From Helicobacter sp. (GTDB lineage Bacteria > Campylobacterota > Campylobacteria > Campylobacterales > Helicobacteraceae): DNA of 61,744 nucleotides. The stretch is from positions 1 through 61,744 of the forward strand of contig NZ_JALEIK010000015.1 in NCBI RefSeq assembly GCF_022770205.1, in the 5' to 3' direction. Positions 1-61,744 of this stretch are shown piece by piece; within the stretch, counting starts at the first letter, position 1, and every line of letters starts with the position of its first letter. The position numbers were made by a program, and so were the translations under genes. Below the pieces are notes generated by a model. The model saw only the letters and a list, made by a program, of their open reading frames with translations, was not told where the DNA came from and did no database searches.

Positions 1-826
1 TGGTAAAGTAGGACGGTGCGGAGATGAGAGTGTAATAGAATGTGTTAAAAGAGATTCTTTCTTGTGTGCTACATTTACTAATCTTTGTTCTTACTTTATT
101 CTTGTCTTTTAGAATTGTATTATTTTTATAGGGTTAAAAAAAGAAATTAAAATCCAAAGTTAATCAAGGCAATTATTAATTGTTATGAGATTTAAGATTG
201 CAGCAGTATGTTTGAGGCTGTAAATTTAATTTTAAGGTTACTAGAATAAGGAGCACAATTTATTTTTTTAAAACAATTGGAGTGGTGGTTTGTAAGATGG
301 GAAGGAATCCTTTAGGTAACTTTTTAAAAAACTACTATTAGACTTTATATAGGACTGAAAGGTAAAAAATGAGTGACTCTGTATAATTAAGTACAGATTT
401 TTTAAGAAAGTTAAAATGCTTTATGAAGTTTTTAGAAATGAAAATCCAACCTTAGAATCATTTCATTTTCATCTACATATTTAAGGTTTAAAACATCACA
501 AAATGCCCTTAAATGGCTTCTAAATGCTTAGTAAAAGGGAGCTTGAAGCATTTCACAAATCTATCACAAAAGTCCATTGATTATAAAGGTTTTGGGTGTA
601 ATGGTTAATAAAAGTGCTTAAAATAGGGGCTTAAGAGAAGCTACCTATAAAAAGCGTAAGGGCAATAGTTTTAAAGATTATGAGCCATTAAAGGCTTTGT
701 AAATGCGTATTAAAGGGGTATAAAAAGGTTTTCAAAAAAAGAGCAAAGTTTTAAAAATTTAATATTGAATTAATATAAAAATTTATAGAATAATTTTAAG
801 TAAATTTAGATTCTTAATAAATAACT
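1..826. other. Region upstream of dnaA without a convincing gene
   Basis: I see no long open frame here on either strand. There are only short stop-interrupted frames, for example a 22-codon frame at 416-484 beginning MLYEVFRN and a stretch near 643-700 reading ATYKKRKGNSFKDYEP before a stop. These have the look of decayed coding sequence, but I do not recognise a parent family. The stretch just before dnaA (about 740-826) is very AT-rich. Scattered TTCAC or ATCACA words (about 503-575) resemble the core of Helicobacter DnaA boxes but do not form a clear array, so an origin here is possible and unproven. Confidence 0.4.
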
Positions 827-2131
827 TTGGTAGGTCTCTTGCATTCTGTGCTTTTACAATTAAAAAATGAACTTACACCTTTTGAATTTGATAACTATAT
901 CAGTCAGTTATCCTATAATGAAAAATATTCCCGTGATGATAGAATCGTATTAAATGCACCCAATATTTTTATAGTAAGTTGGATAAAAACAAAATATGCT
1001 AATAAAATTGCATATCTTTTTGAGACGCATAGTGGTTTTAAACCCGAAGTCATTATAGAAGTATCAAATCCTAACAAAAAGAAAGAAAACAAGCCCAATA
1101 TTCGCAAACAAAATTCTGCTTCAAATCTCAATCCTTCATTTACCTTTGCTTCTTTTGTAGTAGGTAATTCTAATACTTTTGCCTTTAATGTTGCAAAAAC
1201 GGTGGCACAAAACCAAAGTACAAGTTATAATCCTTTAGTCATTTATGGAAACACTGGACTTGGTAAAACGCATTTATTAAACGCAATTGGCAATGCAAAT
1301 GTCAGCGTAGGAAAAAATGTCATTTACACTACAAGTGAACAATTTTTAAATGACTTTTTATTACACATCCGCAATAACACAATGGAACGATTCCGTCAAA
1401 AATACCGCGCTTGTGATTATTTGCTCATTGATGATATTCAATTCCTAAGTGGTAAAGATCAAATTCAAGAAGAATTTTTCCACACCTTTAATGAACTTAA
1501 AGAAAATAATAAGCAAATCGTGCTAACTTCTGACCGCCCCCCAAAAAATATGAATGGTTTAGAAGAACGCTTAAAAACACGCTTTACCTCCGGACTTCTA
1601 GCAGATATTCAACCTCCAGAATTAGAAACTAAAATTAACATTATCCGCGCAAAATGTGAATTAGATGGAATCCATTTAAACGATTCCATCACTAATTTTA
1701 TTGCAGCAAACATTAATGATAACATCCGTGAAATTGAAGGTGTTTTGGTAAAACTCAACTTCTCAATGAATGTTACAAATATCCAAGAAATTAGTCTTGA
1801 TTTTGTTAAAGATATTTTAAAAGAATACATTAAAGAATCTAAAGAAAGCGTAGATATGGATTCTATCATTGAAACTGTTTCAAAATACTATAATCTTAAA
1901 CCTTCAGATATTAAAGGTAGAAGCCGCTCTAAAAACATTGTAACAGCGCGTAAAATTGTAATTTATTTAGCACGCACGCTTACACCAAATTCAATGCCCT
2001 ACCTTGCAAATTACTTTGGAATGAAAGACCATAGCACAGTGAGCAAAGCAATGAAAAGCATCCAAAATGAAATTAACGAAAATCAAAACTTTAAAACCAT
2101 TATTGAAGAAATCAAAAATAAAATAAAGTAA
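827..2131 (+). CDS. dnaA: Chromosomal replication initiator protein DnaA
   Basis: DnaA binds origin boxes and opens the duplex to start replication. The 434-residue frame has the usual order: N-terminal DnaB/HobA-interaction domain (about 1-80), a variable lysine- and asparagine-rich linker, an AAA+ domain with Walker A GNTGLGKTH at about 141-149 and Walker B LLIDDIQF near 199-206, and the C-terminal helix-turn-helix DNA-binding domain with the DHSTVSKAM signature near 404. The start is uncertain: there is no ATG, TTG at 827 lacks an obvious ribosome site, and TTG at 839 or GTG at 848 would give the shorter N-terminus usual in the family. It begins a dnaA-dnaN-gyrB run on the plus strand. Confidence 0.95.
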   Translation: MVGLLHSVLLQLKNELTPFEFDNYISQLSYNEKYSRDDRIVLNAPNIFIVSWIKTKYANKIAYLFETHSGFKPEVIIEVSNPNKKKENKPNIRKQNSASNLNPSFTFASFVVGNSNTFAFNVAKTVAQNQSTSYNPLVIYGNTGLGKTHLLNAIGNANVSVGKNVIYTTSEQFLNDFLLHIRNNTMERFRQKYRACDYLLIDDIQFLSGKDQIQEEFFHTFNELKENNKQIVLTSDRPPKNMNGLEERLKTRFTSGLLADIQPPELETKINIIRAKCELDGIHLNDSITNFIAANINDNIREIEGVLVKLNFSMNVTNIQEISLDFVKDILKEYIKESKESVDMDSIIETVSKYYNLKPSDIKGRSRSKNIVTARKIVIYLARTLTPNSMPYLANYFGMKDHSTVSKAMKSIQNEINENQNFKTIIEEIKNKIK

Positions 2132-2307
2132 TTTCTTTAAACACGACACAAACAAACTTTTGCTAAAATTGTGCATTAATGTGAAATATCCAAATAACAT
2201 TTACACACAATAAAAACCCTAATTTTAGAAGCTTGTAGAAGTTATTCAACAATTCAACCCCCCTACTAATACTTCTAAAATTTAAAAATAATAAAAGGAG
2301 ATTGCAT
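2132..2307. other. dnaA-dnaN intergenic region, candidate oriC part and dnaN leader
   Basis: This 176-base spacer is AT-rich and contains degenerate DnaA-box-like words: GTGAA (reverse of the TTCAC core) near 2180, TTTACACACA near 2200 and TTATTCAACA near 2240. In several Campylobacterota the origin has been placed at the ruvC-dnaA-dnaN locus, which makes this spacer a reasonable candidate. No box matches the Helicobacter consensus TCATTCACA exactly, so this is inference. The AAAGGAG at 2294-2300 serves dnaN. Confidence 0.35.
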
Positions 2308-5696
<3,389 letters not shown>

Positions 5697-5707
5697 TTAG
5701 GATTATA

Positions 5708-6355
5708 ATGTATTTTTTATCAGGTATTATTGACTTTTTTACTAGTATTAATGGAATCTTTTATGTCTTAGCGTATTTAGTAGGTGGAATCCCTTTTGGG
5801 TTATTGTATGGAAAATATCTAGGCGGTGTGGATATTAGAAAAGTAGGGAGTGGAAGCATAGGGGCTACTAATGTTTTGCGTGCGTTAAAACAAAGCAATC
5901 CAAAGCTTGCAAAAAAAGTTGCGATTCTTACAATGTTAAGTGATGCACTAAAAGGTGCACTAGTGATTGGAATTGCAAAGCTTGTAGGGCTTAGTTATGA
6001 AGCACAATGGATGCTTGCGTTTTTGTCTGTGCTTGGGCATTGCTTTAGCTTATTTTTGAAACTTGAAGGGGGCAAGGGCGTGGCAACAACGGTTGGTGTG
6101 ATTGCCGTGTTTTTACCCATTGAAGCAGTTTTAGGCTTAATAGTATGGTTTTTAGTGGGGAGGTTTTTAAAAATCTCTTCTCTTGCATCTTTGTTAGGGT
6201 TGCTTGTAGGGATAGCTTCTAGCTTCATCCTTCACCCAGAGATTCCACATATTAGCACGCACACGCCTTTGGTTTTAATCGCTGTGATTGTGATTTACAA
6301 GCATATTCCAAATATTGTGCGCTTAATCCAAAAGAAAGAAGAAAAAGTTATTTAA
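5708..6355 (+). CDS. plsY: Acyl phosphate:glycerol-3-phosphate acyltransferase PlsY
   Basis: PlsY transfers an acyl group from acyl phosphate to glycerol 3-phosphate, the first step of phospholipid synthesis, in the inner membrane. The 215-residue protein has about five hydrophobic segments and the three loop motifs of the family: GSGSIGATNVLR near 47-58, GHCFSLFLKLEGGKGVAT near 111-128, and a C-terminal YKHIPNI-type segment that binds substrate. It sits twelve bases after gyrB. Its stop codon overlaps the end of a decayed oxidoreductase gene on the other strand. Confidence 0.93.
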   Translation: MYFLSGIIDFFTSINGIFYVLAYLVGGIPFGLLYGKYLGGVDIRKVGSGSIGATNVLRALKQSNPKLAKKVAILTMLSDALKGALVIGIAKLVGLSYEAQWMLAFLSVLGHCFSLFLKLEGGKGVATTVGVIAVFLPIEAVLGLIVWFLVGRFLKISSLASLLGLLVGIASSFILHPEIPHISTHTPLVLIAVIVIYKHIPNIVRLIQKKEEKVI

Positions 6356-6684
6356 TTTTTGTTTAAGTGTAATAAATACTCTTTTGTAGGGAGTTTTTCA
6401 GCATTAGCATTGTCAATACAATAAGTTGGCAGAATCTTACAACCTAAATAAGCAAAAGAATGATAAATGGGGGAAAGTAGAGTTTCAAGGCTATATCCGT
6501 GATGTCCATCATAACTTTTCTCATCGCCGCCAGCAGTGGTGATAATGCTAAATTGCTTGCCATTCTTTCATTAAACTTGGTGTGCTAAACCAAAATAGCG
6601 GAAACTGAAAAAGGATTCTAGCAATGCTTTATTGACTTTAGAATCCTTAAAAAATGTGTGTGAAAAAAGTAATAGCATTTTCAT
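6352..6684 (-). pseudogene. Remnant of a flavodoxin-fold NAD(P)H (quinone) oxidoreductase
   Basis: Reading leftwards from ATG at 6684, preceded by GGAG six bases upstream, the frame begins MKMLLLFSHTFFKDSKVNKALLE, which matches the start of KefF/MdaB-type NAD(P)H oxidoreductases, but soon reaches a stop. After a jump in frame the sequence resumes as ITTAGGDEKSYDGHHGYS and LGCKILPTYCIDNANAEKLP, the C-terminal part of the same family, ending at 6352. The central part, including the expected FQFPLYWYS-type flavin-binding segment, is missing. I read this as an internal deletion with frameshift, leaving a non-functional gene. Functional assignment rests on family resemblance from memory. Confidence 0.7.
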
Positions 6685-6749
6685 AAAAACTCCATAAAAT
6701 AGAATGCACTTGAATTGTAGCACAGCTTTAAATGTAAGTGATAAAATCT

Positions 6750-6994
6750 TTATAAATGAATGTCTTTAAAAAATTCTGTAATATCTACCTCTAAAATAGA
6801 AGCAATTTGTAATAAATGTTCAATATTAAATGCGCTCCTTTTAATCCAATTTCAGCAAAGCTAACTAAACTTACAGAGTTATGCCCCATTTCTAAAGAGA
6901 GTTTGAGTTGGGAATATTTCTTTTCTTTGCGAATTTTTGCAACATTTTTGCCGATGATTTTATGGATTTCTTTGATTTGCGCATCACTTAGCAA
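6750..6994 (-). pseudogene. XRE-family HTH regulator, frameshifted
   Basis: The frame from ATG 6994 encodes a Cro/CI-type helix-turn-helix (IGKNVAKIRKEKKYSQLKLS, then SLEMGHNSVSLVSFAEIGLKG). It then runs into an unrelated tail. Shifting by one base at the A3 tract 6828-6830 (T3 on the coding strand) restores the expected ending FNIEHLLQIASILEVDITEFF and a stop at 6750. One missing base in that tract explains the break. An intact protein would be about 81 residues, usual for small phage- or OMP-linked repressors. It is divergent from the outer-membrane protein gene at 7094 and may have controlled it. Confidence 0.75.
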
Positions 6995-7010
6995 ATTTTA
7001 CCTTATTGAT

Positions 7011-7059
7011 ATAAGTTGAAAAAATATTTTAAAAAATATAGAATCTGCATTCAACTTAT
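7011..7059. promoter_or_regulatory. Inverted repeat between the XRE gene and the OMP gene
   Basis: ATAAGTTGAA at 7011-7020 is matched by its exact reverse complement TTCAACTTAT at 7050-7059. The 29-base interval contains a TATAGAAT -10-like word at 7038-7045. The arrangement, two half-sites flanking a promoter between divergent genes, fits an operator for the neighbouring XRE regulator. Function is inferred. Confidence 0.45.
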
Positions 7060-7093
7060 GATAATAATTTAATTCAATAAAAAGGAGTTAGTG

Positions 7094-7704
7094 ATGCAAC
7101 TAATGAAAAAATTTTAGGCGTAGGGCTTAGCCTTGTAGCTTCAGTAGCACTTGCAAATGAAAGCGGAGCATTTGTGGGGATAGAAGGTGGAATGATAAAT
7201 AGTAAGTTTAAAGGAGATGATATTTCTTTAAAAGATAATGTGCCAGCATTTGGAATCAAAATGGGATATAGATTCACTCCAAACTTTAGAACCTATGGTG
7301 CATACAATTATGTAACAAAGGCTAAAGGCAATTATGGGTATGTAAATAATTATGGCGAATGGATAGAGGAAGCAGAAATTAATGTGCATAAGTTTTTAGT
7401 GGGTTTTGATATTACCCCAGAAATTGCTACAAACACTAGAGCTGTTGTGGGTGTTTATGGTGGGGTTGCTATTGCTAATTTTGATGTTACAGGAGTTACA
7501 ACTGATGTGCAATATATTAGCACAATATCTGCTTCAGGAAGTCATTTTATCTATGGCGCAAAACTTGGTGCGTTGTATGAAATTGGAGCAGGTGAGATTG
7601 AAGTGGGATTTAAAGCAGATCAAGTATCGTATAAAGTAGAAGATGCAGGAAAGCTTAAACAAACAAATTTAGGGCTATACATCGGCTATAACTACAAATT
7701 CTAA
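7094..7704 (+). pseudogene. Outer-membrane beta-barrel protein, frameshifted in its signal peptide
   Basis: AAAGGAG at 7081-7087 precedes ATG 7094 (MQLMKKF, then stop). Adding one A to the A6 tract at 7106-7111 turns this into MQLMKKILGVGLSLVASVALA, a typical signal peptide, and joins it to the long frame that ends at 7704. The mature part (from NESGAFVGIEGG) is about 185 residues, glycine- and aromatic-rich with alternating beta-strand pattern, and ends in YIGYNYKF with a terminal phenylalanine. These are hallmarks of an eight-stranded opacity-type barrel. No start codon exists in the correct frame upstream, so as written the gene is off. It may be a phase state, a mutation or a sequencing error. 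Confidence 0.75.
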
Positions 7705-7736
7705 TTCTAATTCTAATTTTAATCTCCTTAAAATTG

Positions 7737-7763
7737 AGTTGGAATCCTTTTTGGATTCCAACT
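7737..7763 (+). terminator. Rho-independent-type hairpin built from GTTGGAATCC
   Basis: AGTTGGAATCC at 7737-7747 and its exact complement GGATTCCAACT at 7753-7763 form an 11-bp stem with a TTTTT loop, followed by TT. It lies just after the outer-membrane protein gene. The stem is an inverted pair of the word that is over-represented across the window. Confidence 0.7.
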
Positions 7764-7821
7764 TTAAGCAGTTTCTTTTGCTTCACATTATACACTTCCA
7801 CATAAAATTATAAGGCAAAAA

Positions 7822-8031
7822 ATGTGGATTAAAACAAGTCTTTTTTCTCTTTTTATCGCTATTGGCTTTAGTGGTTGCTTTTATCAAAATGCTTGTGGAA
7901 TTTCTAATTCTTATTGGGATGAAAAACGCTATTATTACGATGCAGAGGGCAAATACCACGAAGTGTGTCCAGATAATATCATTTATAAAGATAAAGTTTT
8001 AAAACAGCAGCAAGAACAAGAAGTTTGGTGA
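7822..8031 (+). CDS. Small putative lipoprotein
   Basis: The 69-residue product has a hydrophobic N-terminus ending in the lipobox-like GFSGC (Cys19), so the mature lipid-anchored part is about 51 residues. The rest is hydrophilic, with a YYYDAEGKYHEVCPDN stretch and two further cysteines (Cys25, Cys49). I do not recognise a family. Its TGA overlaps the ATG of cmoB by one base (TGATG at 8029-8033), which implies translational coupling. Confidence 0.75.
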   Translation: MWIKTSLFSLFIAIGFSGCFYQNACGISNSYWDEKRYYYDAEGKYHEVCPDNIIYKDKVLKQQQEQEVW

Positions 8032-8945
8032 TGCTAAAGCAAGCAAGAATTACACGCAATCGCTCCTTAACCTTTAAACACATTTTGCCTTTACAAAAAA
8101 AGTTGGAATCTTTAAATACGATTCCAATGTCTGAATTAACAGACATTAAAATTTTTTATAAAAATAGTATTGCAATAGAGATTCCACACATTAGCACAGA
8201 ATCTTTTGAATTAGTTTGTGAAGTGGCTAGGGCATTGATTCCTTGGCGCAAAGGTCCTTTTAAAATCAATGGTTTAGAAATCCTTAGTGAGTGGAATAGC
8301 GCGATAAAGTATAATTTGCTAGAACCACATTTGGATTTAAAGGATAAAATGATTGGTGATATAGGCTGTAACAATGGCTATTATATGTTTAGAATGCTAG
8401 CGCAAAATCCTAAAGCTTGTGTAGGCTTTGATCCTATGCCTTTATGCTTTTTGCAATATCAGTTTTTGCAGTTTTTTGCTAAGGAAGTGCGTTTAAACTT
8501 TGAACTTTTAGGGATTGAGGAGCTAGGTTTTTTTACAAATTCTTTTGATGTAATGCTTTGCCTTGGCGTGCTATATCACAGAAAAAGCCCGTTAGATTCC
8601 ATAAAGTTAGTGTATGACGCTCTTAAAAAGGGTGGTGAAGTGGTGTTTGATAGTCTTATTCTTGAAGGGGATGGTGAAATTGCACTCTGCCCAAAGGAGC
8701 GTTATGCAAAAATGCCTAATGTGTATTTTATCCCTACTCTTAAGACTTTTACAAATTGGCTAGAATCTTGTGGATTTAAGGAGGTTTTACATATTACAAC
8801 TTTAAAAACCACTTTTGATGAGCAGAGAAAAACACAATGGAGTAGTAAGGAATCGCTAGAAGACTTTTTAGATTCCACAGGGGAGAGAACGCTTGAGGGC
8901 TATCCTGCTCCAAGGAGAGCGTATTTAAAAGCGAGAAAAATTTGA
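8031..8945 (+). CDS. cmoB: tRNA U34 carboxymethyltransferase CmoB
   Basis: CmoB transfers a carboxymethyl group from carboxy-SAM to 5-hydroxyuridine 34 of tRNAs to form cmo5U. The 304-residue protein has a class I methyltransferase fold with the SAM site DIGCNNGYY near 110-118 and GFDPMPLCFLQYQF, both typical of CmoB. The segment LCLGVLYHRKSPLDSIK is also characteristic, and the C-terminal EGYPAPRRAYLKARK matches the family. I placed the start at ATG 8031, coupled to the lipoprotein stop. No cmoA is seen in the window. Confidence 0.9.
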   Translation: MLKQARITRNRSLTFKHILPLQKKLESLNTIPMSELTDIKIFYKNSIAIEIPHISTESFELVCEVARALIPWRKGPFKINGLEILSEWNSAIKYNLLEPHLDLKDKMIGDIGCNNGYYMFRMLAQNPKACVGFDPMPLCFLQYQFLQFFAKEVRLNFELLGIEELGFFTNSFDVMLCLGVLYHRKSPLDSIKLVYDALKKGGEVVFDSLILEGDGEIALCPKERYAKMPNVYFIPTLKTFTNWLESCGFKEVLHITTLKTTFDEQRKTQWSSKESLEDFLDSTGERTLEGYPAPRRAYLKARKI

Positions 8946-8946
8946 A

Positions 8947-9873
8947 TCATTCTCCATTAAAGTTAATGGGCTGAAAATAAACTTTTTCTTTTATGATGTG
9001 GCTTGAACTTACTAGCATAAAAAATAAAATGTTTTTATAATTTAATTTTAAACGATAAAAAGCACCTAAAAATTCTTTTTCTACAACAACTGCTTCAAAT
9101 TTTCCATTAAGCTCTATTTCTGTGTAACCAAAGATTCCGCCTTTAGAATTTATCCAAGCTAGGAATGTATCCTTTAAATCAAGTGCTTCTTCTACAATGT
9201 TTAAGTTGGGCAATATCTTTGCACTCATTTTATTTTTAGGATGAAAATAAAGATCTTCTGGAGTGTTATAATCTATGATTTTTCCCTTTTCTAATAATGC
9301 AATTTTATCTGACATACAATAGGCATCTTCTATATCGTGTGTTACCATAATGGCGGATATGCCTTGATTTTTAATGAGTTTTTTTAACTCCATTCTTAAT
9401 TCACTTTTTAATCCTTGATCTAGGTTAGAAAAAGGTTCATCTAAAAGTAATAACTCACAACCCCTAGACATAGCTCTTGCAAAAGCTACTCTTTGAGCCT
9501 GTCCGCCAGAAATTTGACTAATATTTTTTAATTTTAAACTTTCAATTTCAAAAGTTTGTAATAATTCTTGTAAGCACTTTTTTTGCTCTTGTTTTGGAAA
9601 ATCGTGCAGGGCAAAAAGAATGTTTTGCTCCACATTAAGATGCGGAAATAAAGCATAATTTTGGAACATCATAGAAACTTTTTTAGGGCATTTAAAATCA
9701 TCGCATTCATAAACTTCTTCTAAACCCGCAATAATGCGCAATAGTGTGCTTTTTCCACTACCACTCCCCCCTAGAATGCTTAAAATTTCTCCCTTTTTTA
9801 AATCTAAGCATAAATTATTTAGGACATTATTAGTTCCAAAACTCTTTTTTAAATTTCTAAGTTGTAACATCAT
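8947..9873 (-). CDS. fbpC: Ferric iron ABC transporter, ATP-binding subunit
   Basis: This 308-residue ATPase powers import of ferric iron released in the periplasm. Walker A GGSGSGKST is at about 35-43, the ABC signature ISGGQAQR near 131-138, Walker B LLLLDEPFSNLD near 150-161 and the switch histidine in VTHD. A C-terminal beta domain follows, as in FbpC/PotA-type ATPases. It overlaps the end of the permease gene by 17 bases and is the last gene of an fbpA-fbpB-fbpC operon. Confidence 0.88.
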   Translation of the reverse strand: MMLQLRNLKKSFGTNNVLNNLCLDLKKGEILSILGGSGSGKSTLLRIIAGLEEVYECDDFKCPKKVSMMFQNYALFPHLNVEQNILFALHDFPKQEQKKCLQELLQTFEIESLKLKNISQISGGQAQRVAFARAMSRGCELLLLDEPFSNLDQGLKSELRMELKKLIKNQGISAIMVTHDIEDAYCMSDKIALLEKGKIIDYNTPEDLYFHPKNKMSAKILPNLNIVEEALDLKDTFLAWINSKGGIFGYTEIELNGKFEAVVVEKEFLGAFYRLKLNYKNILFFMLVSSSHIIKEKVYFQPINFNGE

Positions 9874-11458
9874 TTTTCCTTGTAAAAATCATAAGTGCTA
9901 ATAGCGATAAAAGCACAATTAAAAGTGAGGGTAAGGCAGCATCATAAATGCGTTCATCTGTTGCATACCAAAAAGCTTTAACACTGAGTGTTTCAAACCC
10001 AAAGGGTGCTAGGATGCGACTTAATGGAAGTTCTTTGACAATATCAATGAATGCAACAATAAATGCTAAGAGTAAAAAATGTTTTAATAAAGGCAAATGC
10101 ACTTTAGAAAATAGATTCCAATAACTTACCTTTAAATGTAAGCTTGCTTCATCTATGCAATGATGGATTTTTGTGTAACCGCTTTCTAAAGAGTAAATTG
10201 CTGTGGCTAAAAAGCGTATGATATAAGCAAAAACAAGGACAACTAAACTTTGCCCAAAGAGAGAAGTCCCACTGATTTTGTCTAAAAATATAAAAGCAAT
10301 CATTATGCTAATACCAATAGCTGCTCCGGGTATTGCATACCCTAGAGAGCTTGTTTTTAAAATAAAAATGGCTAAAAGATTATTTTTTACAATTCTTGCT
10401 ATAAAGCTTAAAAATAAAGCTAGTGCAACAATGATTAATGCGCTTAAGAAAGCTAGTGCAAGTGTTTTAAATGCTATGATATAAAATTCACTTTGTAAGA
10501 GTTTTTCGTCTTTTAATGCCCAAAATATTAGCCAAATAAAAGGTATTATAAAACCAACAGCTGCAATGATTAAGCAATATAGGCTTGCAAAAATTTGTTG
10601 GATACGGCTTAATCTCCTTTTGGGTAGAGAATGTGTTAAATTTTGGTTGAAACTATATTTTTTTTTCATTTTATATTGGTATTCAATAAACATAAGTAAA
10701 AAAATAAATAGCATTAAAAAACCAGAGAGAACGCTTGCACTATAAGAATCGCTTAAGTCATACCAAAGCTTGAAAATCCCTGCTGAGAAAGTATCCATGC
10801 CTAGATAAGCTGAAGCACCATAATCACTTAAAGTTTCCATAACAATTAGCATAATGGAAGCTAAAATTGCAGGTCTAGCAATAAGCAGGGCAAATTTGCG
10901 GAAAAATTTAAATTCTGTATAATGCGAGATTTTTGCTAATTCATAGACTTCTTTTGCTTCGGTTTTAAAACTTGTTTTTGCAAAGAGATAAACATAAGGA
11001 TATAAAGAAATGGCTAAGACAAAAATCACTCCATAAATATTGAAAAAATCAATCCTAATTCCAAAGGTATTATGAAAAAATCCATTAAAATCCATAATTC
11101 CAACATAAACAAATGCCAAAATATAAGCAGGGATTGCTAAGGGAAGAATTAAAATATTTTCTAAGACTTTGGAAAAATAAAAGTTAAAATTCGCAATTAA
11201 ATAAGCTGTTGTTAATCCTAAAAATAAGCTTAAGATTACAACACCAATTGTAACAATAAAGGTATCTTTAACAAATTTCAAAAATAAATAATTAAAAAAA
11301 TGCGCCAAATTTTCTTTAATGGTTACAATTTCAGTTAAATTTTGGGAATTGAAACTTTGAATCAGAATGTAAAAAAGTTCTATAAAGATGCTAATAACAG
11401 GTAGAAGCATAAAAAGGGCAAGTAAAATTGCCCCTATTTTTAGTGCCTTTAAAGTCAT
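9857..11458 (-). CDS. fbpB: Ferric iron ABC transporter, fused permease
   Basis: The 533-residue protein has about twelve membrane segments in two homologous halves, the layout of FbpB/SfuB permeases where two permease units are fused. Each half has an EAA-type loop for the ATPase (EVYELAKIS near 168 and DEASLHLKVS near 444). It overlaps fbpA by four bases (ATGA) and fbpC by 17. Substrate assignment comes from the adjacent FbpA-like protein. Confidence 0.88.
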   Translation of the reverse strand: MTLKALKIGAILLALFMLLPVISIFIELFYILIQSFNSQNLTEIVTIKENLAHFFNYLFLKFVKDTFIVTIGVVILSLFLGLTTAYLIANFNFYFSKVLENILILPLAIPAYILAFVYVGIMDFNGFFHNTFGIRIDFFNIYGVIFVLAISLYPYVYLFAKTSFKTEAKEVYELAKISHYTEFKFFRKFALLIARPAILASIMLIVMETLSDYGASAYLGMDTFSAGIFKLWYDLSDSYSASVLSGFLMLFIFLLMFIEYQYKMKKKYSFNQNLTHSLPKRRLSRIQQIFASLYCLIIAAVGFIIPFIWLIFWALKDEKLLQSEFYIIAFKTLALAFLSALIIVALALFLSFIARIVKNNLLAIFILKTSSLGYAIPGAAIGISIMIAFIFLDKISGTSLFGQSLVVLVFAYIIRFLATAIYSLESGYTKIHHCIDEASLHLKVSYWNLFSKVHLPLLKHFLLLAFIVAFIDIVKELPLSRILAPFGFETLSVKAFWYATDERIYDAALPSLLIVLLSLLALMIFTRKNDVTT

Positions 11459-12462
11459 CTAAAGCCGACTTCATCATAAATTTTTACCGCTTTTTTAACA
11501 TTTTCAGCGATTTTACTTACAGGAATTTTGTCTTCTTTAAACTTTCCAAAATCCTTTACCGTTTGGCTCACTTCTACATCATTTCTTACAGGAAACTCAA
11601 AATTAGCATCTGTTAAGATTTTTTGAATCTCAGGAGTTAGCATAAATTCCATAAACTTTTGCGCCGCTTCTTTATTTTTACTAGAATTTGTCATTGCGAT
11701 TCCACTTATGTTAATATGCGCCCCACGCCCATCTTGATTAGGGAAGATGATTCCAAGTGCGTTACCCACTTCTACATCTTTTTCATTCTTAGAATTTTTC
11801 AAAAGCCCGATGTAATAGGTGTTCATCACGGCAAACTTAGCCTCTCCTGCAAAAACCTGTCTAGCCTGATCTCTATCGCCTCCTTTTGGCGGTGTGGCAA
11901 GATTATCTAGTAAGCCTTTAGCCCATTCTTTTGCCTTTTTTTCTCCGTCGTTGGCTATGATAGATGCAAGTAGAGTCTTACTATAAGGTGCTGTTGCGCT
12001 ACGCATTAAAACTTGCCCCTTAAACTCTGGCTTTGCTAAGTCTTCGTAGTTTTTCATACGGCTTATGTCAGTGTTTGCGTTTTTGTTGTAAGCGATGATT
12101 CTAGCGCGCTTTGTGATGGCAAACCACTGATTATCCTTATCCCTTAAATGCGCAGGGATGGTGTCATTAAGAAACTTAGACTTCACAGGGGCTAAAACGC
12201 CTGAATTCTTGGCTTCTGTTAGGTTTGAAACATCAGCAGTGATAAAAATATCAGCAGGAGAGTTTTTACCTTCAAGTTGGAGTCTTTTAATCAACTCTGA
12301 AGCATTTGCTTGCGTGTGTTTAACTTTGATTCCTGTTTGCTCCTCAAATCTTTTGATGATTTCAAAATCCCCGTCATAATGTCTAGTGGAGTAAATGTTT
12401 AGTTCATTTGCAAAAAGCATTGATGAACACAGCATAAGTGCGAATAAAAACAATTTTTTCAT
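11455..12462 (-). CDS. fbpA: Ferric iron-binding periplasmic protein
   Basis: The 335-residue protein starts with a cleavable signal peptide (MKKLFLFALMLCSSMLFA) followed by NELNIYSTRHYDGDFEIIKRF, the hallmark start of FbpA/CFbpA transferrin-like iron binders. A tyrosine pair (NTYYIGLL near 214-221) matches the conserved Tyr-Tyr iron ligands of the family. It heads an fbpABC operon and is preceded by a Fur-like site at 12484-12523, consistent with iron repression. The closest relatives I recall are Campylobacter CfbpA-type proteins. Confidence 0.9.
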   Translation of the reverse strand: MKKLFLFALMLCSSMLFANELNIYSTRHYDGDFEIIKRFEEQTGIKVKHTQANASELIKRLQLEGKNSPADIFITADVSNLTEAKNSGVLAPVKSKFLNDTIPAHLRDKDNQWFAITKRARIIAYNKNANTDISRMKNYEDLAKPEFKGQVLMRSATAPYSKTLLASIIANDGEKKAKEWAKGLLDNLATPPKGGDRDQARQVFAGEAKFAVMNTYYIGLLKNSKNEKDVEVGNALGIIFPNQDGRGAHINISGIAMTNSSKNKEAAQKFMEFMLTPEIQKILTDANFEFPVRNDVEVSQTVKDFGKFKEDKIPVSKIAENVKKAVKIYDEVGFR

Positions 12463-12483
12463 TGCGTTTCCTTTTTGGTTTTG

Positions 12484-12523
12484 ATTATGATAAAGAATAT
12501 TACTATTATTTTTTTAATAATAG
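12484..12523. promoter_or_regulatory. Fur-box-like region upstream of fbpA
   Basis: GATTATGATAAAGAATATTA at 12483-12502 resembles the GATAATGATAATCATTATC consensus. The adjacent CTATTATT (12503-12510), five T, AATAATAG (12516-12523) is a perfect 8-bp inverted repeat close to the Helicobacter TAATAAT-N-ATTATTA pattern. The position, 20-60 bases before fbpA, suits Fur repression of an iron uptake operon. Binding is inferred. Confidence 0.5.
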
Positions 12524-12574
12524 CTTAATTATTAGTGTGATTTAATGGAGTTTGAGTATTTTAATGTTTAAGTA

Positions 12575-13429
12575 TTATTCTGCTGTGAATTCTGTGCCAA
12601 TTCCTGCACTTGTAAAAAGCTCTAAAAGTAAGGAATGTGGAATCCTACCATCAATGATGTGTGCTTTTTCTACACCATTTCTGACACAATCTAAACACGC
12701 TTGAACTTTAGGAAGCATTCCACCGCTAATTGTTCCGTTTGTATATAGTTCTTGTGTTTGTGCTATATTTAAGGATTCTATGATGTTGCCACTCTTATCT
12801 AGCACACCTTTAGTGTTTGTTAAAAAAATTGCCCTTTTAGCATTTGTGGCAATTGCAATAGCACTTGCAGCAGAATCCGCATTAATATTAAATCCCGGAT
12901 GTCCTGCTTCCTCACCGCAAGCAATAGAAGCAATCACAGGAACAAAATTTTGTGCTAAGAGATTATTAATGACTTCGCCATTGGTTTGGGTAATCTCGCC
13001 GGTGTAACCATATTTTCCATTATCTTTTGGGATTGCTTGAAACAATGAAGCGTCCTTACCGCTAATGCCTAGCGCATTAACGCCGTGGAAATTTAAAAAG
13101 GCTGTGATTTCTTTATTAATCTCACCACTTAGCACCATTTCAACAATTTTTAGTGCATCAATGCTTGTTACGCGTAGTCCTTCTATAAACTCACTTTGAA
13201 TTTTTAGTGCATCAAGGAGTTCATTAATGCGCTTCCCACCGCCGTGAATGATGATTGGCTTAATCCCTAACATATAAAGCATCACAATATCAATAGCAAA
13301 TTGCTCTTTTAACTCAGGGTTAATTTGTGCAGCACCGCCGTATTTAATGACAATCTTTGAACCACGAAAAAAGCGGATATAAGGGAGTGCATCAAGGAGG
13401 ATTGAAACGATTTTAGAAGGATTGTGCAT
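12575..13429 (-). CDS. argB: Acetylglutamate kinase
   Basis: ArgB phosphorylates N-acetylglutamate, the second step of arginine synthesis. The 284-residue product carries VIKYGGAAQ near the N-terminus, the IIIHGGGKRIN nucleotide-binding motif, GISGKDASL and the C-terminal GGMLPKVQACLDCV block. I chose ATG 13429 (MHNPSKIVSIL), because an upstream in-frame start adds 15 residues unlike the family and would run to within a few bases of the divergent gene. argG is elsewhere in the window (23123). Confidence 0.93.
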   Translation of the reverse strand: MHNPSKIVSILLDALPYIRFFRGSKIVIKYGGAAQINPELKEQFAIDIVMLYMLGIKPIIIHGGGKRINELLDALKIQSEFIEGLRVTSIDALKIVEMVLSGEINKEITAFLNFHGVNALGISGKDASLFQAIPKDNGKYGYTGEITQTNGEVINNLLAQNFVPVIASIACGEEAGHPGFNINADSAASAIAIATNAKRAIFLTNTKGVLDKSGNIIESLNIAQTQELYTNGTISGGMLPKVQACLDCVRNGVEKAHIIDGRIPHSLLLELFTSAGIGTEFTAE

Positions 13430-13485
13430 TTTGTCTCTTTTATTTTGGTAAAATGGATTGAAATTATAACGCACAAGGATTGCAA

Positions 13486-14445
13486 ATGCAAAATGGTAAG
13501 GAAAAAATTGTATTTTTAGATGGATTGAGTTTAGGCAAGAATACTTTAAAACAGCAATTAGAAATGTATAAAGAACGCTTTGAATATGTAGAATTTGGCA
13601 TCACACAAGCAAGTTTGGTTTTAGAGCGCGCTAAGGGTGCTGCAATAGTGCTAACCAATAAAGTTGTGTTAAATAGGGAGATTTTAGAGATTTTAAAGGA
13701 TTCTTTAAAGCTTGTGTGCATTACAGCAACAGGAATGGATAATGTGGATTTAGAGGCTGCTAGAGAGTTTGGAATCCTAGTGAAAAATGTTGCAGGGTAT
13801 TCCACGCAAAGTGTGGCGCAACACACGCTAATGATGGTGCTTGCTCTTAGTGGAAAACTACCCTTTTATGATGCGTATTGCAAGAGTGGGGAATATGCTA
13901 GGAATCCTTTATTTGTGAATCTTTCTTACCCCTTGCATTTAATTGCAGGAAAAAAATGGGGGATTATAGGCTTAGGTAATATTGGGAAAAATGTTGCAAA
14001 GCTTGCAAGTGCCTTTGGTGCGGAAGTGAGTTATTATTCTACAAGCGGGAAAAACACCAATGCAGAATATCCCCATAAGGCTTTAGAAACATTGTTAAAG
14101 GAATCGCAAATTCTTTCTATCCACGCACCGCTTAATCCTAGCACACAAAACTTACTTAATGCGAGTAATTTAGGGCTTTTACAAGAGGGAGCAATTGTCA
14201 TTAATGCTGGGCGTGGTGGAATCGTGAATGAAGAGGACTTAGCAAAAGAGCTAAAAAAGCGTGAAATTTATGCAGGCTTTGATGTGTTTGTTAAAGAACC
14301 TATGGCGCAAAATCACCCCTTGCTTGATAAAGAGATTGCAAACAAACTTGTGCTAACACCGCATAATGCGTGGGGCTATGAAGAGAGCAAAGAGATTTTA
14401 ATAGAAGGGATCTTAAAAAACATTGCGGAGTTTATTAATGCTTAA
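13486..14445 (+). CDS. NAD-dependent D-2-hydroxyacid dehydrogenase
   Basis: The 319-residue protein belongs to the D-isomer-specific 2-hydroxyacid dehydrogenases (glycerate/hydroxypyruvate reductase type). It has the NAD-binding motif GLGNIGKNVAKLAS near 160-173, the catalytic arginine region NAGRGGIVNEEDLA near 239-252, a glutamate in FVKEP and the histidine of LTPHNAWGYEE. AGGA at 13476-13479 supports ATG 13486. The substrate cannot be set from sequence. It is divergent from argB with a 56-base gap. Confidence 0.85.
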   Translation: MQNGKEKIVFLDGLSLGKNTLKQQLEMYKERFEYVEFGITQASLVLERAKGAAIVLTNKVVLNREILEILKDSLKLVCITATGMDNVDLEAAREFGILVKNVAGYSTQSVAQHTLMMVLALSGKLPFYDAYCKSGEYARNPLFVNLSYPLHLIAGKKWGIIGLGNIGKNVAKLASAFGAEVSYYSTSGKNTNAEYPHKALETLLKESQILSIHAPLNPSTQNLLNASNLGLLQEGAIVINAGRGGIVNEEDLAKELKKREIYAGFDVFVKEPMAQNHPLLDKEIANKLVLTPHNAWGYEESKEILIEGILKNIAEFINA

Positions 14446-14450
14446 ACTTA

Positions 14451-14469
14451 AAAGTTGGATTCCAACTTT
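14451..14469 (+). terminator. Perfect palindrome after the dehydrogenase gene
   Basis: AAAGTTGGA (14451-14459), one T, TCCAACTTT (14461-14469) is a perfect inverted repeat seven bases after the stop codon. It would act as a short hairpin terminator. As at 7737, the arms are the GTTGGA word of this genome. Confidence 0.5.
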
Positions 14470-14623
14470 ACATCTATTCTTTCTTTAAATTTAGCTAAAC
14501 TTAAATAAACTTTCAGTAAAATCAAACCCTTTTATTTTATCAACTCACACACGCTAATCCTAGTTAGGTTGCGCATTGCGTTATGGAGCGTGGAGGGAAA
14601 ACCAAAACACAATAGGAGAAATT

Positions 14624-15436
14624 ATGGTAACAATGAAAGATCTTTTAGAATGTGGTGTGCATTTTGGACACCAAACAAGAAGATGGAATCCAAAAATGAA
14701 AAAATACATTTTTGGCGTAAGAAAAAATATTCATATTATTGATTTGCAAAAGACTTTGCGCTACTTCCGTTACACTTATAATATCGTGCGTGATGCAGCA
14801 GCAGAGGGCAAAACGATTCTTTTTGTAGGAACAAAAAAGCAAGCAAGTGAGACGCTAAAGCAATATGCAGAGAGTGTGGAAGCTCCGTATGTAAATTACC
14901 GTTGGCTTGGTGGAATGCTCACAAACTTTTCAACCATTAGAAAATCTATCCGCAAGCTTGAAATCATTGAAGAAATGGAATCTAGCGGGCAAATTGATCT
15001 TTTAACAAAGAAAGAAAAATTAATGATTTTGCGTAAAAAAGAGAAATTAACGCAATATCTTGGCGGTGTGCGCCACCTTAAAAAAGCCCCTGATATGATT
15101 TTTGTCATTGATGCAGCAAAGGAAAAAATTGCTGTTGCAGAGGCTAGAATACTTGGAATCCCTGTTGTTGCACCGCTTGATACAAATTGTGATCCAGATG
15201 CTGTGGATTATCCAATTCCGGGAAATGATGATGCGATTCGTTCTATTCAGCTTTTTTGCAAAGAAATGGCAGAAGCGATTACTGAAGGGCGTGCGATTGC
15301 TGGCGGTGAAGTTATTGCTAGTGAAGAAGCAGCACCAGCTAGTGAAGAAGAAAAACAAGAAGTGCTTGAAGAAGCAATGCGTGAAGAAATAATAAGTGAA
15401 GGAGACTTCACACAAAACGCTCAAAGTGCGGAATAA
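14624..15436 (+). CDS. rpsB: 30S ribosomal protein S2
   Basis: The 270-residue S2 protein has the conserved [22 protein letters not shown] start, IIDLQKT, and the [13 protein letters not shown] and [16 protein letters not shown]-type segments of the family. AGGAGA at 14614-14619 fixes ATG 14624. The C-terminus is extended and acidic (about 230-270). It heads rpsB-tsf-ABC ATPase-fliR, an order also known in Campylobacter. Confidence 0.97.
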
Positions 15437-15445
15437 GGAGAATTT

Positions 15446-16513
15446 ATGGCAGAAATTAGCGCGCAATTAGTAAAACAACTCCGCGAGATGACAGATGCGG
15501 GAATGATGGATTGTAAAAAAGCTCTTGTAGAAGTTGGTGGCGACTTAGAGAAAGCTGTTGAATATTTAAGAGAAAAGGGCTTAAGCAAAGCCGCTAAAAA
15601 GGCAGATAGGGTTGCAGCAGAGGGTGCAATTAGTGTTCAAGTTTCAAGCGATTTTAAAAAGGCAAGTATGGCAGAGATTAACTCTGAAACAGATTTTGTT
15701 GCAAAAAATGATGGCTTTAAAGAATTGAGCGCAAAAACCATTGCAATGGTGCAAGATTCCAATGTTTCAACTGCTGAAGAGTTGCATTCTTTAGATTTTG
15801 ATGGGGCGAAGTTTGAAGAGTATCTAAAAACACAGATTGCAAAAATCGGCGAAAATATCGTTGTTAGAAGAATTGCAAAAGTGCAAGCACAAGGCAGTGG
15901 AATTGTGAATGCTTATGTGCATTCAAATGGGCGTGTTGGCGTGATTATCGCACTTAAATGCCAAAATGAAGAAAGCACTACAAAGCTAGCAGAACTTACA
16001 AAAAATCTTTGTATGCACGCCGCGGCAATGAAGCCAAAAGTGATTTCTTACCATTCTTTTGACAAAGACTTTGTGAATGCTGAAAAAACTGCGATTATTG
16101 CGGAGCTTGAGAAGGAAAATGAGGAGCTAAAAAGACTTGGCAAGCCCTTGCATAAGATTCCACAATACATTAGTCAGCTCGAGCTAACAGATGAGATTTT
16201 ATCAAAGCAAGAAGAAGTCTTAAAAGCAGAGCTTAAAGCCCAAGGTAAGCCAGAGGCAATTTGGGATAAAATCCTTCCGGGTCAAATGGAGCGTTTTAAG
16301 GCAGATTCCACAATTTTAGATCAAAGATTAACGCTACTTGGGCAATTTTTCGTAATGGATGATAAAAAAACAATCGCACAAGTGCTAGCAGATAAATCAA
16401 AAGAACTCAGCGATTCTATTGAAGTGGTAGAATATGTGCGTTTTGAACTTGGTGAAGGCATTGAAAAGCAAGCTTGTAATTTCGCCGATGAAGTTGCAGC
16501 ACAACTTGGCTAA
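15446..16513 (+). CDS. tsf: Translation elongation factor Ts
   Basis: EF-Ts is the nucleotide exchange factor for EF-Tu. The 355 residues begin with the UBA-like domain containing VKQLREMTDAGMMDCKKAL (residues about 9-27), followed by the SETDFVAKND motif near 75-84 and two core subdomains. The length is that of Campylobacterota EF-Ts, longer than in E. coli. It lies nine bases after rpsB with its own AAGGAG. Confidence 0.97.
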   Translation: MAEISAQLVKQLREMTDAGMMDCKKALVEVGGDLEKAVEYLREKGLSKAAKKADRVAAEGAISVQVSSDFKKASMAEINSETDFVAKNDGFKELSAKTIAMVQDSNVSTAEELHSLDFDGAKFEEYLKTQIAKIGENIVVRRIAKVQAQGSGIVNAYVHSNGRVGVIIALKCQNEESTTKLAELTKNLCMHAAAMKPKVISYHSFDKDFVNAEKTAIIAELEKENEELKRLGKPLHKIPQYISQLELTDEILSKQEEVLKAELKAQGKPEAIWDKILPGQMERFKADSTILDQRLTLLGQFFVMDDKKTIAQVLADKSKELSDSIEVVEYVRFELGEGIEKQACNFADEVAAQLG

Positions 16514-16521
16514 TATGGTTT

Positions 16522-17160
16522 ATGTTGGTAGCTGAAAATCTCTCTTTTGGCTATGAACAGCCCATTTTAGAAAATGTTTCTTTGGAATTAGATGCTGGGG
16601 AAACGCTTTCTGTTATGGGGGTTAGTGGAAGTGGTAAAAGCACGCTTTTGCATATCCTATCAAGCTTTTTAAAGCCCCAGAGTGGTGAAGTTAGAATGCT
16701 TAATCATAACATTTACACGCTCCCTTCAAGCAAACTTCTCTCACTCCGTCGCAATGATATTGGAATCATTTTTCAATCCCATTATTTATTTTCTGGATTT
16801 AGTGCGCAAGAAAACCTAGAAGTTGCCACACTTTTAAGCGGAGAAAAGATTGATGAAGAGATTTTAAGTCTATTTGGAATCTCTAAGATTTTATCCCAAA
16901 GTGTAGGCACGCTAAGTGGCGGGCAACAACAACGCTTATCTATTGCTAGAGTCTTAACAAAGCGTCCTAAAATCATTTTTGCAGATGAGCCAACAGGAAA
17001 TTTAGATAGAGAAACTGCATTTAGTGTGATGCAACTCCTTTTTGATTATGTGAAATTCACGCAATCCTTGCTGATTTTCGCAACGCACGATCCTATTTTA
17101 GCAAAAAAGGCAATGTATGCTTATAGACTTGAGAACACTGCGTTAAACACACTTAACTAA
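16522..17160 (+). CDS. ABC transporter ATP-binding protein (LolD/FtsE size class)
   Basis: This 212-residue single ATPase has Walker A GVSGSGKST near 33-41, signature LSGGQQQR near 132-139, Walker B IIFADEPTGNLD near 152-163 and the H of ATHD. The IIFQSHYLFSGFSAQENL Q-loop region is typical of the LolD/MacB/FtsE group, which serve lipoprotein release, efflux or division. No permease gene is adjacent; it lies between tsf and fliR, as in Campylobacter. The partner is therefore unknown. Confidence 0.8.
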   Translation: MLVAENLSFGYEQPILENVSLELDAGETLSVMGVSGSGKSTLLHILSSFLKPQSGEVRMLNHNIYTLPSSKLLSLRRNDIGIIFQSHYLFSGFSAQENLEVATLLSGEKIDEEILSLFGISKILSQSVGTLSGGQQQRLSIARVLTKRPKIIFADEPTGNLDRETAFSVMQLLFDYVKFTQSLLIFATHDPILAKKAMYAYRLENTALNTLN

Positions 17161-17179
17161 AGTTAAGATTTGGAGATTT

Positions 17180-17959
17180 ATGGAGCTTTTAGCATACTTA
17201 ACAGAAGGTAATGTTGCAAACTTCTTACTTTTACTTTTGCGCTTTGCTGGGATTATCGCTTTTTTTCCTTTTTTTGAAAATCAACTCATTACCGCACAGC
17301 TAAAGGGTGCATTGATTTTTTTCCTAACGATTTTATTCATTCCCATTCTTGATGTTGTGCCACCTGTTGATTGGACGATTTTACGCTTTATTATTGCAGG
17401 ACTTTCAGAGATTATGCTAGGGTTTCTTGCTTCTATGGTGCTACAAATTGTGTTTGCTATGATTTCTTTTGGTGGCGAGTTAATCTCTTTTGCGATGGGT
17501 TTAACAATCTCAAATGCTTATGACCCTGTAACAGGTGCGCAAAAGCCTATTGTGGGGCAGCTTTTAACGCTTCTTGCACTTTTAATTATGCTAGGGCTTG
17601 ATTACCATCATCTCTTTTTTTATTTTGTAAGTGAGAGTGTCAAAGAGATTCCATTAGGTGGTTTTATATATTCTCAAAATTATGTTGAATACATTATCAA
17701 ATCTTTTTCACATCTTTTTGTAGTTGGGCTTACAATGTCTTTTCCTATTATCGCATTAATTCTACTCAGCGATATTATTTTTGGAATGATTATGAAAGCG
17801 CATCCGCAATTTAATTTGCTAGCCATTGGTTTTCCTGTGAAAATTACTATTGCCTTTGCGGTGCTTATTGTGATTGTGCCTGCTGTTATATTGCATTTTA
17901 AAAGAGAATTTTTAAGTGCATTTGATGCTTTGAGTATTCTTTTTCAAAATAGTTTTTAG
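17180..17959 (+). CDS. fliR: Flagellar biosynthetic protein FliR
   Basis: FliR is part of the FliPQR core of the flagellar type III export gate in the inner membrane. The 259 residues form about six membrane segments. Family motifs include RFAGIIAFFPFFEN near 21-34 and the AMGLTISNAYDPVTG region near 105-119. It is the last gene of the rpsB-tsf-ATPase-fliR run and is convergent with the regulator at 17961, leaving one base between stop codons. Confidence 0.93.
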   Translation: MELLAYLTEGNVANFLLLLLRFAGIIAFFPFFENQLITAQLKGALIFFLTILFIPILDVVPPVDWTILRFIIAGLSEIMLGFLASMVLQIVFAMISFGGELISFAMGLTISNAYDPVTGAQKPIVGQLLTLLALLIMLGLDYHHLFFYFVSESVKEIPLGGFIYSQNYVEYIIKSFSHLFVVGLTMSFPIIALILLSDIIFGMIMKAHPQFNLLAIGFPVKITIAFAVLIVIVPAVILHFKREFLSAFDALSILFQNSF

Positions 17960-17960
17960 G

Positions 17961-18542
17961 CTATTTAAAGATAATTTTCCCCTTTTTTGTATCAATTCTA
18001 CCCTGTGTTTTTAGCTCTTTTATTGTGCGTGAGAGTGATTCTGGGCTTGTGTTAAGATGCTTTGCAATTTCGCGCTGTGTGAGTGCGTTTAAGTTTTGCG
18101 CATTGTCTTGTAAAAAGGACATTAGCTTGTCTTTTAAGTTGAGATGTGATTCCATAATTAATGTTTCTAGGGATTTAATTTTTTGGCAAAGAGAAGCGAT
18201 AAGTTGTTGAAAAAAGAGTGGATTTTTAGCGCATTGTTTTTGTAAAGTTTCAAGGTTAATTTCTAAAACTTCGCAATCTTTGGTACAAACCGCACTTGTT
18301 GAAAAGGGCTGTTGCAAAAGGCTTGGTATTTCTTCTAAGAAGCTTGGAGCGGTAACATAGCGCAATGTTTTTTCTCTAGGGTCTAAATCTTTGGTAAGCT
18401 GTGTGGATTTGTAGATTCTAACCTTTCCGCTTAAAAGAATCAAAAGGGTTTTTGGGACTTCCCCTTCAAGAAATAAGATTTCGTTTTCATTAAAAAACCG
18501 CTTGTAGCCTATGCTATAAAGTAGTTTAAAATAATTTTCCAC
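17961..18542 (-). CDS. Crp/Fnr-family transcriptional regulator (NssR-like)
   Basis: The 193-residue protein has an N-terminal cyclic-nucleotide-type beta-barrel (about 1-110), a long dimer helix and a C-terminal winged HTH with the recognition region LTQREIAKHLNTSPESLSRTI near 153-173. No N-terminal Fnr-type cysteine cluster is present, so it is not an oxygen-sensing iron-sulfur Fnr. It diverges from the truncated-haemoglobin remnant at 18651, the same arrangement as nssR-ctb in Campylobacter jejuni, where NssR controls the nitrosative-stress globins. I infer an NssR-like role, with one target now lost. Confidence 0.75.
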   Translation of the reverse strand: MENYFKLLYSIGYKRFFNENEILFLEGEVPKTLLILLSGKVRIYKSTQLTKDLDPREKTLRYVTAPSFLEEIPSLLQQPFSTSAVCTKDCEVLEINLETLQKQCAKNPLFFQQLIASLCQKIKSLETLIMESHLNLKDKLMSFLQDNAQNLNALTQREIAKHLNTSPESLSRTIKELKTQGRIDTKKGKIIFK

Positions 18543-18580
18543 TTTTTGCCCTTTGTTTTAAATTTATTTTAACTAAAATC

Positions 18581-18594
18581 TTAACAATTATCAA
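18581..18594. promoter_or_regulatory. Degenerate Crp/Fnr (NssR)-like site
   Basis: TTAAC-AATT-ATCAA at 18581-18594 has one perfect NssR-type half-site (consensus as I recall it, TTAAC-N4-GTTAA) and one 3/5 half-site. It lies 39 bases upstream of the regulator's start and before the globin remnant. It could still serve autoregulation. Confidence 0.3.
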
Positions 18595-18650
18595 CTTTAA
18601 GCATTAGTTTGTGCGTGACTATTTTTTGGTTATTTTAGTAGAAAAAATGC

Positions 18651-18884
18651 AAAGCTTCGTGTGGATGAAAATGGCATAGGAGAGGGCGATTATTCTAGCA
18701 CTCTCTTAAAAGTGCATTTGGAGTTGTTACCATTTCCTAGAGAGTATTTTAAGATATGGTTAGGTTTGTTTGAATAGAGTTTGAAGTAAATTTTTAGCGA
18801 TGAGAAGTTGCTTATGGGATTTTGCAGCGTGCGCAAATGATAGCGCAATGCTTTGAATTTATGTTTTATGAAAACGAGTATTAA
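18651..18884 (+). pseudogene. Remnant of a group III truncated haemoglobin (ctb-like)
   Basis: The plus strand reads ENGIGEGDYSSTLLKVH then LELLPFPREYFKIWLGLFE before a stop at 18775. After a frameshift it continues GILQRAQMIAQCFEFMFYE to a stop at 18882. These are the C-terminal half of Campylobacter-type truncated haemoglobin III (GEGDY, LPFP-EF-WL-LFE, ILQRAQMIA). The N-terminal half with the haem-distal region is gone and the frame is broken. In C. jejuni this globin binds oxygen and NO and is controlled by the divergent NssR. Its 3' end overlaps the end of the opposing hydrolase gene. Confidence 0.75.
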
Positions 18885-19645
18885 AGGCGTGGTAGCCAAA
18901 AGGGAATGTTATTTTGCTCTTGTAGGACGCTTGTTGCTTCTCCGTGTCCGGGCAAGATGAGCATATTTTCTTGCAAGGTTAAAAATTTCTCTAAGCTTGC
19001 CTTCATTGCTGTGTGCGATGAATAGGGAAAATCGCTTCTGCCAATGGAACGATTAAAAATAAAATCTCCGCTAAACATTACTGCGTTGCCTTGAGATAGA
19101 GATTTTAAATCTGTTTTAGATTCTATATTTGTGGAATCTTTTTTGGAGTCCTTGTGGCTAATAATAACAATGCTACAACCGGGTGTGTGTCCGGGATAGC
19201 AAATAAATGTGATGTTAAAATCTCCATAGCTAAAGGTGTTTTTGCGCCCTAAATTGTCTGTGTTGGAAGTTTTTTCACAGATTTTATCATTTTCTGTTGC
19301 GCCAATTAAAAGTGTAGGAATTGAGTTTGGCAGTCCCGTATTAAAGCAATCTTGTGCTAGCATAAAGGCGTCTTCGTAGGGGCAAAGCAAAGGAATCTCT
19401 GCAAAATGCTCCAATAACTCTGCATTGCTCCACGCGTGGTCAAAATGCCCGTGCGTGTTTAAAATTGCAAGGGGAGTTGCCCCCGTGCTTTTAAGCGTGT
19501 CAATCACCCAAGTGCTTGCGCCAATTCCCGGATCAATAATTAAGGCTTCATTTTTGGTTTTGCTAAAGGCTAAATAGCAGTTTGTTTGGTATTCTCCAAA
19601 GGGCTTACGCAATACATAAAAAAAGTCATTGTCAAAAACTCGCAT
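18881..19645 (-). CDS. MBL-fold metallo-hydrolase (glyoxalase II type)
   Basis: The 254-residue protein has the metallo-beta-lactamase motif THGHFDH with His65, His67, Asp69 and His70, plus the further metal ligands in PGHTPGC, FSGDFIF and the late PGHGEAT. This is the binuclear-metal arrangement of hydroxyacylglutathione hydrolase-like enzymes; the true substrate is unknown. A serine- and lysine-rich insert (about 150-180) is present. I chose ATG 19645 because AAGGA lies five bases upstream; a longer frame runs back another 23 codons without a ribosome site. Confidence 0.85.
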   Translation of the reverse strand: MRVFDNDFFYVLRKPFGEYQTNCYLAFSKTKNEALIIDPGIGASTWVIDTLKSTGATPLAILNTHGHFDHAWSNAELLEHFAEIPLLCPYEDAFMLAQDCFNTGLPNSIPTLLIGATENDKICEKTSNTDNLGRKNTFSYGDFNITFICYPGHTPGCSIVIISHKDSKKDSTNIESKTDLKSLSQGNAVMFSGDFIFNRSIGRSDFPYSSHTAMKASLEKFLTLQENMLILPGHGEATSVLQEQNNIPFWLPRL

Positions 19646-19718
19646 AATATTCCTTTTCTTAAAAATCTTTGCAAATCTTAACGCAAAATCGCTAAAATAA
19701 TACAAAAAAGGCAAAAAT

Positions 19719-20813
19719 ATGGAATTTGTCGCACAACGCTTTTATCCAGCAAATCCAGACTTTAGAAATCCTTTTAGTAGGGATAGAGATAGGATTATAC
19801 ATAGCTCGTATTTTAGGCGTTTGGAATACAAAACGCAAGTGTTTTTAAACCATAGCGGAGATTATTTTCGCACGCGCTTAACGCATTCCTTGGAAGTGAG
19901 TCAAATTGCGCGCACTTTAGCAACACATTTAGGATTAAATGCGGAGTTAGCAGAGGCAATTGCCCTAGCACACGACTTAGGACACACTCCTTTTGGACAC
20001 GCAGGGGGAGATGAATTGGATAAAGTGATGCGCAAATATGGATATAAAAATGGGTTTGAGCATAATTTTCAATCTTTTCGTGTGGTAACAAAATTAGAGA
20101 AGCGTTACAAAGATTTTGATGGATTAAACCTTACTTTTGCGACATTAGAGGGGATTTTAAAGCATTCTTATCCCTATGAGAAGCCCTTTTTAAATGCAAA
20201 TCTTAAGGTGACTTTCAAGCTAGAGTTTCACCCAAGCCTAGAGGCGATTCTTGTGGATTTATCTGATGAGATTGCCTATCTTAGCCACGATATTGATGAT
20301 GGCATTAAGTATGGATTGATTAGTTTTGATTGCTTGAGTAGTAGTGCGCTTGTAAATAGGGCGATAGAATATGTGGAAGGGCAAGAGAAAATTACAAAAA
20401 AGGATTCCATCTTTAGGCACCGCTTCACTTCGCGCTTAATCACTTTGCTTGTGTATGATATTATAGAAAATAACGCAAGGTTTCAACAAGAGATTCCACA
20501 ATGTTTTCAATACGATGCAGATGAGCCTTTGCCACTTGTGCATACAAAAGAGATGGATAAAGAGATTAAAATTTTAAAAAAGATTCTGTTTAAATCACTC
20601 TATCACCACGAGGAAATTGCTAGAAAAATGTTTATGGGAAAACGCTGTGTGCGTAAGCTTTATGAATGTTTTAATGGGGATATTAATTTACTGCCAAAGG
20701 ATTTACAAGAGCGTATCCAAAATGGTGAAAAAACACATCGCGTGTGTGCGGACTATATCGCATCTATGACGGATAGATATGCGGTGTCTTTGTATAAAGA
20801 GCTGGGGTTTTAA
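19719..20813 (+). CDS. dgt: dGTP triphosphohydrolase-like HD protein
   Basis: The 364-residue protein is an HD-domain dNTP triphosphohydrolase, which cleaves dNTPs to nucleosides and triphosphate. Metal-binding residues are visible in TRLTHSLEVSQIA (about 52-64), AHDLGHTPFGHAG (about 84-96) and LSDEIAYLSHDIDDG. A start-conserved FSRDRDRIIHSSYFRRLEYKTQVF block is diagnostic. It is divergent from the MBL hydrolase and followed six bases later by a small gene. Confidence 0.9.
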   Translation: MEFVAQRFYPANPDFRNPFSRDRDRIIHSSYFRRLEYKTQVFLNHSGDYFRTRLTHSLEVSQIARTLATHLGLNAELAEAIALAHDLGHTPFGHAGGDELDKVMRKYGYKNGFEHNFQSFRVVTKLEKRYKDFDGLNLTFATLEGILKHSYPYEKPFLNANLKVTFKLEFHPSLEAILVDLSDEIAYLSHDIDDGIKYGLISFDCLSSSALVNRAIEYVEGQEKITKKDSIFRHRFTSRLITLLVYDIIENNARFQQEIPQCFQYDADEPLPLVHTKEMDKEIKILKKILFKSLYHHEEIARKMFMGKRCVRKLYECFNGDINLLPKDLQERIQNGEKTHRVCADYIASMTDRYAVSLYKELGF

Positions 20814-20819
20814 TTAAAG

Positions 20820-20999
20820 TTGGAATCTAAATACGATTTAGGATTTTTAATTTTACAAGCAAGAAAAGGCAACCTTGAAGCGCAAACAACTCTTTCCCTA
20901 TTGCGTATGGAGTTTAAAAAAGAAAGAGATAAGGTTTTAAAGGGCTTTGAAAATCGCAAGGAGTTAGAATCGGAATTTAATATTTTGTCAATAATGTAA
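20820..20999 (+). CDS. Small hypothetical protein (59 residues)
   Basis: A TTG start six bases after the dgt stop opens a 59-residue frame, beginning with KYDLGFLILQARKGNLEAQ after the first three residues and ending in ELESEFNILSIM. It is helix-prone and charged, with a Sel1-like A-x-x-G-N-x-x-A-Q pattern. The spacing suggests co-translation with dgt. Its first half is nearly identical at the DNA level to part of the palindromic element at 58328-58425, so it may be a surviving gene of which that element is a relic, or may itself derive from a repeat. The start has no strong ribosome site. Confidence 0.5.
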   Translation: MESKYDLGFLILQARKGNLEAQTTLSLLRMEFKKERDKVLKGFENRKELESEFNILSIM

Positions 21000-21024
21000 A
21001 AAGAGTTTGCCATAGGTTTAAGAT

Positions 21025-21117
21025 TTATTTTTTATACGCATAATACAAAAATGCTCCCATTCCGATGACAAAAACAAATGCTAAAAACACTACTAAAATA
21101 CTATCCAATACGCCCAT
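21025..21117 (-). CDS. Small single-span membrane protein (30 residues)
   Basis: The frame starts at ATG 21117, overlapping the rlmN stop by one base (TAATG), and reads [20 protein letters not shown] then GAFLYYAYKK. It is one hydrophobic helix with a short positively charged tail, predicted as an inner-membrane micropeptide. Coupling to rlmN supports real translation. I recall a similar small hydrophobic gene beside rlmN in Campylobacter jejuni, which would support conservation, but this is from memory. Confidence 0.6.
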   Translation of the reverse strand: MGVLDSILVVFLAFVFVIGMGAFLYYAYKK

Positions 21118-22181
21118 TATTCTTCCTTCTGTGTGCTTGTTTGTTCTGTGATTGCACGCTCCCTTAGTTGCCCACACGCTGCGCTAATGTCTAAGCCTTT
21201 GGATTCTCTAATGGTGCATAAAAGTCCTTTTTTAAGCAAAAACTCCCTAAAGGATTCCATCTTTTCTGCGCTTGGGCGTTTGTAAATGCTGCCTTCGTGG
21301 GGATTGAAATAAATCAAATTGACCTTTGCCTTAAGTTTATTTAGCAATGCTACAAGTTTTTTAGCACTATCTAAGCCATCATTTAGCCCATCAATCATTA
21401 AATATTCAAACATTACTCTTTTGCGATGATCAATAGGGAATTGCGCCACTTCATCAATCACAGCTTGGATGTTGTAAGCCTTGTTGATGGGCATTAGCTC
21501 GCTTCTTAGCTTATCATCAACGGCGTGCAAAGAGATTGCAAGCTGCACGCCAAGATTGAGTGCGCCTAGCTTTTTAATCTTTGGTGCGATTCCGCTTGTG
21601 GAGATGGTTTGACGGCGTGTAGAAATGCTTAAGCCATCAAGTTCGGCTAGGATTTGAATCGCATTTGTAACATTATCTAAGTTATCTAATGGCTCTCCCA
21701 TCCCCATATACACGATATTGATTGCCTTATTGTGTGGAATGTTTTGCGCTTTTTTAATCGCTAAAACTTGATACACAATTTCCCCCGCGCTAAGATTTCT
21801 CACAAATCCGCCCTTAGCAGTCAAACAAAAACTACAACCGACTTTACAACCCACTTGCGAAGATAAGCATAGAGTAAATTTATCTTCCTTCATTTTTAAA
21901 AACACCGCTTCATAGGTTAGATCATCTTGCGTTTGGAAGAGATATTTCACGCTTCCATCAAGGCTTTTTTCTTGTTTGTAAATTTGCACACTTGTGGTGG
22001 TGAAAGTTTCTTTTAAATAGGCTTTTAACTCCTTTGGGAGATTATCCATTGCTTCAAAATCTTCTACATAGCGGACATAGAGCCAGTGGTAAATTTGTTT
22101 GGCGCGGAATTTTTGAAAACCATCGGCTTGAAGTTTCAAGCCTAACGCATTAAGAGAGTAGCTAAAAATATTTTCTTTCAT
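21117..22181 (-). CDS. rlmN: 23S rRNA (adenine2503-C2)-methyltransferase RlmN
   Basis: RlmN is a radical-SAM enzyme that methylates C2 of A2503 in 23S rRNA and A37 in some tRNAs. The 354 residues carry the cluster motif CKVGCSFC (Cys112, Cys116, Cys119), the GEPLDN motif and the C-terminal DISAACGQL holding the methylated catalytic cysteine. Length is usual. Upstream, 13 bases away, lies the phosphorylase-like gene, so an operon S4 protein-phosphorylase-RlmN-micropeptide is likely. Confidence 0.95.
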
Positions 22182-22194
22182 TGAATATTATCTT

Positions 22195-22785
22195 TTATGG
22201 TTTGCCTAGTGTGGAATCTAATTTATTTTTGATATAGGATTCCAACTTTTGCATTGCTATTTTGTGGTTAGCAAAAAATTCTTTTTGTGCGTCTTTATGG
22301 ATATGATTTGTGCTACAAAAAATTCCAACTGCTGGCAAATCAAAGGTTTGCGCCACTTGCAACACGCTAAAAAACTCCATATTTTCATAGAGGATTCCAA
22401 GTTTTACCATTTTTTCTGCAAGCTTAGAATCAGTGCTAATGTAGTTGCTAGAGTTAATGATTCTTTGTGTTTTAGCAAAATCTTGCGTGAGCGGATTAGA
22501 ATCTTTTGGCATTGTTTCACGTGAAACATTTGTTAAAAGATTATCCAAAGGCGTGTAGGATTGCCCTTGTAAAAATGAGAGTTCAATATTGCAAGCGCTT
22601 GCTGTTTCAAAGACTTCTAGCAAGGGTTGATTACTAGAGTAGTTTCCGCAAGTGCCAATAAACACGATTTCATCAGGTTTATCATACAGGATTGAGCGCG
22701 TAAGATGGATAGCGGAGTCTATCAAGCCCACGCCAATACTTTTTGCAAAGGTAAAGTTTTCTATTTTTCCTGCACAATAAATCAA
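22195..22785 (-). CDS. Nucleoside phosphorylase-superfamily protein
   Basis: The 196-residue protein has the purine-nucleoside phosphorylase/MTA nucleosidase core: FIGTCGN near 43-49 (phosphate/ribose loop), a central YENMEFFSVLQVAQTF stretch (the family's E-M-E ribose motif) and GIFCSTNHIH near the C-terminus (base-binding region). It is shorter than MTA/SAH nucleosidase and lacks some N-terminal structure, so the exact substrate is not clear. It is packed one base from the S4 gene and 13 from rlmN. Confidence 0.7.
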   Translation of the reverse strand: MIYCAGKIENFTFAKSIGVGLIDSAIHLTRSILYDKPDEIVFIGTCGNYSSNQPLLEVFETASACNIELSFLQGQSYTPLDNLLTNVSRETMPKDSNPLTQDFAKTQRIINSSNYISTDSKLAEKMVKLGILYENMEFFSVLQVAQTFDLPAVGIFCSTNHIHKDAQKEFFANHKIAMQKLESYIKNKLDSTLGKP

Positions 22786-22786
22786 C

Positions 22787-23032
22787 TTACACTTCCTTAT
22801 AATACAAATGCGATGTGTTTTTCTTAATGGTTTTTTGCTCTGGGATTTGTAAAACTTGGTAGAATTTTGATTTTTCTAAAAAGGCAATTTCTATCACATC
22901 GCCAACCTTAACATTGCGACTTGCCTTCACGCTCACACCTGCAATTTTTACAACACCATTTTCAAGCATATCTTGAGCAATTGCACGCCTTTTGACAATA
23001 TTGACTGCATTTAAAAACTTATCCACTCGCAT
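22787..23032 (-). CDS. S4-domain RNA-binding protein
   Basis: The 81-residue product is almost entirely an S4 domain: MRVDKFLNAVNIVKRRAIAQ with the conserved D-K-x-L and R-x-x-A residues, then GVVKIAGVSVKASRNVKVGDVIEIAF. Such stand-alone S4 proteins (HslR/YrfH-like) bind structured RNA or stalled ribosomes. AAGGA five bases before ATG 23032 fixes this start over one eight codons upstream. Confidence 0.85.
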   Translation of the reverse strand: MRVDKFLNAVNIVKRRAIAQDMLENGVVKIAGVSVKASRNVKVGDVIEIAFLEKSKFYQVLQIPEQKTIKKNTSHLYYKEV

Positions 23033-23088
23033 TTTTATCCTTATTCTTTGTAGCATTCTAGCTAAAATAAGATTAATTTGTCTAAGGG

Positions 23089-23117
23089 TATAATGCGACT
23101 CACATTTACATAGGAGG
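23089..23117 (+). promoter_or_regulatory. argG promoter -10 box and ribosome site
   Basis: A consensus TATAAT lies at 23089-23094 and a strong AGGAGG at 23112-23117, five bases before the argG ATG. The leader would be very short (about 23 bases). No arginine operator is obvious. Confidence 0.6.
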
Positions 23118-23122
23118 TTTAA

Positions 23123-24334
23123 ATGCAGAAAAGCTTCAAAAAAGTGGTTCTAGCATATAGCGGAGGATTAGATACAAGCGTGATTTTAAAATGGCTTGGC
23201 GATACTTATGGTTGTGAGGTGGTAACATTTACGGCTGATATTGGACAAGGCGAGGAAGTAGAGCCCGCAAGAGCAAAGGCGCAAAAGCTTGGAATCAAGC
23301 CTGAAAATATTTTCATTGAAGATTTAAGAGAGGAGTTTATCCGCGATTTTGTGTTCCCAATGTTTAGGGCAAATACGATTTATGAGGGGGAATATTTGCT
23401 AGGCACAAGCATTGCGCGCCCACTTATTGCAAAACGCTTAGTAGAGATTGCCAAAGAAGTAGGAGCTGATGCAATTTCACACGGCGCAACAGGCAAGGGG
23501 AATGATCAAGTGCGCTTTGAAATTGGCGCATACGCATTAAACCCTGATATTAAAGTGATTGCTCCTTGGAGGGAATGGGATTTAAATAGCCGTGAAAAAC
23601 TGCTTGCTTATGCGCAAAATTCTGGAATCCCTATTGAAAAAAAGGCAAATAAATCGCCTTATTCAATGGACGCAAACCTTTTACACATTAGCTATGAAGG
23701 GCAAATTTTAGAAGATCCTAGCGTTGCGCCTGAAGAGGATATGTGGCGTTGGAGTGTTTCGCCCAAAAACGCCCCGGATACACCAACGATTCTTACCATA
23801 GAGTTTAAAAACGGAGATGGAATCGCAATTAATGGAGAGAAACTAAGCCCTGCAAACTTTTGGGAGAAGCTTAATAAGCTTGCAGGAGAAAATGGAATTG
23901 GGCGTTTAGATTTGGTAGAAAATCGCTATGTGGGAATGAAATCACGCGGTTGTTATGAAACTCCGGGCGGGACAATTTATTTAAAAGCGCATCGTGCGAT
24001 AGAATCGTTATGCCTTGATAGAGAGGAAACGCATTTAAAAGATGAGATTATGCCAAAATACGCAAGCTTAATTTATAATGGATATTGGTTTAGCCCAGAG
24101 AGAGAAGCCTTGCAAGCACTGATTGACAAGACGCAAGAGAAGGTTGAGGGAATTGTGCGTTTAGAGCTTTATAAAGGCAATGTTATAATTTTAGGTAGAG
24201 AATCTAAAAACTCACTCTTTAATGCGGCTTATAGCACTTTTGAAGAGGATTGCGTGTATGACCAAAAAGACGCCGGCGGCTTTATCAAGCTTAATGCGCT
24301 AAGATTTATTATTGCGGGAATTGCACGCAAATAA
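23123..24334 (+). CDS. argG: Argininosuccinate synthase
   Basis: ArgG condenses citrulline and aspartate using ATP. The 403 residues begin with the PP-loop AYSGGLDTS (about 10-18) and include [14 protein letters not shown] near 116-129 and [15 protein letters not shown], all standard for the family. It is preceded by a clear promoter and Shine-Dalgarno. The 228 bases after it (24335-24562) hold no recognisable gene; only short interrupted frames. Confidence 0.96.
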
Positions 24335-24562
24335 TTTGCGTGTTAATAAGTGAATATTTAGAGATATAAAAACCTTGACAGCTTACAAAATGCTATGCAA
24401 GAAGGTAAACTTGAGCGGAGTGGATTAACAAATGGTGAGATAAGTTGTTTTTATTGTAGAATATTTATACCATAACCTAGGGTAGGAATTGCCCAAGGTC
24501 AAGCTTATAGAGATAGTTCCAGTTAGAGGTATCTTAAGTATAGTAATACACTAGATATAATA

Positions 24563-26062
24563 TTATTTAGAATGATTTTCTTGAAAATTAAACATAATTG
24601 CATCTTCCTCTGTTTGCAGAAAATATTTTTGTGTTATTGTTTTTGTTTCCGTGTAAAATGTCATCGCTTGTTTGCCATAGGCGTGTAAATCACCATAAAA
24701 TGAGCCTTTCCAGCCTGTAAAAGAGAAAAATGGTAAAGGCACAGGAATAGGCACATTAACGCCAACTTGTCCAACATTAACTTCTTTTGTAAAATGCGAT
24801 GCGCTTGCAAGGGAGTTGGTAAAGATAGAAGTGCCATTACCAAACTCATTGTTATTAATGATGTCTAGGGCTTCGTTGAGATTTTTTGCCTCTAAGATGC
24901 ACAGCACGGGTGCAAAAATTTCTTTTTTGTAAATTTGCATAGAGGTTGTAACTTCGCTAAAAACGCAAGGTCCAAGCCAATTGCCATTAGGATAACCCTC
25001 TATGGAGATATTTCTGCCATCAAGAATAAGGTTTGCTCCCTCTTTGATTCCTTCTTCAATGCTTTGTAATACGCGTTCTAATGCTGCCTTGGTGATAAGC
25101 GGACCATAAGCTGCTTTAGGGTTATTGTAAGCTCCGGGTTTTATGGCTTTTAATTTATTGATGAGTGTTGGGATAAGTTTTTTAGAATCTCCTACAAAAA
25201 TTGCCACAGAGATTGCCATACATCTTTGTCCAGCAGCTCCCATAGAAGCTCCAATGAGTGCATTGATGGCTTTTTCTTCATCAGCATCTGGCATAACAAC
25301 AAGATGATTTTTTGCTCCAACTAATGCTTGGGCGCGCTTAAGATTTGCTGTGGCGCGTGAGTAGATATATGCCCCAACTTTTGGAGAGCCAACAAAGGAA
25401 TAAGCTTTGATTAAAGGATGATCAAGCAGCATATCAACTTGTTCTTTTTGTCCGTGAACAACTTGTAAGATTCCTTTTGGAACATCACATTGCATAAAAA
25501 GTTCCGCTAATTTCATTGCTGTTTGTGGCACCATTTCTGAAGGCTTTAGGATAAAAGCATTGCCTGCTACAATTGCTAAAGGAAACATCCACAAAGGAAT
25601 CATACCGGGAAAATTAAAAGGAGTGATTCCCGCGCAAACACCTAAAGGTTGTTTGTAGGAAAAAGTGTTGATTCCTTTAGAAACATTTTCTATGGTTTCT
25701 CCCATAAGCAAAGTAGGTGCAGAGCAAGCAAACTCTATGACTTCATACCCTCTTGTTAAATCGCCCTTTGCGTCATCTAGGGTTTTTCCTTGTTCAATGG
25801 ATAAAATTTCTGCAAGTGTGTTGAGATTTTTCTTAACTAATGCTTGGTATTCTAGCATAACCCTCACTCTTGTCATAATTGATGTATCTCTCCATTGTAA
25901 AAAGGCATTATGTGCGGTTGTTGCTGCTTCATCAATCTCTTCTTTTAGCATGCAGGGCACTTGCGCTAATATCTCTTGAGTAAGCGGAGAGAGTGATTGT
26001 GCGAAATGCGTTGTTTTGCTTTCTTTAAAAGTTCCATTAATTAATGCTTGAATTGTTTTCAT
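24563..26062 (-). CDS. mmsA: CoA-acylating malonate/methylmalonate-semialdehyde dehydrogenase (IolA/MmsA)
   Basis: This 499-residue aldehyde dehydrogenase converts malonate semialdehyde to acetyl-CoA and CO2 with NAD and CoA, the last step of inositol degradation. The catalytic Cys281 lies in GAAGQRCMA, the signature of MmsA, and [15 protein letters not shown] near 147-161 is likewise specific. The YETETKTIT-like C-terminus (FYTETKTIT) is typical. It is the only gene of the inositol island on the minus strand and is divergent from the transporter genes across a 354-base regulatory gap, so it is probably co-regulated. Valine catabolism is the alternative role, but no such genes are nearby. Confidence 0.93.
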
Positions 26063-26416
26063 TACGAATAACTCCTTATATTATTGTATTTTTATGTGTA
26101 AAGCTGCTTGACTACCATCGGTTTGAAAGTAGAAATTTTAAGCGATGAACCTTAAATAAAACCTTATTTTTGTGTTAAATGATAACAAAAAAAGATTAGG
26201 TTTGATGAAATATTGAGAATAGCTAATAGAAGATTGGGAAATATATTGGTTAATTTGTGAATTTTTTTCACAAAATTAACACCACATTGGAAAAAATGTT
26301 TCAAAAATATACATATAAAATTTTTTTTGATGATTTTTATCGCTTGGACAGCGCTGGAGATAATTTTATGTTATTCTTATATGGCGATTTTAGTTTTCGT
26401 TTTCAAGGAGTTTATT
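26063..26416. promoter_or_regulatory. Divergent control region of the inositol island
   Basis: The gap between mmsA and the first binding-protein gene holds an imperfect inverted repeat: TTAATTTGTGA (26250-26260) and TCACAAAATTAA (26268-26279), with outer GG/CC extensions. Its core TGTGA-N7-TCACA resembles a Crp-type site with one extra spacer base. A -10-like GATAAT at 26359-26364 and AAGGAG at 26405-26410 serve the rightward operon. No regulator gene is in the island, so control must come from elsewhere. Operator function is inferred. Confidence 0.45.
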
Positions 26417-27325
26417 ATGTTGTATCAAATTTTAAAGATGGCAGTTGCAACCTTTTTGAGTTGTGGATTTTTATTTGCCAAGGACATAAATATTGTGTTT
26501 GTTGGCAGTGGAATTGACGCTGATCCTTTTTGGAGTGTAGTGAAAAATGGAGCAATGGATGCTGCTAAAGATATGGGAGCAAAAGTTGAATATCGCAATG
26601 CCGCTAATGGAGATAGAACAGAGATGGCGCGCATTATTCAATCAGCTATTTCTAAGCGACCTGATGGTTTAGTTGTATCTATTGCAGATAAGGACGCTTT
26701 GGCGAAGGATATTAAAAGAGCTGTGGATTTAAAAATTCCTGTGATTAATGTAAATTCTGGAGCAGAGGCAGGGAAAGAATTAGGAGCTTTGTTATATATT
26801 GGCAATAGTGAATACCAAGCAGGACTATTAGCTGGCAAAAAAGCAAAGACAGAAGGTGTGAAAAGCTTTATTTGTGTCAATCACGAAATCACAAATACAG
26901 TTTTAGAACAAAGATGTCAAGGCTTTGCTGATGGTTTAGGTGTTAAAAATAATATGCTTGATGCAGGATTTGATCCAAGCGAGAGTCAGAAGAAATTAGA
27001 ACCTTATTTGAGTCAAGTTGATGCGATTTTAACCATTGGACCTGTTTCGGCGTCTTCAACAATTGATTTGTTAAAGAAAAAAAGGATGAAAAAGTATTTT
27101 GTAACCTTTGATTTAAGCCAAGAAATCACAAATGCGATTAAAGATGGTAGCATTGATTTTGCGATTGATCAACAACAATATTTGCAAGGTTATTTGCCGA
27201 TAGTGTTTTTAACGCAGTATGCGAAATATGGAGTGATTCCTGCTAATGATGTCTATACTGGACCTGCTTTTGTAACAAAAAGTAATGTTGATAGCGTGCA
27301 GAAATTTGCAGGAAAATATAGGTAA
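26417..27325 (+). CDS. Periplasmic sugar/inositol-binding protein, copy 1
   Basis: A 302-residue type I periplasmic binding protein (RbsB/IbpA family) with signal peptide (hydrophobic MAVATFLSCGFLFA). The mature part begins KDINIVFVGSGIDADPFW, and the family pattern AISKRPDGLVVSIADKDAL and PVINVNSGAE follows. I chose ATG 26417 because AAGGAG lies six bases before it; the open frame continues 30 codons further upstream without a ribosome site. It shares a 78-base identical block with copy 2. Inositol specificity is inferred from the operon. Confidence 0.88.
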   Translation: MLYQILKMAVATFLSCGFLFAKDINIVFVGSGIDADPFWSVVKNGAMDAAKDMGAKVEYRNAANGDRTEMARIIQSAISKRPDGLVVSIADKDALAKDIKRAVDLKIPVINVNSGAEAGKELGALLYIGNSEYQAGLLAGKKAKTEGVKSFICVNHEITNTVLEQRCQGFADGLGVKNNMLDAGFDPSESQKKLEPYLSQVDAILTIGPVSASSTIDLLKKKRMKKYFVTFDLSQEITNAIKDGSIDFAIDQQQYLQGYLPIVFLTQYAKYGVIPANDVYTGPAFVTKSNVDSVQKFAGKYR

Positions 27326-27395
27326 TTGGTTATTTTTTAATGGCGTAAAGCTATACATTTTGATGTATGGTAATTTTTAAATTCAAAGGAGAAAA

Positions 27396-28295
27396 ATGTT
27401 TAAGAAGATCGTTTTATGCATGTTGTTGTGTGTGGGGGCAGTTTATGCAAAGCAGTTGCATTTTGTATTTATTAGCAATGGGTTAGATGTTGATCCTTTT
27501 TGGAATGTGATTAAAAATGGAATTAATGATGCGGCTAAAGAAGTTGATGCAAGAGTGGATTATCGTAATTCTCCAACAGGAGATAGAACAGAAATGGCAA
27601 GAATTTTACAAGCAGCCATTTCGCAACGACCAGATGGAATCATTATTTCTATTCCTGACAAAGATGCTTTAGGTAAAGATATTAAAAGGGCTTTAGATTT
27701 AAAAATTCCTGTGATTAATGTTAATGCGGGTGTAGAAGCAGGCAAGGAATTGGGGATTAAAAATTATATTGGCTCTAATGAATATCAAGGTGGAATGTTG
27801 CTTGGTGAGCAAGCAAAAAAGGCAGGTGTTCAAAGTTTTGTTTGTGTGAATCAAGAAATCACAAATACAGTTTTAGAACAAAGATGTCAAGGCTTTGCTG
27901 ATGGTTTAGGTGTTAAAAATAATATGCTTGATTCTAGTAGTGATCCTAGTGAGATACAAAAAAGATTAGCCCCTTATTTAGATAAGGTTGATGCGGTTGT
28001 AACTTTAGGTCCTGTATCTGCTGGAGCAACTATTGGGCTTTTGAAAAGTAAAAGAATGAAAAAGCATTTTGTAACCTTTGACTTAAGCCCAGAAATTATT
28101 GCGGGGATTAAAGAGGGAGTGTTGCTATCAGCAATTGATCAACAGCCCTATTTGCAAGGATATTTGCCTGTGATTTTGCTTTCAAAATATGTTCCTTATG
28201 GATTGTTGCCTGATGGAGATATTTATACAGGACCAGCTTTAGTAACAAAAGAAAATGTTGATTTAGTGGATAAATTAACAGGAAAATTTAGATAG
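27396..28295 (+). CDS. Periplasmic sugar/inositol-binding protein, copy 2
   Basis: The 299-residue paralogue of the preceding gene has a signal peptide ending in GAVYAKQ and the same fold and motifs (ISNGLDVDPFWNVI, RPDGIIISIPDKDAL, NVNAGVEAGKELG). The pair differ mostly in the first domain and near the C-terminus, so they may bind different inositol isomers, or one may be a spare copy. Bases 27855-27932 are identical to 26885-26962. The gene is followed by two hairpins before the permease. Confidence 0.88.
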   Translation: MFKKIVLCMLLCVGAVYAKQLHFVFISNGLDVDPFWNVIKNGINDAAKEVDARVDYRNSPTGDRTEMARILQAAISQRPDGIIISIPDKDALGKDIKRALDLKIPVINVNAGVEAGKELGIKNYIGSNEYQGGMLLGEQAKKAGVQSFVCVNQEITNTVLEQRCQGFADGLGVKNNMLDSSSDPSEIQKRLAPYLDKVDAVVTLGPVSAGATIGLLKSKRMKKHFVTFDLSPEIIAGIKEGVLLSAIDQQPYLQGYLPVILLSKYVPYGLLPDGDIYTGPALVTKENVDLVDKLTGKFR

Positions 28296-28305
28296 CAATG
28301 CGTGG

Positions 28306-28373
28306 GGTGGCTTTGCCCACCTTGTAGCAATTTCATATTGAGCAATGTGCTGCTAGGGTTTATTGCTCAATAT
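28306..28373 (+). promoter_or_regulatory. Tandem hairpins between binding-protein and permease genes
   Basis: GGTGG (28306-28310) pairs with CCACC (28317-28321), and ATATTGAGCAAT (28335-28346) pairs perfectly with ATTGCTCAATAT (28362-28373). No T-tract follows, so these are not simple terminators. Such structures after a binding-protein gene often stabilise the upstream mRNA or partly terminate, giving more binding protein than permease. Confidence 0.55.
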
Positions 28374-28408
28374 CAAATTATAAAAATGATTTTATTTAAG
28401 GAAAATAA

Positions 28409-29488
28409 ATGGCTGATGAACGACTAAAACAAGAAACTGCTTTGTTAAAAGCATTAAAAAGACCTGAATTTCCTCCTGTTTTTGGGGTGGTATTGGTTTT
28501 TGCTGTCTTTTTGGCTCTAGCAAGCGGTGATATGTTTTCTTTGGAAGGGATAATGTCTTGGACAGAGCAAGCCGCATTAATTGGAATCTTAGCTGTTGGA
28601 GTGTGTTTGCTTATGATTGCTGGGGAGTTTGATTTATCTGTTGGCTCTATGATAGGTTTTGCGGGAATGATGATGGCAATTTTAATTGTTGAATTTGAGA
28701 TGAATCCTTCTTTGGCTATTGTCTTAACAATGCTTGTTTCTTTAGGGATTGGTTTTTTAAATGGATATTTGGTGATTAAAACCCGCTTGCCTTCTTTTAT
28801 TGTTACTTTAGGAAGTTTGTTTATTTTAAGAGGCTTAACTGTGGCGTTAAGTAGGCTTTTGACAAATCAAACCTTAGTTTCAGGCGTCAATTCTCACACA
28901 GAAGGTAGCATTTTAGCAGCTTTTTTTGGAGGAGAAACTTTCACTGCGCTATTTAGTTTTTTGGCAAAAGCTGGGATTATCGCAACTTATGATGATGGCA
29001 CTCCTATTGTAACAGGGATTAAAATGGTTGTTGTATGGTGGATAGGATTAACAATTGTTGGAGTGATTATTCTTAGATTAACTAAATATGGGAATTGGAT
29101 ATATGCCACAGGAGGAGATGAGCAAGCTTCAAAAAATATGGGCGTTCCAACAGATAGAGTTAAGATTTGTTTATTTATGCTGACGGCTTTATGTGCGAGT
29201 ATTTTTGCTGCTTGTCAAGTCTTTGATTATGGCTCTGCAGATGCGCAAAGAGGAGTTTTAAAAGAGTTTGAGGCAATCATTGCTGTGGTTATGGGTGGAG
29301 TTTTGCTTACAGGAGGATATGGGACGGTGATTGGAGCGTCTTTGGGGGCTTTGATTTTTGGTGTGGTTAATATTGGGATTAGTTACACTGGAATTGATAG
29401 TGATTATTTTAGGGTGTTTTTAGGTTGTATGCTCCTAGCAGCAGTTGTTTTTAGTGATTCAGTAAGAAAAAAAGTAATGAGGCAGTGA
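28409..29488 (+). CDS. Inositol/sugar ABC transporter permease
   Basis: The 359-residue RbsC-family permease has about eight to ten membrane helices, with LMIAGEFDLSVGSMIGFAGM near 69-88, NGYLVIKTRLPSFIVTLGS near 113-131 and GGVLLTGGYGTVIGASLGAL near 294-313, all standard for CUT2 permeases. It resembles inositol and fructose permeases (IatP/FrcC). It ends in TGATG coupling to the ATPase. Confidence 0.88.
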   Translation: MADERLKQETALLKALKRPEFPPVFGVVLVFAVFLALASGDMFSLEGIMSWTEQAALIGILAVGVCLLMIAGEFDLSVGSMIGFAGMMMAILIVEFEMNPSLAIVLTMLVSLGIGFLNGYLVIKTRLPSFIVTLGSLFILRGLTVALSRLLTNQTLVSGVNSHTEGSILAAFFGGETFTALFSFLAKAGIIATYDDGTPIVTGIKMVVVWWIGLTIVGVIILRLTKYGNWIYATGGDEQASKNMGVPTDRVKICLFMLTALCASIFAACQVFDYGSADAQRGVLKEFEAIIAVVMGGVLLTGGYGTVIGASLGALIFGVVNIGISYTGIDSDYFRVFLGCMLLAAVVFSDSVRKKVMRQ

Positions 29489-30282
29489 TGGCAGAACCAA
29501 TTATTCATATAGAAAATGTAACAAAACATTTTGGAAATATTATTGCTTTAAATGGTATTTCTATGGACCTTTATGCAGGTGAGGTAATGTGTCTTTTAGG
29601 GGATAATGGAGCGGGGAAATCCACTTTAATTAAGACTTTGGCAGGAGTGTATGAAAAAACTTCAGGAATTTATCGCATTAATGGTAAAGATGTTATTGCT
29701 CCAACCCCGCATAAAATTTTAGATGAAGGTGTGGCAACTGTGTATCAGGATCTATCTACTGTTCCTTTGATGTCTTTATCAAGAAATTTCTTTTTGGGAA
29801 GAGAAGAGGAGATTGAAAAAAGATTTTTATTTTTTAAGGTGCTTGATTTTAAAAAGGCAAATGCAATCACCATTAAGGCAATGAAAGATATTGGGATTAA
29901 TGTGCGTGAGCCAAGTCAGCCCATTGGCACATTAAGTGGTGGAGAGAGGCAGTGTTTAGCTATTGCCAAGGCAGTGCATTTTGGGGCAAAAGTTTTAATT
30001 CTTGATGAACCAACTTCTGCCTTAGGAGTGGCGCAGTCTTCTATGGTGTTAAAATATATTTTGCAAGCAAAAAGACGAAATTTAGGGGTGATTTTTATTA
30101 CCCATAATGTTTATCACGCTTATGCTGTTGGAGATCGCTTTACAATTTTAAATCGAGGTAAAACAATGGGGACTTTTAAGAAAAATGAAATTACCACGGA
30201 GCAACTACAAAATAAAATGGCAGGAGATAAAACAATACAAGATCTTACTGCAGAATTAGGAACAGATACTAAGGGTTTATAG
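29488..30282 (+). CDS. Inositol/sugar ABC transporter ATPase, single domain
   Basis: The 264-residue ATPase has Walker A GDNGAGKST at about 38-46, Q-loop YQDLSTVPLMS, signature LSGGERQ near 146-152, Walker B VLILDEPTSALG and the switch H in ITHN. Most CUT2 transporters use a fused double ATPase of about 500 residues; this one is single, as in fructose FrcA, and must work as a homodimer. I chose ATG 29488, overlapping the permease stop by one base. Confidence 0.88.
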   Translation: MAEPIIHIENVTKHFGNIIALNGISMDLYAGEVMCLLGDNGAGKSTLIKTLAGVYEKTSGIYRINGKDVIAPTPHKILDEGVATVYQDLSTVPLMSLSRNFFLGREEEIEKRFLFFKVLDFKKANAITIKAMKDIGINVREPSQPIGTLSGGERQCLAIAKAVHFGAKVLILDEPTSALGVAQSSMVLKYILQAKRRNLGVIFITHNVYHAYAVGDRFTILNRGKTMGTFKKNEITTEQLQNKMAGDKTIQDLTAELGTDTKGL

Positions 30283-30291
30283 GAAGGATTT

Positions 30292-32136
30292 ATGGAGACA
30301 ATTAAACTAACAACAACACAAGCCTTGGTGCGTTATCTTTTATCGCAGTATATTAGTATTAATGGCAAGAAAGAAAGGATTTTTTATGGGGGGTTTGGAA
30401 TCTTTGGACACGGCAATGTAACTTGTTTGGCGGAATCTCTTTATGATGCTAAAGAGCAAATGCCAACTTACAGGGGGCAAAATGAGCAGTCTATGGCAAT
30501 GGCTGCCTTAGGATTCACTAAAGCAAAAAATAGAAAGCAAATGATGTTCGTTACTTCTTCTATCGGTCCTGGAGCAACAAATATCATTACTGCTTGTGGA
30601 GTGGCTTATACTAATTCTTTGCCTTTATTGGTTTTATCTGGAGATTATTTTAACCATAGGTTGCCATCTCCTGTTTTGCAACAAATTGAACAAAGTTATG
30701 ATGCGACTTTATCGGCAAATGATTGTTTTAAGCCAATTGTAAAATATTGGGATAGAATCACGGCACCTCAACAGATTTTGCATTCTCTTCCTTTAGCATT
30801 AGAAACAATGTTAAATCCTTCCACTTGTGGTCCTGTTTTTTTGGGGCTTTGTCAAGATGTTCAAGCAATGAGTTATGATTATCCCCTAGAATTTTTTGAA
30901 AAAACTATCCACAGCATTCCTCGCATAAGAGCTGATGAAATGGCAATCAGAAGGGCAAGCGATTGCATTAAGCAATCAAAAAAAGTTGTGATTCTTGCAG
31001 GGGCGGGGGTGATTTATTCTGAAGCGCAAAAAGAATTTTTGCAATTTGTTCATCAATGCCGCATTCCTTTTGTAACAACAGCAGGTGCAAAGTCTTTAAG
31101 TTTATACGAGGAACAATTTAATATTGGACCTGTTGGAGTGCTTGGGTCTTGTAGCGCAAATCATCTTATTAAAAAGGCTGATGTGGTGATTGTAATTGGT
31201 AGCAGATTGCAAGATTTTAGCACAGGTTCGTGGGCAAATTTTAGCCACCATACTAAACTTATTAGTATTAATACGCAAAGCATTGATGCAATTAAGCATA
31301 GAAGCATTGCTTTAGTCAGTGATGCAAAAGAGGCATTAAAGGAGCTTTTGGAATTGTGCAGAGATTTTAGAAATGACGAAAACTTTGTATCAGAGGCTTT
31401 TGCGCATAGGCAGCAATATCATCTTTTTATAGAGTCAAAAATCAATGAGAAAAAGGAAAGTATTACTTACGCAAATGTGATTGGAAGACTCAATCAGCTT
31501 ACAACGCAAAAGGATAGGTTAATTCTTGCTGCGGGAGGCTTGCCCGGAGAATTTAATACGCTTTGGAAAAATCTTAGTTTTAATTCCATAGACCACGAGT
31601 ATGGTTATTCTTGTATGGGGTATGAAGTTTCAGGGGGGTATGGCTCTGCGATTGCCCATAAAGATGGAGATAGCATTGTGCTTGTTGGAGATGGTTCTTA
31701 TATGATGTTAAATAGTGAGATTTATTCATCAGTATTAAGTGGTGATAAAATGATAGTGATTGTTTGCGATAATGAGGGCTATGCAGTAATTAATCGTTTG
31801 CAGATAAATCAAGGAGGGGAGCCTTTTAATAATTTGATTGAAGATTGTAAATTAGCAATAGAACCTTTTATGGTGGATTTTGTTGCAAACGCAAAGAGTA
31901 TGGGAGCTGATGGGAATTTTGTGGATTCCTTAGAGGAATTTGAATCTGCCTTTAAGAGAGCAAGAGAAAGTGCGGTAACTTTTATTATTCATATTAAAGT
32001 TTCTAAGTATGATTGGACGGAATATGCTGATACTTGGTGGGAAGTGGGTGTACCAGAGGTGAGTCAAAAAGAAAAGATACAGCGGGCAAGAGCAATGTAT
32101 GAAAGCAATGCAAATAAGCAAAGAAAGGGTGTGTAA
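30292..32136 (+). CDS. iolD: 3D-(3,5/4)-trihydroxycyclohexane-1,2-dione hydrolase IolD
   Basis: IolD opens the ring of the diketone made by IolE to give 5-deoxyglucuronate, using thiamine diphosphate. The 614 residues show the three-domain ThDP-enzyme layout: an N-terminal PYR domain with the catalytic-glutamate region PTYRGQNEQSMAMAALGF, a central GPGATN / CFKPIVKYWD part, and a C-terminal PP domain with the ThDP-metal motif GDGSYMMLNSE near 467-477. Length matches IolD. It overlaps iolE by one base (TAATG), which implies tight coupling. Confidence 0.93.
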   Translation: METIKLTTTQALVRYLLSQYISINGKKERIFYGGFGIFGHGNVTCLAESLYDAKEQMPTYRGQNEQSMAMAALGFTKAKNRKQMMFVTSSIGPGATNIITACGVAYTNSLPLLVLSGDYFNHRLPSPVLQQIEQSYDATLSANDCFKPIVKYWDRITAPQQILHSLPLALETMLNPSTCGPVFLGLCQDVQAMSYDYPLEFFEKTIHSIPRIRADEMAIRRASDCIKQSKKVVILAGAGVIYSEAQKEFLQFVHQCRIPFVTTAGAKSLSLYEEQFNIGPVGVLGSCSANHLIKKADVVIVIGSRLQDFSTGSWANFSHHTKLISINTQSIDAIKHRSIALVSDAKEALKELLELCRDFRNDENFVSEAFAHRQQYHLFIESKINEKKESITYANVIGRLNQLTTQKDRLILAAGGLPGEFNTLWKNLSFNSIDHEYGYSCMGYEVSGGYGSAIAHKDGDSIVLVGDGSYMMLNSEIYSSVLSGDKMIVIVCDNEGYAVINRLQINQGGEPFNNLIEDCKLAIEPFMVDFVANAKSMGADGNFVDSLEEFESAFKRARESAVTFIIHIKVSKYDWTEYADTWWEVGVPEVSQKEKIQRARAMYESNANKQRKGV

Positions 32137-33017
32137 TGCAAGTGAAATTAGGGATTGCTCCAATTGCTTGGAGTAATGATGATTTAAGAGAGTTGGGTGG
32201 AGAAACACCATTGGAAGTGTTTTTGAGTGATGCGAAAAAAATCGGTTTTGATGGAGTGGAGCTTGGATATAAATTCCCTTATGACAAGAAAGAGCTTAAA
32301 CGCATTTTAAAGGATTATGATTTAGAGCTTGCTGGAGGATGGTTTAGTGGGAATTTATTGGTGCAAAGTGTTGCCCAAGAGCAAGAGAGTCTTTTAAGGG
32401 AAATGGAGCGAAGAGCCTATTGTGATTGTTATCAACTCGTGTATGCAGAATGTTCTAATACGATACAAGGAAAGCCTTTGGGCTTAAGTAAAAAGCCTAT
32501 TTTAACACAGGACGAAATTAAGGAATATGCAGAAAAATACTCTTCTTTAAATGCTTTTGTTAGCAAGCAGGGCTTCAGTATGGGCTTTCATCATCATATG
32601 GGAGCAATTTTTCAATATGCTAATGAAGTGGATTTGTTTTTACAATATGCTTCTTTAGGATCTGGATTGACTTTTGATACAGGACATTTTTATTTTGCGG
32701 GTGCAAATCCTTTAGAAGAACTTAAAAAACATTTGCATCGTGTGAAACATATTCATTTAAAAGATGTTAGAGAACAAGTTAAGCAAGAAATGCTTCAAAA
32801 AGATAGTAGTTTTTTGGAATCTGTTATTGCAGGAGTTTATACAACTCCTGGAGATGGTGTGATTGATTTTAAGGGAATTCTTGACTTTTTAAAAACCACA
32901 AACTATGAAGGTTGGTTAGTGATTGAAGCAGAGCAAGATCCTAAGAAGGCAGATCCTTATGAGTACTCTAAAAAAGCCTATGCTTTAGTGCAAGATTTAT
33001 TGAAAGGGCAGCCATGA
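32136..33017 (+). CDS. iolE: Inosose dehydratase IolE
   Basis: IolE removes water from 2-keto-myo-inositol. The 293-residue TIM-barrel protein has the family start LGIAPIAWSNDDLRELGG, the FDGVELGYKFP segment, metal-ligand regions with GFHHHMGAIF near 150-159, TFDTGHFYFAG, HIHLKDVR and the late EAEQDP. These match IolE. It overlaps iolD by one base and the following dehydrogenase by four. Confidence 0.93.
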   Translation: MQVKLGIAPIAWSNDDLRELGGETPLEVFLSDAKKIGFDGVELGYKFPYDKKELKRILKDYDLELAGGWFSGNLLVQSVAQEQESLLREMERRAYCDCYQLVYAECSNTIQGKPLGLSKKPILTQDEIKEYAEKYSSLNAFVSKQGFSMGFHHHMGAIFQYANEVDLFLQYASLGSGLTFDTGHFYFAGANPLEELKKHLHRVKHIHLKDVREQVKQEMLQKDSSFLESVIAGVYTTPGDGVIDFKGILDFLKTTNYEGWLVIEAEQDPKKADPYEYSKKAYALVQDLLKGQP

Positions 33018-34177
33018 GAACAATTGGTGTTGGTGTGATTGGTATGGGCTGGATGGGGAAAGCCCATAGTAGTGCTTATATCAATTATCGTCTAAAATTT
33101 GGACACACAGGAATTATACCAAGACTTGTAATTTGCAGTGAGGTGATTGAGGAGAGGGCAAAAGAGGCAAAAGAAAGATTTGGCTTTGAAAAGTATAGTA
33201 TGCATTGGAAAGATGTGGTTGATGATGATTGCGTAGAAATTGTTGAGATTACTGCTCCTAATGCTTTGCATTTGGAAATTATAAAATATTGTGTTGCAAA
33301 GGGTAAGCATATAAATTGTGAAAAGCCTGTGGGGGCATTTTTAGAGCAAAGTATTGAAGCCTATAATCTTGTTAAAAATTATCCTTATCAAACTTTTGTT
33401 GGATTCAACTATCGTTGGGCGCCTTTGGTGCAGTATGTTAAAGAGTTGCTTGATAGTGGGAAATTAGGAGAGGTGTATAGCTATAAAGGCAGATTTTTTT
33501 CGTGTTATGCAGCAGATGCCCTTAGTTGTTACTCGTGGAGATTTGAAAAGGAAAATGGTTTAGGTGCGATTACAGATTTAATGAGCCACGCTGTTGATAT
33601 GGCATTATATTTACTTGGTGATATTAAAAGTGTTAGTGGAGTTATGCGAACTTTTATTAAGGAGCGACCCCTAGCTCAAGAAGGAGCAAGTCATTATGCA
33701 AGGGGGAAGGAAAGCGATGCAAAAAAGGAAGTAACTAATGAGGATTATGTGGGTGCTAGAGTGAGTTTTTGTAATGGCGCAGAGGGCTTTATTGACACAT
33801 CGCGTTGTTTTGTTGGTCCTACTTCTGAACATAGCTTTGAGATTCATGCATCAAAGGGCAGTGTAAAATGGAATTTTGAGGAGATGAATACATTAGAGTT
33901 GTATCTTGAAGGAGACGAGCAATCAAGTGGTTATAGGAAAATTTATTCTTCTCCTGTACACCCTTTTCATCAATATTTCAATCCCTCTAATGGCACTTCA
34001 CTTGGATATGATGATTTAAAAACCTTAGAAATTGCACATTTTTTAGGGAAAATTTTTGATAAGAATTATCCCTATTATGCGGATTTTCAATCAGCAGCTA
34101 GAGTGGCAAAAGTGCTTGGGGCAATCATAGAATCCAATACGATTAAAGAACAAGTGAAATTGGAGATGGAAATATGA
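33014..34177 (+). CDS. Gfo/Idh/MocA-family oxidoreductase (second inositol-type dehydrogenase)
   Basis: The 387-residue NAD(P)-dependent enzyme has the Rossmann start GVGVIGMGWMGKAHSSAY, the conserved CEKPVG lysine-proline and the GFNYRWAPLVQYVKEL segment. The region TDLMSHAVDMALYLLG holds the family's D/H catalytic pair. It is distinct from the IolG at 35887 and longer. Plausible jobs are scyllo- or chiro-inositol oxidation, or handling of a glucose-type or methylated inositol substrate. The sequence does not decide. It is embedded in the operon, overlapping iolE and the dehydratase by four bases each. Confidence 0.8.
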   Translation: MRTIGVGVIGMGWMGKAHSSAYINYRLKFGHTGIIPRLVICSEVIEERAKEAKERFGFEKYSMHWKDVVDDDCVEIVEITAPNALHLEIIKYCVAKGKHINCEKPVGAFLEQSIEAYNLVKNYPYQTFVGFNYRWAPLVQYVKELLDSGKLGEVYSYKGRFFSCYAADALSCYSWRFEKENGLGAITDLMSHAVDMALYLLGDIKSVSGVMRTFIKERPLAQEGASHYARGKESDAKKEVTNEDYVGARVSFCNGAEGFIDTSRCFVGPTSEHSFEIHASKGSVKWNFEEMNTLELYLEGDEQSSGYRKIYSSPVHPFHQYFNPSNGTSLGYDDLKTLEIAHFLGKIFDKNYPYYADFQSAARVAKVLGAIIESNTIKEQVKLEMEI

Positions 34178-35877
34178 AAAAGCTGCGCAGTTTAAAGTGG
34201 TTTGAAAAAGATGATTTAAGAAGCTTTGGACATCGTTCAAGAGTGAATCAAATGGGCTATGCGCCTGAAGAGTATATTGGTAAACCTATCATTGCTATTA
34301 TTAACACTTGGAATGATTTTAATACCTGCCACACGCATTTTAAAGAAAGAGTGGAGGATATTAAAAGGGGGGTATTACAAGCAGGGGGGTTTCCTATGGA
34401 GATTCCTTGTATGAGTGTTGGAGAGCAACTCATTAAGCCTACCTCTATGATGTTTAGAAATTTTTTAGCAATGGAGGTTGAGGAAATGCTTAGAGCTTTT
34501 CCAGTAGATGGTGCTGTGCTTATGGGGGGATGTGATAAAACAACGCCTGCTGTGCTTATGGGGGCAATTTCTTTTAATCTTCCTATGATTTATATGCCAG
34601 CAGGAGCAATGTTAAGAGGGAATTTTGATGGAGAGATTTTAGGCAGCGGAACAGATGTTTGGAAGTATTGGGATTTAAGACAGGCAGGTTGTTTTGGGGA
34701 TTGTGAGTGGAGAAGGTTAGAAAAGGGTATTGCAAGGAGTGCTGGGACTTGTATGACTATGGGAACAGCAGCAACAATGATGACAATGGCAGAGGCGCTT
34801 GGTTTATGTCTTAGTGGAGCTTCTTCTATTCCGGCAGTGGATTCAAATCATCGGAGAATGGCTAGAGAGTGCGGAGTTGAAATTGTTCGGCTTGTAAGAG
34901 AGGATATTAAGCCTTTAGATATTTTGAAAAAAGAATGTTTTGAAAATGCAATCATCACTTTACATGCCATTGGAGGTTCTACAAATGCAATCATTCATCT
35001 TATTGCATTAGCAAGAAGGGCAGGGATTGTGTTAGAGTTAGAGGATTTTGAGCGTTTGGGAAAAGGGATTCCTTTGCTTTTAAATCTTAAGCCATCAGGA
35101 AAATATGTGATGGAGGATTTTTATTATGCAGGAGGTATTCAAGCATTGCAAAATACTTTAAAAACAAAGTTACATAATATTCAAACCATTAAAGGAGATT
35201 TGTATGGCAATATTGAGGGGGCAAAAATTTTTAATTCTGAAGTGATTAGAACATTAGAGAATCCTTTAAGCACAGAGCCAAGTTTAGTAGTGTTAAAAGG
35301 AAACCTTTGTTTAAATGGAGCAATTTTAAAGCAATCTGCCTGCGAAAAAAGACTTTTAAAGCATAAAGGTAGGGCTTTAGTGTATGAAGATATTGAAGAA
35401 TTAAAGGCAAATATTGATAGAGAGGATTTAGATGTTGATGAAAATACAGTGCTTGTTTTAAAGAATGCAGGACCTCTAGGCGCACCAGGAATGCCTGAAT
35501 GGGGGCAGTTGCCAATCCCCAAGAAGTTATTGAAAAAGGGAATAAAAGATTTATTAAGAATTTCTGATGCAAGAATGAGTGGAACAAGTTATGGAGCTTG
35601 TGTTTTGCATATCAGTCCGGAATCTTATATTGGAGGGAATTTAGCACTTGTTAGGACAGGAGATATCATTTGTATTGATGTGGAAAAAAGATTGCTAGAA
35701 GTTTGTTTAAGTAAGGAGGAGTTAAATCAAAGGCGAAAGGAGTATAAGCCTCCACAGAGGGATTATAGTAGTGGGTATTTAAGGTTGTATACAGAATATG
35801 TAACACAAGCACACGAGGGTTGTGATTTTGATTTTTTAACTGAAAATCGTAGCCACTTAGAACCAAGAATTTTTTAA
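34174..35877 (+). CDS. IlvD/Edd-family sugar-acid dehydratase, proposed 5-deoxyglucarate dehydratase
   Basis: The 567-residue protein belongs to the IlvD/Edd superfamily, close to the L-arabinonate/D-xylonate dehydratases. Three iron-sulfur cysteines are visible: Cys52 in NTCHTHF, Cys120 in GGCDKTTPA and Cys193 in GTCMTMG. Their spacing equals that of rhizobial arabinonate dehydratase as I recall it. The C-terminal DARMSGTSYGACVLHISPE block is the sugar-acid version. These enzymes remove the C3 hydroxyl of 2,3-dihydroxy acids to give 2-keto-3-deoxy acids. In this operon the fitting substrate is 5-deoxyglucarate, giving 4-hydroxy-2-oxoadipate. It is not the biosynthetic IlvD by context. Confidence 0.85.
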   Translation: MKKLRSLKWFEKDDLRSFGHRSRVNQMGYAPEEYIGKPIIAIINTWNDFNTCHTHFKERVEDIKRGVLQAGGFPMEIPCMSVGEQLIKPTSMMFRNFLAMEVEEMLRAFPVDGAVLMGGCDKTTPAVLMGAISFNLPMIYMPAGAMLRGNFDGEILGSGTDVWKYWDLRQAGCFGDCEWRRLEKGIARSAGTCMTMGTAATMMTMAEALGLCLSGASSIPAVDSNHRRMARECGVEIVRLVREDIKPLDILKKECFENAIITLHAIGGSTNAIIHLIALARRAGIVLELEDFERLGKGIPLLLNLKPSGKYVMEDFYYAGGIQALQNTLKTKLHNIQTIKGDLYGNIEGAKIFNSEVIRTLENPLSTEPSLVVLKGNLCLNGAILKQSACEKRLLKHKGRALVYEDIEELKANIDREDLDVDENTVLVLKNAGPLGAPGMPEWGQLPIPKKLLKKGIKDLLRISDARMSGTSYGACVLHISPESYIGGNLALVRTGDIICIDVEKRLLEVCLSKEELNQRRKEYKPPQRDYSSGYLRLYTEYVTQAHEGCDFDFLTENRSHLEPRIF

Positions 35878-35886
35878 AGGAGTCTT

Positions 35887-36897
35887 ATGTTAAATGTTGG
35901 TGTTTTAGGAACGGGAAGGATTGGAAAAATCCATATTTCAAATTTAGTTAATCATGCACAAGTGAAAGTTGTTTTAGTTGCAGATCCTTACATTGATGAA
36001 GAATTTGTCCAATCTTTGCAGCTTCCCTTTAGCAGAGATAGTCAAGATGTTTTAACGCATAAAGACATTGATGTGGTGTTTATCTGCACTTCAAGCGATA
36101 CGCATTATGATTTGATTAAAAGCGCAATTATTGCTGGGAAAAAGGCAATTTTTTGTGAAAAGCCTGTTGATTTAGATTTGCAAAGAATTTTAGAGATTGA
36201 ACATCTTGTTAGGCAGCATAATGTTTTTTTGCAAATTGGATTTAATAGAAGGTTTGATTCAAATTTTAAGCAAATTGCAAAATTGGTGCGAAAAGGGGAA
36301 GTTGGAAGATTGGTGCATACGAGAATTGTCTCCCGCGATTTTTCTGCTCCGCCAAGAAGTTATGTTGAAAAATCAGGCGGAATCTTTTTGGATATGAGTA
36401 TTCACGATTTTGATATGTTGCGTTATGTAACGGATAGGGAAGTTCAAGAAGTGTATGTAAGGGGTGCATCTTTAGTCAGTGATTATGGAGATATTGATAT
36501 TGATAGTGCGTTGATTTCCTTGGTGCTTGATGATGGTTCGCTTGCAAGCATTGAAAATTGTAGAGAGGCTGTTTATGGTTATGATCAAAGAGTTGAAGTT
36601 TTTGGGAGAAAGGGGAGAGTATCTTGTGAGAATAAATATGAAAATTCTGTGCTTTTATGTAATGCTCATTGTGAGAGTCGCTCTAATCCTCTTGATTTTT
36701 TCTTGGAGCGTTATGCGGATTCTTATCGTAATGAGTTGGAGGATTTTATCTCTCAATATTGCGCAAAAAAATCTCCAAGCGTTGGGATTAAAGAAAGCAT
36801 TGAGGCGACTTTGATTGCTTTAGGGGTAATGGAATCGCTAAAGCAAAATTGCTCAATTTCAATGGAAGCAATCCGCAATCAATACATAAAAGGATGA
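35887..36897 (+). CDS. iolG: myo-Inositol 2-dehydrogenase IolG
   Basis: IolG oxidises myo-inositol to scyllo-inosose with NAD. The 336-residue Gfo/Idh/MocA protein has GVLGTGRIGKIH at the N-terminus, the catalytic-lysine motif FCEKPVDLD near 94-102, GFNRRFDSNF and MSIHDFDMLRY with the aspartate-histidine pair of the family. Overall it is the best match in the window to IolG of Bacillus. Unusually it sits late in the operon, behind the sugar-acid dehydratase. Confidence 0.9.
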   Translation: MLNVGVLGTGRIGKIHISNLVNHAQVKVVLVADPYIDEEFVQSLQLPFSRDSQDVLTHKDIDVVFICTSSDTHYDLIKSAIIAGKKAIFCEKPVDLDLQRILEIEHLVRQHNVFLQIGFNRRFDSNFKQIAKLVRKGEVGRLVHTRIVSRDFSAPPRSYVEKSGGIFLDMSIHDFDMLRYVTDREVQEVYVRGASLVSDYGDIDIDSALISLVLDDGSLASIENCREAVYGYDQRVEVFGRKGRVSCENKYENSVLLCNAHCESRSNPLDFFLERYADSYRNELEDFISQYCAKKSPSVGIKESIEATLIALGVMESLKQNCSISMEAIRNQYIKG

Positions 36898-36899
36898 AA

Positions 36900-38348
36900 A
36901 TGAAAAGTTATTTTGATTATGGCTTATACATTAATGGAAGTTTTATAGAGGGCAAAGATGGGGTTTTTGATGTGATTAATCCTTTCAATGAAGAAGTTTT
37001 AGGGCAAGCACCCATTGCTTCCCAGCAACAAATTAGAGAAGCAATAGATTATGCCCAAGAAGCAATGTTAGAGTATTCTAAGTTACATGCTTGGGAGAGA
37101 GCAGAAAAATTACTCAAAGTGGCAACATTTTTAAGGGAAAATCTTAATGAGATTGCAAAGAGTATTACTCTTGAAACAGGTAAGCCCATTGCTCAAAGTG
37201 TGAGAGAAACTAATTTGGCAATTGATCAATTTATTTGGTTTAGCGAACAAACAAAAAGAATTAATGGGCAGATTATCTCAAGTCGCAATCCCAGCACAGA
37301 AGTGTATGTGAAGTATGAGCCTATTGGAATTGTGGCAGCTTTTTCTTCGTGGAATTTTCCTTTATTATTAACAGCGCGCAAACTTGCCCCTGCCTTAGCA
37401 GCAGGTTGTGCGGTGATTGTCAGAAGCACAGACATTGCACCCCTTGTTAGTATGAAGCTATTTGAAGCTTTGCACCAAGCGCAATTTCCTAAAGGCTTAG
37501 TTGCGCTTTTGTGCGGGAAAGCATCAGTGATTTCATCAGTGCTTATGCAAGATGTTCGGGTAAGAAAGGTGTCTTTAACAGGTTCTACGGCTGTTGGACA
37601 ACAGCTTATTAGGGATTCAAGTTTAACTTTGAAAAAAGTAACAATGGAGCTTGGAGGGCATGCCCCTGTGATTGTATGTGAAGACACTGATGTTAGGGAA
37701 GTAGCGGCAATGAGTGTGAAGGTTAAATTTGCTAATGCTGGACAAGTGTGTGTTTCTCCTACAAGATTTTATATACATAAGAGCGTGATGGATTCTTTTT
37801 GTGAAGTTTTTGTGGCAGAAACAAGAAAACTTAAGCTTGGCAATGGGCTTGATGGATCTGTGGATATGGGACCTTTAGTTACACAAAAAAGACTAGAAGA
37901 GATTCAATCTTTCATGCAAAAAGCAAAAGAAACTGGAGGAAAAATTCTTACGGGTGGGAAGAGAGTGCAAGGTTTTGATAAAGGCTATTTTTTTGAGCCG
38001 ACAGTGATTAGGGACTTACCTGATGATTCCCATTTATTGTGCAATGAAATTTTTGGACCCATTGCTTTGATACAAAGTTTTGAAGATTTAGATGAGGTTT
38101 TAAAAAGGGCAAATAACACAGAATATGGGCTTGCCTCTTATGCTTTTACAACTTCTTTGGAAAAGGCGCATTTAATAGCAGAGCATCTTTCAGCGGGAAT
38201 GGTTGGAATTAATAGTTTTGCCCTAGCAGCAGCAGAAGTTCCATTTGGAGGGATTAAAGCAAGCGGTTTTGGAAGAGAAAGTGGTGTAGAGGGTATGCAG
38301 GAATATTTGCAGTCTAAGATTATTACTCAAAGGTTCCTAGGATTATGA
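36900..38348 (+). CDS. NAD(P)-dependent aldehyde dehydrogenase, proposed 5-deoxyglucuronate dehydrogenase
   Basis: The 482-residue aldehyde dehydrogenase has the catalytic cysteine Cys284 in NAGQVC and general-base Glu250 in MELGGH, and is closest in style to succinate/ketoglutarate-semialdehyde dehydrogenases. The usual K-P-S/A-E NAD-ribose motif reads RSTDIAP here, so the nucleotide contact differs. In the proposed route it oxidises the C1 aldehyde of 5-deoxyglucuronate to 5-deoxyglucarate. I placed the start at ATG 36900, six bases after AAAGGA; it follows the iolG stop directly and overlaps the aldolase by four bases. Confidence 0.85.
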   Translation: MKSYFDYGLYINGSFIEGKDGVFDVINPFNEEVLGQAPIASQQQIREAIDYAQEAMLEYSKLHAWERAEKLLKVATFLRENLNEIAKSITLETGKPIAQSVRETNLAIDQFIWFSEQTKRINGQIISSRNPSTEVYVKYEPIGIVAAFSSWNFPLLLTARKLAPALAAGCAVIVRSTDIAPLVSMKLFEALHQAQFPKGLVALLCGKASVISSVLMQDVRVRKVSLTGSTAVGQQLIRDSSLTLKKVTMELGGHAPVIVCEDTDVREVAAMSVKVKFANAGQVCVSPTRFYIHKSVMDSFCEVFVAETRKLKLGNGLDGSVDMGPLVTQKRLEEIQSFMQKAKETGGKILTGGKRVQGFDKGYFFEPTVIRDLPDDSHLLCNEIFGPIALIQSFEDLDEVLKRANNTEYGLASYAFTTSLEKAHLIAEHLSAGMVGINSFALAAAEVPFGGIKASGFGRESGVEGMQEYLQSKIITQRFLGL

Positions 38349-39088
38349 AAAGACTTATAAGTAAGTGGGAAAAGCAGATTCCGACAATAAATGGTTGGCT
38401 GAGTTTAAACAATGCTTTTGGGGCTGAAATAATGTCTTATGCGGGTTTTGACTCTCTTACGATTGATATGCAGCACGGAATTAGTGATTACTCAAGTCTT
38501 TTGCCAATGCTACAAGTTTTAAAGGGAATTCCTTGTTTTGTTCGTGTGCCTTGGCTTGAAGAAGGAATTATTATGAAAACGCTTGATGCGGGAGCAATGG
38601 GAATTATTTGTCCAATGATTAATCACAAAGAAGATGCGTTAAAATTGGCAAAGTTTTGCCATTATCCCCCTAAAGGAGAGCGGAGCTTTGGTCCTATTCG
38701 GGCTAAATTTCTTTGTGAAGGAGACTATTTTATACAGCACCATCTCTTAATTTTAGCAATGATTGAAACAAAGCAAGCATTGGAAAATCTTTCTGATATT
38801 TTATCTGTTGATGGGATTGATGGGGTATATGTGGGTCCTGCTGATCTTTCCTGTGCGTTGGGTGTTGCCCCAAGATTTGATCAAGAAGAGAAAATTGTAT
38901 TAGAGGCAATTCAAATGATTTTATCTCAAGCAAAAAGACATAAAAAATATGCAGGGATTCATAATCTTGGTGCGCATTATGCAAGAAAAATGGCGGACTT
39001 AGGCTTTAATTTTGTAACCATTGGTTCTGATGCGTTTTTTATGCTTGATGGGGCAAAAAAAGCAGCGGAAGCTTTTAAATTTCAGTGA
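38345..39088 (+). CDS. HpcH/HpaI-family class II aldolase, proposed 4-hydroxy-2-oxoadipate aldolase
   Basis: The 247-residue TIM-barrel aldolase cleaves 4-hydroxy-2-oxo acids to pyruvate and an aldehyde. All catalytic residues of E. coli HpcH have counterparts: the Asp-His pair in DMQHG (His44), Arg67 in FVRVPW, and metal ligands Glu141 (IETK) and Asp167 (PADLS) at the same 26-residue separation. HpcH splits the seven-carbon dicarboxylate into pyruvate and succinate semialdehyde. The six-carbon substrate expected here would give pyruvate and malonate semialdehyde, the MmsA substrate. It is the last gene of the operon. Confidence 0.88.
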   Translation: MKRLISKWEKQIPTINGWLSLNNAFGAEIMSYAGFDSLTIDMQHGISDYSSLLPMLQVLKGIPCFVRVPWLEEGIIMKTLDAGAMGIICPMINHKEDALKLAKFCHYPPKGERSFGPIRAKFLCEGDYFIQHHLLILAMIETKQALENLSDILSVDGIDGVYVGPADLSCALGVAPRFDQEEKIVLEAIQMILSQAKRHKKYAGIHNLGAHYARKMADLGFNFVTIGSDAFFMLDGAKKAAEAFKFQ

Positions 39089-39100
39089 GCTTTATTTGAT

Positions 39101-39679
39101 TTACCAACAACAAAGAACTCGCATCGCTTCTTTTAAATCTTTCGCCCTGTGTGTTGCGTTTGGTGCTTCGTTGTTGCCAACTAAAATGCGTGTTTTAATG
39201 CCTGCTTTAAGCCCTGCTTGCATATCCGTGTCTTTATCGCCTAGAATATAGGAATCGTAATTTTCAAGGTCCAAATTGAAGTCCCTTAGGGCTTGTTCTA
39301 ACATTGCAGAATTTGGTTTGCGACAAGCGCAATGCTCCTCTTCAGTGTGTGGGCAGAAATACACGCTATCAAAGCCTATGTTTTTAGGCACAAAACCGCT
39401 TTCCCTTAAGGGAATCATCAAGCAGGATTTTATACAGCTTTGCATAAAAGAAGTGAGAATTTCAAAGTCTTTTTGCGTAAAAATTCCACGATTAATACCC
39501 GATTGATTTGTTACTACAAAGCACAAAGCATCTTGTTTTTTGAGTTCTAAAAATAGCTCTATAAAATGGGGAGCAAAATAGAATGTGTCAATCTTATAAC
39601 CATAAGGCTCATCTTCTAAATTCACTACACCATCGCGGTCAAAAAACACGATTTTGCGTTTTTTGGATTCCAAATTCAT
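39101..39679 (-). CDS. gmhB: D-glycero-D-manno-heptose 1,7-bisphosphate 7-phosphatase
   Basis: GmhB removes the C7 phosphate during ADP-heptose synthesis for lipooligosaccharide. The 192-residue HAD-family protein has FFDRDGVVNLE near 11-21 with the nucleophile aspartates, VVTNQSGINRG (substrate threonine) and the structural zinc loop CPHTEEEHCACRKP with C-x-H and C-x-C ligands, then GDKDTDM. It overlaps the next upstream gene by four bases and is convergent with the aldolase gene. Confidence 0.92.
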   Translation of the reverse strand: MNLESKKRKIVFFDRDGVVNLEDEPYGYKIDTFYFAPHFIELFLELKKQDALCFVVTNQSGINRGIFTQKDFEILTSFMQSCIKSCLMIPLRESGFVPKNIGFDSVYFCPHTEEEHCACRKPNSAMLEQALRDFNLDLENYDSYILGDKDTDMQAGLKAGIKTRILVGNNEAPNATHRAKDLKEAMRVLCCW

Positions 39680-40224
39680 CGTGCAAACACTCCAAAAAGT
39701 TTTTGCATTTTAATTCCAAAAAGGTAAAAAAGCGGTGTATTGGCAAAGGCGAAAATAAATTTCATCACATAATCTCCAAGCATTAGCATAAGAACATTTT
39801 GCCAAGGCATTACAAACAAAAATGCAATGTGGAAGAAAATCATTGTGTCAATAAATTGTGAAAATGCTGTGCTTCCAGCACTTCTTAGCCACCAGACTTT
39901 TGGCAGCTTAGATTTCAGCCAATAAAACGCATAAACATCGGCTTGTTGAGAGATGAAAAATGCACTTACGCTTGCAATTGCGATTCTAAACTCTGCTAAA
40001 AACATAGAAGGAATAAAGGCAAAAAGGATTCCAATGCGCACTGCCTTTAAGACTTCCTGCTTTGTGTAGCGTTCTGCTAGAATATCTGCTAAAAGAAAGG
40101 TGAAGGGGTAAGTCAGCGCACCATAGGTAAAAAAGTCATTAAGGGGAAACTGCACAAGGTAGTTTGAAGCAACAATAAGAGCCGTAAAAACCATCACAGA
40201 AAAAACCATCACAGCATTTGACAT
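39676..40224 (-). CDS. yhhQ: Queuosine precursor transporter (YhhQ/VUT family)
   Basis: The 182-residue membrane protein has about six helices and the family segments ASNYLVQFPLN, YPFTFLLADILAERYTKQEV and STAFSQFIDTMIFFHIAF. YhhQ-type proteins import 7-cyano-7-deazaguanine-type precursors for tRNA queuosine. The gene is coupled to gmhB by an ATGA overlap. Confidence 0.87.
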   Translation of the reverse strand: MSNAVMVFSVMVFTALIVASNYLVQFPLNDFFTYGALTYPFTFLLADILAERYTKQEVLKAVRIGILFAFIPSMFLAEFRIAIASVSAFFISQQADVYAFYWLKSKLPKVWWLRSAGSTAFSQFIDTMIFFHIAFLFVMPWQNVLMLMLGDYVMKFIFAFANTPLFYLFGIKMQKLFGVFAR

Positions 40225-40281
40225 TGGAATCCTTTTTTGAAAAATCGTTGTGTATTGTATATTTTTAGAGTTTAAGGGTGT

Positions 40282-40473
40282 ATGAAATTAAATATTTTCG
40301 TGGAGAGTTTGGTATCTCCTGATTGGCAAGATAATGGACAAGCCAAAGTTTGTCGTATAGAGATAAATTTTTGGGATTTGCTGTGCAATATAATATCAGT
40401 ATGGGAAGAGAAAACAAAGAAAGAGTTTTGGAAAAAATTCAAGCAAAACAAAATAAGTAGATTGAAGGCTTAA
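40282..40473 (+). pseudogene. Possible remnant of an unknown gene
   Basis: A 63-codon frame runs from ATG 40282 (MKLNIFVESLVSPDWQDNG). A second frame one base away reads FAVQYNISMGRENKERVLEK to a stop near 40460 and looks more protein-like at its end. The two together suggest a gene broken by a frameshift and truncation. No family is recognised, and neither part has a good ribosome site. It may also be non-coding. Confidence 0.3.
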
Positions 40474-41519
40474 AAATTTGCAAACACAAAGCCAAAAAAT
40501 CGCTCTCCAAAAGCTCCCGGAGAGATGAGTGTGCGGAGCTTGTTGCTTTGTTGAGCATAGGATTCTAACCCAAATTTTTCAATATACAAAGAGCACATTT
40601 TGTCTAATCCCATTTCTACTAATGCGCGATTTTGGTGGTGGATAAACCAAGGTTTGCCTTTGAAGCGTGAAAAAACTTCCTGCCAAAGCGTGAAATTCAC
40701 ATCATAAGTCATATCCATAAGTGCAAAATTTTTTAAAAGCTCTTTGTTGTAGTGTTGTGTTGTGGAATCTAAAAAAAGATTTTCTGTTGTGTGTTTTTGA
40801 TAAAAGCGTAAGGAAAAGGCGTTGCGTGATTCTAAGCTGCCATAATCAAAACTCAAAAAAAGCCATTTTGATGCACAATTTGTTAGAGATTCCACAAAAC
40901 CAAAGGCGTGCAATGGGATTTCTCCCTTTGTGATTTTAAAAGTTTTTGCAAGTTCAAGCACTTCTTTGCTAGCAGACTCAAAAGTAAGCTCTAGGGTTTC
41001 TTTGTGGATAAAAGCCATTTTATCATTCCAAATAAGCTCACAAGCGAAGGCATCTAAAAGTTCATTGCTCACAAAAAGAATGTAATCATATTGTGCGTTT
41101 TTTAGGGCTTTAAAATCACAAAAAGTATGGAATCCTAAATTAGGATTCCGTCTTTTAAAGGTTTCTTGCTGTAAAATCCGCAAAGACTCTAGGGGTTCAA
41201 GTGTGGCAAAATCTAACGCACATTCAGGGTAAAAAATACTAAAAAACTCCGCAATATCAGCAATTAAATCTCCTTTTTCACTGCCGATTTCTACAACAGG
41301 GATTTTTCCCTTTAGGGCATTTTGTGTAAGGATTGTGTGGAGATAGTAACCCATGCAATATCCAAAAAATTTTCCCACGCTTACATTTGTGTAAAAATCT
41401 AAATCTTTGCCAATGCGGGCTTGTTGATAATAGCCTTTTTTACCAAAAACAGCCCCATCGCCATAGAGCCATTCTTGCATAAAATTACCGAAAGTTAATT
41501 TTTGAGATTTTAGTAGCAT
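40470..41519 (-). CDS. SAM-dependent methyltransferase, NDUFAF7/MidA family
   Basis: The 349-residue protein resembles the PF02636 group. It has a YGDGAVFGKKGYYQQARIGKDLDFYTNVSVGKF opening region (around residues 19-50), VEIGSEKGDLIADI near 93-106 as the SAM-binding loop, a YDYILFVSNELLDAFACEL motif and a late FSRFKGKPWFIHHQNRALVEMG. Mitochondrial homologues methylate an arginine of a complex I subunit; the bacterial role is unknown. The ATG at 41519 overlaps the MoeB-like stop by one base. Confidence 0.78.
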   Translation of the reverse strand: MLLKSQKLTFGNFMQEWLYGDGAVFGKKGYYQQARIGKDLDFYTNVSVGKFFGYCMGYYLHTILTQNALKGKIPVVEIGSEKGDLIADIAEFFSIFYPECALDFATLEPLESLRILQQETFKRRNPNLGFHTFCDFKALKNAQYDYILFVSNELLDAFACELIWNDKMAFIHKETLELTFESASKEVLELAKTFKITKGEIPLHAFGFVESLTNCASKWLFLSFDYGSLESRNAFSLRFYQKHTTENLFLDSTTQHYNKELLKNFALMDMTYDVNFTLWQEVFSRFKGKPWFIHHQNRALVEMGLDKMCSLYIEKFGLESYAQQSNKLRTLISPGAFGERFFGFVFANF

Positions 41520-42298
41520 TAATAAAGTGTGCTGTCTAATTTTGTGATTCCATAATCTCCGCACACGCGACAATTTGGATTCCGTTTAATGGTGATGGTT
41601 CTAAAATCCATTGAACGCACATCGCAAGTTAGCAGTTTGTCAAAAAGGGGCACACCAACGCCTGTGATGATTTTTATTACTTCATTGGCTTGAATGCAAC
41701 CAAATAGCCCAGCAACTGCCCCTAGGATTCCAATGGTAGCACCCGTTGGCATAGTCATTTTTGGGGGTGCATTAAAAAGACAAGCATAGCACGCACTCTT
41801 TTTTGGTTGCACACTCATTGCTTGTCCGCTAAAGGCAAGTGCGCTTGCGCGCACTAGGGTTTTATTTGCCAACACACAGGCATCGTTAATTAAAAATTTT
41901 GCGCTCAAAATATCAGTGGCTTCTACGATAATCTCATAATTCTTGATATGTGTTAAGATATTTTGTGGAGTTAAATGTTCTTTAAAAATTTTTAAATTTA
42001 AATTTGGGTTTAGCAAGTGCAGTTTTTCAAAGGCAGAATCAGCTTTGTTTTTATTTAAATCTTGTGTGTTGTGTAAAATTTGGCGTTGCAGATTGCTTGT
42101 ATCCACTACATCACCATCACAAATTCCAATATTTCCTACTCCAGAAGCGGTTAAATAGTATAAAATGGGTGAGCCAAGCCCACCAGCACCCGCTACAAAA
42201 ACGCTTGCATTTTTGAGTTTCAATTGCCCTGCTTTTCCGATTCCGGTTAATAAAATATTGCGATTGTAACGCTCTAATTCTTCTTGTAATAATTCCAT
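41519..42298 (-). CDS. MoeB/ThiF-family adenylyltransferase
   Basis: The 259-residue E1-like enzyme activates the C-terminal Gly-Gly of a sulfur-carrier protein (MoaD, ThiS or a relative). It has the nucleotide loop VAGAGGLGSPILYYL near 34-48, GDVVDTSNLQRQ with the conserved arginine, and two zinc CxxC pairs (CYAC near 169-172, CRVC near 245-248). The family ranges over molybdopterin and thiamine synthesis, and no partner gene is nearby to decide. Confidence 0.85.
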   Translation of the reverse strand: MELLQEELERYNRNILLTGIGKAGQLKLKNASVFVAGAGGLGSPILYYLTASGVGNIGICDGDVVDTSNLQRQILHNTQDLNKNKADSAFEKLHLLNPNLNLKIFKEHLTPQNILTHIKNYEIIVEATDILSAKFLINDACVLANKTLVRASALAFSGQAMSVQPKKSACYACLFNAPPKMTMPTGATIGILGAVAGLFGCIQANEVIKIITGVGVPLFDKLLTCDVRSMDFRTITIKRNPNCRVCGDYGITKLDSTLY

Positions 42299-42362
42299 TA
42301 TGTTTTTTGTCTGTCTTTAAAATTAAGTTTAAAATAAGAGATATGGAATCTAAACTTTTGGT

Positions 42363-42384
42363 AAAAGAGTCAAAGGACTCTTTT
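42363..42384 (-). terminator. Terminator after rpsI
   Basis: AAAAGAGTC (42363-42371), loop AAAG, GACTCTTTT (42376-42384) is a perfect 9-bp stem with flanking A and T runs, so it can work in both directions. It sits ten bases beyond the rpsI stop on the minus strand. Confidence 0.75.
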
Positions 42385-42394
42385 GAGAAAATTA

Positions 42395-42784
42395 TTATCT
42401 TTTTGAGAATTGTGGGCTTCTTCTTGCCTTGCGCTTGCCGTATTTTTTACGCTCAACAACTCTAGAATCGCGTGTTAATAAGCCTTTTGGTTTTAGAATT
42501 GCTCTAAAGTTTGTATCATACAATGCTAATGCTTTAGAGATTCCGTGGCGCAATGCTTCTGCCTGTGCGGAGTAGCCGCTGCCTTGCGTTTGCGCTACAA
42601 TATCTACGCTTTTTTCTTGTTTTGTAAGCAATAAAGGTTGCATTACTTTCATTTTAATGGCTTCGTGTCCGCCAAGCCAATCGTTAAGATTTGTATCATT
42701 AATGCTTAATTTGCCGCTACCGGGAGCTAGCCAAACTTTTGCGATTGCTGTTTTTCTCTTTCCTGTTGCATAAATTTTTGCCAT
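42395..42784 (-). CDS. rpsI: 30S ribosomal protein S9
   Basis: The 129-residue S9 protein contains the [14 protein letters not shown] start, [14 protein letters not shown], the [19 protein letters not shown] core and the basic C-terminus ending [11 protein letters not shown] that reaches the ribosomal P-site tRNA. It follows rplM by ten bases as usual. Confidence 0.97.
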
Positions 42785-42794
42785 TATTTAATCC

Positions 42795-43214
42795 TTACTT
42801 TGAAACTTGTGCGCTGTGTGGATGATTTGCATCACAATAAACTTTTAATTTTTTAAGCATTGCGCGTCCTAATTTTGTCTTTGGGAGCATACCTCTAACT
42901 GCTAACTTATAAAGCTTTTCAGGATGTTTTTCTAGCATTTCTTTGAGTGTTTTAGATTTTGTGCTTCCAAAATACCCCGAATGCGTGAAATATTCTTTAT
43001 CTTCTAATTTCATACCGCTAAATTTAGCTTTTGGTGCGTTAATCACAATCACAAAGTCCCCGCAATCTACATTTGGTGTGTAAAGGGGCTTGTGCTTTCC
43101 TCTAAGGAGTGTTGCAATCTCTGTGATAAGACGACCAAATGTCTTATCTTTTGCATCTAGAACAATCCATTCGCGTTTAATTTCGTTGGCTTTTGCCATT
43201 TTGGTGCTATTCAT
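42795..43214 (-). CDS. rplM: 50S ribosomal protein L13
   Basis: The 139-residue L13 shows KREWIVLDAKDKTFGRLITEIA, GKHKPLYTPNVDCGDFVIVINA and GMLPKTKLGRAMLKKLKVY, all conserved. I prefer ATG 43214 (MNSTKMAKANEIK), which has AAAGG upstream, over an in-frame start 21 codons earlier that would lie close to the promoter. A promoter with a perfect inverted repeat lies 60-110 bases upstream. Confidence 0.96.
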   Translation of the reverse strand: MNSTKMAKANEIKREWIVLDAKDKTFGRLITEIATLLRGKHKPLYTPNVDCGDFVIVINAPKAKFSGMKLEDKEYFTHSGYFGSTKSKTLKEMLEKHPEKLYKLAVRGMLPKTKLGRAMLKKLKVYCDANHPHSAQVSK

Positions 43215-43275
43215 TGCATTGCCTTTTCTAAAGTGTATTGCTAAAAAGTCCAAAAATCTTTTGGAATAAAGGCGC

Positions 43276-43322
43276 AATTATAACTTAACTTTATTAAATG
43301 TAGCTGAATTTAAGTTATAATT
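43276..43322. promoter_or_regulatory. Perfect inverted repeat with two outward -10 boxes upstream of rplM
   Basis: AATTATAACTTAA (43276-43288) is repeated exactly inverted as TTAAGTTATAATT (43310-43322). Each arm contains a TATAAT on its outward strand: 43277-43282 reading left to rplM and 43316-43321 reading right. The leftward box would give a leader of roughly 60 bases. The rightward one leads only to a 15-codon frame near 43351 that soon stops. No gene lies in 43323-43416. Confidence 0.5.
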
Positions 43323-43416
43323 TATGAAAATATTATGGGCTGGAGAATAAAATGCTGGCGCATCTTAAGTTGCTTTGTGTTGGTTTTAGCGCGATATAGT
43401 GTCAAAGAAGGAGCGT

Positions 43417-43967
43417 CTAGTTTGTTGCATCTGTAGAATCCTTTTTAAAAGGAGGACCTTTTTGCAAAAGTGTTGTCAGTGTGGCTGCTTTTTGGGGCTC
43501 CATTTTAGAGAGAATCTTGCTTGTGATTTTTGTGTCTAGCGCAAAAAGGATTGTAGCAGCTTCATCATCAGATAAGCTCTGCAAAATTGCTGCGGATTTG
43601 GAATCCTTCATTGTGGCGTAAGTTTCGCCAATTTTGCTTTGCGTGATGCCTTTTATCTCTTTTAGAATGTCTTCATTGCGTTTTAATAAGCGTTCAATTT
43701 TTTCTTGGCTTTCTTTTATTTCTTCTTGGGTTTGAGCGATGGCAAGTTCGCGTTTTTTAAGGTCTTGTTCTTTTTGGTCTAGAACATTTTGTGTCGCACT
43801 CTGCAAGGCTTGCAAGGCTTGTTGTTGCTCATCAATTTTTTCAAGCTCTCTTAAAATCTCGCCTTTGCGCTGTTCAAAAATGATATTACAATCAATGACT
43901 CTATTGCCTTCATTTGCGCTAAGGCAAAAGGGGGCAAGCGTGCTTAGGATAAGAGAATAAAAGCGTT

Positions 43968-43971
<4 letters not shown>
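43417..43971 (-). CDS. MotE-like periplasmic flagellar motor protein
   Basis: The 184-residue protein has an N-terminal signal segment (MKRFYSLILSTLAPFCLSA), a long coiled coil (about 30-110) and a C-terminal MgtE-N-like domain with DSKSAAILQSLSDDEAATIL and ILSKMEPQKAATL. This layout matches the Campylobacterota MotE family, which helps scaffold stators in the motor. It follows fliJ with a four-base overlap. The older family label is PDP or MgtE-like protein. Confidence 0.75.
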
Positions 43972-46575
<2,604 letters not shown>

Positions 46576-46594
46576 ATTTGTGTAAAACTTTGGG

Positions 46595-47023
46595 TTAAGG
46601 TTTTATGTGGGGGTGTTCTAAGGGTAGGGCTAAAATGAAGCTGCGCCTTGTGGAAAATTCTTGCAAAACTGCTTTACTAGAGTCGTTGTAGATTCCAAAA
46701 ACATCTACAAAATAATAGGCTAGGGTTTGGGATTGTGCTGTTTGAAGTGTGGGGGTGAGTTGTTTTAAGATGGCAATGTAGTGATAATCCCCAATTTGCA
46801 ATGTAAATTTTGTAAAATTAATGGGTGTTAAAGTTTTGTTTTTTAATGCAATTTTTAAGTTTTCTTTGACGCTTACTAAATGCAAATCAAGCCATAAAAT
46901 GTGTGGGTTTAAATGCTCTAGCGTGTGGGATTTTTGCTCAAGTTTTGTAGCAAGGATTAGCACAAATGCGCCTAAGATTGCAAAGAGAATTAAAGGAAGC
47001 AAAACAATTCCCTTTTGCATCAT
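46595..47023 (-). CDS. Minor pseudopilin-like protein
   Basis: The 142-residue protein begins KGIVLLPLILFAILGAFVLIL, a helix like those of GspK/PilX minor pseudopilins, but the glutamate at position 5 is absent. The remainder is a globular domain of unknown fold. It overlaps the GspJ-like gene by four bases. Function in DNA uptake or secretion is inferred from neighbours. Confidence 0.55.
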   Translation of the reverse strand: MMQKGIVLLPLILFAILGAFVLILATKLEQKSHTLEHLNPHILWLDLHLVSVKENLKIALKNKTLTPINFTKFTLQIGDYHYIAILKQLTPTLQTAQSQTLAYYFVDVFGIYNDSSKAVLQEFSTRRSFILALPLEHPHIKP

Positions 47024-47792
47024 AACTCCACAATCACGCTACTAGCGCAATAAGAATCCTTTTGCAAACAAAGGCGTATATAAAGCCCTAAATCGTGGGA
47101 TTTTATGCTAAAGTGGCTTAGGTTTTCTAAAAGTGTAATTTGGATTCCATTTTGTTCTAAAACAATGGCATTGTGAAAGTGCAAAAGCGTGGGAGGATTT
47201 AGAAAATAAAGCTTGGGAGAAATTTTTATTAGTGGTTGGAATCTTAATGCGTTGGGCAATTCTAGTGTTATAGAATTTGCGTTGAAGGCTAAAATTCTGC
47301 CTTGAAAATTTGGGTTATAAAAGTCTTGCGGGGCGATAAAATTATCAGTGATGATAAGGGCGGTTTTTGGGAGGTTAAAGGGGCAGGCTTTTGTGGGGGA
47401 GGGTTTAAAAAATCTAGGCTTAGGGTATTGTTTGTAATCTTTAGACTTTTTGGGTTAAAAACGCCGTGAAAACACGGAATTGCAAAATCTCCTTGTGGCG
47501 CAAAATGCTCTAGTTTTTCATAAAAGATGAGAGATTTTCCCATCAGATTTGTTGGTGTTGTGGAGATTTGTGCGTTAGGAAGGATTTGAAGGCTTGCTAA
47601 ATGGGCGTTTTCAAGCAGGCGTTTAATTTGTAAAAGAGCATTTTGTGCTTCTAATTGTTTTTGAAAATTTTTGTTTTTTATATTGTAATTTTGATAGACT
47701 CCTAAGATTAATTTTGTGCTAAAAATTCCAAAAATTCCTAGTAAAATTAAAGCAAGTAAAACTTCTAAGAGTGTGAAAGCGTTTTTAAACAT
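47020..47792 (-). pseudogene. GspJ/PulJ-like pseudopilin gene, frameshifted
   Basis: The start at 47792 reads MFKNAFTLLEVLLALILLG, a prepilin peptidase substrate with Glu5 and alanine rather than glycine before the cleavage site. The frame stays sensible to about residue 130, then leads to a stop at 47289. Gaining one C in the C5 tract (47395-47399, G5 on the plus strand) shifts to KACPFNLPKTALIITDNF, then FQGRILAFNANSITLELP and on to a stop at 47020, giving about 256 residues. The second part otherwise appears as a separate frame. Slippage in this tract or a sequence error is likely. Confidence 0.75.
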
Positions 47793-48037
47793 TAATTGTC
47801 CTTGAAAGAAGGCTCTGTGGTATTGACTTCAAAGAGTGGTGAAGGTGTTGGGATGTTGGAATCCAAAATGCAATTTGGAGTTATTTTGTTACAAAATGTT
47901 ACAAATTCATAGGAAAAATCCTGTGTGCTTTGTGAATTTTCACTAAAATTTTGCTTAAAATTTCCTAAAATCGCAACAATAATAACGCTTAAAACTGCCA
48001 TAAAAACTAAAAATTCTAAGAGTGCAAAGGCTTTCAT
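47792..48037 (-). CDS. Type II/IV pseudopilin-like small protein
   Basis: The 81-residue product starts MKAFALLEFLVFMAVLSVII, a class III signal with Glu5 and an alanine at the cleavage position, followed by a short acidic domain with two cysteines. It is shorter than most pseudopilins. It overlaps the GspJ-like start by one base and begins the leftward pseudopilin operon, back to back with the uptake-machinery operon at 48129. Confidence 0.65.
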   Translation of the reverse strand: MKAFALLEFLVFMAVLSVIIVAILGNFKQNFSENSQSTQDFSYEFVTFCNKITPNCILDSNIPTPSPLFEVNTTEPSFKDN

Positions 48038-48128
48038 AAAAAATTATATACACTTATGATTGAAAAGTAAAATTTATTTTAATTTGTGTTAAGTTTAAGT
48101 TTTAAAATCAAAATTTAGGAATCAAATT

Positions 48129-48638
48129 TTGAAATGCTTTAAAAGCGATTGCATAATATTCTACACGCTGTTTTTAGACGAAAAAGAAATGCAAAATCAA
48201 ATAAATAATGAGAATTTGTGCGACTTTTTAGAAGCAAAAATTTGCTTGGTGTTAAATTTGCCAAGAGAGCAGGAATATTTTTTGCGTTATAGCTTGTCTG
48301 ATAGTGGGAATGCTTACCATTGTGTGCTTTTGGACAAAGAAGTTTTAGCAAGCTATGTGAGCAATGCGACAGAGTATTTAAGCCATCCTTGCTTTTTGTG
48401 TGCGCAGTTTGTTAAAGAAGGTTATGCTTTGATAAAAGATTGGAATTTAAATTGGGTTTTTGTAGGATTTAAAGAGCAAAATATTGTGGATTTTTATACG
48501 CTAGAGAATTTGGATAAAGTGTGTGAAAAGTTGGAATTATTGGGTTTAGATATGTTTTGGTTGTGGGAAGTAGGGGAGATTGCTTCCCTTGAAAACGAAA
48601 AGCTAAAAAAGTTGGAATCTAAATTTCTTATGCCGTAG
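48129..48638 (+). CDS. Hypothetical protein, first gene of the DNA-uptake operon
   Basis: The 169-residue protein (TTG start with AGGA seven bases upstream, or ATG at 48189) is acidic with several cysteines and aromatics and no signal peptide or clear membrane span. By position, upstream of PilN- and PilO-like genes, it occupies the place of a PilM/GspL-like cytoplasmic part, but I see no actin-like ATPase motifs. Family unknown. Confidence 0.6.
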   Translation: MKCFKSDCIIFYTLFLDEKEMQNQINNENLCDFLEAKICLVLNLPREQEYFLRYSLSDSGNAYHCVLLDKEVLASYVSNATEYLSHPCFLCAQFVKEGYALIKDWNLNWVFVGFKEQNIVDFYTLENLDKVCEKLELLGLDMFWLWEVGEIASLENEKLKKLESKFLMP

Positions 48639-48642
48639 CATT

Positions 48643-49266
48643 GTGCAAAATTTAGAAAACATAGAGTTGTTAGAGTCCTGTAATTTTAATCCTTTAGAGA
48701 AATCCCCTGCGTTTCTAAAAACGCGCTTGGGAGTGGCTGTTAGTTGCTTTGTCTTTGGGATTATGCTAGGGCTTTTGATAGTGGGAGTTTTAGCCTTTTT
48801 AGAATTGCTAGAACAAAGAAAAAGTCAAGTTTTAAACGCACAAATTAATGCACTACAAAATGAACTTCAAATGCTAGGAAAAAGTCGCTCACAAGCGCAA
48901 GATACACTAATAAACTTGCAAGAAAAATTACAAAATTTACAAGCGGTGTATCAGGCAAATTTAGAATCGCTAAAGAGTTTTGGTAAGGCGGATTTTCAAG
49001 TGGCGCAATTTTTTAGGGTGCTTTATCCACATTTAGAAAATTTTGATGTCAAAATCGCATATTTTGGGCTAGAAAAAGAGAGTGTAACGCTACTTTTGAT
49101 AGGAAAAAACGCTCTAAAAATTTTAGAAGCAATAGAAAAGCAATCCTTAGGAAAAGTGCGAGTGATGCGGGAGTATGGCGCATTTTTGTGGAGTGAAATT
49201 CAATGGGAGATTCAAAGATTGGAGACTTACAAGTGGGAAATTAAAGGATGGGAGGTTGAGCGATGA
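48643..49266 (+). CDS. PilN/GspL-like bitopic membrane protein
   Basis: The 207-residue protein has a short cytoplasmic N-terminus, one membrane helix at about 29-53 (VSCFVFGIMLGLLIVGVLAF), then a coiled coil (about 56-110) and a periplasmic alpha/beta domain. This is the PilN layout of type IV pilus and type II secretion alignment complexes. GTG start at 48643, four bases after the previous stop. Confidence 0.65.
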   Translation: MQNLENIELLESCNFNPLEKSPAFLKTRLGVAVSCFVFGIMLGLLIVGVLAFLELLEQRKSQVLNAQINALQNELQMLGKSRSQAQDTLINLQEKLQNLQAVYQANLESLKSFGKADFQVAQFFRVLYPHLENFDVKIAYFGLEKESVTLLLIGKNALKILEAIEKQSLGKVRVMREYGAFLWSEIQWEIQRLETYKWEIKGWEVER

Positions 49267-49811
49267 AGGGCTTTAGCTTGCAAATGGAATCTTTTTTACA
49301 ACTGCGCTCAATGCGCGAGATGGTGTTACTTTTTGTGTTACTTTTTATGCTAGGATTTGCGCTTGTTGTTGTGGTGTTGTTTGATGGCAGTGCAATTGCA
49401 CAGAAAAAGGCGTTAAATGCGGAGTTAAATCAATCCTTGCTTGCCTTACAAAATGCGGTTGTGGCGCAGAAAAATTTAAATATGCAAGACGCAGAAACAA
49501 TCCATAAAGAAATTGCTTTAATGGAGAAAAAAATTGCAACACAAGAGGAGCGCAAAAGGCTATCATTAGAGAAATTTAGCGTGTATTTTTTAAAAGAATT
49601 AACAGATGTTAATAAATTCTATGGTGTGAAAATCGCACAAGAAAATGGGGCAATTTACCTAGAGGCAAGGGGGAAATATCCTTCTATGCTTAATTTTTTA
49701 GAATCTTTGCAAAATCAGCCTAAACTCTCACTTTTTGCAATGCAGCTTTATCCAAACCAAGCTTTAAGGGATTTAATGCTGTATGTAGCTTTGCAAATAC
49801 AAGGGGATTAA
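49263..49811 (+). CDS. PilO/GspM-like bitopic membrane protein
   Basis: The 182-residue protein has a membrane helix at about 20-42 and a coiled coil at about 48-100, followed by a small ferredoxin-like domain, the usual PilO architecture. It overlaps its neighbours by four and one bases, so the PilN-PilO-PilP-secretin block is translationally coupled. Confidence 0.65.
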   Translation: MKGFSLQMESFLQLRSMREMVLLFVLLFMLGFALVVVVLFDGSAIAQKKALNAELNQSLLALQNAVVAQKNLNMQDAETIHKEIALMEKKIATQEERKRLSLEKFSVYFLKELTDVNKFYGVKIAQENGAIYLEARGKYPSMLNFLESLQNQPKLSLFAMQLYPNQALRDLMLYVALQIQGD

Positions 49812-50116
49812 TGCGCTATTTTGTGATAATTTTGCTAGCTCAAATGCTCTCTAGCGACCCATTTTATTATGGGGATAGGGAGCTTAAAAAGGAGTTAAAG
49901 CTTTATGGAATTTTGCACACTAAGGCAAACATTAATGGGCAGTGGGTGGGGCTTAATGCAAGCTTTACGCACACAAATTCTGTGCTAGAAAATGTAAATT
50001 TCAAGCTTATAGAGTTGCAAAATTCTTGTGTGGTTGTAGAAAATATGGAATCTAAAATGCGACAAAAACTTTGCAAGGATAAGCCTAAATTCATCAAAGA
50101 AGGCAGGCAAAAGTGA
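49811..50116 (+). CDS. PilP/CtsR-like periplasmic protein
   Basis: The 101-residue protein has a hydrophobic start (MRYFVIILLAQMLSSD) and a domain with LKLYGILHTKANINGQW, like the secretin-contacting beta domain of PilP or GspC. In Campylobacter jejuni a similar small gene, ctsR, precedes the secretin ctsD. It overlaps the secretin gene by four bases. Confidence 0.6.
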   Translation: MRYFVIILLAQMLSSDPFYYGDRELKKELKLYGILHTKANINGQWVGLNASFTHTNSVLENVNFKLIELQNSCVVVENMESKMRQKLCKDKPKFIKEGRQK

Positions 50117-51587
50117 GGCGGTTTAAAGTGAAGTGGTTTTTGGTAATTTTTCTCTGTGTGTTTGGTGGGGAGCTTTGGGCGTGTAAAAATCGCGTGTTTA
50201 ATCTTAGCATACAAGAATATGTAGCGAGTGTGCAGGAGATTTTAAGTGAGTTTTCAAATGTTTGCCATTTTAGCGTGGTGTGGAATGAAGCAGAGGTGGA
50301 ATCGCATTTAGAGCAAAAGTTATCAATGGTTAATATTAAGGATAAGGATTTAAATTTTATCTTAGACTTACTTCTTGGTGCGGCAAATTTGCATTATGAT
50401 TTTAGCAGAGATGTCTTGCATTTAAATGCGCAAAAAACTAAGACTTTTAAAATCAACTATCTTAGCACAAATCGGCAAGGGATCAGCAACACCGCCGTGT
50501 CAATCAATAACGAAGAGCATCAAAATTCACAAGATGGGGTTAGTCAATCGGGGATTAGGATTAAAAGTGAAGATGGCTTTAACTTTTGGGAGCATATTCA
50601 CACAGAGATTTTAGCACTGCTTGGGATGAGTGAAAATAAGGGAAGCGTGATTATTAATAAGGGGGCTGGGCTAATTAGTGTAAAGGGCGATAAAAAGTCG
50701 CTTGCAAAGGTGGAATCCTACATTGAAGTTTTGCATAAAAGATTGCAAAAACAAGTGCTAATTGATGTGCAAATTCTAAGCGTGCGTCATAGTGATATTA
50801 AAACAATGGGAATAAACTGGGATTCTCTCTACAATCTCCAAAACCTTACGATTCCACCTTTTAGTGATGGTGCGACATTTGTCGGGAATGGGCAGGGTGG
50901 GAATGTGGTGGGCAATACAAGTGGTTTGAGTCTTGTTGGTGGAAGTGAAGGGAGGGTTGTGCAATATGGTTTAAATATCTTTTCAGCGGGGCTTAGTTTA
51001 AATCGTATCGTGGAGTTTTTAAAGGGTTATGGTGAGGTGCAATCTATCTCAAATCCTAAGGTGCTAATGCTAAATAATCAGCCTGCATTAATCAGTGTGG
51101 GTGATATTTTGCGCTACAAAAAGAGTAGCATTTACCAAAATACAAACGCCCAAACCACGCTTACAAATACAAACAACGAGTATCCTAGCATTTTTGCGGG
51201 CGTTTTGCTTGATATTACGCCTTTGGTGTTTGAGGATTCCATAATGCTTAAGGTGAATCCTTCTATTACAAAAACAAAGGATGCACAAACAAAAATCGCT
51301 GCAAATGCGTTTGATGCACCACCAAATCTTACCACAAATCAATTAAGTTCCATTGTGAAGGTTAAGAATAATCAAAAGGTGGTTTTAGGTGGGCTTATTG
51401 CGCAAAATATGACTAAAGAGAGTAATAAAATACCGCTTTTTGGAGATATTCCACTCATTAAGCCGCTGTTTTCTTACACGCACGACGCGCTTTTACAGAG
51501 GAGATGGTGTTTATCATCACGCCACGCATTATTGAAGAAGAGTTAAGCTTGGCAAAACTTGGATACACGCTAATAGGAGGGGAGTGA
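50113..51587 (+). pseudogene. ctsD: Secretin (CtsD/GspD/PilQ family), frameshifted near its C-terminus
   Basis: The reading frame is intact for about 460 residues: signal peptide, N-domains, then the secretin core with VLIDVQILSVRHSDIKTMG, LKGYGEVQSISNPKVLMLNNQPA and VVLGGLIAQNMTKESNKIPL. After THDALL it leaves frame. Adding one T to the T4 tract at 51491-51494 restores FTEEMVFIITPRIIEEELS and runs to TGA 51585-51587, which overlaps the next ATG. The lost part is the final outer-membrane strand motif, needed for insertion, so the product as written is probably inactive. Confidence 0.85.
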
Positions 51588-52195
51588 TGTTGCGCATTGC
51601 TATGTTTTGTGTGGGTTTAGGGGTGTTGGTTTTGATGTTGGAATCCAAAACGGCAAAACAAGCGCAAAATTTGCAAGAAAAGATTTGTTTTTATGTGCAG
51701 GCAAATGCGTTAAATGTAAGGCAAGCCCCAAACACACAAGCGCAAATCTTACAGACCTTGTCAAAGGGCGCTAAAGTGTGTGAATATTTTGGTGTAGAAA
51801 ATGGATTTTTGCGCCTTGCTAGTGGCTATGTTTCTACAAAGTATTTAAGCCTTCATCAAAGGGTGGAAAAGCCAAAGCTCGCAAATGCTTCTGTGTCTAA
51901 AAAAGAAGCTAAAATTTTGCTAACAAGCACGCAAAAAACGCCAAAAGAAGATGATTTGCAGCTTGCGCGCCTTGCAATTTTTAACCAAGATTATACAAAG
52001 GCTAAAACGCTTGCTTTAAAAATCAATCAGCAAAATCCTAAAAACATTGCAAGTTGGGAGATTTTTGCTAGGGCTTTGTATTTAGAGGGAAACAAAAATG
52101 AAGCAATGTTAGTGTTGCAAAAAATCCTAGCGCAACGCCCTGATACAGGGCTTTTAGAGCTGTTAGAGCAAATGCGCAGAGGAGAGAAAATTTGA
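51587..52195 (+). CDS. SH3b and TPR-like protein of the uptake operon
   Basis: The 202-residue protein has a membrane or signal helix at the N-terminus, a bacterial SH3 domain (about 32-85: ALNVRQAPNTQAQIL, GAKVCEYFGVENGFLRLASGYVSTKYL) and a C-terminal helical repeat domain (about 125-195). It may link the machine to peptidoglycan. AGGAGG at 51575-51580 and the TGATG overlap with the secretin fix ATG 51587. Confidence 0.65.
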   Translation: MLRIAMFCVGLGVLVLMLESKTAKQAQNLQEKICFYVQANALNVRQAPNTQAQILQTLSKGAKVCEYFGVENGFLRLASGYVSTKYLSLHQRVEKPKLANASVSKKEAKILLTSTQKTPKEDDLQLARLAIFNQDYTKAKTLALKINQQNPKNIASWEIFARALYLEGNKNEAMLVLQKILAQRPDTGLLELLEQMRRGEKI

Positions 52196-53631
52196 AGCAT
52201 TTAAATAGTGCGCAAATGCGTTACTTTGGAGCAATGGTTTTAGAGGAAAACCAAGAATACTTAAACGAAGAACGCTTCAATAGAGGATGCTTAAAACTAG
52301 CACTTCTAAAGCAAGAGAGTAATCCGCATAAAGACACTTTAAAAAGCCTTTTTAAGCCCTTAGAAGTGGAATTTACAGAAACTACGGAATCCAAATTTTT
52401 AGAGTATTTGCAAGAAGTAGAGCAAAAAGAAACGCTACAAAATTTACTAGAGAAAATCAAGCAAGAAATCAAATTAGATTCCAATGATAAAGGCTTAAAT
52501 GGTGGCAAATCTAGCGTGCAGGAGTTGGTGCATTTTATCTTACAAAGGGCTGTGCTAGAGAGAGCAAGCGATGTGCATTTTGAGCTAGATTTACAAAATA
52601 TGCGTGTTAGATTCCGTATTGATGGGGTTTTGGTGGAGCGATTTTGCTTGGAATCGTGGGTGTTTGCGCCACTTAGCACGAGCATAAAACTTCTAGCGCA
52701 TTTAAATTTAACAGAGTCCAAGCTTTCACAAGATGGGCGTTTTAGTCTAAACTTAACAGATGATAATAATTTACAAAGAACCTTTGATTTTCGCGTTTCA
52801 ACGCTTCCTTTGGTGCAAGGAGAATCTATCGTGCTTAGGATTTTAGACAAGCATAAAACGCTGATGCCGCTAGAATCTTTGGGCTTTGGGGAGCAAGAAT
52901 TAGAGATGATTAAGAATTTATCCGTGCTTCCTTTTGGGCTAATTTTAATCACAGGTCCAACAGGCAGTGGAAAAAGCACAACGATGTATGGAATCTTAAA
53001 TCTTTTAAAAGGGCGGAATCTAAAAATCATCACGCTTGAATACCCTGTGGAATACCGCTTGGAGCATATCAATCAAGTGGCGATGAGCAAGGAGGTGGAG
53101 TTTGCAAGTGTGTTGCGCAATGTGTTAAGGCAGGATCCTGATGTGATAAGTTTAGGCGAAGTGCGGGATAAAGAGAGTTTGCAGCTTGCCATTCAAGCGG
53201 CATTTACAGGGCATTTAGTCTTTGCGACATTGCACACAAATGACGCATTAGATTCCATTGTAAGATTGCTAGATATGGGTGTGGAAGCGCATTTTATCAC
53301 GCAAGCCTTAAGTGGAATTTTAGCGCAAAGATTGCTTAGGAAACTCTGTGATTGTAAGCAAAAAGAAGGGGAAGTTTGGCTGCCAAAAGGCTGTGTGAAA
53401 TGCAATTACACAGGCTATTTTGGGCGGATTGCAATTGTTGAGGTGGTGTGCGCTTCTAGGGATTTAGAGAATTTTATAAAAGGTAGAATCCAAAAAGCAA
53501 AAATGCTAGAAATTTTAGATTCCATTGCACCAAATTTCACGCTAGAACAAAAGGCTAGAGAGTTAGTAAAACTAGGAATTACCGATGAATGTGAAGTGTA
53601 TCGCGTGGTAAAAAATGCGCTTTTTAGTTAA
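52192..53631 (+). CDS. ctsE: GspE-family secretion/uptake ATPase (CtsE-like)
   Basis: The 479-residue hexameric ATPase drives pseudopilus assembly. Walker A GPTGSGKST is near 255-263, the Asp box near ITLEYPVEYRLE, Walker B DPDVISLGEVRD and the His box TGHLVFATLHTND follow. A cysteine-rich zinc motif with LCDC and GCVKCNYTG lies near 385-405. TTG start overlaps the previous stop with GGAGAG upstream. It resembles CtsE of Campylobacter, required for natural transformation. Confidence 0.9.
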   Translation: MKHLNSAQMRYFGAMVLEENQEYLNEERFNRGCLKLALLKQESNPHKDTLKSLFKPLEVEFTETTESKFLEYLQEVEQKETLQNLLEKIKQEIKLDSNDKGLNGGKSSVQELVHFILQRAVLERASDVHFELDLQNMRVRFRIDGVLVERFCLESWVFAPLSTSIKLLAHLNLTESKLSQDGRFSLNLTDDNNLQRTFDFRVSTLPLVQGESIVLRILDKHKTLMPLESLGFGEQELEMIKNLSVLPFGLILITGPTGSGKSTTMYGILNLLKGRNLKIITLEYPVEYRLEHINQVAMSKEVEFASVLRNVLRQDPDVISLGEVRDKESLQLAIQAAFTGHLVFATLHTNDALDSIVRLLDMGVEAHFITQALSGILAQRLLRKLCDCKQKEGEVWLPKGCVKCNYTGYFGRIAIVEVVCASRDLENFIKGRIQKAKMLEILDSIAPNFTLEQKARELVKLGITDECEVYRVVKNALFS

Positions 53632-54793
53632 ATACAAATTGCAAGGCAAAATTTACACAAAGGCGTTTAAGGCACGCTCACAAGCGGAGTTAGAACGGAA
53701 TCTAAAGGGCGTTAGGGTGCTAGAAATACTGCCAAAATCAAGCCTTTTAGAATTGCAAAGAAACATTAGCACAAAGGATTACTTAAGCGCATTTTATGAG
53801 TTTAAATTAGGCTTAAAAGCACGCTTGCCCTTGCAAATTTTGTTAGAAAATCTCCAAAATCACTGCAAAAATAAAATGCTAGGGCTACGCTTTAAAAAGG
53901 CACTTTTTGCGCTAAATTCTGGAAAAAATCTAGCGCAAAGCTTTAAGGAAGCGGGATTTTCAGATTTTATTTGTGCGATGCTTTTGGTTGGACAAAAAAC
54001 AAATTTGCTCTTAGAAGCTGTAGAGCTTGTGATTTTGCGTCTTAAAAACACGCAGAAAAATCAAAAAATCTTAACAAAGGTTATGTTTTATCCTAGCGTG
54101 GTTTTTTGTGTAATGGTGTGTGTATTTTTAGGGATTACGCTCTTTGTGTTGCCGCAATTTGAAGTGCTATTTGGTGGAGTGGATACAGAACTGCCTTTTG
54201 TGAGTCGGAGTTTGCTTTTTATGCGTGGGGTGGTGCTTGATTTTGGGCTTTTTAGCTTGGGTATTTTTGCCCTATTTTGTGCAATATTCCTTTGGGTTTA
54301 TAAAAATATGGAATCCTTAAGGTATCGCATTGATTTTCTGCTCTTAAAGATTCCGTTTTTAGGCAGCGTGCTAAAGGATTTTGAAAGGGTGCAGTTTCTT
54401 TTAAGCTTCTTTTGGCTGTATCGCTCTAAAGTCCCATTGCAAGAAGTTTTAGAGATTTCTATCAAGGCGTTACACAATGCGTATTTTAAACACAAAGCAA
54501 GCGGAATCTTTAGCAGAATTTCACAGGGCGTGGAGTTAAAAGATGCGCTTGGTGTGATGTTTGACGGCTTTGGTGTGCAACTTTTAAGTGGCACACATAA
54601 TGAAGCGGGATTTTTAGAAAGCCTTGAAGTGCTACTAGAGCTGTGTCAGGAGGAACGACAAACGCATTCAGAAGTGCTTTTAGGAGCGATTGAACCCTTA
54701 ATGATTTTAGTGCTTGGAGTGCTTGTGTTATGGCTTGCGCTTGGAATTTTTCTGCCCCTTTGGGAACTTCCCTTGCAAATGCAAGGAGTGTAG
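53615..54793 (+). CDS. ctsF: GspF-family inner-membrane platform protein (CtsF-like)
   Basis: The 392-residue polytopic protein has two homologous cytoplasmic helical domains and three membrane spans (about 150-175, 205-230, 365-388). The conserved YPSVVFCVMVCVFL, FVLPQFEVLF and final PLMILVLGVLVLWLALGIFLP blocks (residues about 360-380) match GspF/PilC. It overlaps ctsE by 17 bases and ends the operon. Confidence 0.88.
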   Translation: MRFLVKYKLQGKIYTKAFKARSQAELERNLKGVRVLEILPKSSLLELQRNISTKDYLSAFYEFKLGLKARLPLQILLENLQNHCKNKMLGLRFKKALFALNSGKNLAQSFKEAGFSDFICAMLLVGQKTNLLLEAVELVILRLKNTQKNQKILTKVMFYPSVVFCVMVCVFLGITLFVLPQFEVLFGGVDTELPFVSRSLLFMRGVVLDFGLFSLGIFALFCAIFLWVYKNMESLRYRIDFLLLKIPFLGSVLKDFERVQFLLSFFWLYRSKVPLQEVLEISIKALHNAYFKHKASGIFSRISQGVELKDALGVMFDGFGVQLLSGTHNEAGFLESLEVLLELCQEERQTHSEVLLGAIEPLMILVLGVLVLWLALGIFLPLWELPLQMQGV

Positions 54794-54920
54794 AATCTGT
54801 TACTAAAAGATACAAGATTGGGATTTATAAAATAAAATTATATAGTTTTATAAAAAATTAAGTATTGGTTTTTATAAAATCTAAAATAGTTGCACTACAA
54901 AATTTAATTTTAAGAAGTAT

Positions 54921-55040
54921 ATGATGAGGAAAATTTTTTTGGTGGGGATTTTAATTGGTAGCCTTGGTGTTGAGGCATGGGCAGAATCTAAGTTAGATTC
55001 TTATAGCTGTTTTTATGGTTTGGCAATAAAGGAGGAATGA
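54921..55040 (+). CDS. Small secreted peptide (39 residues)
   Basis: The frame MMRKIFLVGILIGSLGVEAW, with a predicted cut after AWA, leaves a mature peptide of about 17 residues (ESKLDSYSCFYGLAIKE with a final E). Its TGA overlaps the ATG of the EF-hand gene by four bases, so it is coupled to it. Upstream there is a TAAGAAG-type weak ribosome site. The family is unknown, and a role as leader peptide is possible. Confidence 0.5.
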   Translation: MMRKIFLVGILIGSLGVEAWAESKLDSYSCFYGLAIKEE

Positions 55041-56020
55041 TGTTTATTAATAACGCAAATGCTGATGTGTATAGCAAAGTGTATTTAGCGACAAAAAGTC
55101 GCGATGAAGCAATGCTTAAAGCTGAGGAAGAGCAGGATTTACAAAACAAAAATGTTGGGATTAAACAATCTGTAAAACTTCTAAACCAAGATGAGAAAAA
55201 CAACTATGGAATCGTGCAGTTTAGCCTTAATGAAGAGCGTATCAATTTAATGTTAACAAAGGATAATATTGCGCGCTTAAGAGAGAAGTTTAGTGCAGAT
55301 GATTTTTATCAAAGAAGTGATGGGGTGTTGCGTTTAAGCGGTAAAGCAGAATCGTATGTAGGCGGTTGGCTGAGTGAGCTTTTAGAGAATATGGGAGCAG
55401 ATAGGGCAGATATTAATGGGGATGGTAAATTTTCAGGCAAAGAGCGTGCGATGATTGCAAGTGGCTATTCCTATGATTTAAGTAGTGAGAAACAAGGAGT
55501 TGTTGGAAAAAGTGCAGGTGTTTATAATGTGCAGGGCTACCAAGCGGGTGAGGATTCTGTTCTCTCTAAAACCTTAGATGATTATGTCAATGAGTTTATT
55601 AGTGCAGATAAGACTTTAAAGGGCAAGGTGGGTTTAAAGGATTATGCAGAGCAAACACAAGGAAGTTTTAGCGATGCTATCAAAAAAGAATTGAGTGCAA
55701 AAGAAAATAAACTTGCCGATATGTTTGCAGAAGCGCAAATGAAGGTGCAGCCAAAAAAGAAAGGCAAAAGCACAGAGGAAGAGGAGGAGGAAGCACGTAA
55801 AAAGGCTGCGGAATTGCTTGCAAAAATTAAGCAAAATAGGGATATAGAATCGCTAACGCCAGAGGAAAAGGCTGTGCTAAAAGAATATTTTGCAGGAGAA
55901 GTGGAGCAGTTAGAAGTTAAGGATGCAGATTCTGTGAATAAGCATTTAGAGCAGAGTATTGAAGCGTTTATAGAGCAGATTGCCTCTCACTCTAGCTTAG
56001 TGTTTGAGGCAAAAGTCTAA
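55037..56020 (+). CDS. EF-hand-containing hypothetical protein
   Basis: The 327-residue protein has one good calcium loop, DINGDGKFSGKE near 130-141, set in a helical region. The C-terminal third is a lysine/glutamate-rich, coiled-coil-like segment (KKGKSTEEEEEEARKKAAEL). No signal peptide is visible. I do not recognise the family; Campylobacterota have similar EF-hand proteins of unknown function, some exported with the flagellum. AAGGAGG at 55028-55034 fits the start. Confidence 0.65.
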   Translation: MMFINNANADVYSKVYLATKSRDEAMLKAEEEQDLQNKNVGIKQSVKLLNQDEKNNYGIVQFSLNEERINLMLTKDNIARLREKFSADDFYQRSDGVLRLSGKAESYVGGWLSELLENMGADRADINGDGKFSGKERAMIASGYSYDLSSEKQGVVGKSAGVYNVQGYQAGEDSVLSKTLDDYVNEFISADKTLKGKVGLKDYAEQTQGSFSDAIKKELSAKENKLADMFAEAQMKVQPKKKGKSTEEEEEEARKKAAELLAKIKQNRDIESLTPEEKAVLKEYFAGEVEQLEVKDADSVNKHLEQSIEAFIEQIASHSSLVFEAKV

Positions 56021-56024
56021 TGCT

Positions 56025-57293
56025 CTAAAGCCTTGCGCTAACTTGTTCTTTTGGCAAAATTCCTTTTAAATCATACACAACGACTTTTCCGCGCTTGCTA
56101 AAATCTAGTGTCTTAAACTGATCGTGTGCAACAGCTAAAATCACGGCTTGATAGTTTTGCAGACTAAATTTATTAAAATCACTCAAAGTTAGTCCATACT
56201 CGTGCTTAACTTCTTTAGTATCCGCCCAAGGGTCATACACATCCACTTGGCATTCAAAATCTTTGAGTTCTTTAATAATATCCACAACGCGTGAGTTGCG
56301 AATATCTGGGCAGTTTTCTTTAAAAGTAATGCCAAGAATTGCAACCTTGCCCTTAACAATTTGATGGGAGTTTTTCACCATCAGTTTAATCACTTTATTT
56401 GCCACCACAACGCCCATATTATCATTAATATGACGCCCTGCTAAAATCACTTGAGAGTGATAGCCTAGCGATTCTGCTTTGTGCGTAAGATAGTAGGGAT
56501 CCACACCAATGCAATGCCCGCCAACAAGTCCCGGACGAAATGGCAAGAAATTCCACTTGCTCCCTGCAGCTTCTAAAACATCAAGCGTATCAATGCCAAG
56601 TTTATCAAAAATTAACGCAAGTTCATTAACAAAGGCGATGTTAATGTCGCGCTGGGAGTTTTCAATCACCTTCGCTGCCTCAGCAACCTTAATGCTAGAA
56701 GCCTTATGCGTGCCAGCAGTGATAATGCTAGAGTATAGCGCATCCACTTCGTCAGCGATAATTGGAGTTGAACCACTAGTTACCTTTTTGATATTTGGAA
56801 GGCGGTGTTGTTTATCTCCTGGATTAATGCGCTCTGGTGAATAGCCACAAAAGAAATCCACATTAAACTTCAATCCACTCTTGCGCTCTAAAATTGGCAC
56901 GCAATCCTCCTCTGTGCAGCCCGGATACACGGTGCTTTCATAAATGACAATATCGCCTCTTTTAAGCACGCTCCCTACGCTTATGGATGCGTTTTTAAGC
57001 GGTGTTAAATCCGGCTTATTGTAGTTGTCAATGGGTGTTGGGACACTTATGATGTAGATTTGTGCTTCTTTTAAGTCGTCTAAATGTGTTGTAAATTGCA
57101 AATGTTTTGCTGCTTTTAACTCATCTGCATCTACTTCTAGCGTGTAATCATAGCCACTTTTTAGCTCCTCAATGCGCTTTTTAGAAATATCAAATCCTAT
57201 CACTTTATAAGTTTTGCCAAATTCTACCGCTAAGGGAAGTCCAACATATCCAAGTCCGATAATCGCAAGAGTTTTACAAGTGCCTTCTTTCAT
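56025..57293 (-). CDS. tviB: UDP-N-acetylhexosamine 6-dehydrogenase (TviB/WbpO family)
   Basis: The 422-residue nucleotide-sugar dehydrogenase makes a uronic acid from UDP-GlcNAc or UDP-GalNAc. It has the NAD fold GLGYVGLPLAVEFG at 13-26, SVPTPIDNYNKPDL, YESTVYPGCTEEDCVPILE, the catalytic cysteine in GGHCIGVDPYYL near 260 and FKENCPDIRNSRV. The TviB-type spacing distinguishes it from UDP-glucose dehydrogenase. It stands alone here: no epimerase or glycosyltransferase is adjacent, so the surface polymer it serves is unknown. Confidence 0.87.
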   Translation of the reverse strand: MKEGTCKTLAIIGLGYVGLPLAVEFGKTYKVIGFDISKKRIEELKSGYDYTLEVDADELKAAKHLQFTTHLDDLKEAQIYIISVPTPIDNYNKPDLTPLKNASISVGSVLKRGDIVIYESTVYPGCTEEDCVPILERKSGLKFNVDFFCGYSPERINPGDKQHRLPNIKKVTSGSTPIIADEVDALYSSIITAGTHKASSIKVAEAAKVIENSQRDINIAFVNELALIFDKLGIDTLDVLEAAGSKWNFLPFRPGLVGGHCIGVDPYYLTHKAESLGYHSQVILAGRHINDNMGVVVANKVIKLMVKNSHQIVKGKVAILGITFKENCPDIRNSRVVDIIKELKDFECQVDVYDPWADTKEVKHEYGLTLSDFNKFSLQNYQAVILAVAHDQFKTLDFSKRGKVVVYDLKGILPKEQVSARL

Positions 57294-57400
57294 TTCAATC
57301 CTTTAGGGCTGAAATTTTATCTAGTTTTCATAAAAAAGAGATGTTTTTAAATTAATCTTATTTTGGTTAGAATCTTTGCGAATTGTGCAAGGAGTATGTT

Positions 57401-58138
57401 GTGAAAAAGTTAATGTTTGGAATCTTTAGCGTTTTGTTGTTTAGCGGTTGTGTAACGACAACTTTGCAGACAAAGGCAACAATGACACAAAGTGTGTTTA
57501 TGGAGCCTGTGAGTGCAGCGCAAAAGATTGTTTATGTGGCAGTTAGAAACACAAGCGGAGCGCAGATTGATTTACAGAAGAGTTTAGAGTCTAAACTTTC
57601 ACAAAAAGGCTACAAAATCACCCAAAATCCTGATGAAGCAACTTTTATTTTGCAGGCAAATATTCTTTACTGCGATATTAAGCAAGAAAATAATGCAAAA
57701 GATGCGGCAGTTTTAGGGGCGGCTGCTGGTGCTGGAGTAGGCTTGTATAATCACTCTAGTGCAACAGGAGGTGTTGTAGGTGGGCTAGCGGGGGCAGCAG
57801 TTGGTGGCTTGCTAGGAAAATTAACAGAGGATAAGATTTTTCAAATGCAAGTAGATATTAACATTAGACAAAAAACTAATGGAAAAGTGCTAGCAAGCGT
57901 AAGCGATCAACAAAGAGCAGGGTTTTTAAATAGTTTTAGTGGAAATGTTCGCAATACACAAGGTGGCGGACAAATGCAAAGTAATATCCAAAGCTATGGC
58001 GGTCAAGTTTATGAACGCAACTATATCCAGCAACAAACAAGCCTTTTTGCTGAAGCTACAAAGCTAAATTTAACACTTCAAGAGGCAATTCCAATTTTAG
58101 AAGATAAAATCTCTCATCAAATCTCTGGAATTTTCTAG
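57401..58138 (+). CDS. TraT-family lipoprotein
   Basis: The 245-residue product has a lipoprotein signal ending in LFSGC (Cys16 from this start) followed by VTTTLQTKATMTQSVFMEPV, the classic TraT opening. A glycine-rich AVLGAAAGAGVG / GGVVGGLAGAAVGGLLGKL block (about 103-145) follows. TraT proteins are outer-membrane lipoproteins first known for surface exclusion and complement resistance; chromosomal homologues are common and their role is unsure. GTG 57401 with AAGGAG six bases upstream is the better start than TTG 57383. Confidence 0.85.
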   Translation: MKKLMFGIFSVLLFSGCVTTTLQTKATMTQSVFMEPVSAAQKIVYVAVRNTSGAQIDLQKSLESKLSQKGYKITQNPDEATFILQANILYCDIKQENNAKDAAVLGAAAGAGVGLYNHSSATGGVVGGLAGAAVGGLLGKLTEDKIFQMQVDINIRQKTNGKVLASVSDQQRAGFLNSFSGNVRNTQGGGQMQSNIQSYGGQVYERNYIQQQTSLFAEATKLNLTLQEAIPILEDKISHQISGIF

Positions 58139-58151
58139 GCTTTTGCCTAGA
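58134..58151 (+). terminator. Terminator-like hairpin after the TraT gene
   Basis: TCTAGGC (58134-58140), TTTT, GCCTAGA (58145-58151) forms a 7-bp stem overlapping the stop codon, followed by a T-rich run. Confidence 0.55.
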
Positions 58152-58238
58152 TTTACTACTCTCTTTTTTATCCATTAACACATTATAAGGCTTAAAGGTA
58201 CATAAGTTTTATTTCTTTTTAAGAGATTTAAAATTATC

Positions 58239-58262
58239 ATATATGAACAAATGCTCATATAT
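58239..58262. promoter_or_regulatory. ArsR/SmtB-type operator
   Basis: ATATATGAACA (58239-58249), AA, TGCTCATATAT (58252-58262) is a nearly perfect 11-2-11 inverted repeat with a single mismatch. This is the 12-2-12 type operator of the SmtB/CadC group. It lies 299 bases upstream of the arsR-type gene, further than usual, with a palindromic element between them. Confidence 0.65.
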
Positions 58263-58327
58263 TAAGAGTTAATTTTGGATTCCAACTTTTAGTGTTTAAT
58301 TTTAGTCTTTAGCTTTTGCCGTCCCAA

Positions 58328-58425
58328 GCTTTTAGTTTTTTTGAATTTTACAAGCAATAAGGAAGGAATCGCTTGCGATTCAAGGTTGCCTTTTCTTGCC
58401 TGTAAAATTCAAAAAAACTAAAAGC
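58328..58425. repeat. Large palindromic element in the metal operon leader
   Basis: Bases 58328-58352 and 58401-58425 are perfect 25-base inverted arms. Inside, GAATCGC (58366-58372), TT, GCGATTC (58375-58381) makes a second perfect hairpin. Read on the minus strand, 58415-58379 matches 20845-20879 in the small gene after dgt almost base for base, including a 21-base identical run. Either strand can be read as a fragment ILQA...VKFKKTKS. It is therefore a member of a dispersed repeat family of roughly 100 bases, not a simple terminator. Confidence 0.7.
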
Positions 58426-58560
58426 CCATCAAGGAAAATTAAATCGCACTAAATAACATAAAAAGAACTTTAAAGCCGACAGCAAAAACATTAAAACAGC
58501 ATTAAAAACAACTTAAAGTTAGAATCCAATTTAAATCAAACTAAAATCAAAGGATATACG

Positions 58561-58902
58561 ATGCCAGAATTTGACGCAACAAAAAAGCAAGCCTTAAGTA
58601 AGATTGCAAGCAATCTTCCTAAAGAAGAGTTACTCTATGATTTAGCAGAGTTTTTTAAAATTTTTGGAGACTCTTCAAGGATTAGAATCCTATCTCTTTT
58701 GCGCGAAGAAAAACTTTGCGTGAATGCAATTTCTTATCTTTTGCAGCTCTCTGCTAGTGCGGTGTCCCATCAGCTTAGAATCCTTAGGCAAGCGCGCCTT
58801 GTGCGTTATCAAAAAATTGGTAAAGAAGTGTTTTATAGCCTTGATGATGACCATATTGAAAAAATCCTAGATCAAGGCTTAGAACATATTAAAGAGATGT
58901 AA
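58561..58902 (+). CDS. ArsR/SmtB-family metal-responsive repressor
   Basis: The 113-residue repressor has a winged HTH with LLQLSASAVSHQLRILRQARLV as recognition helix region. The alpha-5 metal site is intact: D-x-H, ten residues, H-x-x-E in the C-terminal DDHIEKILDQGLEHIKE. That pattern is the zinc site of SmtB/CzrA. The alpha-3 motif is LCVNA rather than ELCVCD, so the alpha-3 cadmium/lead site lacks its second cysteine. It likely represses itself and the ATPase one base downstream. Confidence 0.88.
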   Translation: MPEFDATKKQALSKIASNLPKEELLYDLAEFFKIFGDSSRIRILSLLREEKLCVNAISYLLQLSASAVSHQLRILRQARLVRYQKIGKEVFYSLDDDHIEKILDQGLEHIKEM

Positions 58903-58903
58903 A

Positions 58904-60808
58904 GTGGGCGGAATGGAATGCTGTTGTAGTTGTGGCGTGAAACCTGTGAATAAAAATGTTGAAAAAGCCCTATTTTGCGTGGGGATTTTTGGATTCCTTA
59001 TTGCGCTTGCTAGTGAGTTTGCGCTTTTAGATTTATCGGAGTTTTTGCAGATTTTTCTTTTTATTGCAAGTTATTTAGCCTTAGGATATGGAATCTTAAA
59101 AAAGGCATTTTTAGGGTTTTTAAGGCGTGAGTATTTTAATGAAAATAGTCTAATGGCAATTGCAAGTTTAGGGGCGTTTTATATCGGGGAAGGGGCTGAA
59201 GCGGTGGCAATTTTGCTTTTTTATCGCATAGGAGAGTTTTTAGAGCATTTGATTGTTGAAAAATCTAAAAAGCAAATCCGCTCTCTTAGAGATTTAAAGG
59301 TGGAGAGTGCAAGGGTTTTACAGGGGGGCAAGCAGGTGCAAATCGCCCCAGAGAGTGTGCAAAAAGGCGATGTTTTAATCGTGTTTGCAGGGGAGAGAAT
59401 TTTAGCAGATGGCGTGGTGTTAAAGGGTGAGGGGAGTGTGGATAACTCAGCACTTAGTGGTGAGTCTATTCCACAAAGTGTGTGCGTTGGCAATAAGGTG
59501 TTATCAGGAGGTATAAATTTAGACGGAATCTTAGAGATTCAAGCAACACAGAGTTATGCGGATTCTGCATTTAATAAGGTTTTAAGGCTGATTGCAGAGG
59601 GGAGTGCGCAAAAGAGTAAAAGCGAAGAATTTATTACAAAATTTGCCCGCTATTACACGCCTATCGTTACGCTTTTGGCTTTCTTAGTGTCCTTTATTCC
59701 GCCGCTTTATTTTTGGGCTTTTGGTGGGAGTTTCACACAGGAATTGCAAACTTGGATTTATCGCGGAATCATTTTTTTAGTGGTTTCTTGCCCTTGCGCA
59801 CTTGTGATTTCAATTCCTCTGACATTTTTTGCAGCACTTGGAAGGGCATCAAAAGAGGGGATTTTAATCAAGGGTTCAAGCTATTTAGAGGCATTAAATT
59901 CTGTTGGGGCAATTGTGTTTGATAAAACAGGCACGCTTACAAAAGGTGCATTAACACTTAAGGAAGTCCAAACAAGAGGGGATTATACGCAAGATTATGC
60001 TCTAAAGCTCGCCATTGCCTTAGAGTCGCATTCTAATCATCCTATTGCAAAGGCAATTTTAAACACTTTAGAAAACGCAGAAATCATTCCTTTGGATTCT
60101 ATTAAAGAATGCGCTGGAGGTGGAATCTTAGCAAGCTATCAAGGACAAAACTTAACACTAGGTAATGCGCATTTTATTGCAGAGATGACGGGAGAGCAAA
60201 TTGTGGAATCCAAAAGCGCAAAGTGTGAGATTTTTTTAAGTTTAGGAAAAGAAGTGATTGCTTCTTTTGTCTTTGAAGATGTGATAAAAGATGAAGCAAG
60301 AGCGGTGGTTACGGAGCTAGATGGACTTAAGAAGTTTATTTTAAGTGGCGATAGAGCTGAGGTTACGCAAGCAGTGGCGCAAGAAGTTGGAATCGCAAAT
60401 TATTTTGCTCCCTTGTTGCCCGCAGATAAGGTAACGCATTTAAAGCAGATTTTAGCAAGTAATAGAGTGCTTGGTAAAAAGGTGATTTTTGTAGGTGATG
60501 GAATTAATGATGCACCTTCCTTAGCACTTAGTGATGTTGGAATCGCAATGGGAAATGGCAGTGATGTGGCCTTAGAAGGGGCGGATATTGTGATAATGCA
60601 CAATGATTTAAAAAAGATTCCTTTGGTTTTAAGGCTTGCACGCAAAACACGCTTGATTTTGTGGCAAAACATCGTTTTTGCTTTGGGCGTGAAAGTAGCG
60701 ATTATGGTGTTTGGTTTATTTGGAATCGCAAATTTATGGATAGCACTTTTTGGCGATGTTGGCGTGGCACTTTTGGCATTATTAAATGCAATGCGCGCAA
60801 TTCGCTAG
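58904..60808 (+). CDS. cadA: Zn/Cd/Pb-type P1B ATPase
   Basis: The 634-residue heavy-metal exporter has the TGES-equivalent LSGES, the transmembrane CPC motif in VSCPCALVI near 297-299, the phosphorylation site DKTGTLTKG near 343, the nucleotide-binding SHPI-type HSNHPIA and GDGINDAPSL. The CPC with LVISIPLTF and the late NLWIALFGDVGVALLALLNAMR are of the Zn/Cd subgroup. There is no N-terminal HMA domain; only a short Cys cluster (MECCCSCG, residues 4-11) precedes the first helix. GTG start one base after the repressor. Confidence 0.88.
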   Translation: MGGMECCCSCGVKPVNKNVEKALFCVGIFGFLIALASEFALLDLSEFLQIFLFIASYLALGYGILKKAFLGFLRREYFNENSLMAIASLGAFYIGEGAEAVAILLFYRIGEFLEHLIVEKSKKQIRSLRDLKVESARVLQGGKQVQIAPESVQKGDVLIVFAGERILADGVVLKGEGSVDNSALSGESIPQSVCVGNKVLSGGINLDGILEIQATQSYADSAFNKVLRLIAEGSAQKSKSEEFITKFARYYTPIVTLLAFLVSFIPPLYFWAFGGSFTQELQTWIYRGIIFLVVSCPCALVISIPLTFFAALGRASKEGILIKGSSYLEALNSVGAIVFDKTGTLTKGALTLKEVQTRGDYTQDYALKLAIALESHSNHPIAKAILNTLENAEIIPLDSIKECAGGGILASYQGQNLTLGNAHFIAEMTGEQIVESKSAKCEIFLSLGKEVIASFVFEDVIKDEARAVVTELDGLKKFILSGDRAEVTQAVAQEVGIANYFAPLLPADKVTHLKQILASNRVLGKKVIFVGDGINDAPSLALSDVGIAMGNGSDVALEGADIVIMHNDLKKIPLVLRLARKTRLILWQNIVFALGVKVAIMVFGLFGIANLWIALFGDVGVALLALLNAMRAIR

Positions 60809-60896
60809 GAAGATTGGATTAAATGCAAAATTTATGAAATTAAAACACTAAATGAGCTATGATTGTAAGAAATTTAAACTTTTCAAGGCAGTTTAT

Positions 60897-61744
60897 ATGG
60901 ACTACAAAAAGGCATTTTATAGTAAATTAGAGGAATGTTATCTTGGTGCAAAGATAAAAGCCTATGAAAACGCTAATGCAGCACAACATACGCAAAGTGG
61001 CTTTAGCAATCTCTTAAAGCTAAAAGAGCAGTATTTCTCTCACATAAAAGCCTACTTAGATTCTGCTATCCCAAATGATGATTTTAACTCACACGATATT
61101 TACAACAAGCTTTACACTTTCTTTGATAGCTATCTTAACGACACAGGCACGCCATTTTTCCACGATACGCCGCTGTATAAAAACATTTATGCAAAAGTCT
61201 ATACTAATTCTAAGGATACAAGCCTTTTTTATAAAACAAAAGACTTATACTATGTCAAAAGTGATACGCTTTATACTAGCCTTACTTTAAGCGATGAAAA
61301 CGAGCTAGCCCAAATCCACTTTGATACAAGTGAATATACGCAAAATGCCGATAATACCAAGCGAAAGCTTATATTCAAACTTGATAAAATCGAGCAAACA
61401 AGCACAGATACACAAGATTCTATACCCACCATTTATATCAAGGTTTTAAGTCAAAAGGATTTATTCCCCGATCTTAATGCTGTGTTTAAAGAAAATAGCA
61501 ACGAGTTGAGCGAAGATTTTATAAAATCCCTAAAAGCACATAAATTCCCCCTAGATGAAGCACACATAAAAAAGCTTTTTGCAAGCTATAAAAAGCAAAA
61601 TGAAGTAGATTTTTTTATCCACAAAAATGCAAGGGCATTTTTACAAGAGCAGTTTGACTTGTGGTTTTATCATTATCTCTATAAAGACAGCGAGTTTCAA
61701 GAATGGAGTGTAAAATCCATTTCACATTTACAAAGGATTCGCAA
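60897..61744 (+). CDS. N-terminal part of a site-specific DNA methyltransferase (type III Mod-like), cut by window end
   Basis: From ATG 60897 (AAGG seven bases upstream) an open frame runs to the window end, giving 282 residues. It contains FDSYLNDTGTPFFHDTPLYK, then KDTSLFYKTKDLYYVKSDTLY, NTKRKLIFKLDKIE and NEVDFFIHKNARAFLQEQFD. These blocks resemble the N-terminal region of Helicobacter/Campylobacter type III-like adenine methyltransferases. The catalytic DPPY and FxGxG motifs would lie beyond the window. The gene after it, likely a restriction subunit, is not seen. Assignment is from memory of the family. Confidence 0.65.
   Translation, partial: MDYKKAFYSKLEECYLGAKIKAYENANAAQHTQSGFSNLLKLKEQYFSHIKAYLDSAIPNDDFNSHDIYNKLYTFFDSYLNDTGTPFFHDTPLYKNIYAKVYTNSKDTSLFYKTKDLYYVKSDTLYTSLTLSDENELAQIHFDTSEYTQNADNTKRKLIFKLDKIEQTSTDTQDSIPTIYIKVLSQKDLFPDLNAVFKENSNELSEDFIKSLKAHKFPLDEAHIKKLFASYKKQNEVDFFIHKNARAFLQEQFDLWFYHYLYKDSEFQEWSVKSISHLQRIR

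Follow-up and report, generated by a model that had tools for sequence, protein, structure and literature searches.

Organization of the gene cluster

The window, that is, the whole 61,744-nucleotide stretch of DNA that was analyzed from a small gut Helicobacter sp., contains genes in the order iolD-iolE-Gfo/Idh-IlvD/Edd dehydratase-iolG-ALDH-hpcH. The aldolase gene is the last of the string, and a divergent mmsA gene is located upstream. The intergenic gaps from the permease gene of the preceding transporter to hpcH range from -4 to +9 bp, a spacing that suggests a single transcript. The GC content of the cluster, 0.367, is close to the value of 0.361 for the rest of the window.

The reverse strand encodes MmsA/IolA (24563–26062; TIGR01722, 702 bits, cut-off 448.5), a CoA-acylating (methyl)malonate-semialdehyde dehydrogenase, the gene of which adjoins the operon in the window as well as at each of the other five Campylobacterota loci that were inspected. 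The remaining genes are on the forward strand. The sugar/inositol-type ABC transporter (26327–30282) is composed of two SBPs (26327–27325 and 27396–28295), a permease (28409–29488), and an ATPase (29485–30282), and is conserved together with the operon. Both SBPs resemble the rhizopine SBP model NF052284, with scores of 309 and 269 bits that are under its cut-off of 420. They are paralogs arranged in tandem (26327–28295) in front of the permease. Of the other five Campylobacterota loci, four have one SBP, and L041 has none among its listed ORFs.

The first enzymes encoded downstream of the transporter are the trihydroxycyclohexane-1,2-dione hydrolase IolD, which gives 5-deoxyglucuronate (30292–32136; TIGR04377, 746 bits, cut-off 715), and the myo-inosose-2 dehydratase IolE (32136–33017; TIGR04379, 342 bits, cut-off 290). 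The inositol 2-dehydrogenase IolG (35887–36897; TIGR04380, 365 bits, cut-off 355) is encoded further along the string. Between iolE and iolG are the genes of a second Gfo/Idh/MocA oxidoreductase (33014–34177) and of an IlvD/Edd-family sugar-acid dehydratase (34174–35877). The best NCBIfam match of the oxidoreductase is levoglucosan dehydrogenase NF052479, with 288 bits and below the cut-off of 650; the enzyme perhaps acts on another inositol isomer. It is kept in every cluster and is outside the pathway steps proposed below. The dehydratase is of the L-arabinonate dehydratase type (NF009559, 902 bits, cut-off 882), and its best solved match is also L-arabinonate dehydratase (PDB: 5j83/9evv).

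The ALDH gene (36894–38348; Aldedh, PF00171) begins with an ATG at 36894 that overlaps the iolG stop codon, and its end is overlapped by hpcH by 4 bp. The protein is of the SSADH or alpha-ketoglutarate-semialdehyde dehydrogenase type, and the solved structures nearest to it are those of SSADH and KGSADH. Its score is under the cut-off of every NCBIfam model among the matches listed, which counts against the step proposed for it below.

Fold and catalytic residues of the aldolase

The ORF at 38345–39088 on the forward strand is intact and encodes a 247-residue protein of the HpcH/HpaI family of class II aldolases (PF03328, 114.3 bits, gathering cut-off 25). The highest NCBIfam score, 153.7 bits, is obtained with HpaI (TIGR02311), the equivalog cut-off of which is 368.8; the GarL equivalog TIGR03239 gives 138 bits against a cut-off of 406.75. 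Structure prediction, which the initial annotation had put forward as a check, produced an AlphaFold2 model with a mean pLDDT of 93.6 from an input of 36 sequences. The model has the TIM-barrel fold of the family and superposes on SwHKA (Z 36.5), HpaI (Z 32.8), and GarL (Z 32.6). SwHKA, the hydroxyketoacid aldolase of Sphingomonas wittichii RW1 (PDB: 6r62), is the best PDB match by both sequence and structure and shares the DMQH and RSFGP motifs with the query; it differs in having a phenylalanine at the position of His206 and was crystallized with hydroxypyruvate.

The query was aligned with the hpaI product of E. coli BL21 and with GarL and RhmA of MG1655, all taken from annotated genomes. 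His44, Arg67, Glu141, and Asp167 of the query correspond to H45, R70, E149, and D175 of HpaI, H50, R75, E153, and D179 of GarL, and H49, R74, E153, and D179 of RhmA, and each of the four proteins has a spacing of 26 between the metal-binding glutamate and aspartate. The match to the catalytic residues of E. coli HpcH and the identical gap between metal ligands, both claimed in the initial annotation, are thus confirmed. The His/Arg catalytic pair and the Glu/Asp metal ligands are invariant in both family alignments (A2, A3). Judged from these alignments, the four residues are not a chance match; they are family-wide, are silent on substrate length, and establish the reaction class only, that of a metal-dependent class II pyruvate aldolase. 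They cannot discriminate between substrates because HpaI, which uses a C7 substrate, GarL, which uses a C6 substrate, and RhmA, which uses a deoxy-sugar acid, have the same set. The earlier reading of these residues as fitting a C6 acid is therefore not borne out.

The C6 chain length is not novel and is already that of GarL, the 2-dehydro-3-deoxyglucarate aldolase of E. coli (EC 4.1.2.20). GarL has the class II fold and the four catalytic residues of the query, to which it is 33% identical. It cleaves the C6 4-hydroxy-2-oxo dicarboxylate 2-dehydro-3-deoxyglucarate, which is the substrate proposed here for the query, 4-hydroxy-2-oxoadipate, with an additional 5-hydroxyl group, and yields pyruvate. 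The other product of GarL is tartronate semialdehyde, whereas the query would release malonate semialdehyde, which lacks the 5-hydroxyl. C6 substrates thus have a precedent in the family, and the novelty lies in the proposed non-phosphorylative inositol route.

The aldehyde pocket

In HpaI of Acinetobacter baumannii, the aldehyde is positioned against Trp21, Leu214, and Val236, and catalysis is carried out by Arg72, Glu46, and His47 (PMC8560999). According to the alignment, the corresponding residues of the query are Trp18, His206, and Ser228, and Arg67, Gln43, and His44. Relative to E. coli HpaI, Leu212 and Val234 are replaced by His206 and Ser228, and Glu44 by Gln43. His206 and Gln43, which are common to the entire surrounding subfamily, suggest that the aldehyde site is more polar than that of HpaI, and we infer that such a site would fit a short carboxylated aldehyde. 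However, HpaI-type aldolases accept many aldehydes (PMC8560999), which counts against the reaction proposed below. Two candidate features of the site were rejected: His206 as an inositol-specific signature, as the whole subfamily has it, and Arg119 as a new carboxylate-binding residue, as a fuller alignment identified it as the family-wide "RA" arginine.

It is extremely improbable that the aldolase acts, like HpaI, on a C7 or hydrophobic 4-hydroxy-2-oxo acid and that its position in the operon is incidental. E. coli HpcH/HpaI, the 4-hydroxy-2-oxoheptanedioate aldolase, shares the catalytic residues, fold, and metal-ligand spacing with the query and provides its top-scoring NCBIfam model. However, that score is far under the equivalog cut-off, the two proteins are 32% identical, the hydrophobic pair L212/V234 is not retained in the query, and the operon is without genes of the homoprotocatechuate pathway.

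Distribution of the cluster among Campylobacterota

IolD scores over its cut-off in six of the 397 Campylobacterota genomes sampled. An aldolase profile built from the proteins of these six genomes matches exactly the same six, with 440–480 bits, and the next best match has 197 bits; in this sample, the aldolase clade never occurs without iolD. The gene order is identical in all six, although some frames are fused or split in one of them. From the permease to hpcH, the order is also the same at two more loci, which come from MAGs of Arcobacter and Campylobacteraceae, so that it is found in eight of eight clusters. Within the GTDB family to which the window belongs, the clade occurs in 4 of 121 genomes. 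The genome with the altered frames is the uncultured Helicobacter MAG G211 (L041:3454-5034, 10436-11403), in which the Gfo/IlvD pair forms a single fused ORF and mmsA is broken into two parts; either assembly frameshifts or decay may account for this.

In the classical Bacillus and Salmonella pathway, IolG, IolE, and IolD take inositol to 5-deoxy-D-glucuronate, and the textbook continuation needs IolB, IolC, and IolJ. The cluster has IolG, IolE, IolD, and MmsA/IolA in common with this pathway, but instead of IolB, a recognizable IolC, and a dedicated IolJ, it contains an ALDH, an IlvD-type dehydratase, and an HpcH aldolase. IolB (TIGR04378) was found in none of the eight Campylobacterota genomes with the cluster, while control genomes matched. 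The best IolC (TIGR04382) matches in these eight genomes have at most 85 bits against a cut-off of 300, and we take them as generic PfkB-kinase matches. There is one class II FBA per cluster genome and no spare IolJ. The six sampled genomes are at least 99% complete, and a chance assembly loss of iolB and iolC is therefore unlikely. Because iolB and a recognizable iolC are absent, the textbook route stops at 5-deoxyglucuronate here.

The inositol route of Thermotoga maritima, which uses IolM/N/O and 5-ketogluconate, likewise departs from that of Bacillus, but the cluster keeps IolE and IolD. The T. maritima pathway is that of Rodionova 2013, a work cited in PMC12632266. One large survey of inositol clusters, in which three of iolB/C/D/E had to be present, gave Campylobacter as being without the genes (PMC9430895); clusters with only iolD and iolE would have escaped such a count.

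Related aldolases in other bacteria

At several loci of Burkholderiales and Gammaproteobacteria (L053, L057, L060, L069, L070, L082, L084, L114), members of the wider subfamily that are 48–51% identical to the query are neighbors of glucarate dehydratase, of tartronate-semialdehyde reductase, or of both. The NCBIfam profiles were checked on L069, in which glucarate dehydratase (TIGR03247) passes its cut-off of 829 with 858 bits and tartronate-semialdehyde reductase (TIGR01505) its cut-off of 341 with 403 bits. The pocket residues W18, H206, N207, and S228 of the glucarate-linked aldolases equal those of the query clade. Judging from their neighbors, these aldolases should cleave 2-keto-3-deoxyglucarate, a C6 dicarboxylate that is the 5-hydroxy version of the substrate proposed for the query.

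At all of these loci other than L057, an HpcH aldolase distinct from GarL adjoins glucarate dehydratase; tartronate-semialdehyde reductase is present too at all of them but L060. Such aldolases perhaps take the role of GarL in Burkholderiales and in one gammaproteobacterium.

The aldolases of Campylobacterota form one clade (100/99) in a maximum-likelihood tree, apart from the glucarate group. The sisters of the query clade are three Verrucomicrobiales proteins rather than the glucarate-linked aldolases, which counts against the C6 reading; the short contigs of the sisters hold no informative neighbors.

In Alphaproteobacteria, including Mesorhizobium, Rhodobacter, Tabrizicola, and Cypionkella, a block of ALDH, HpcH, and 2-hydroxyacid dehydrogenase genes is located near iolD and/or iolE, without IlvD (L089, L092, L098, L100, L106, L108, L109, L111, L113, L117, L122, L123; ALDH was not detected in the block of L117). 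It was considered whether these iol-linked aldolases belong to the same pathway, and this was rejected, since the clusters contain no IlvD except in Acidocella. The iolB gene is kept in 12 of 13 of those alphaproteobacterial genomes, the exception being a MAG, and iolC has a strong match in all four that were tested; the Acidocella score is 293 bits, just below the cut-off of 300. The block is conceivably a hydroxypyruvate-yielding variant.

Such a donor was also weighed for the query, which would then cleave a 3-hydroxylated C6 acid to hydroxypyruvate rather than pyruvate, as SwHKA does. Among the solved homologues, SwHKA comes closest (39% identity over the structural alignment), and the DMQH motif is common to both proteins. 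Nevertheless, this is very improbable: the operon dehydratase makes 3-deoxy products, pointing to pyruvate, and a hydroxypyruvate donor is better suited to the alphaproteobacterial clusters, which are without IlvD and have a 2-hydroxyacid dehydrogenase.

The Acidocella aquatica locus (L061:31-13543) contains an iolC-like gene, iolD, iolE, and mmsA, after which come a lactonase-like gene and the HpcH, IlvD, and Gfo genes. This locus combines a large part of the enzyme set described here with an iol operon of the conventional kind.

Proposed pathway

We propose, with a probability of about three in four, that the aldolase is a class II pyruvate aldolase that ends a non-phosphorylative inositol pathway. 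Its physiological substrate is, just as probably, 4-hydroxy-2-oxoadipate. From 5-deoxyglucuronate, the ALDH would oxidize C1 to give 5-deoxyglucarate, and the IlvD/Edd dehydratase would remove water across C2–C3 to form 4-hydroxy-2-oxoadipate. The L-arabinonate and xylonate dehydratases act on 2R,3S substrates, and this C2/C3 configuration matches that of 5-deoxyglucarate, which supports the action of the dehydratase on the latter compound. The retro-aldol reaction, the last C–C cleavage by an enzyme, would yield pyruvate and malonate semialdehyde, and MmsA would convert the latter to acetyl-CoA and CO2. The net conversion would be of inositol to pyruvate, acetyl-CoA, and CO2; it would include three dehydrogenation steps and would not need a kinase. 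In this scheme, each missing step would have a gene and, with the exception of the second Gfo/Idh, nearly each gene a step.

The cleavage of a C6 acid to pyruvate and malonate semialdehyde for MmsA had been proposed in the initial annotation from the active-site residues. The residue argument fails, but the reaction itself is well supported at the level of genes and genomes: the C6 reading is supported by the operon, the absence of iolB and iolC, the co-occurrence with iolD, and the subfamily members in glucarate clusters.

The same genes could be divided between two pathways in one operon, with IolG/E/D serving inositol and the Gfo/Idh, IlvD, HpcH, and ALDH proteins an Entner-Doudoroff- or Dahms-like aldose pathway, from a sugar through a sugar acid and a 2-keto-3-deoxy acid to pyruvate and a short aldehyde, and on to an acid. 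In favor of this, the score of the dehydratase is over the cut-off for L-arabinonate dehydratase, the ALDH resembles SSADH and lactaldehyde types, and the HpcH-IlvD pair of Acidocella comes after an iol operon of conventional type that includes an iolC-like gene. We nevertheless consider such a division unlikely. Inositol breakdown would then end at 5-deoxyglucuronate in eight of eight genomes, the aldolase clade never occurs without iolD in the 397 Campylobacterota genomes sampled, and the cluster is without a lactonase.

A third, kinase-free inositol route is thus probable in Campylobacterota, leading from 5-deoxyglucuronate through 5-deoxyglucarate and 4-hydroxy-2-oxoadipate to pyruvate and malonate semialdehyde with a dedicated aldolase. 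The breakdown of pentoses and other sugars offers well-known examples of non-phosphorylative schemes of oxidation, dehydration, and aldol cleavage. No report of this inositol route was found among the open-access titles and abstracts listed, and such an absence is weak evidence.

If correct, the proposed route would provide inositol catabolism with a lower half that is non-phosphorylative and Weimberg/Dahms-like, and would give a specific biochemical role to an uncharacterized aldolase subfamily. It would also explain why such clusters are invisible to surveys requiring three of iolBCDE (PMC9430895). Helicobacter and Arcobacter relatives would gain a carbon source whose use avoids the kinase and triose-phosphate steps.
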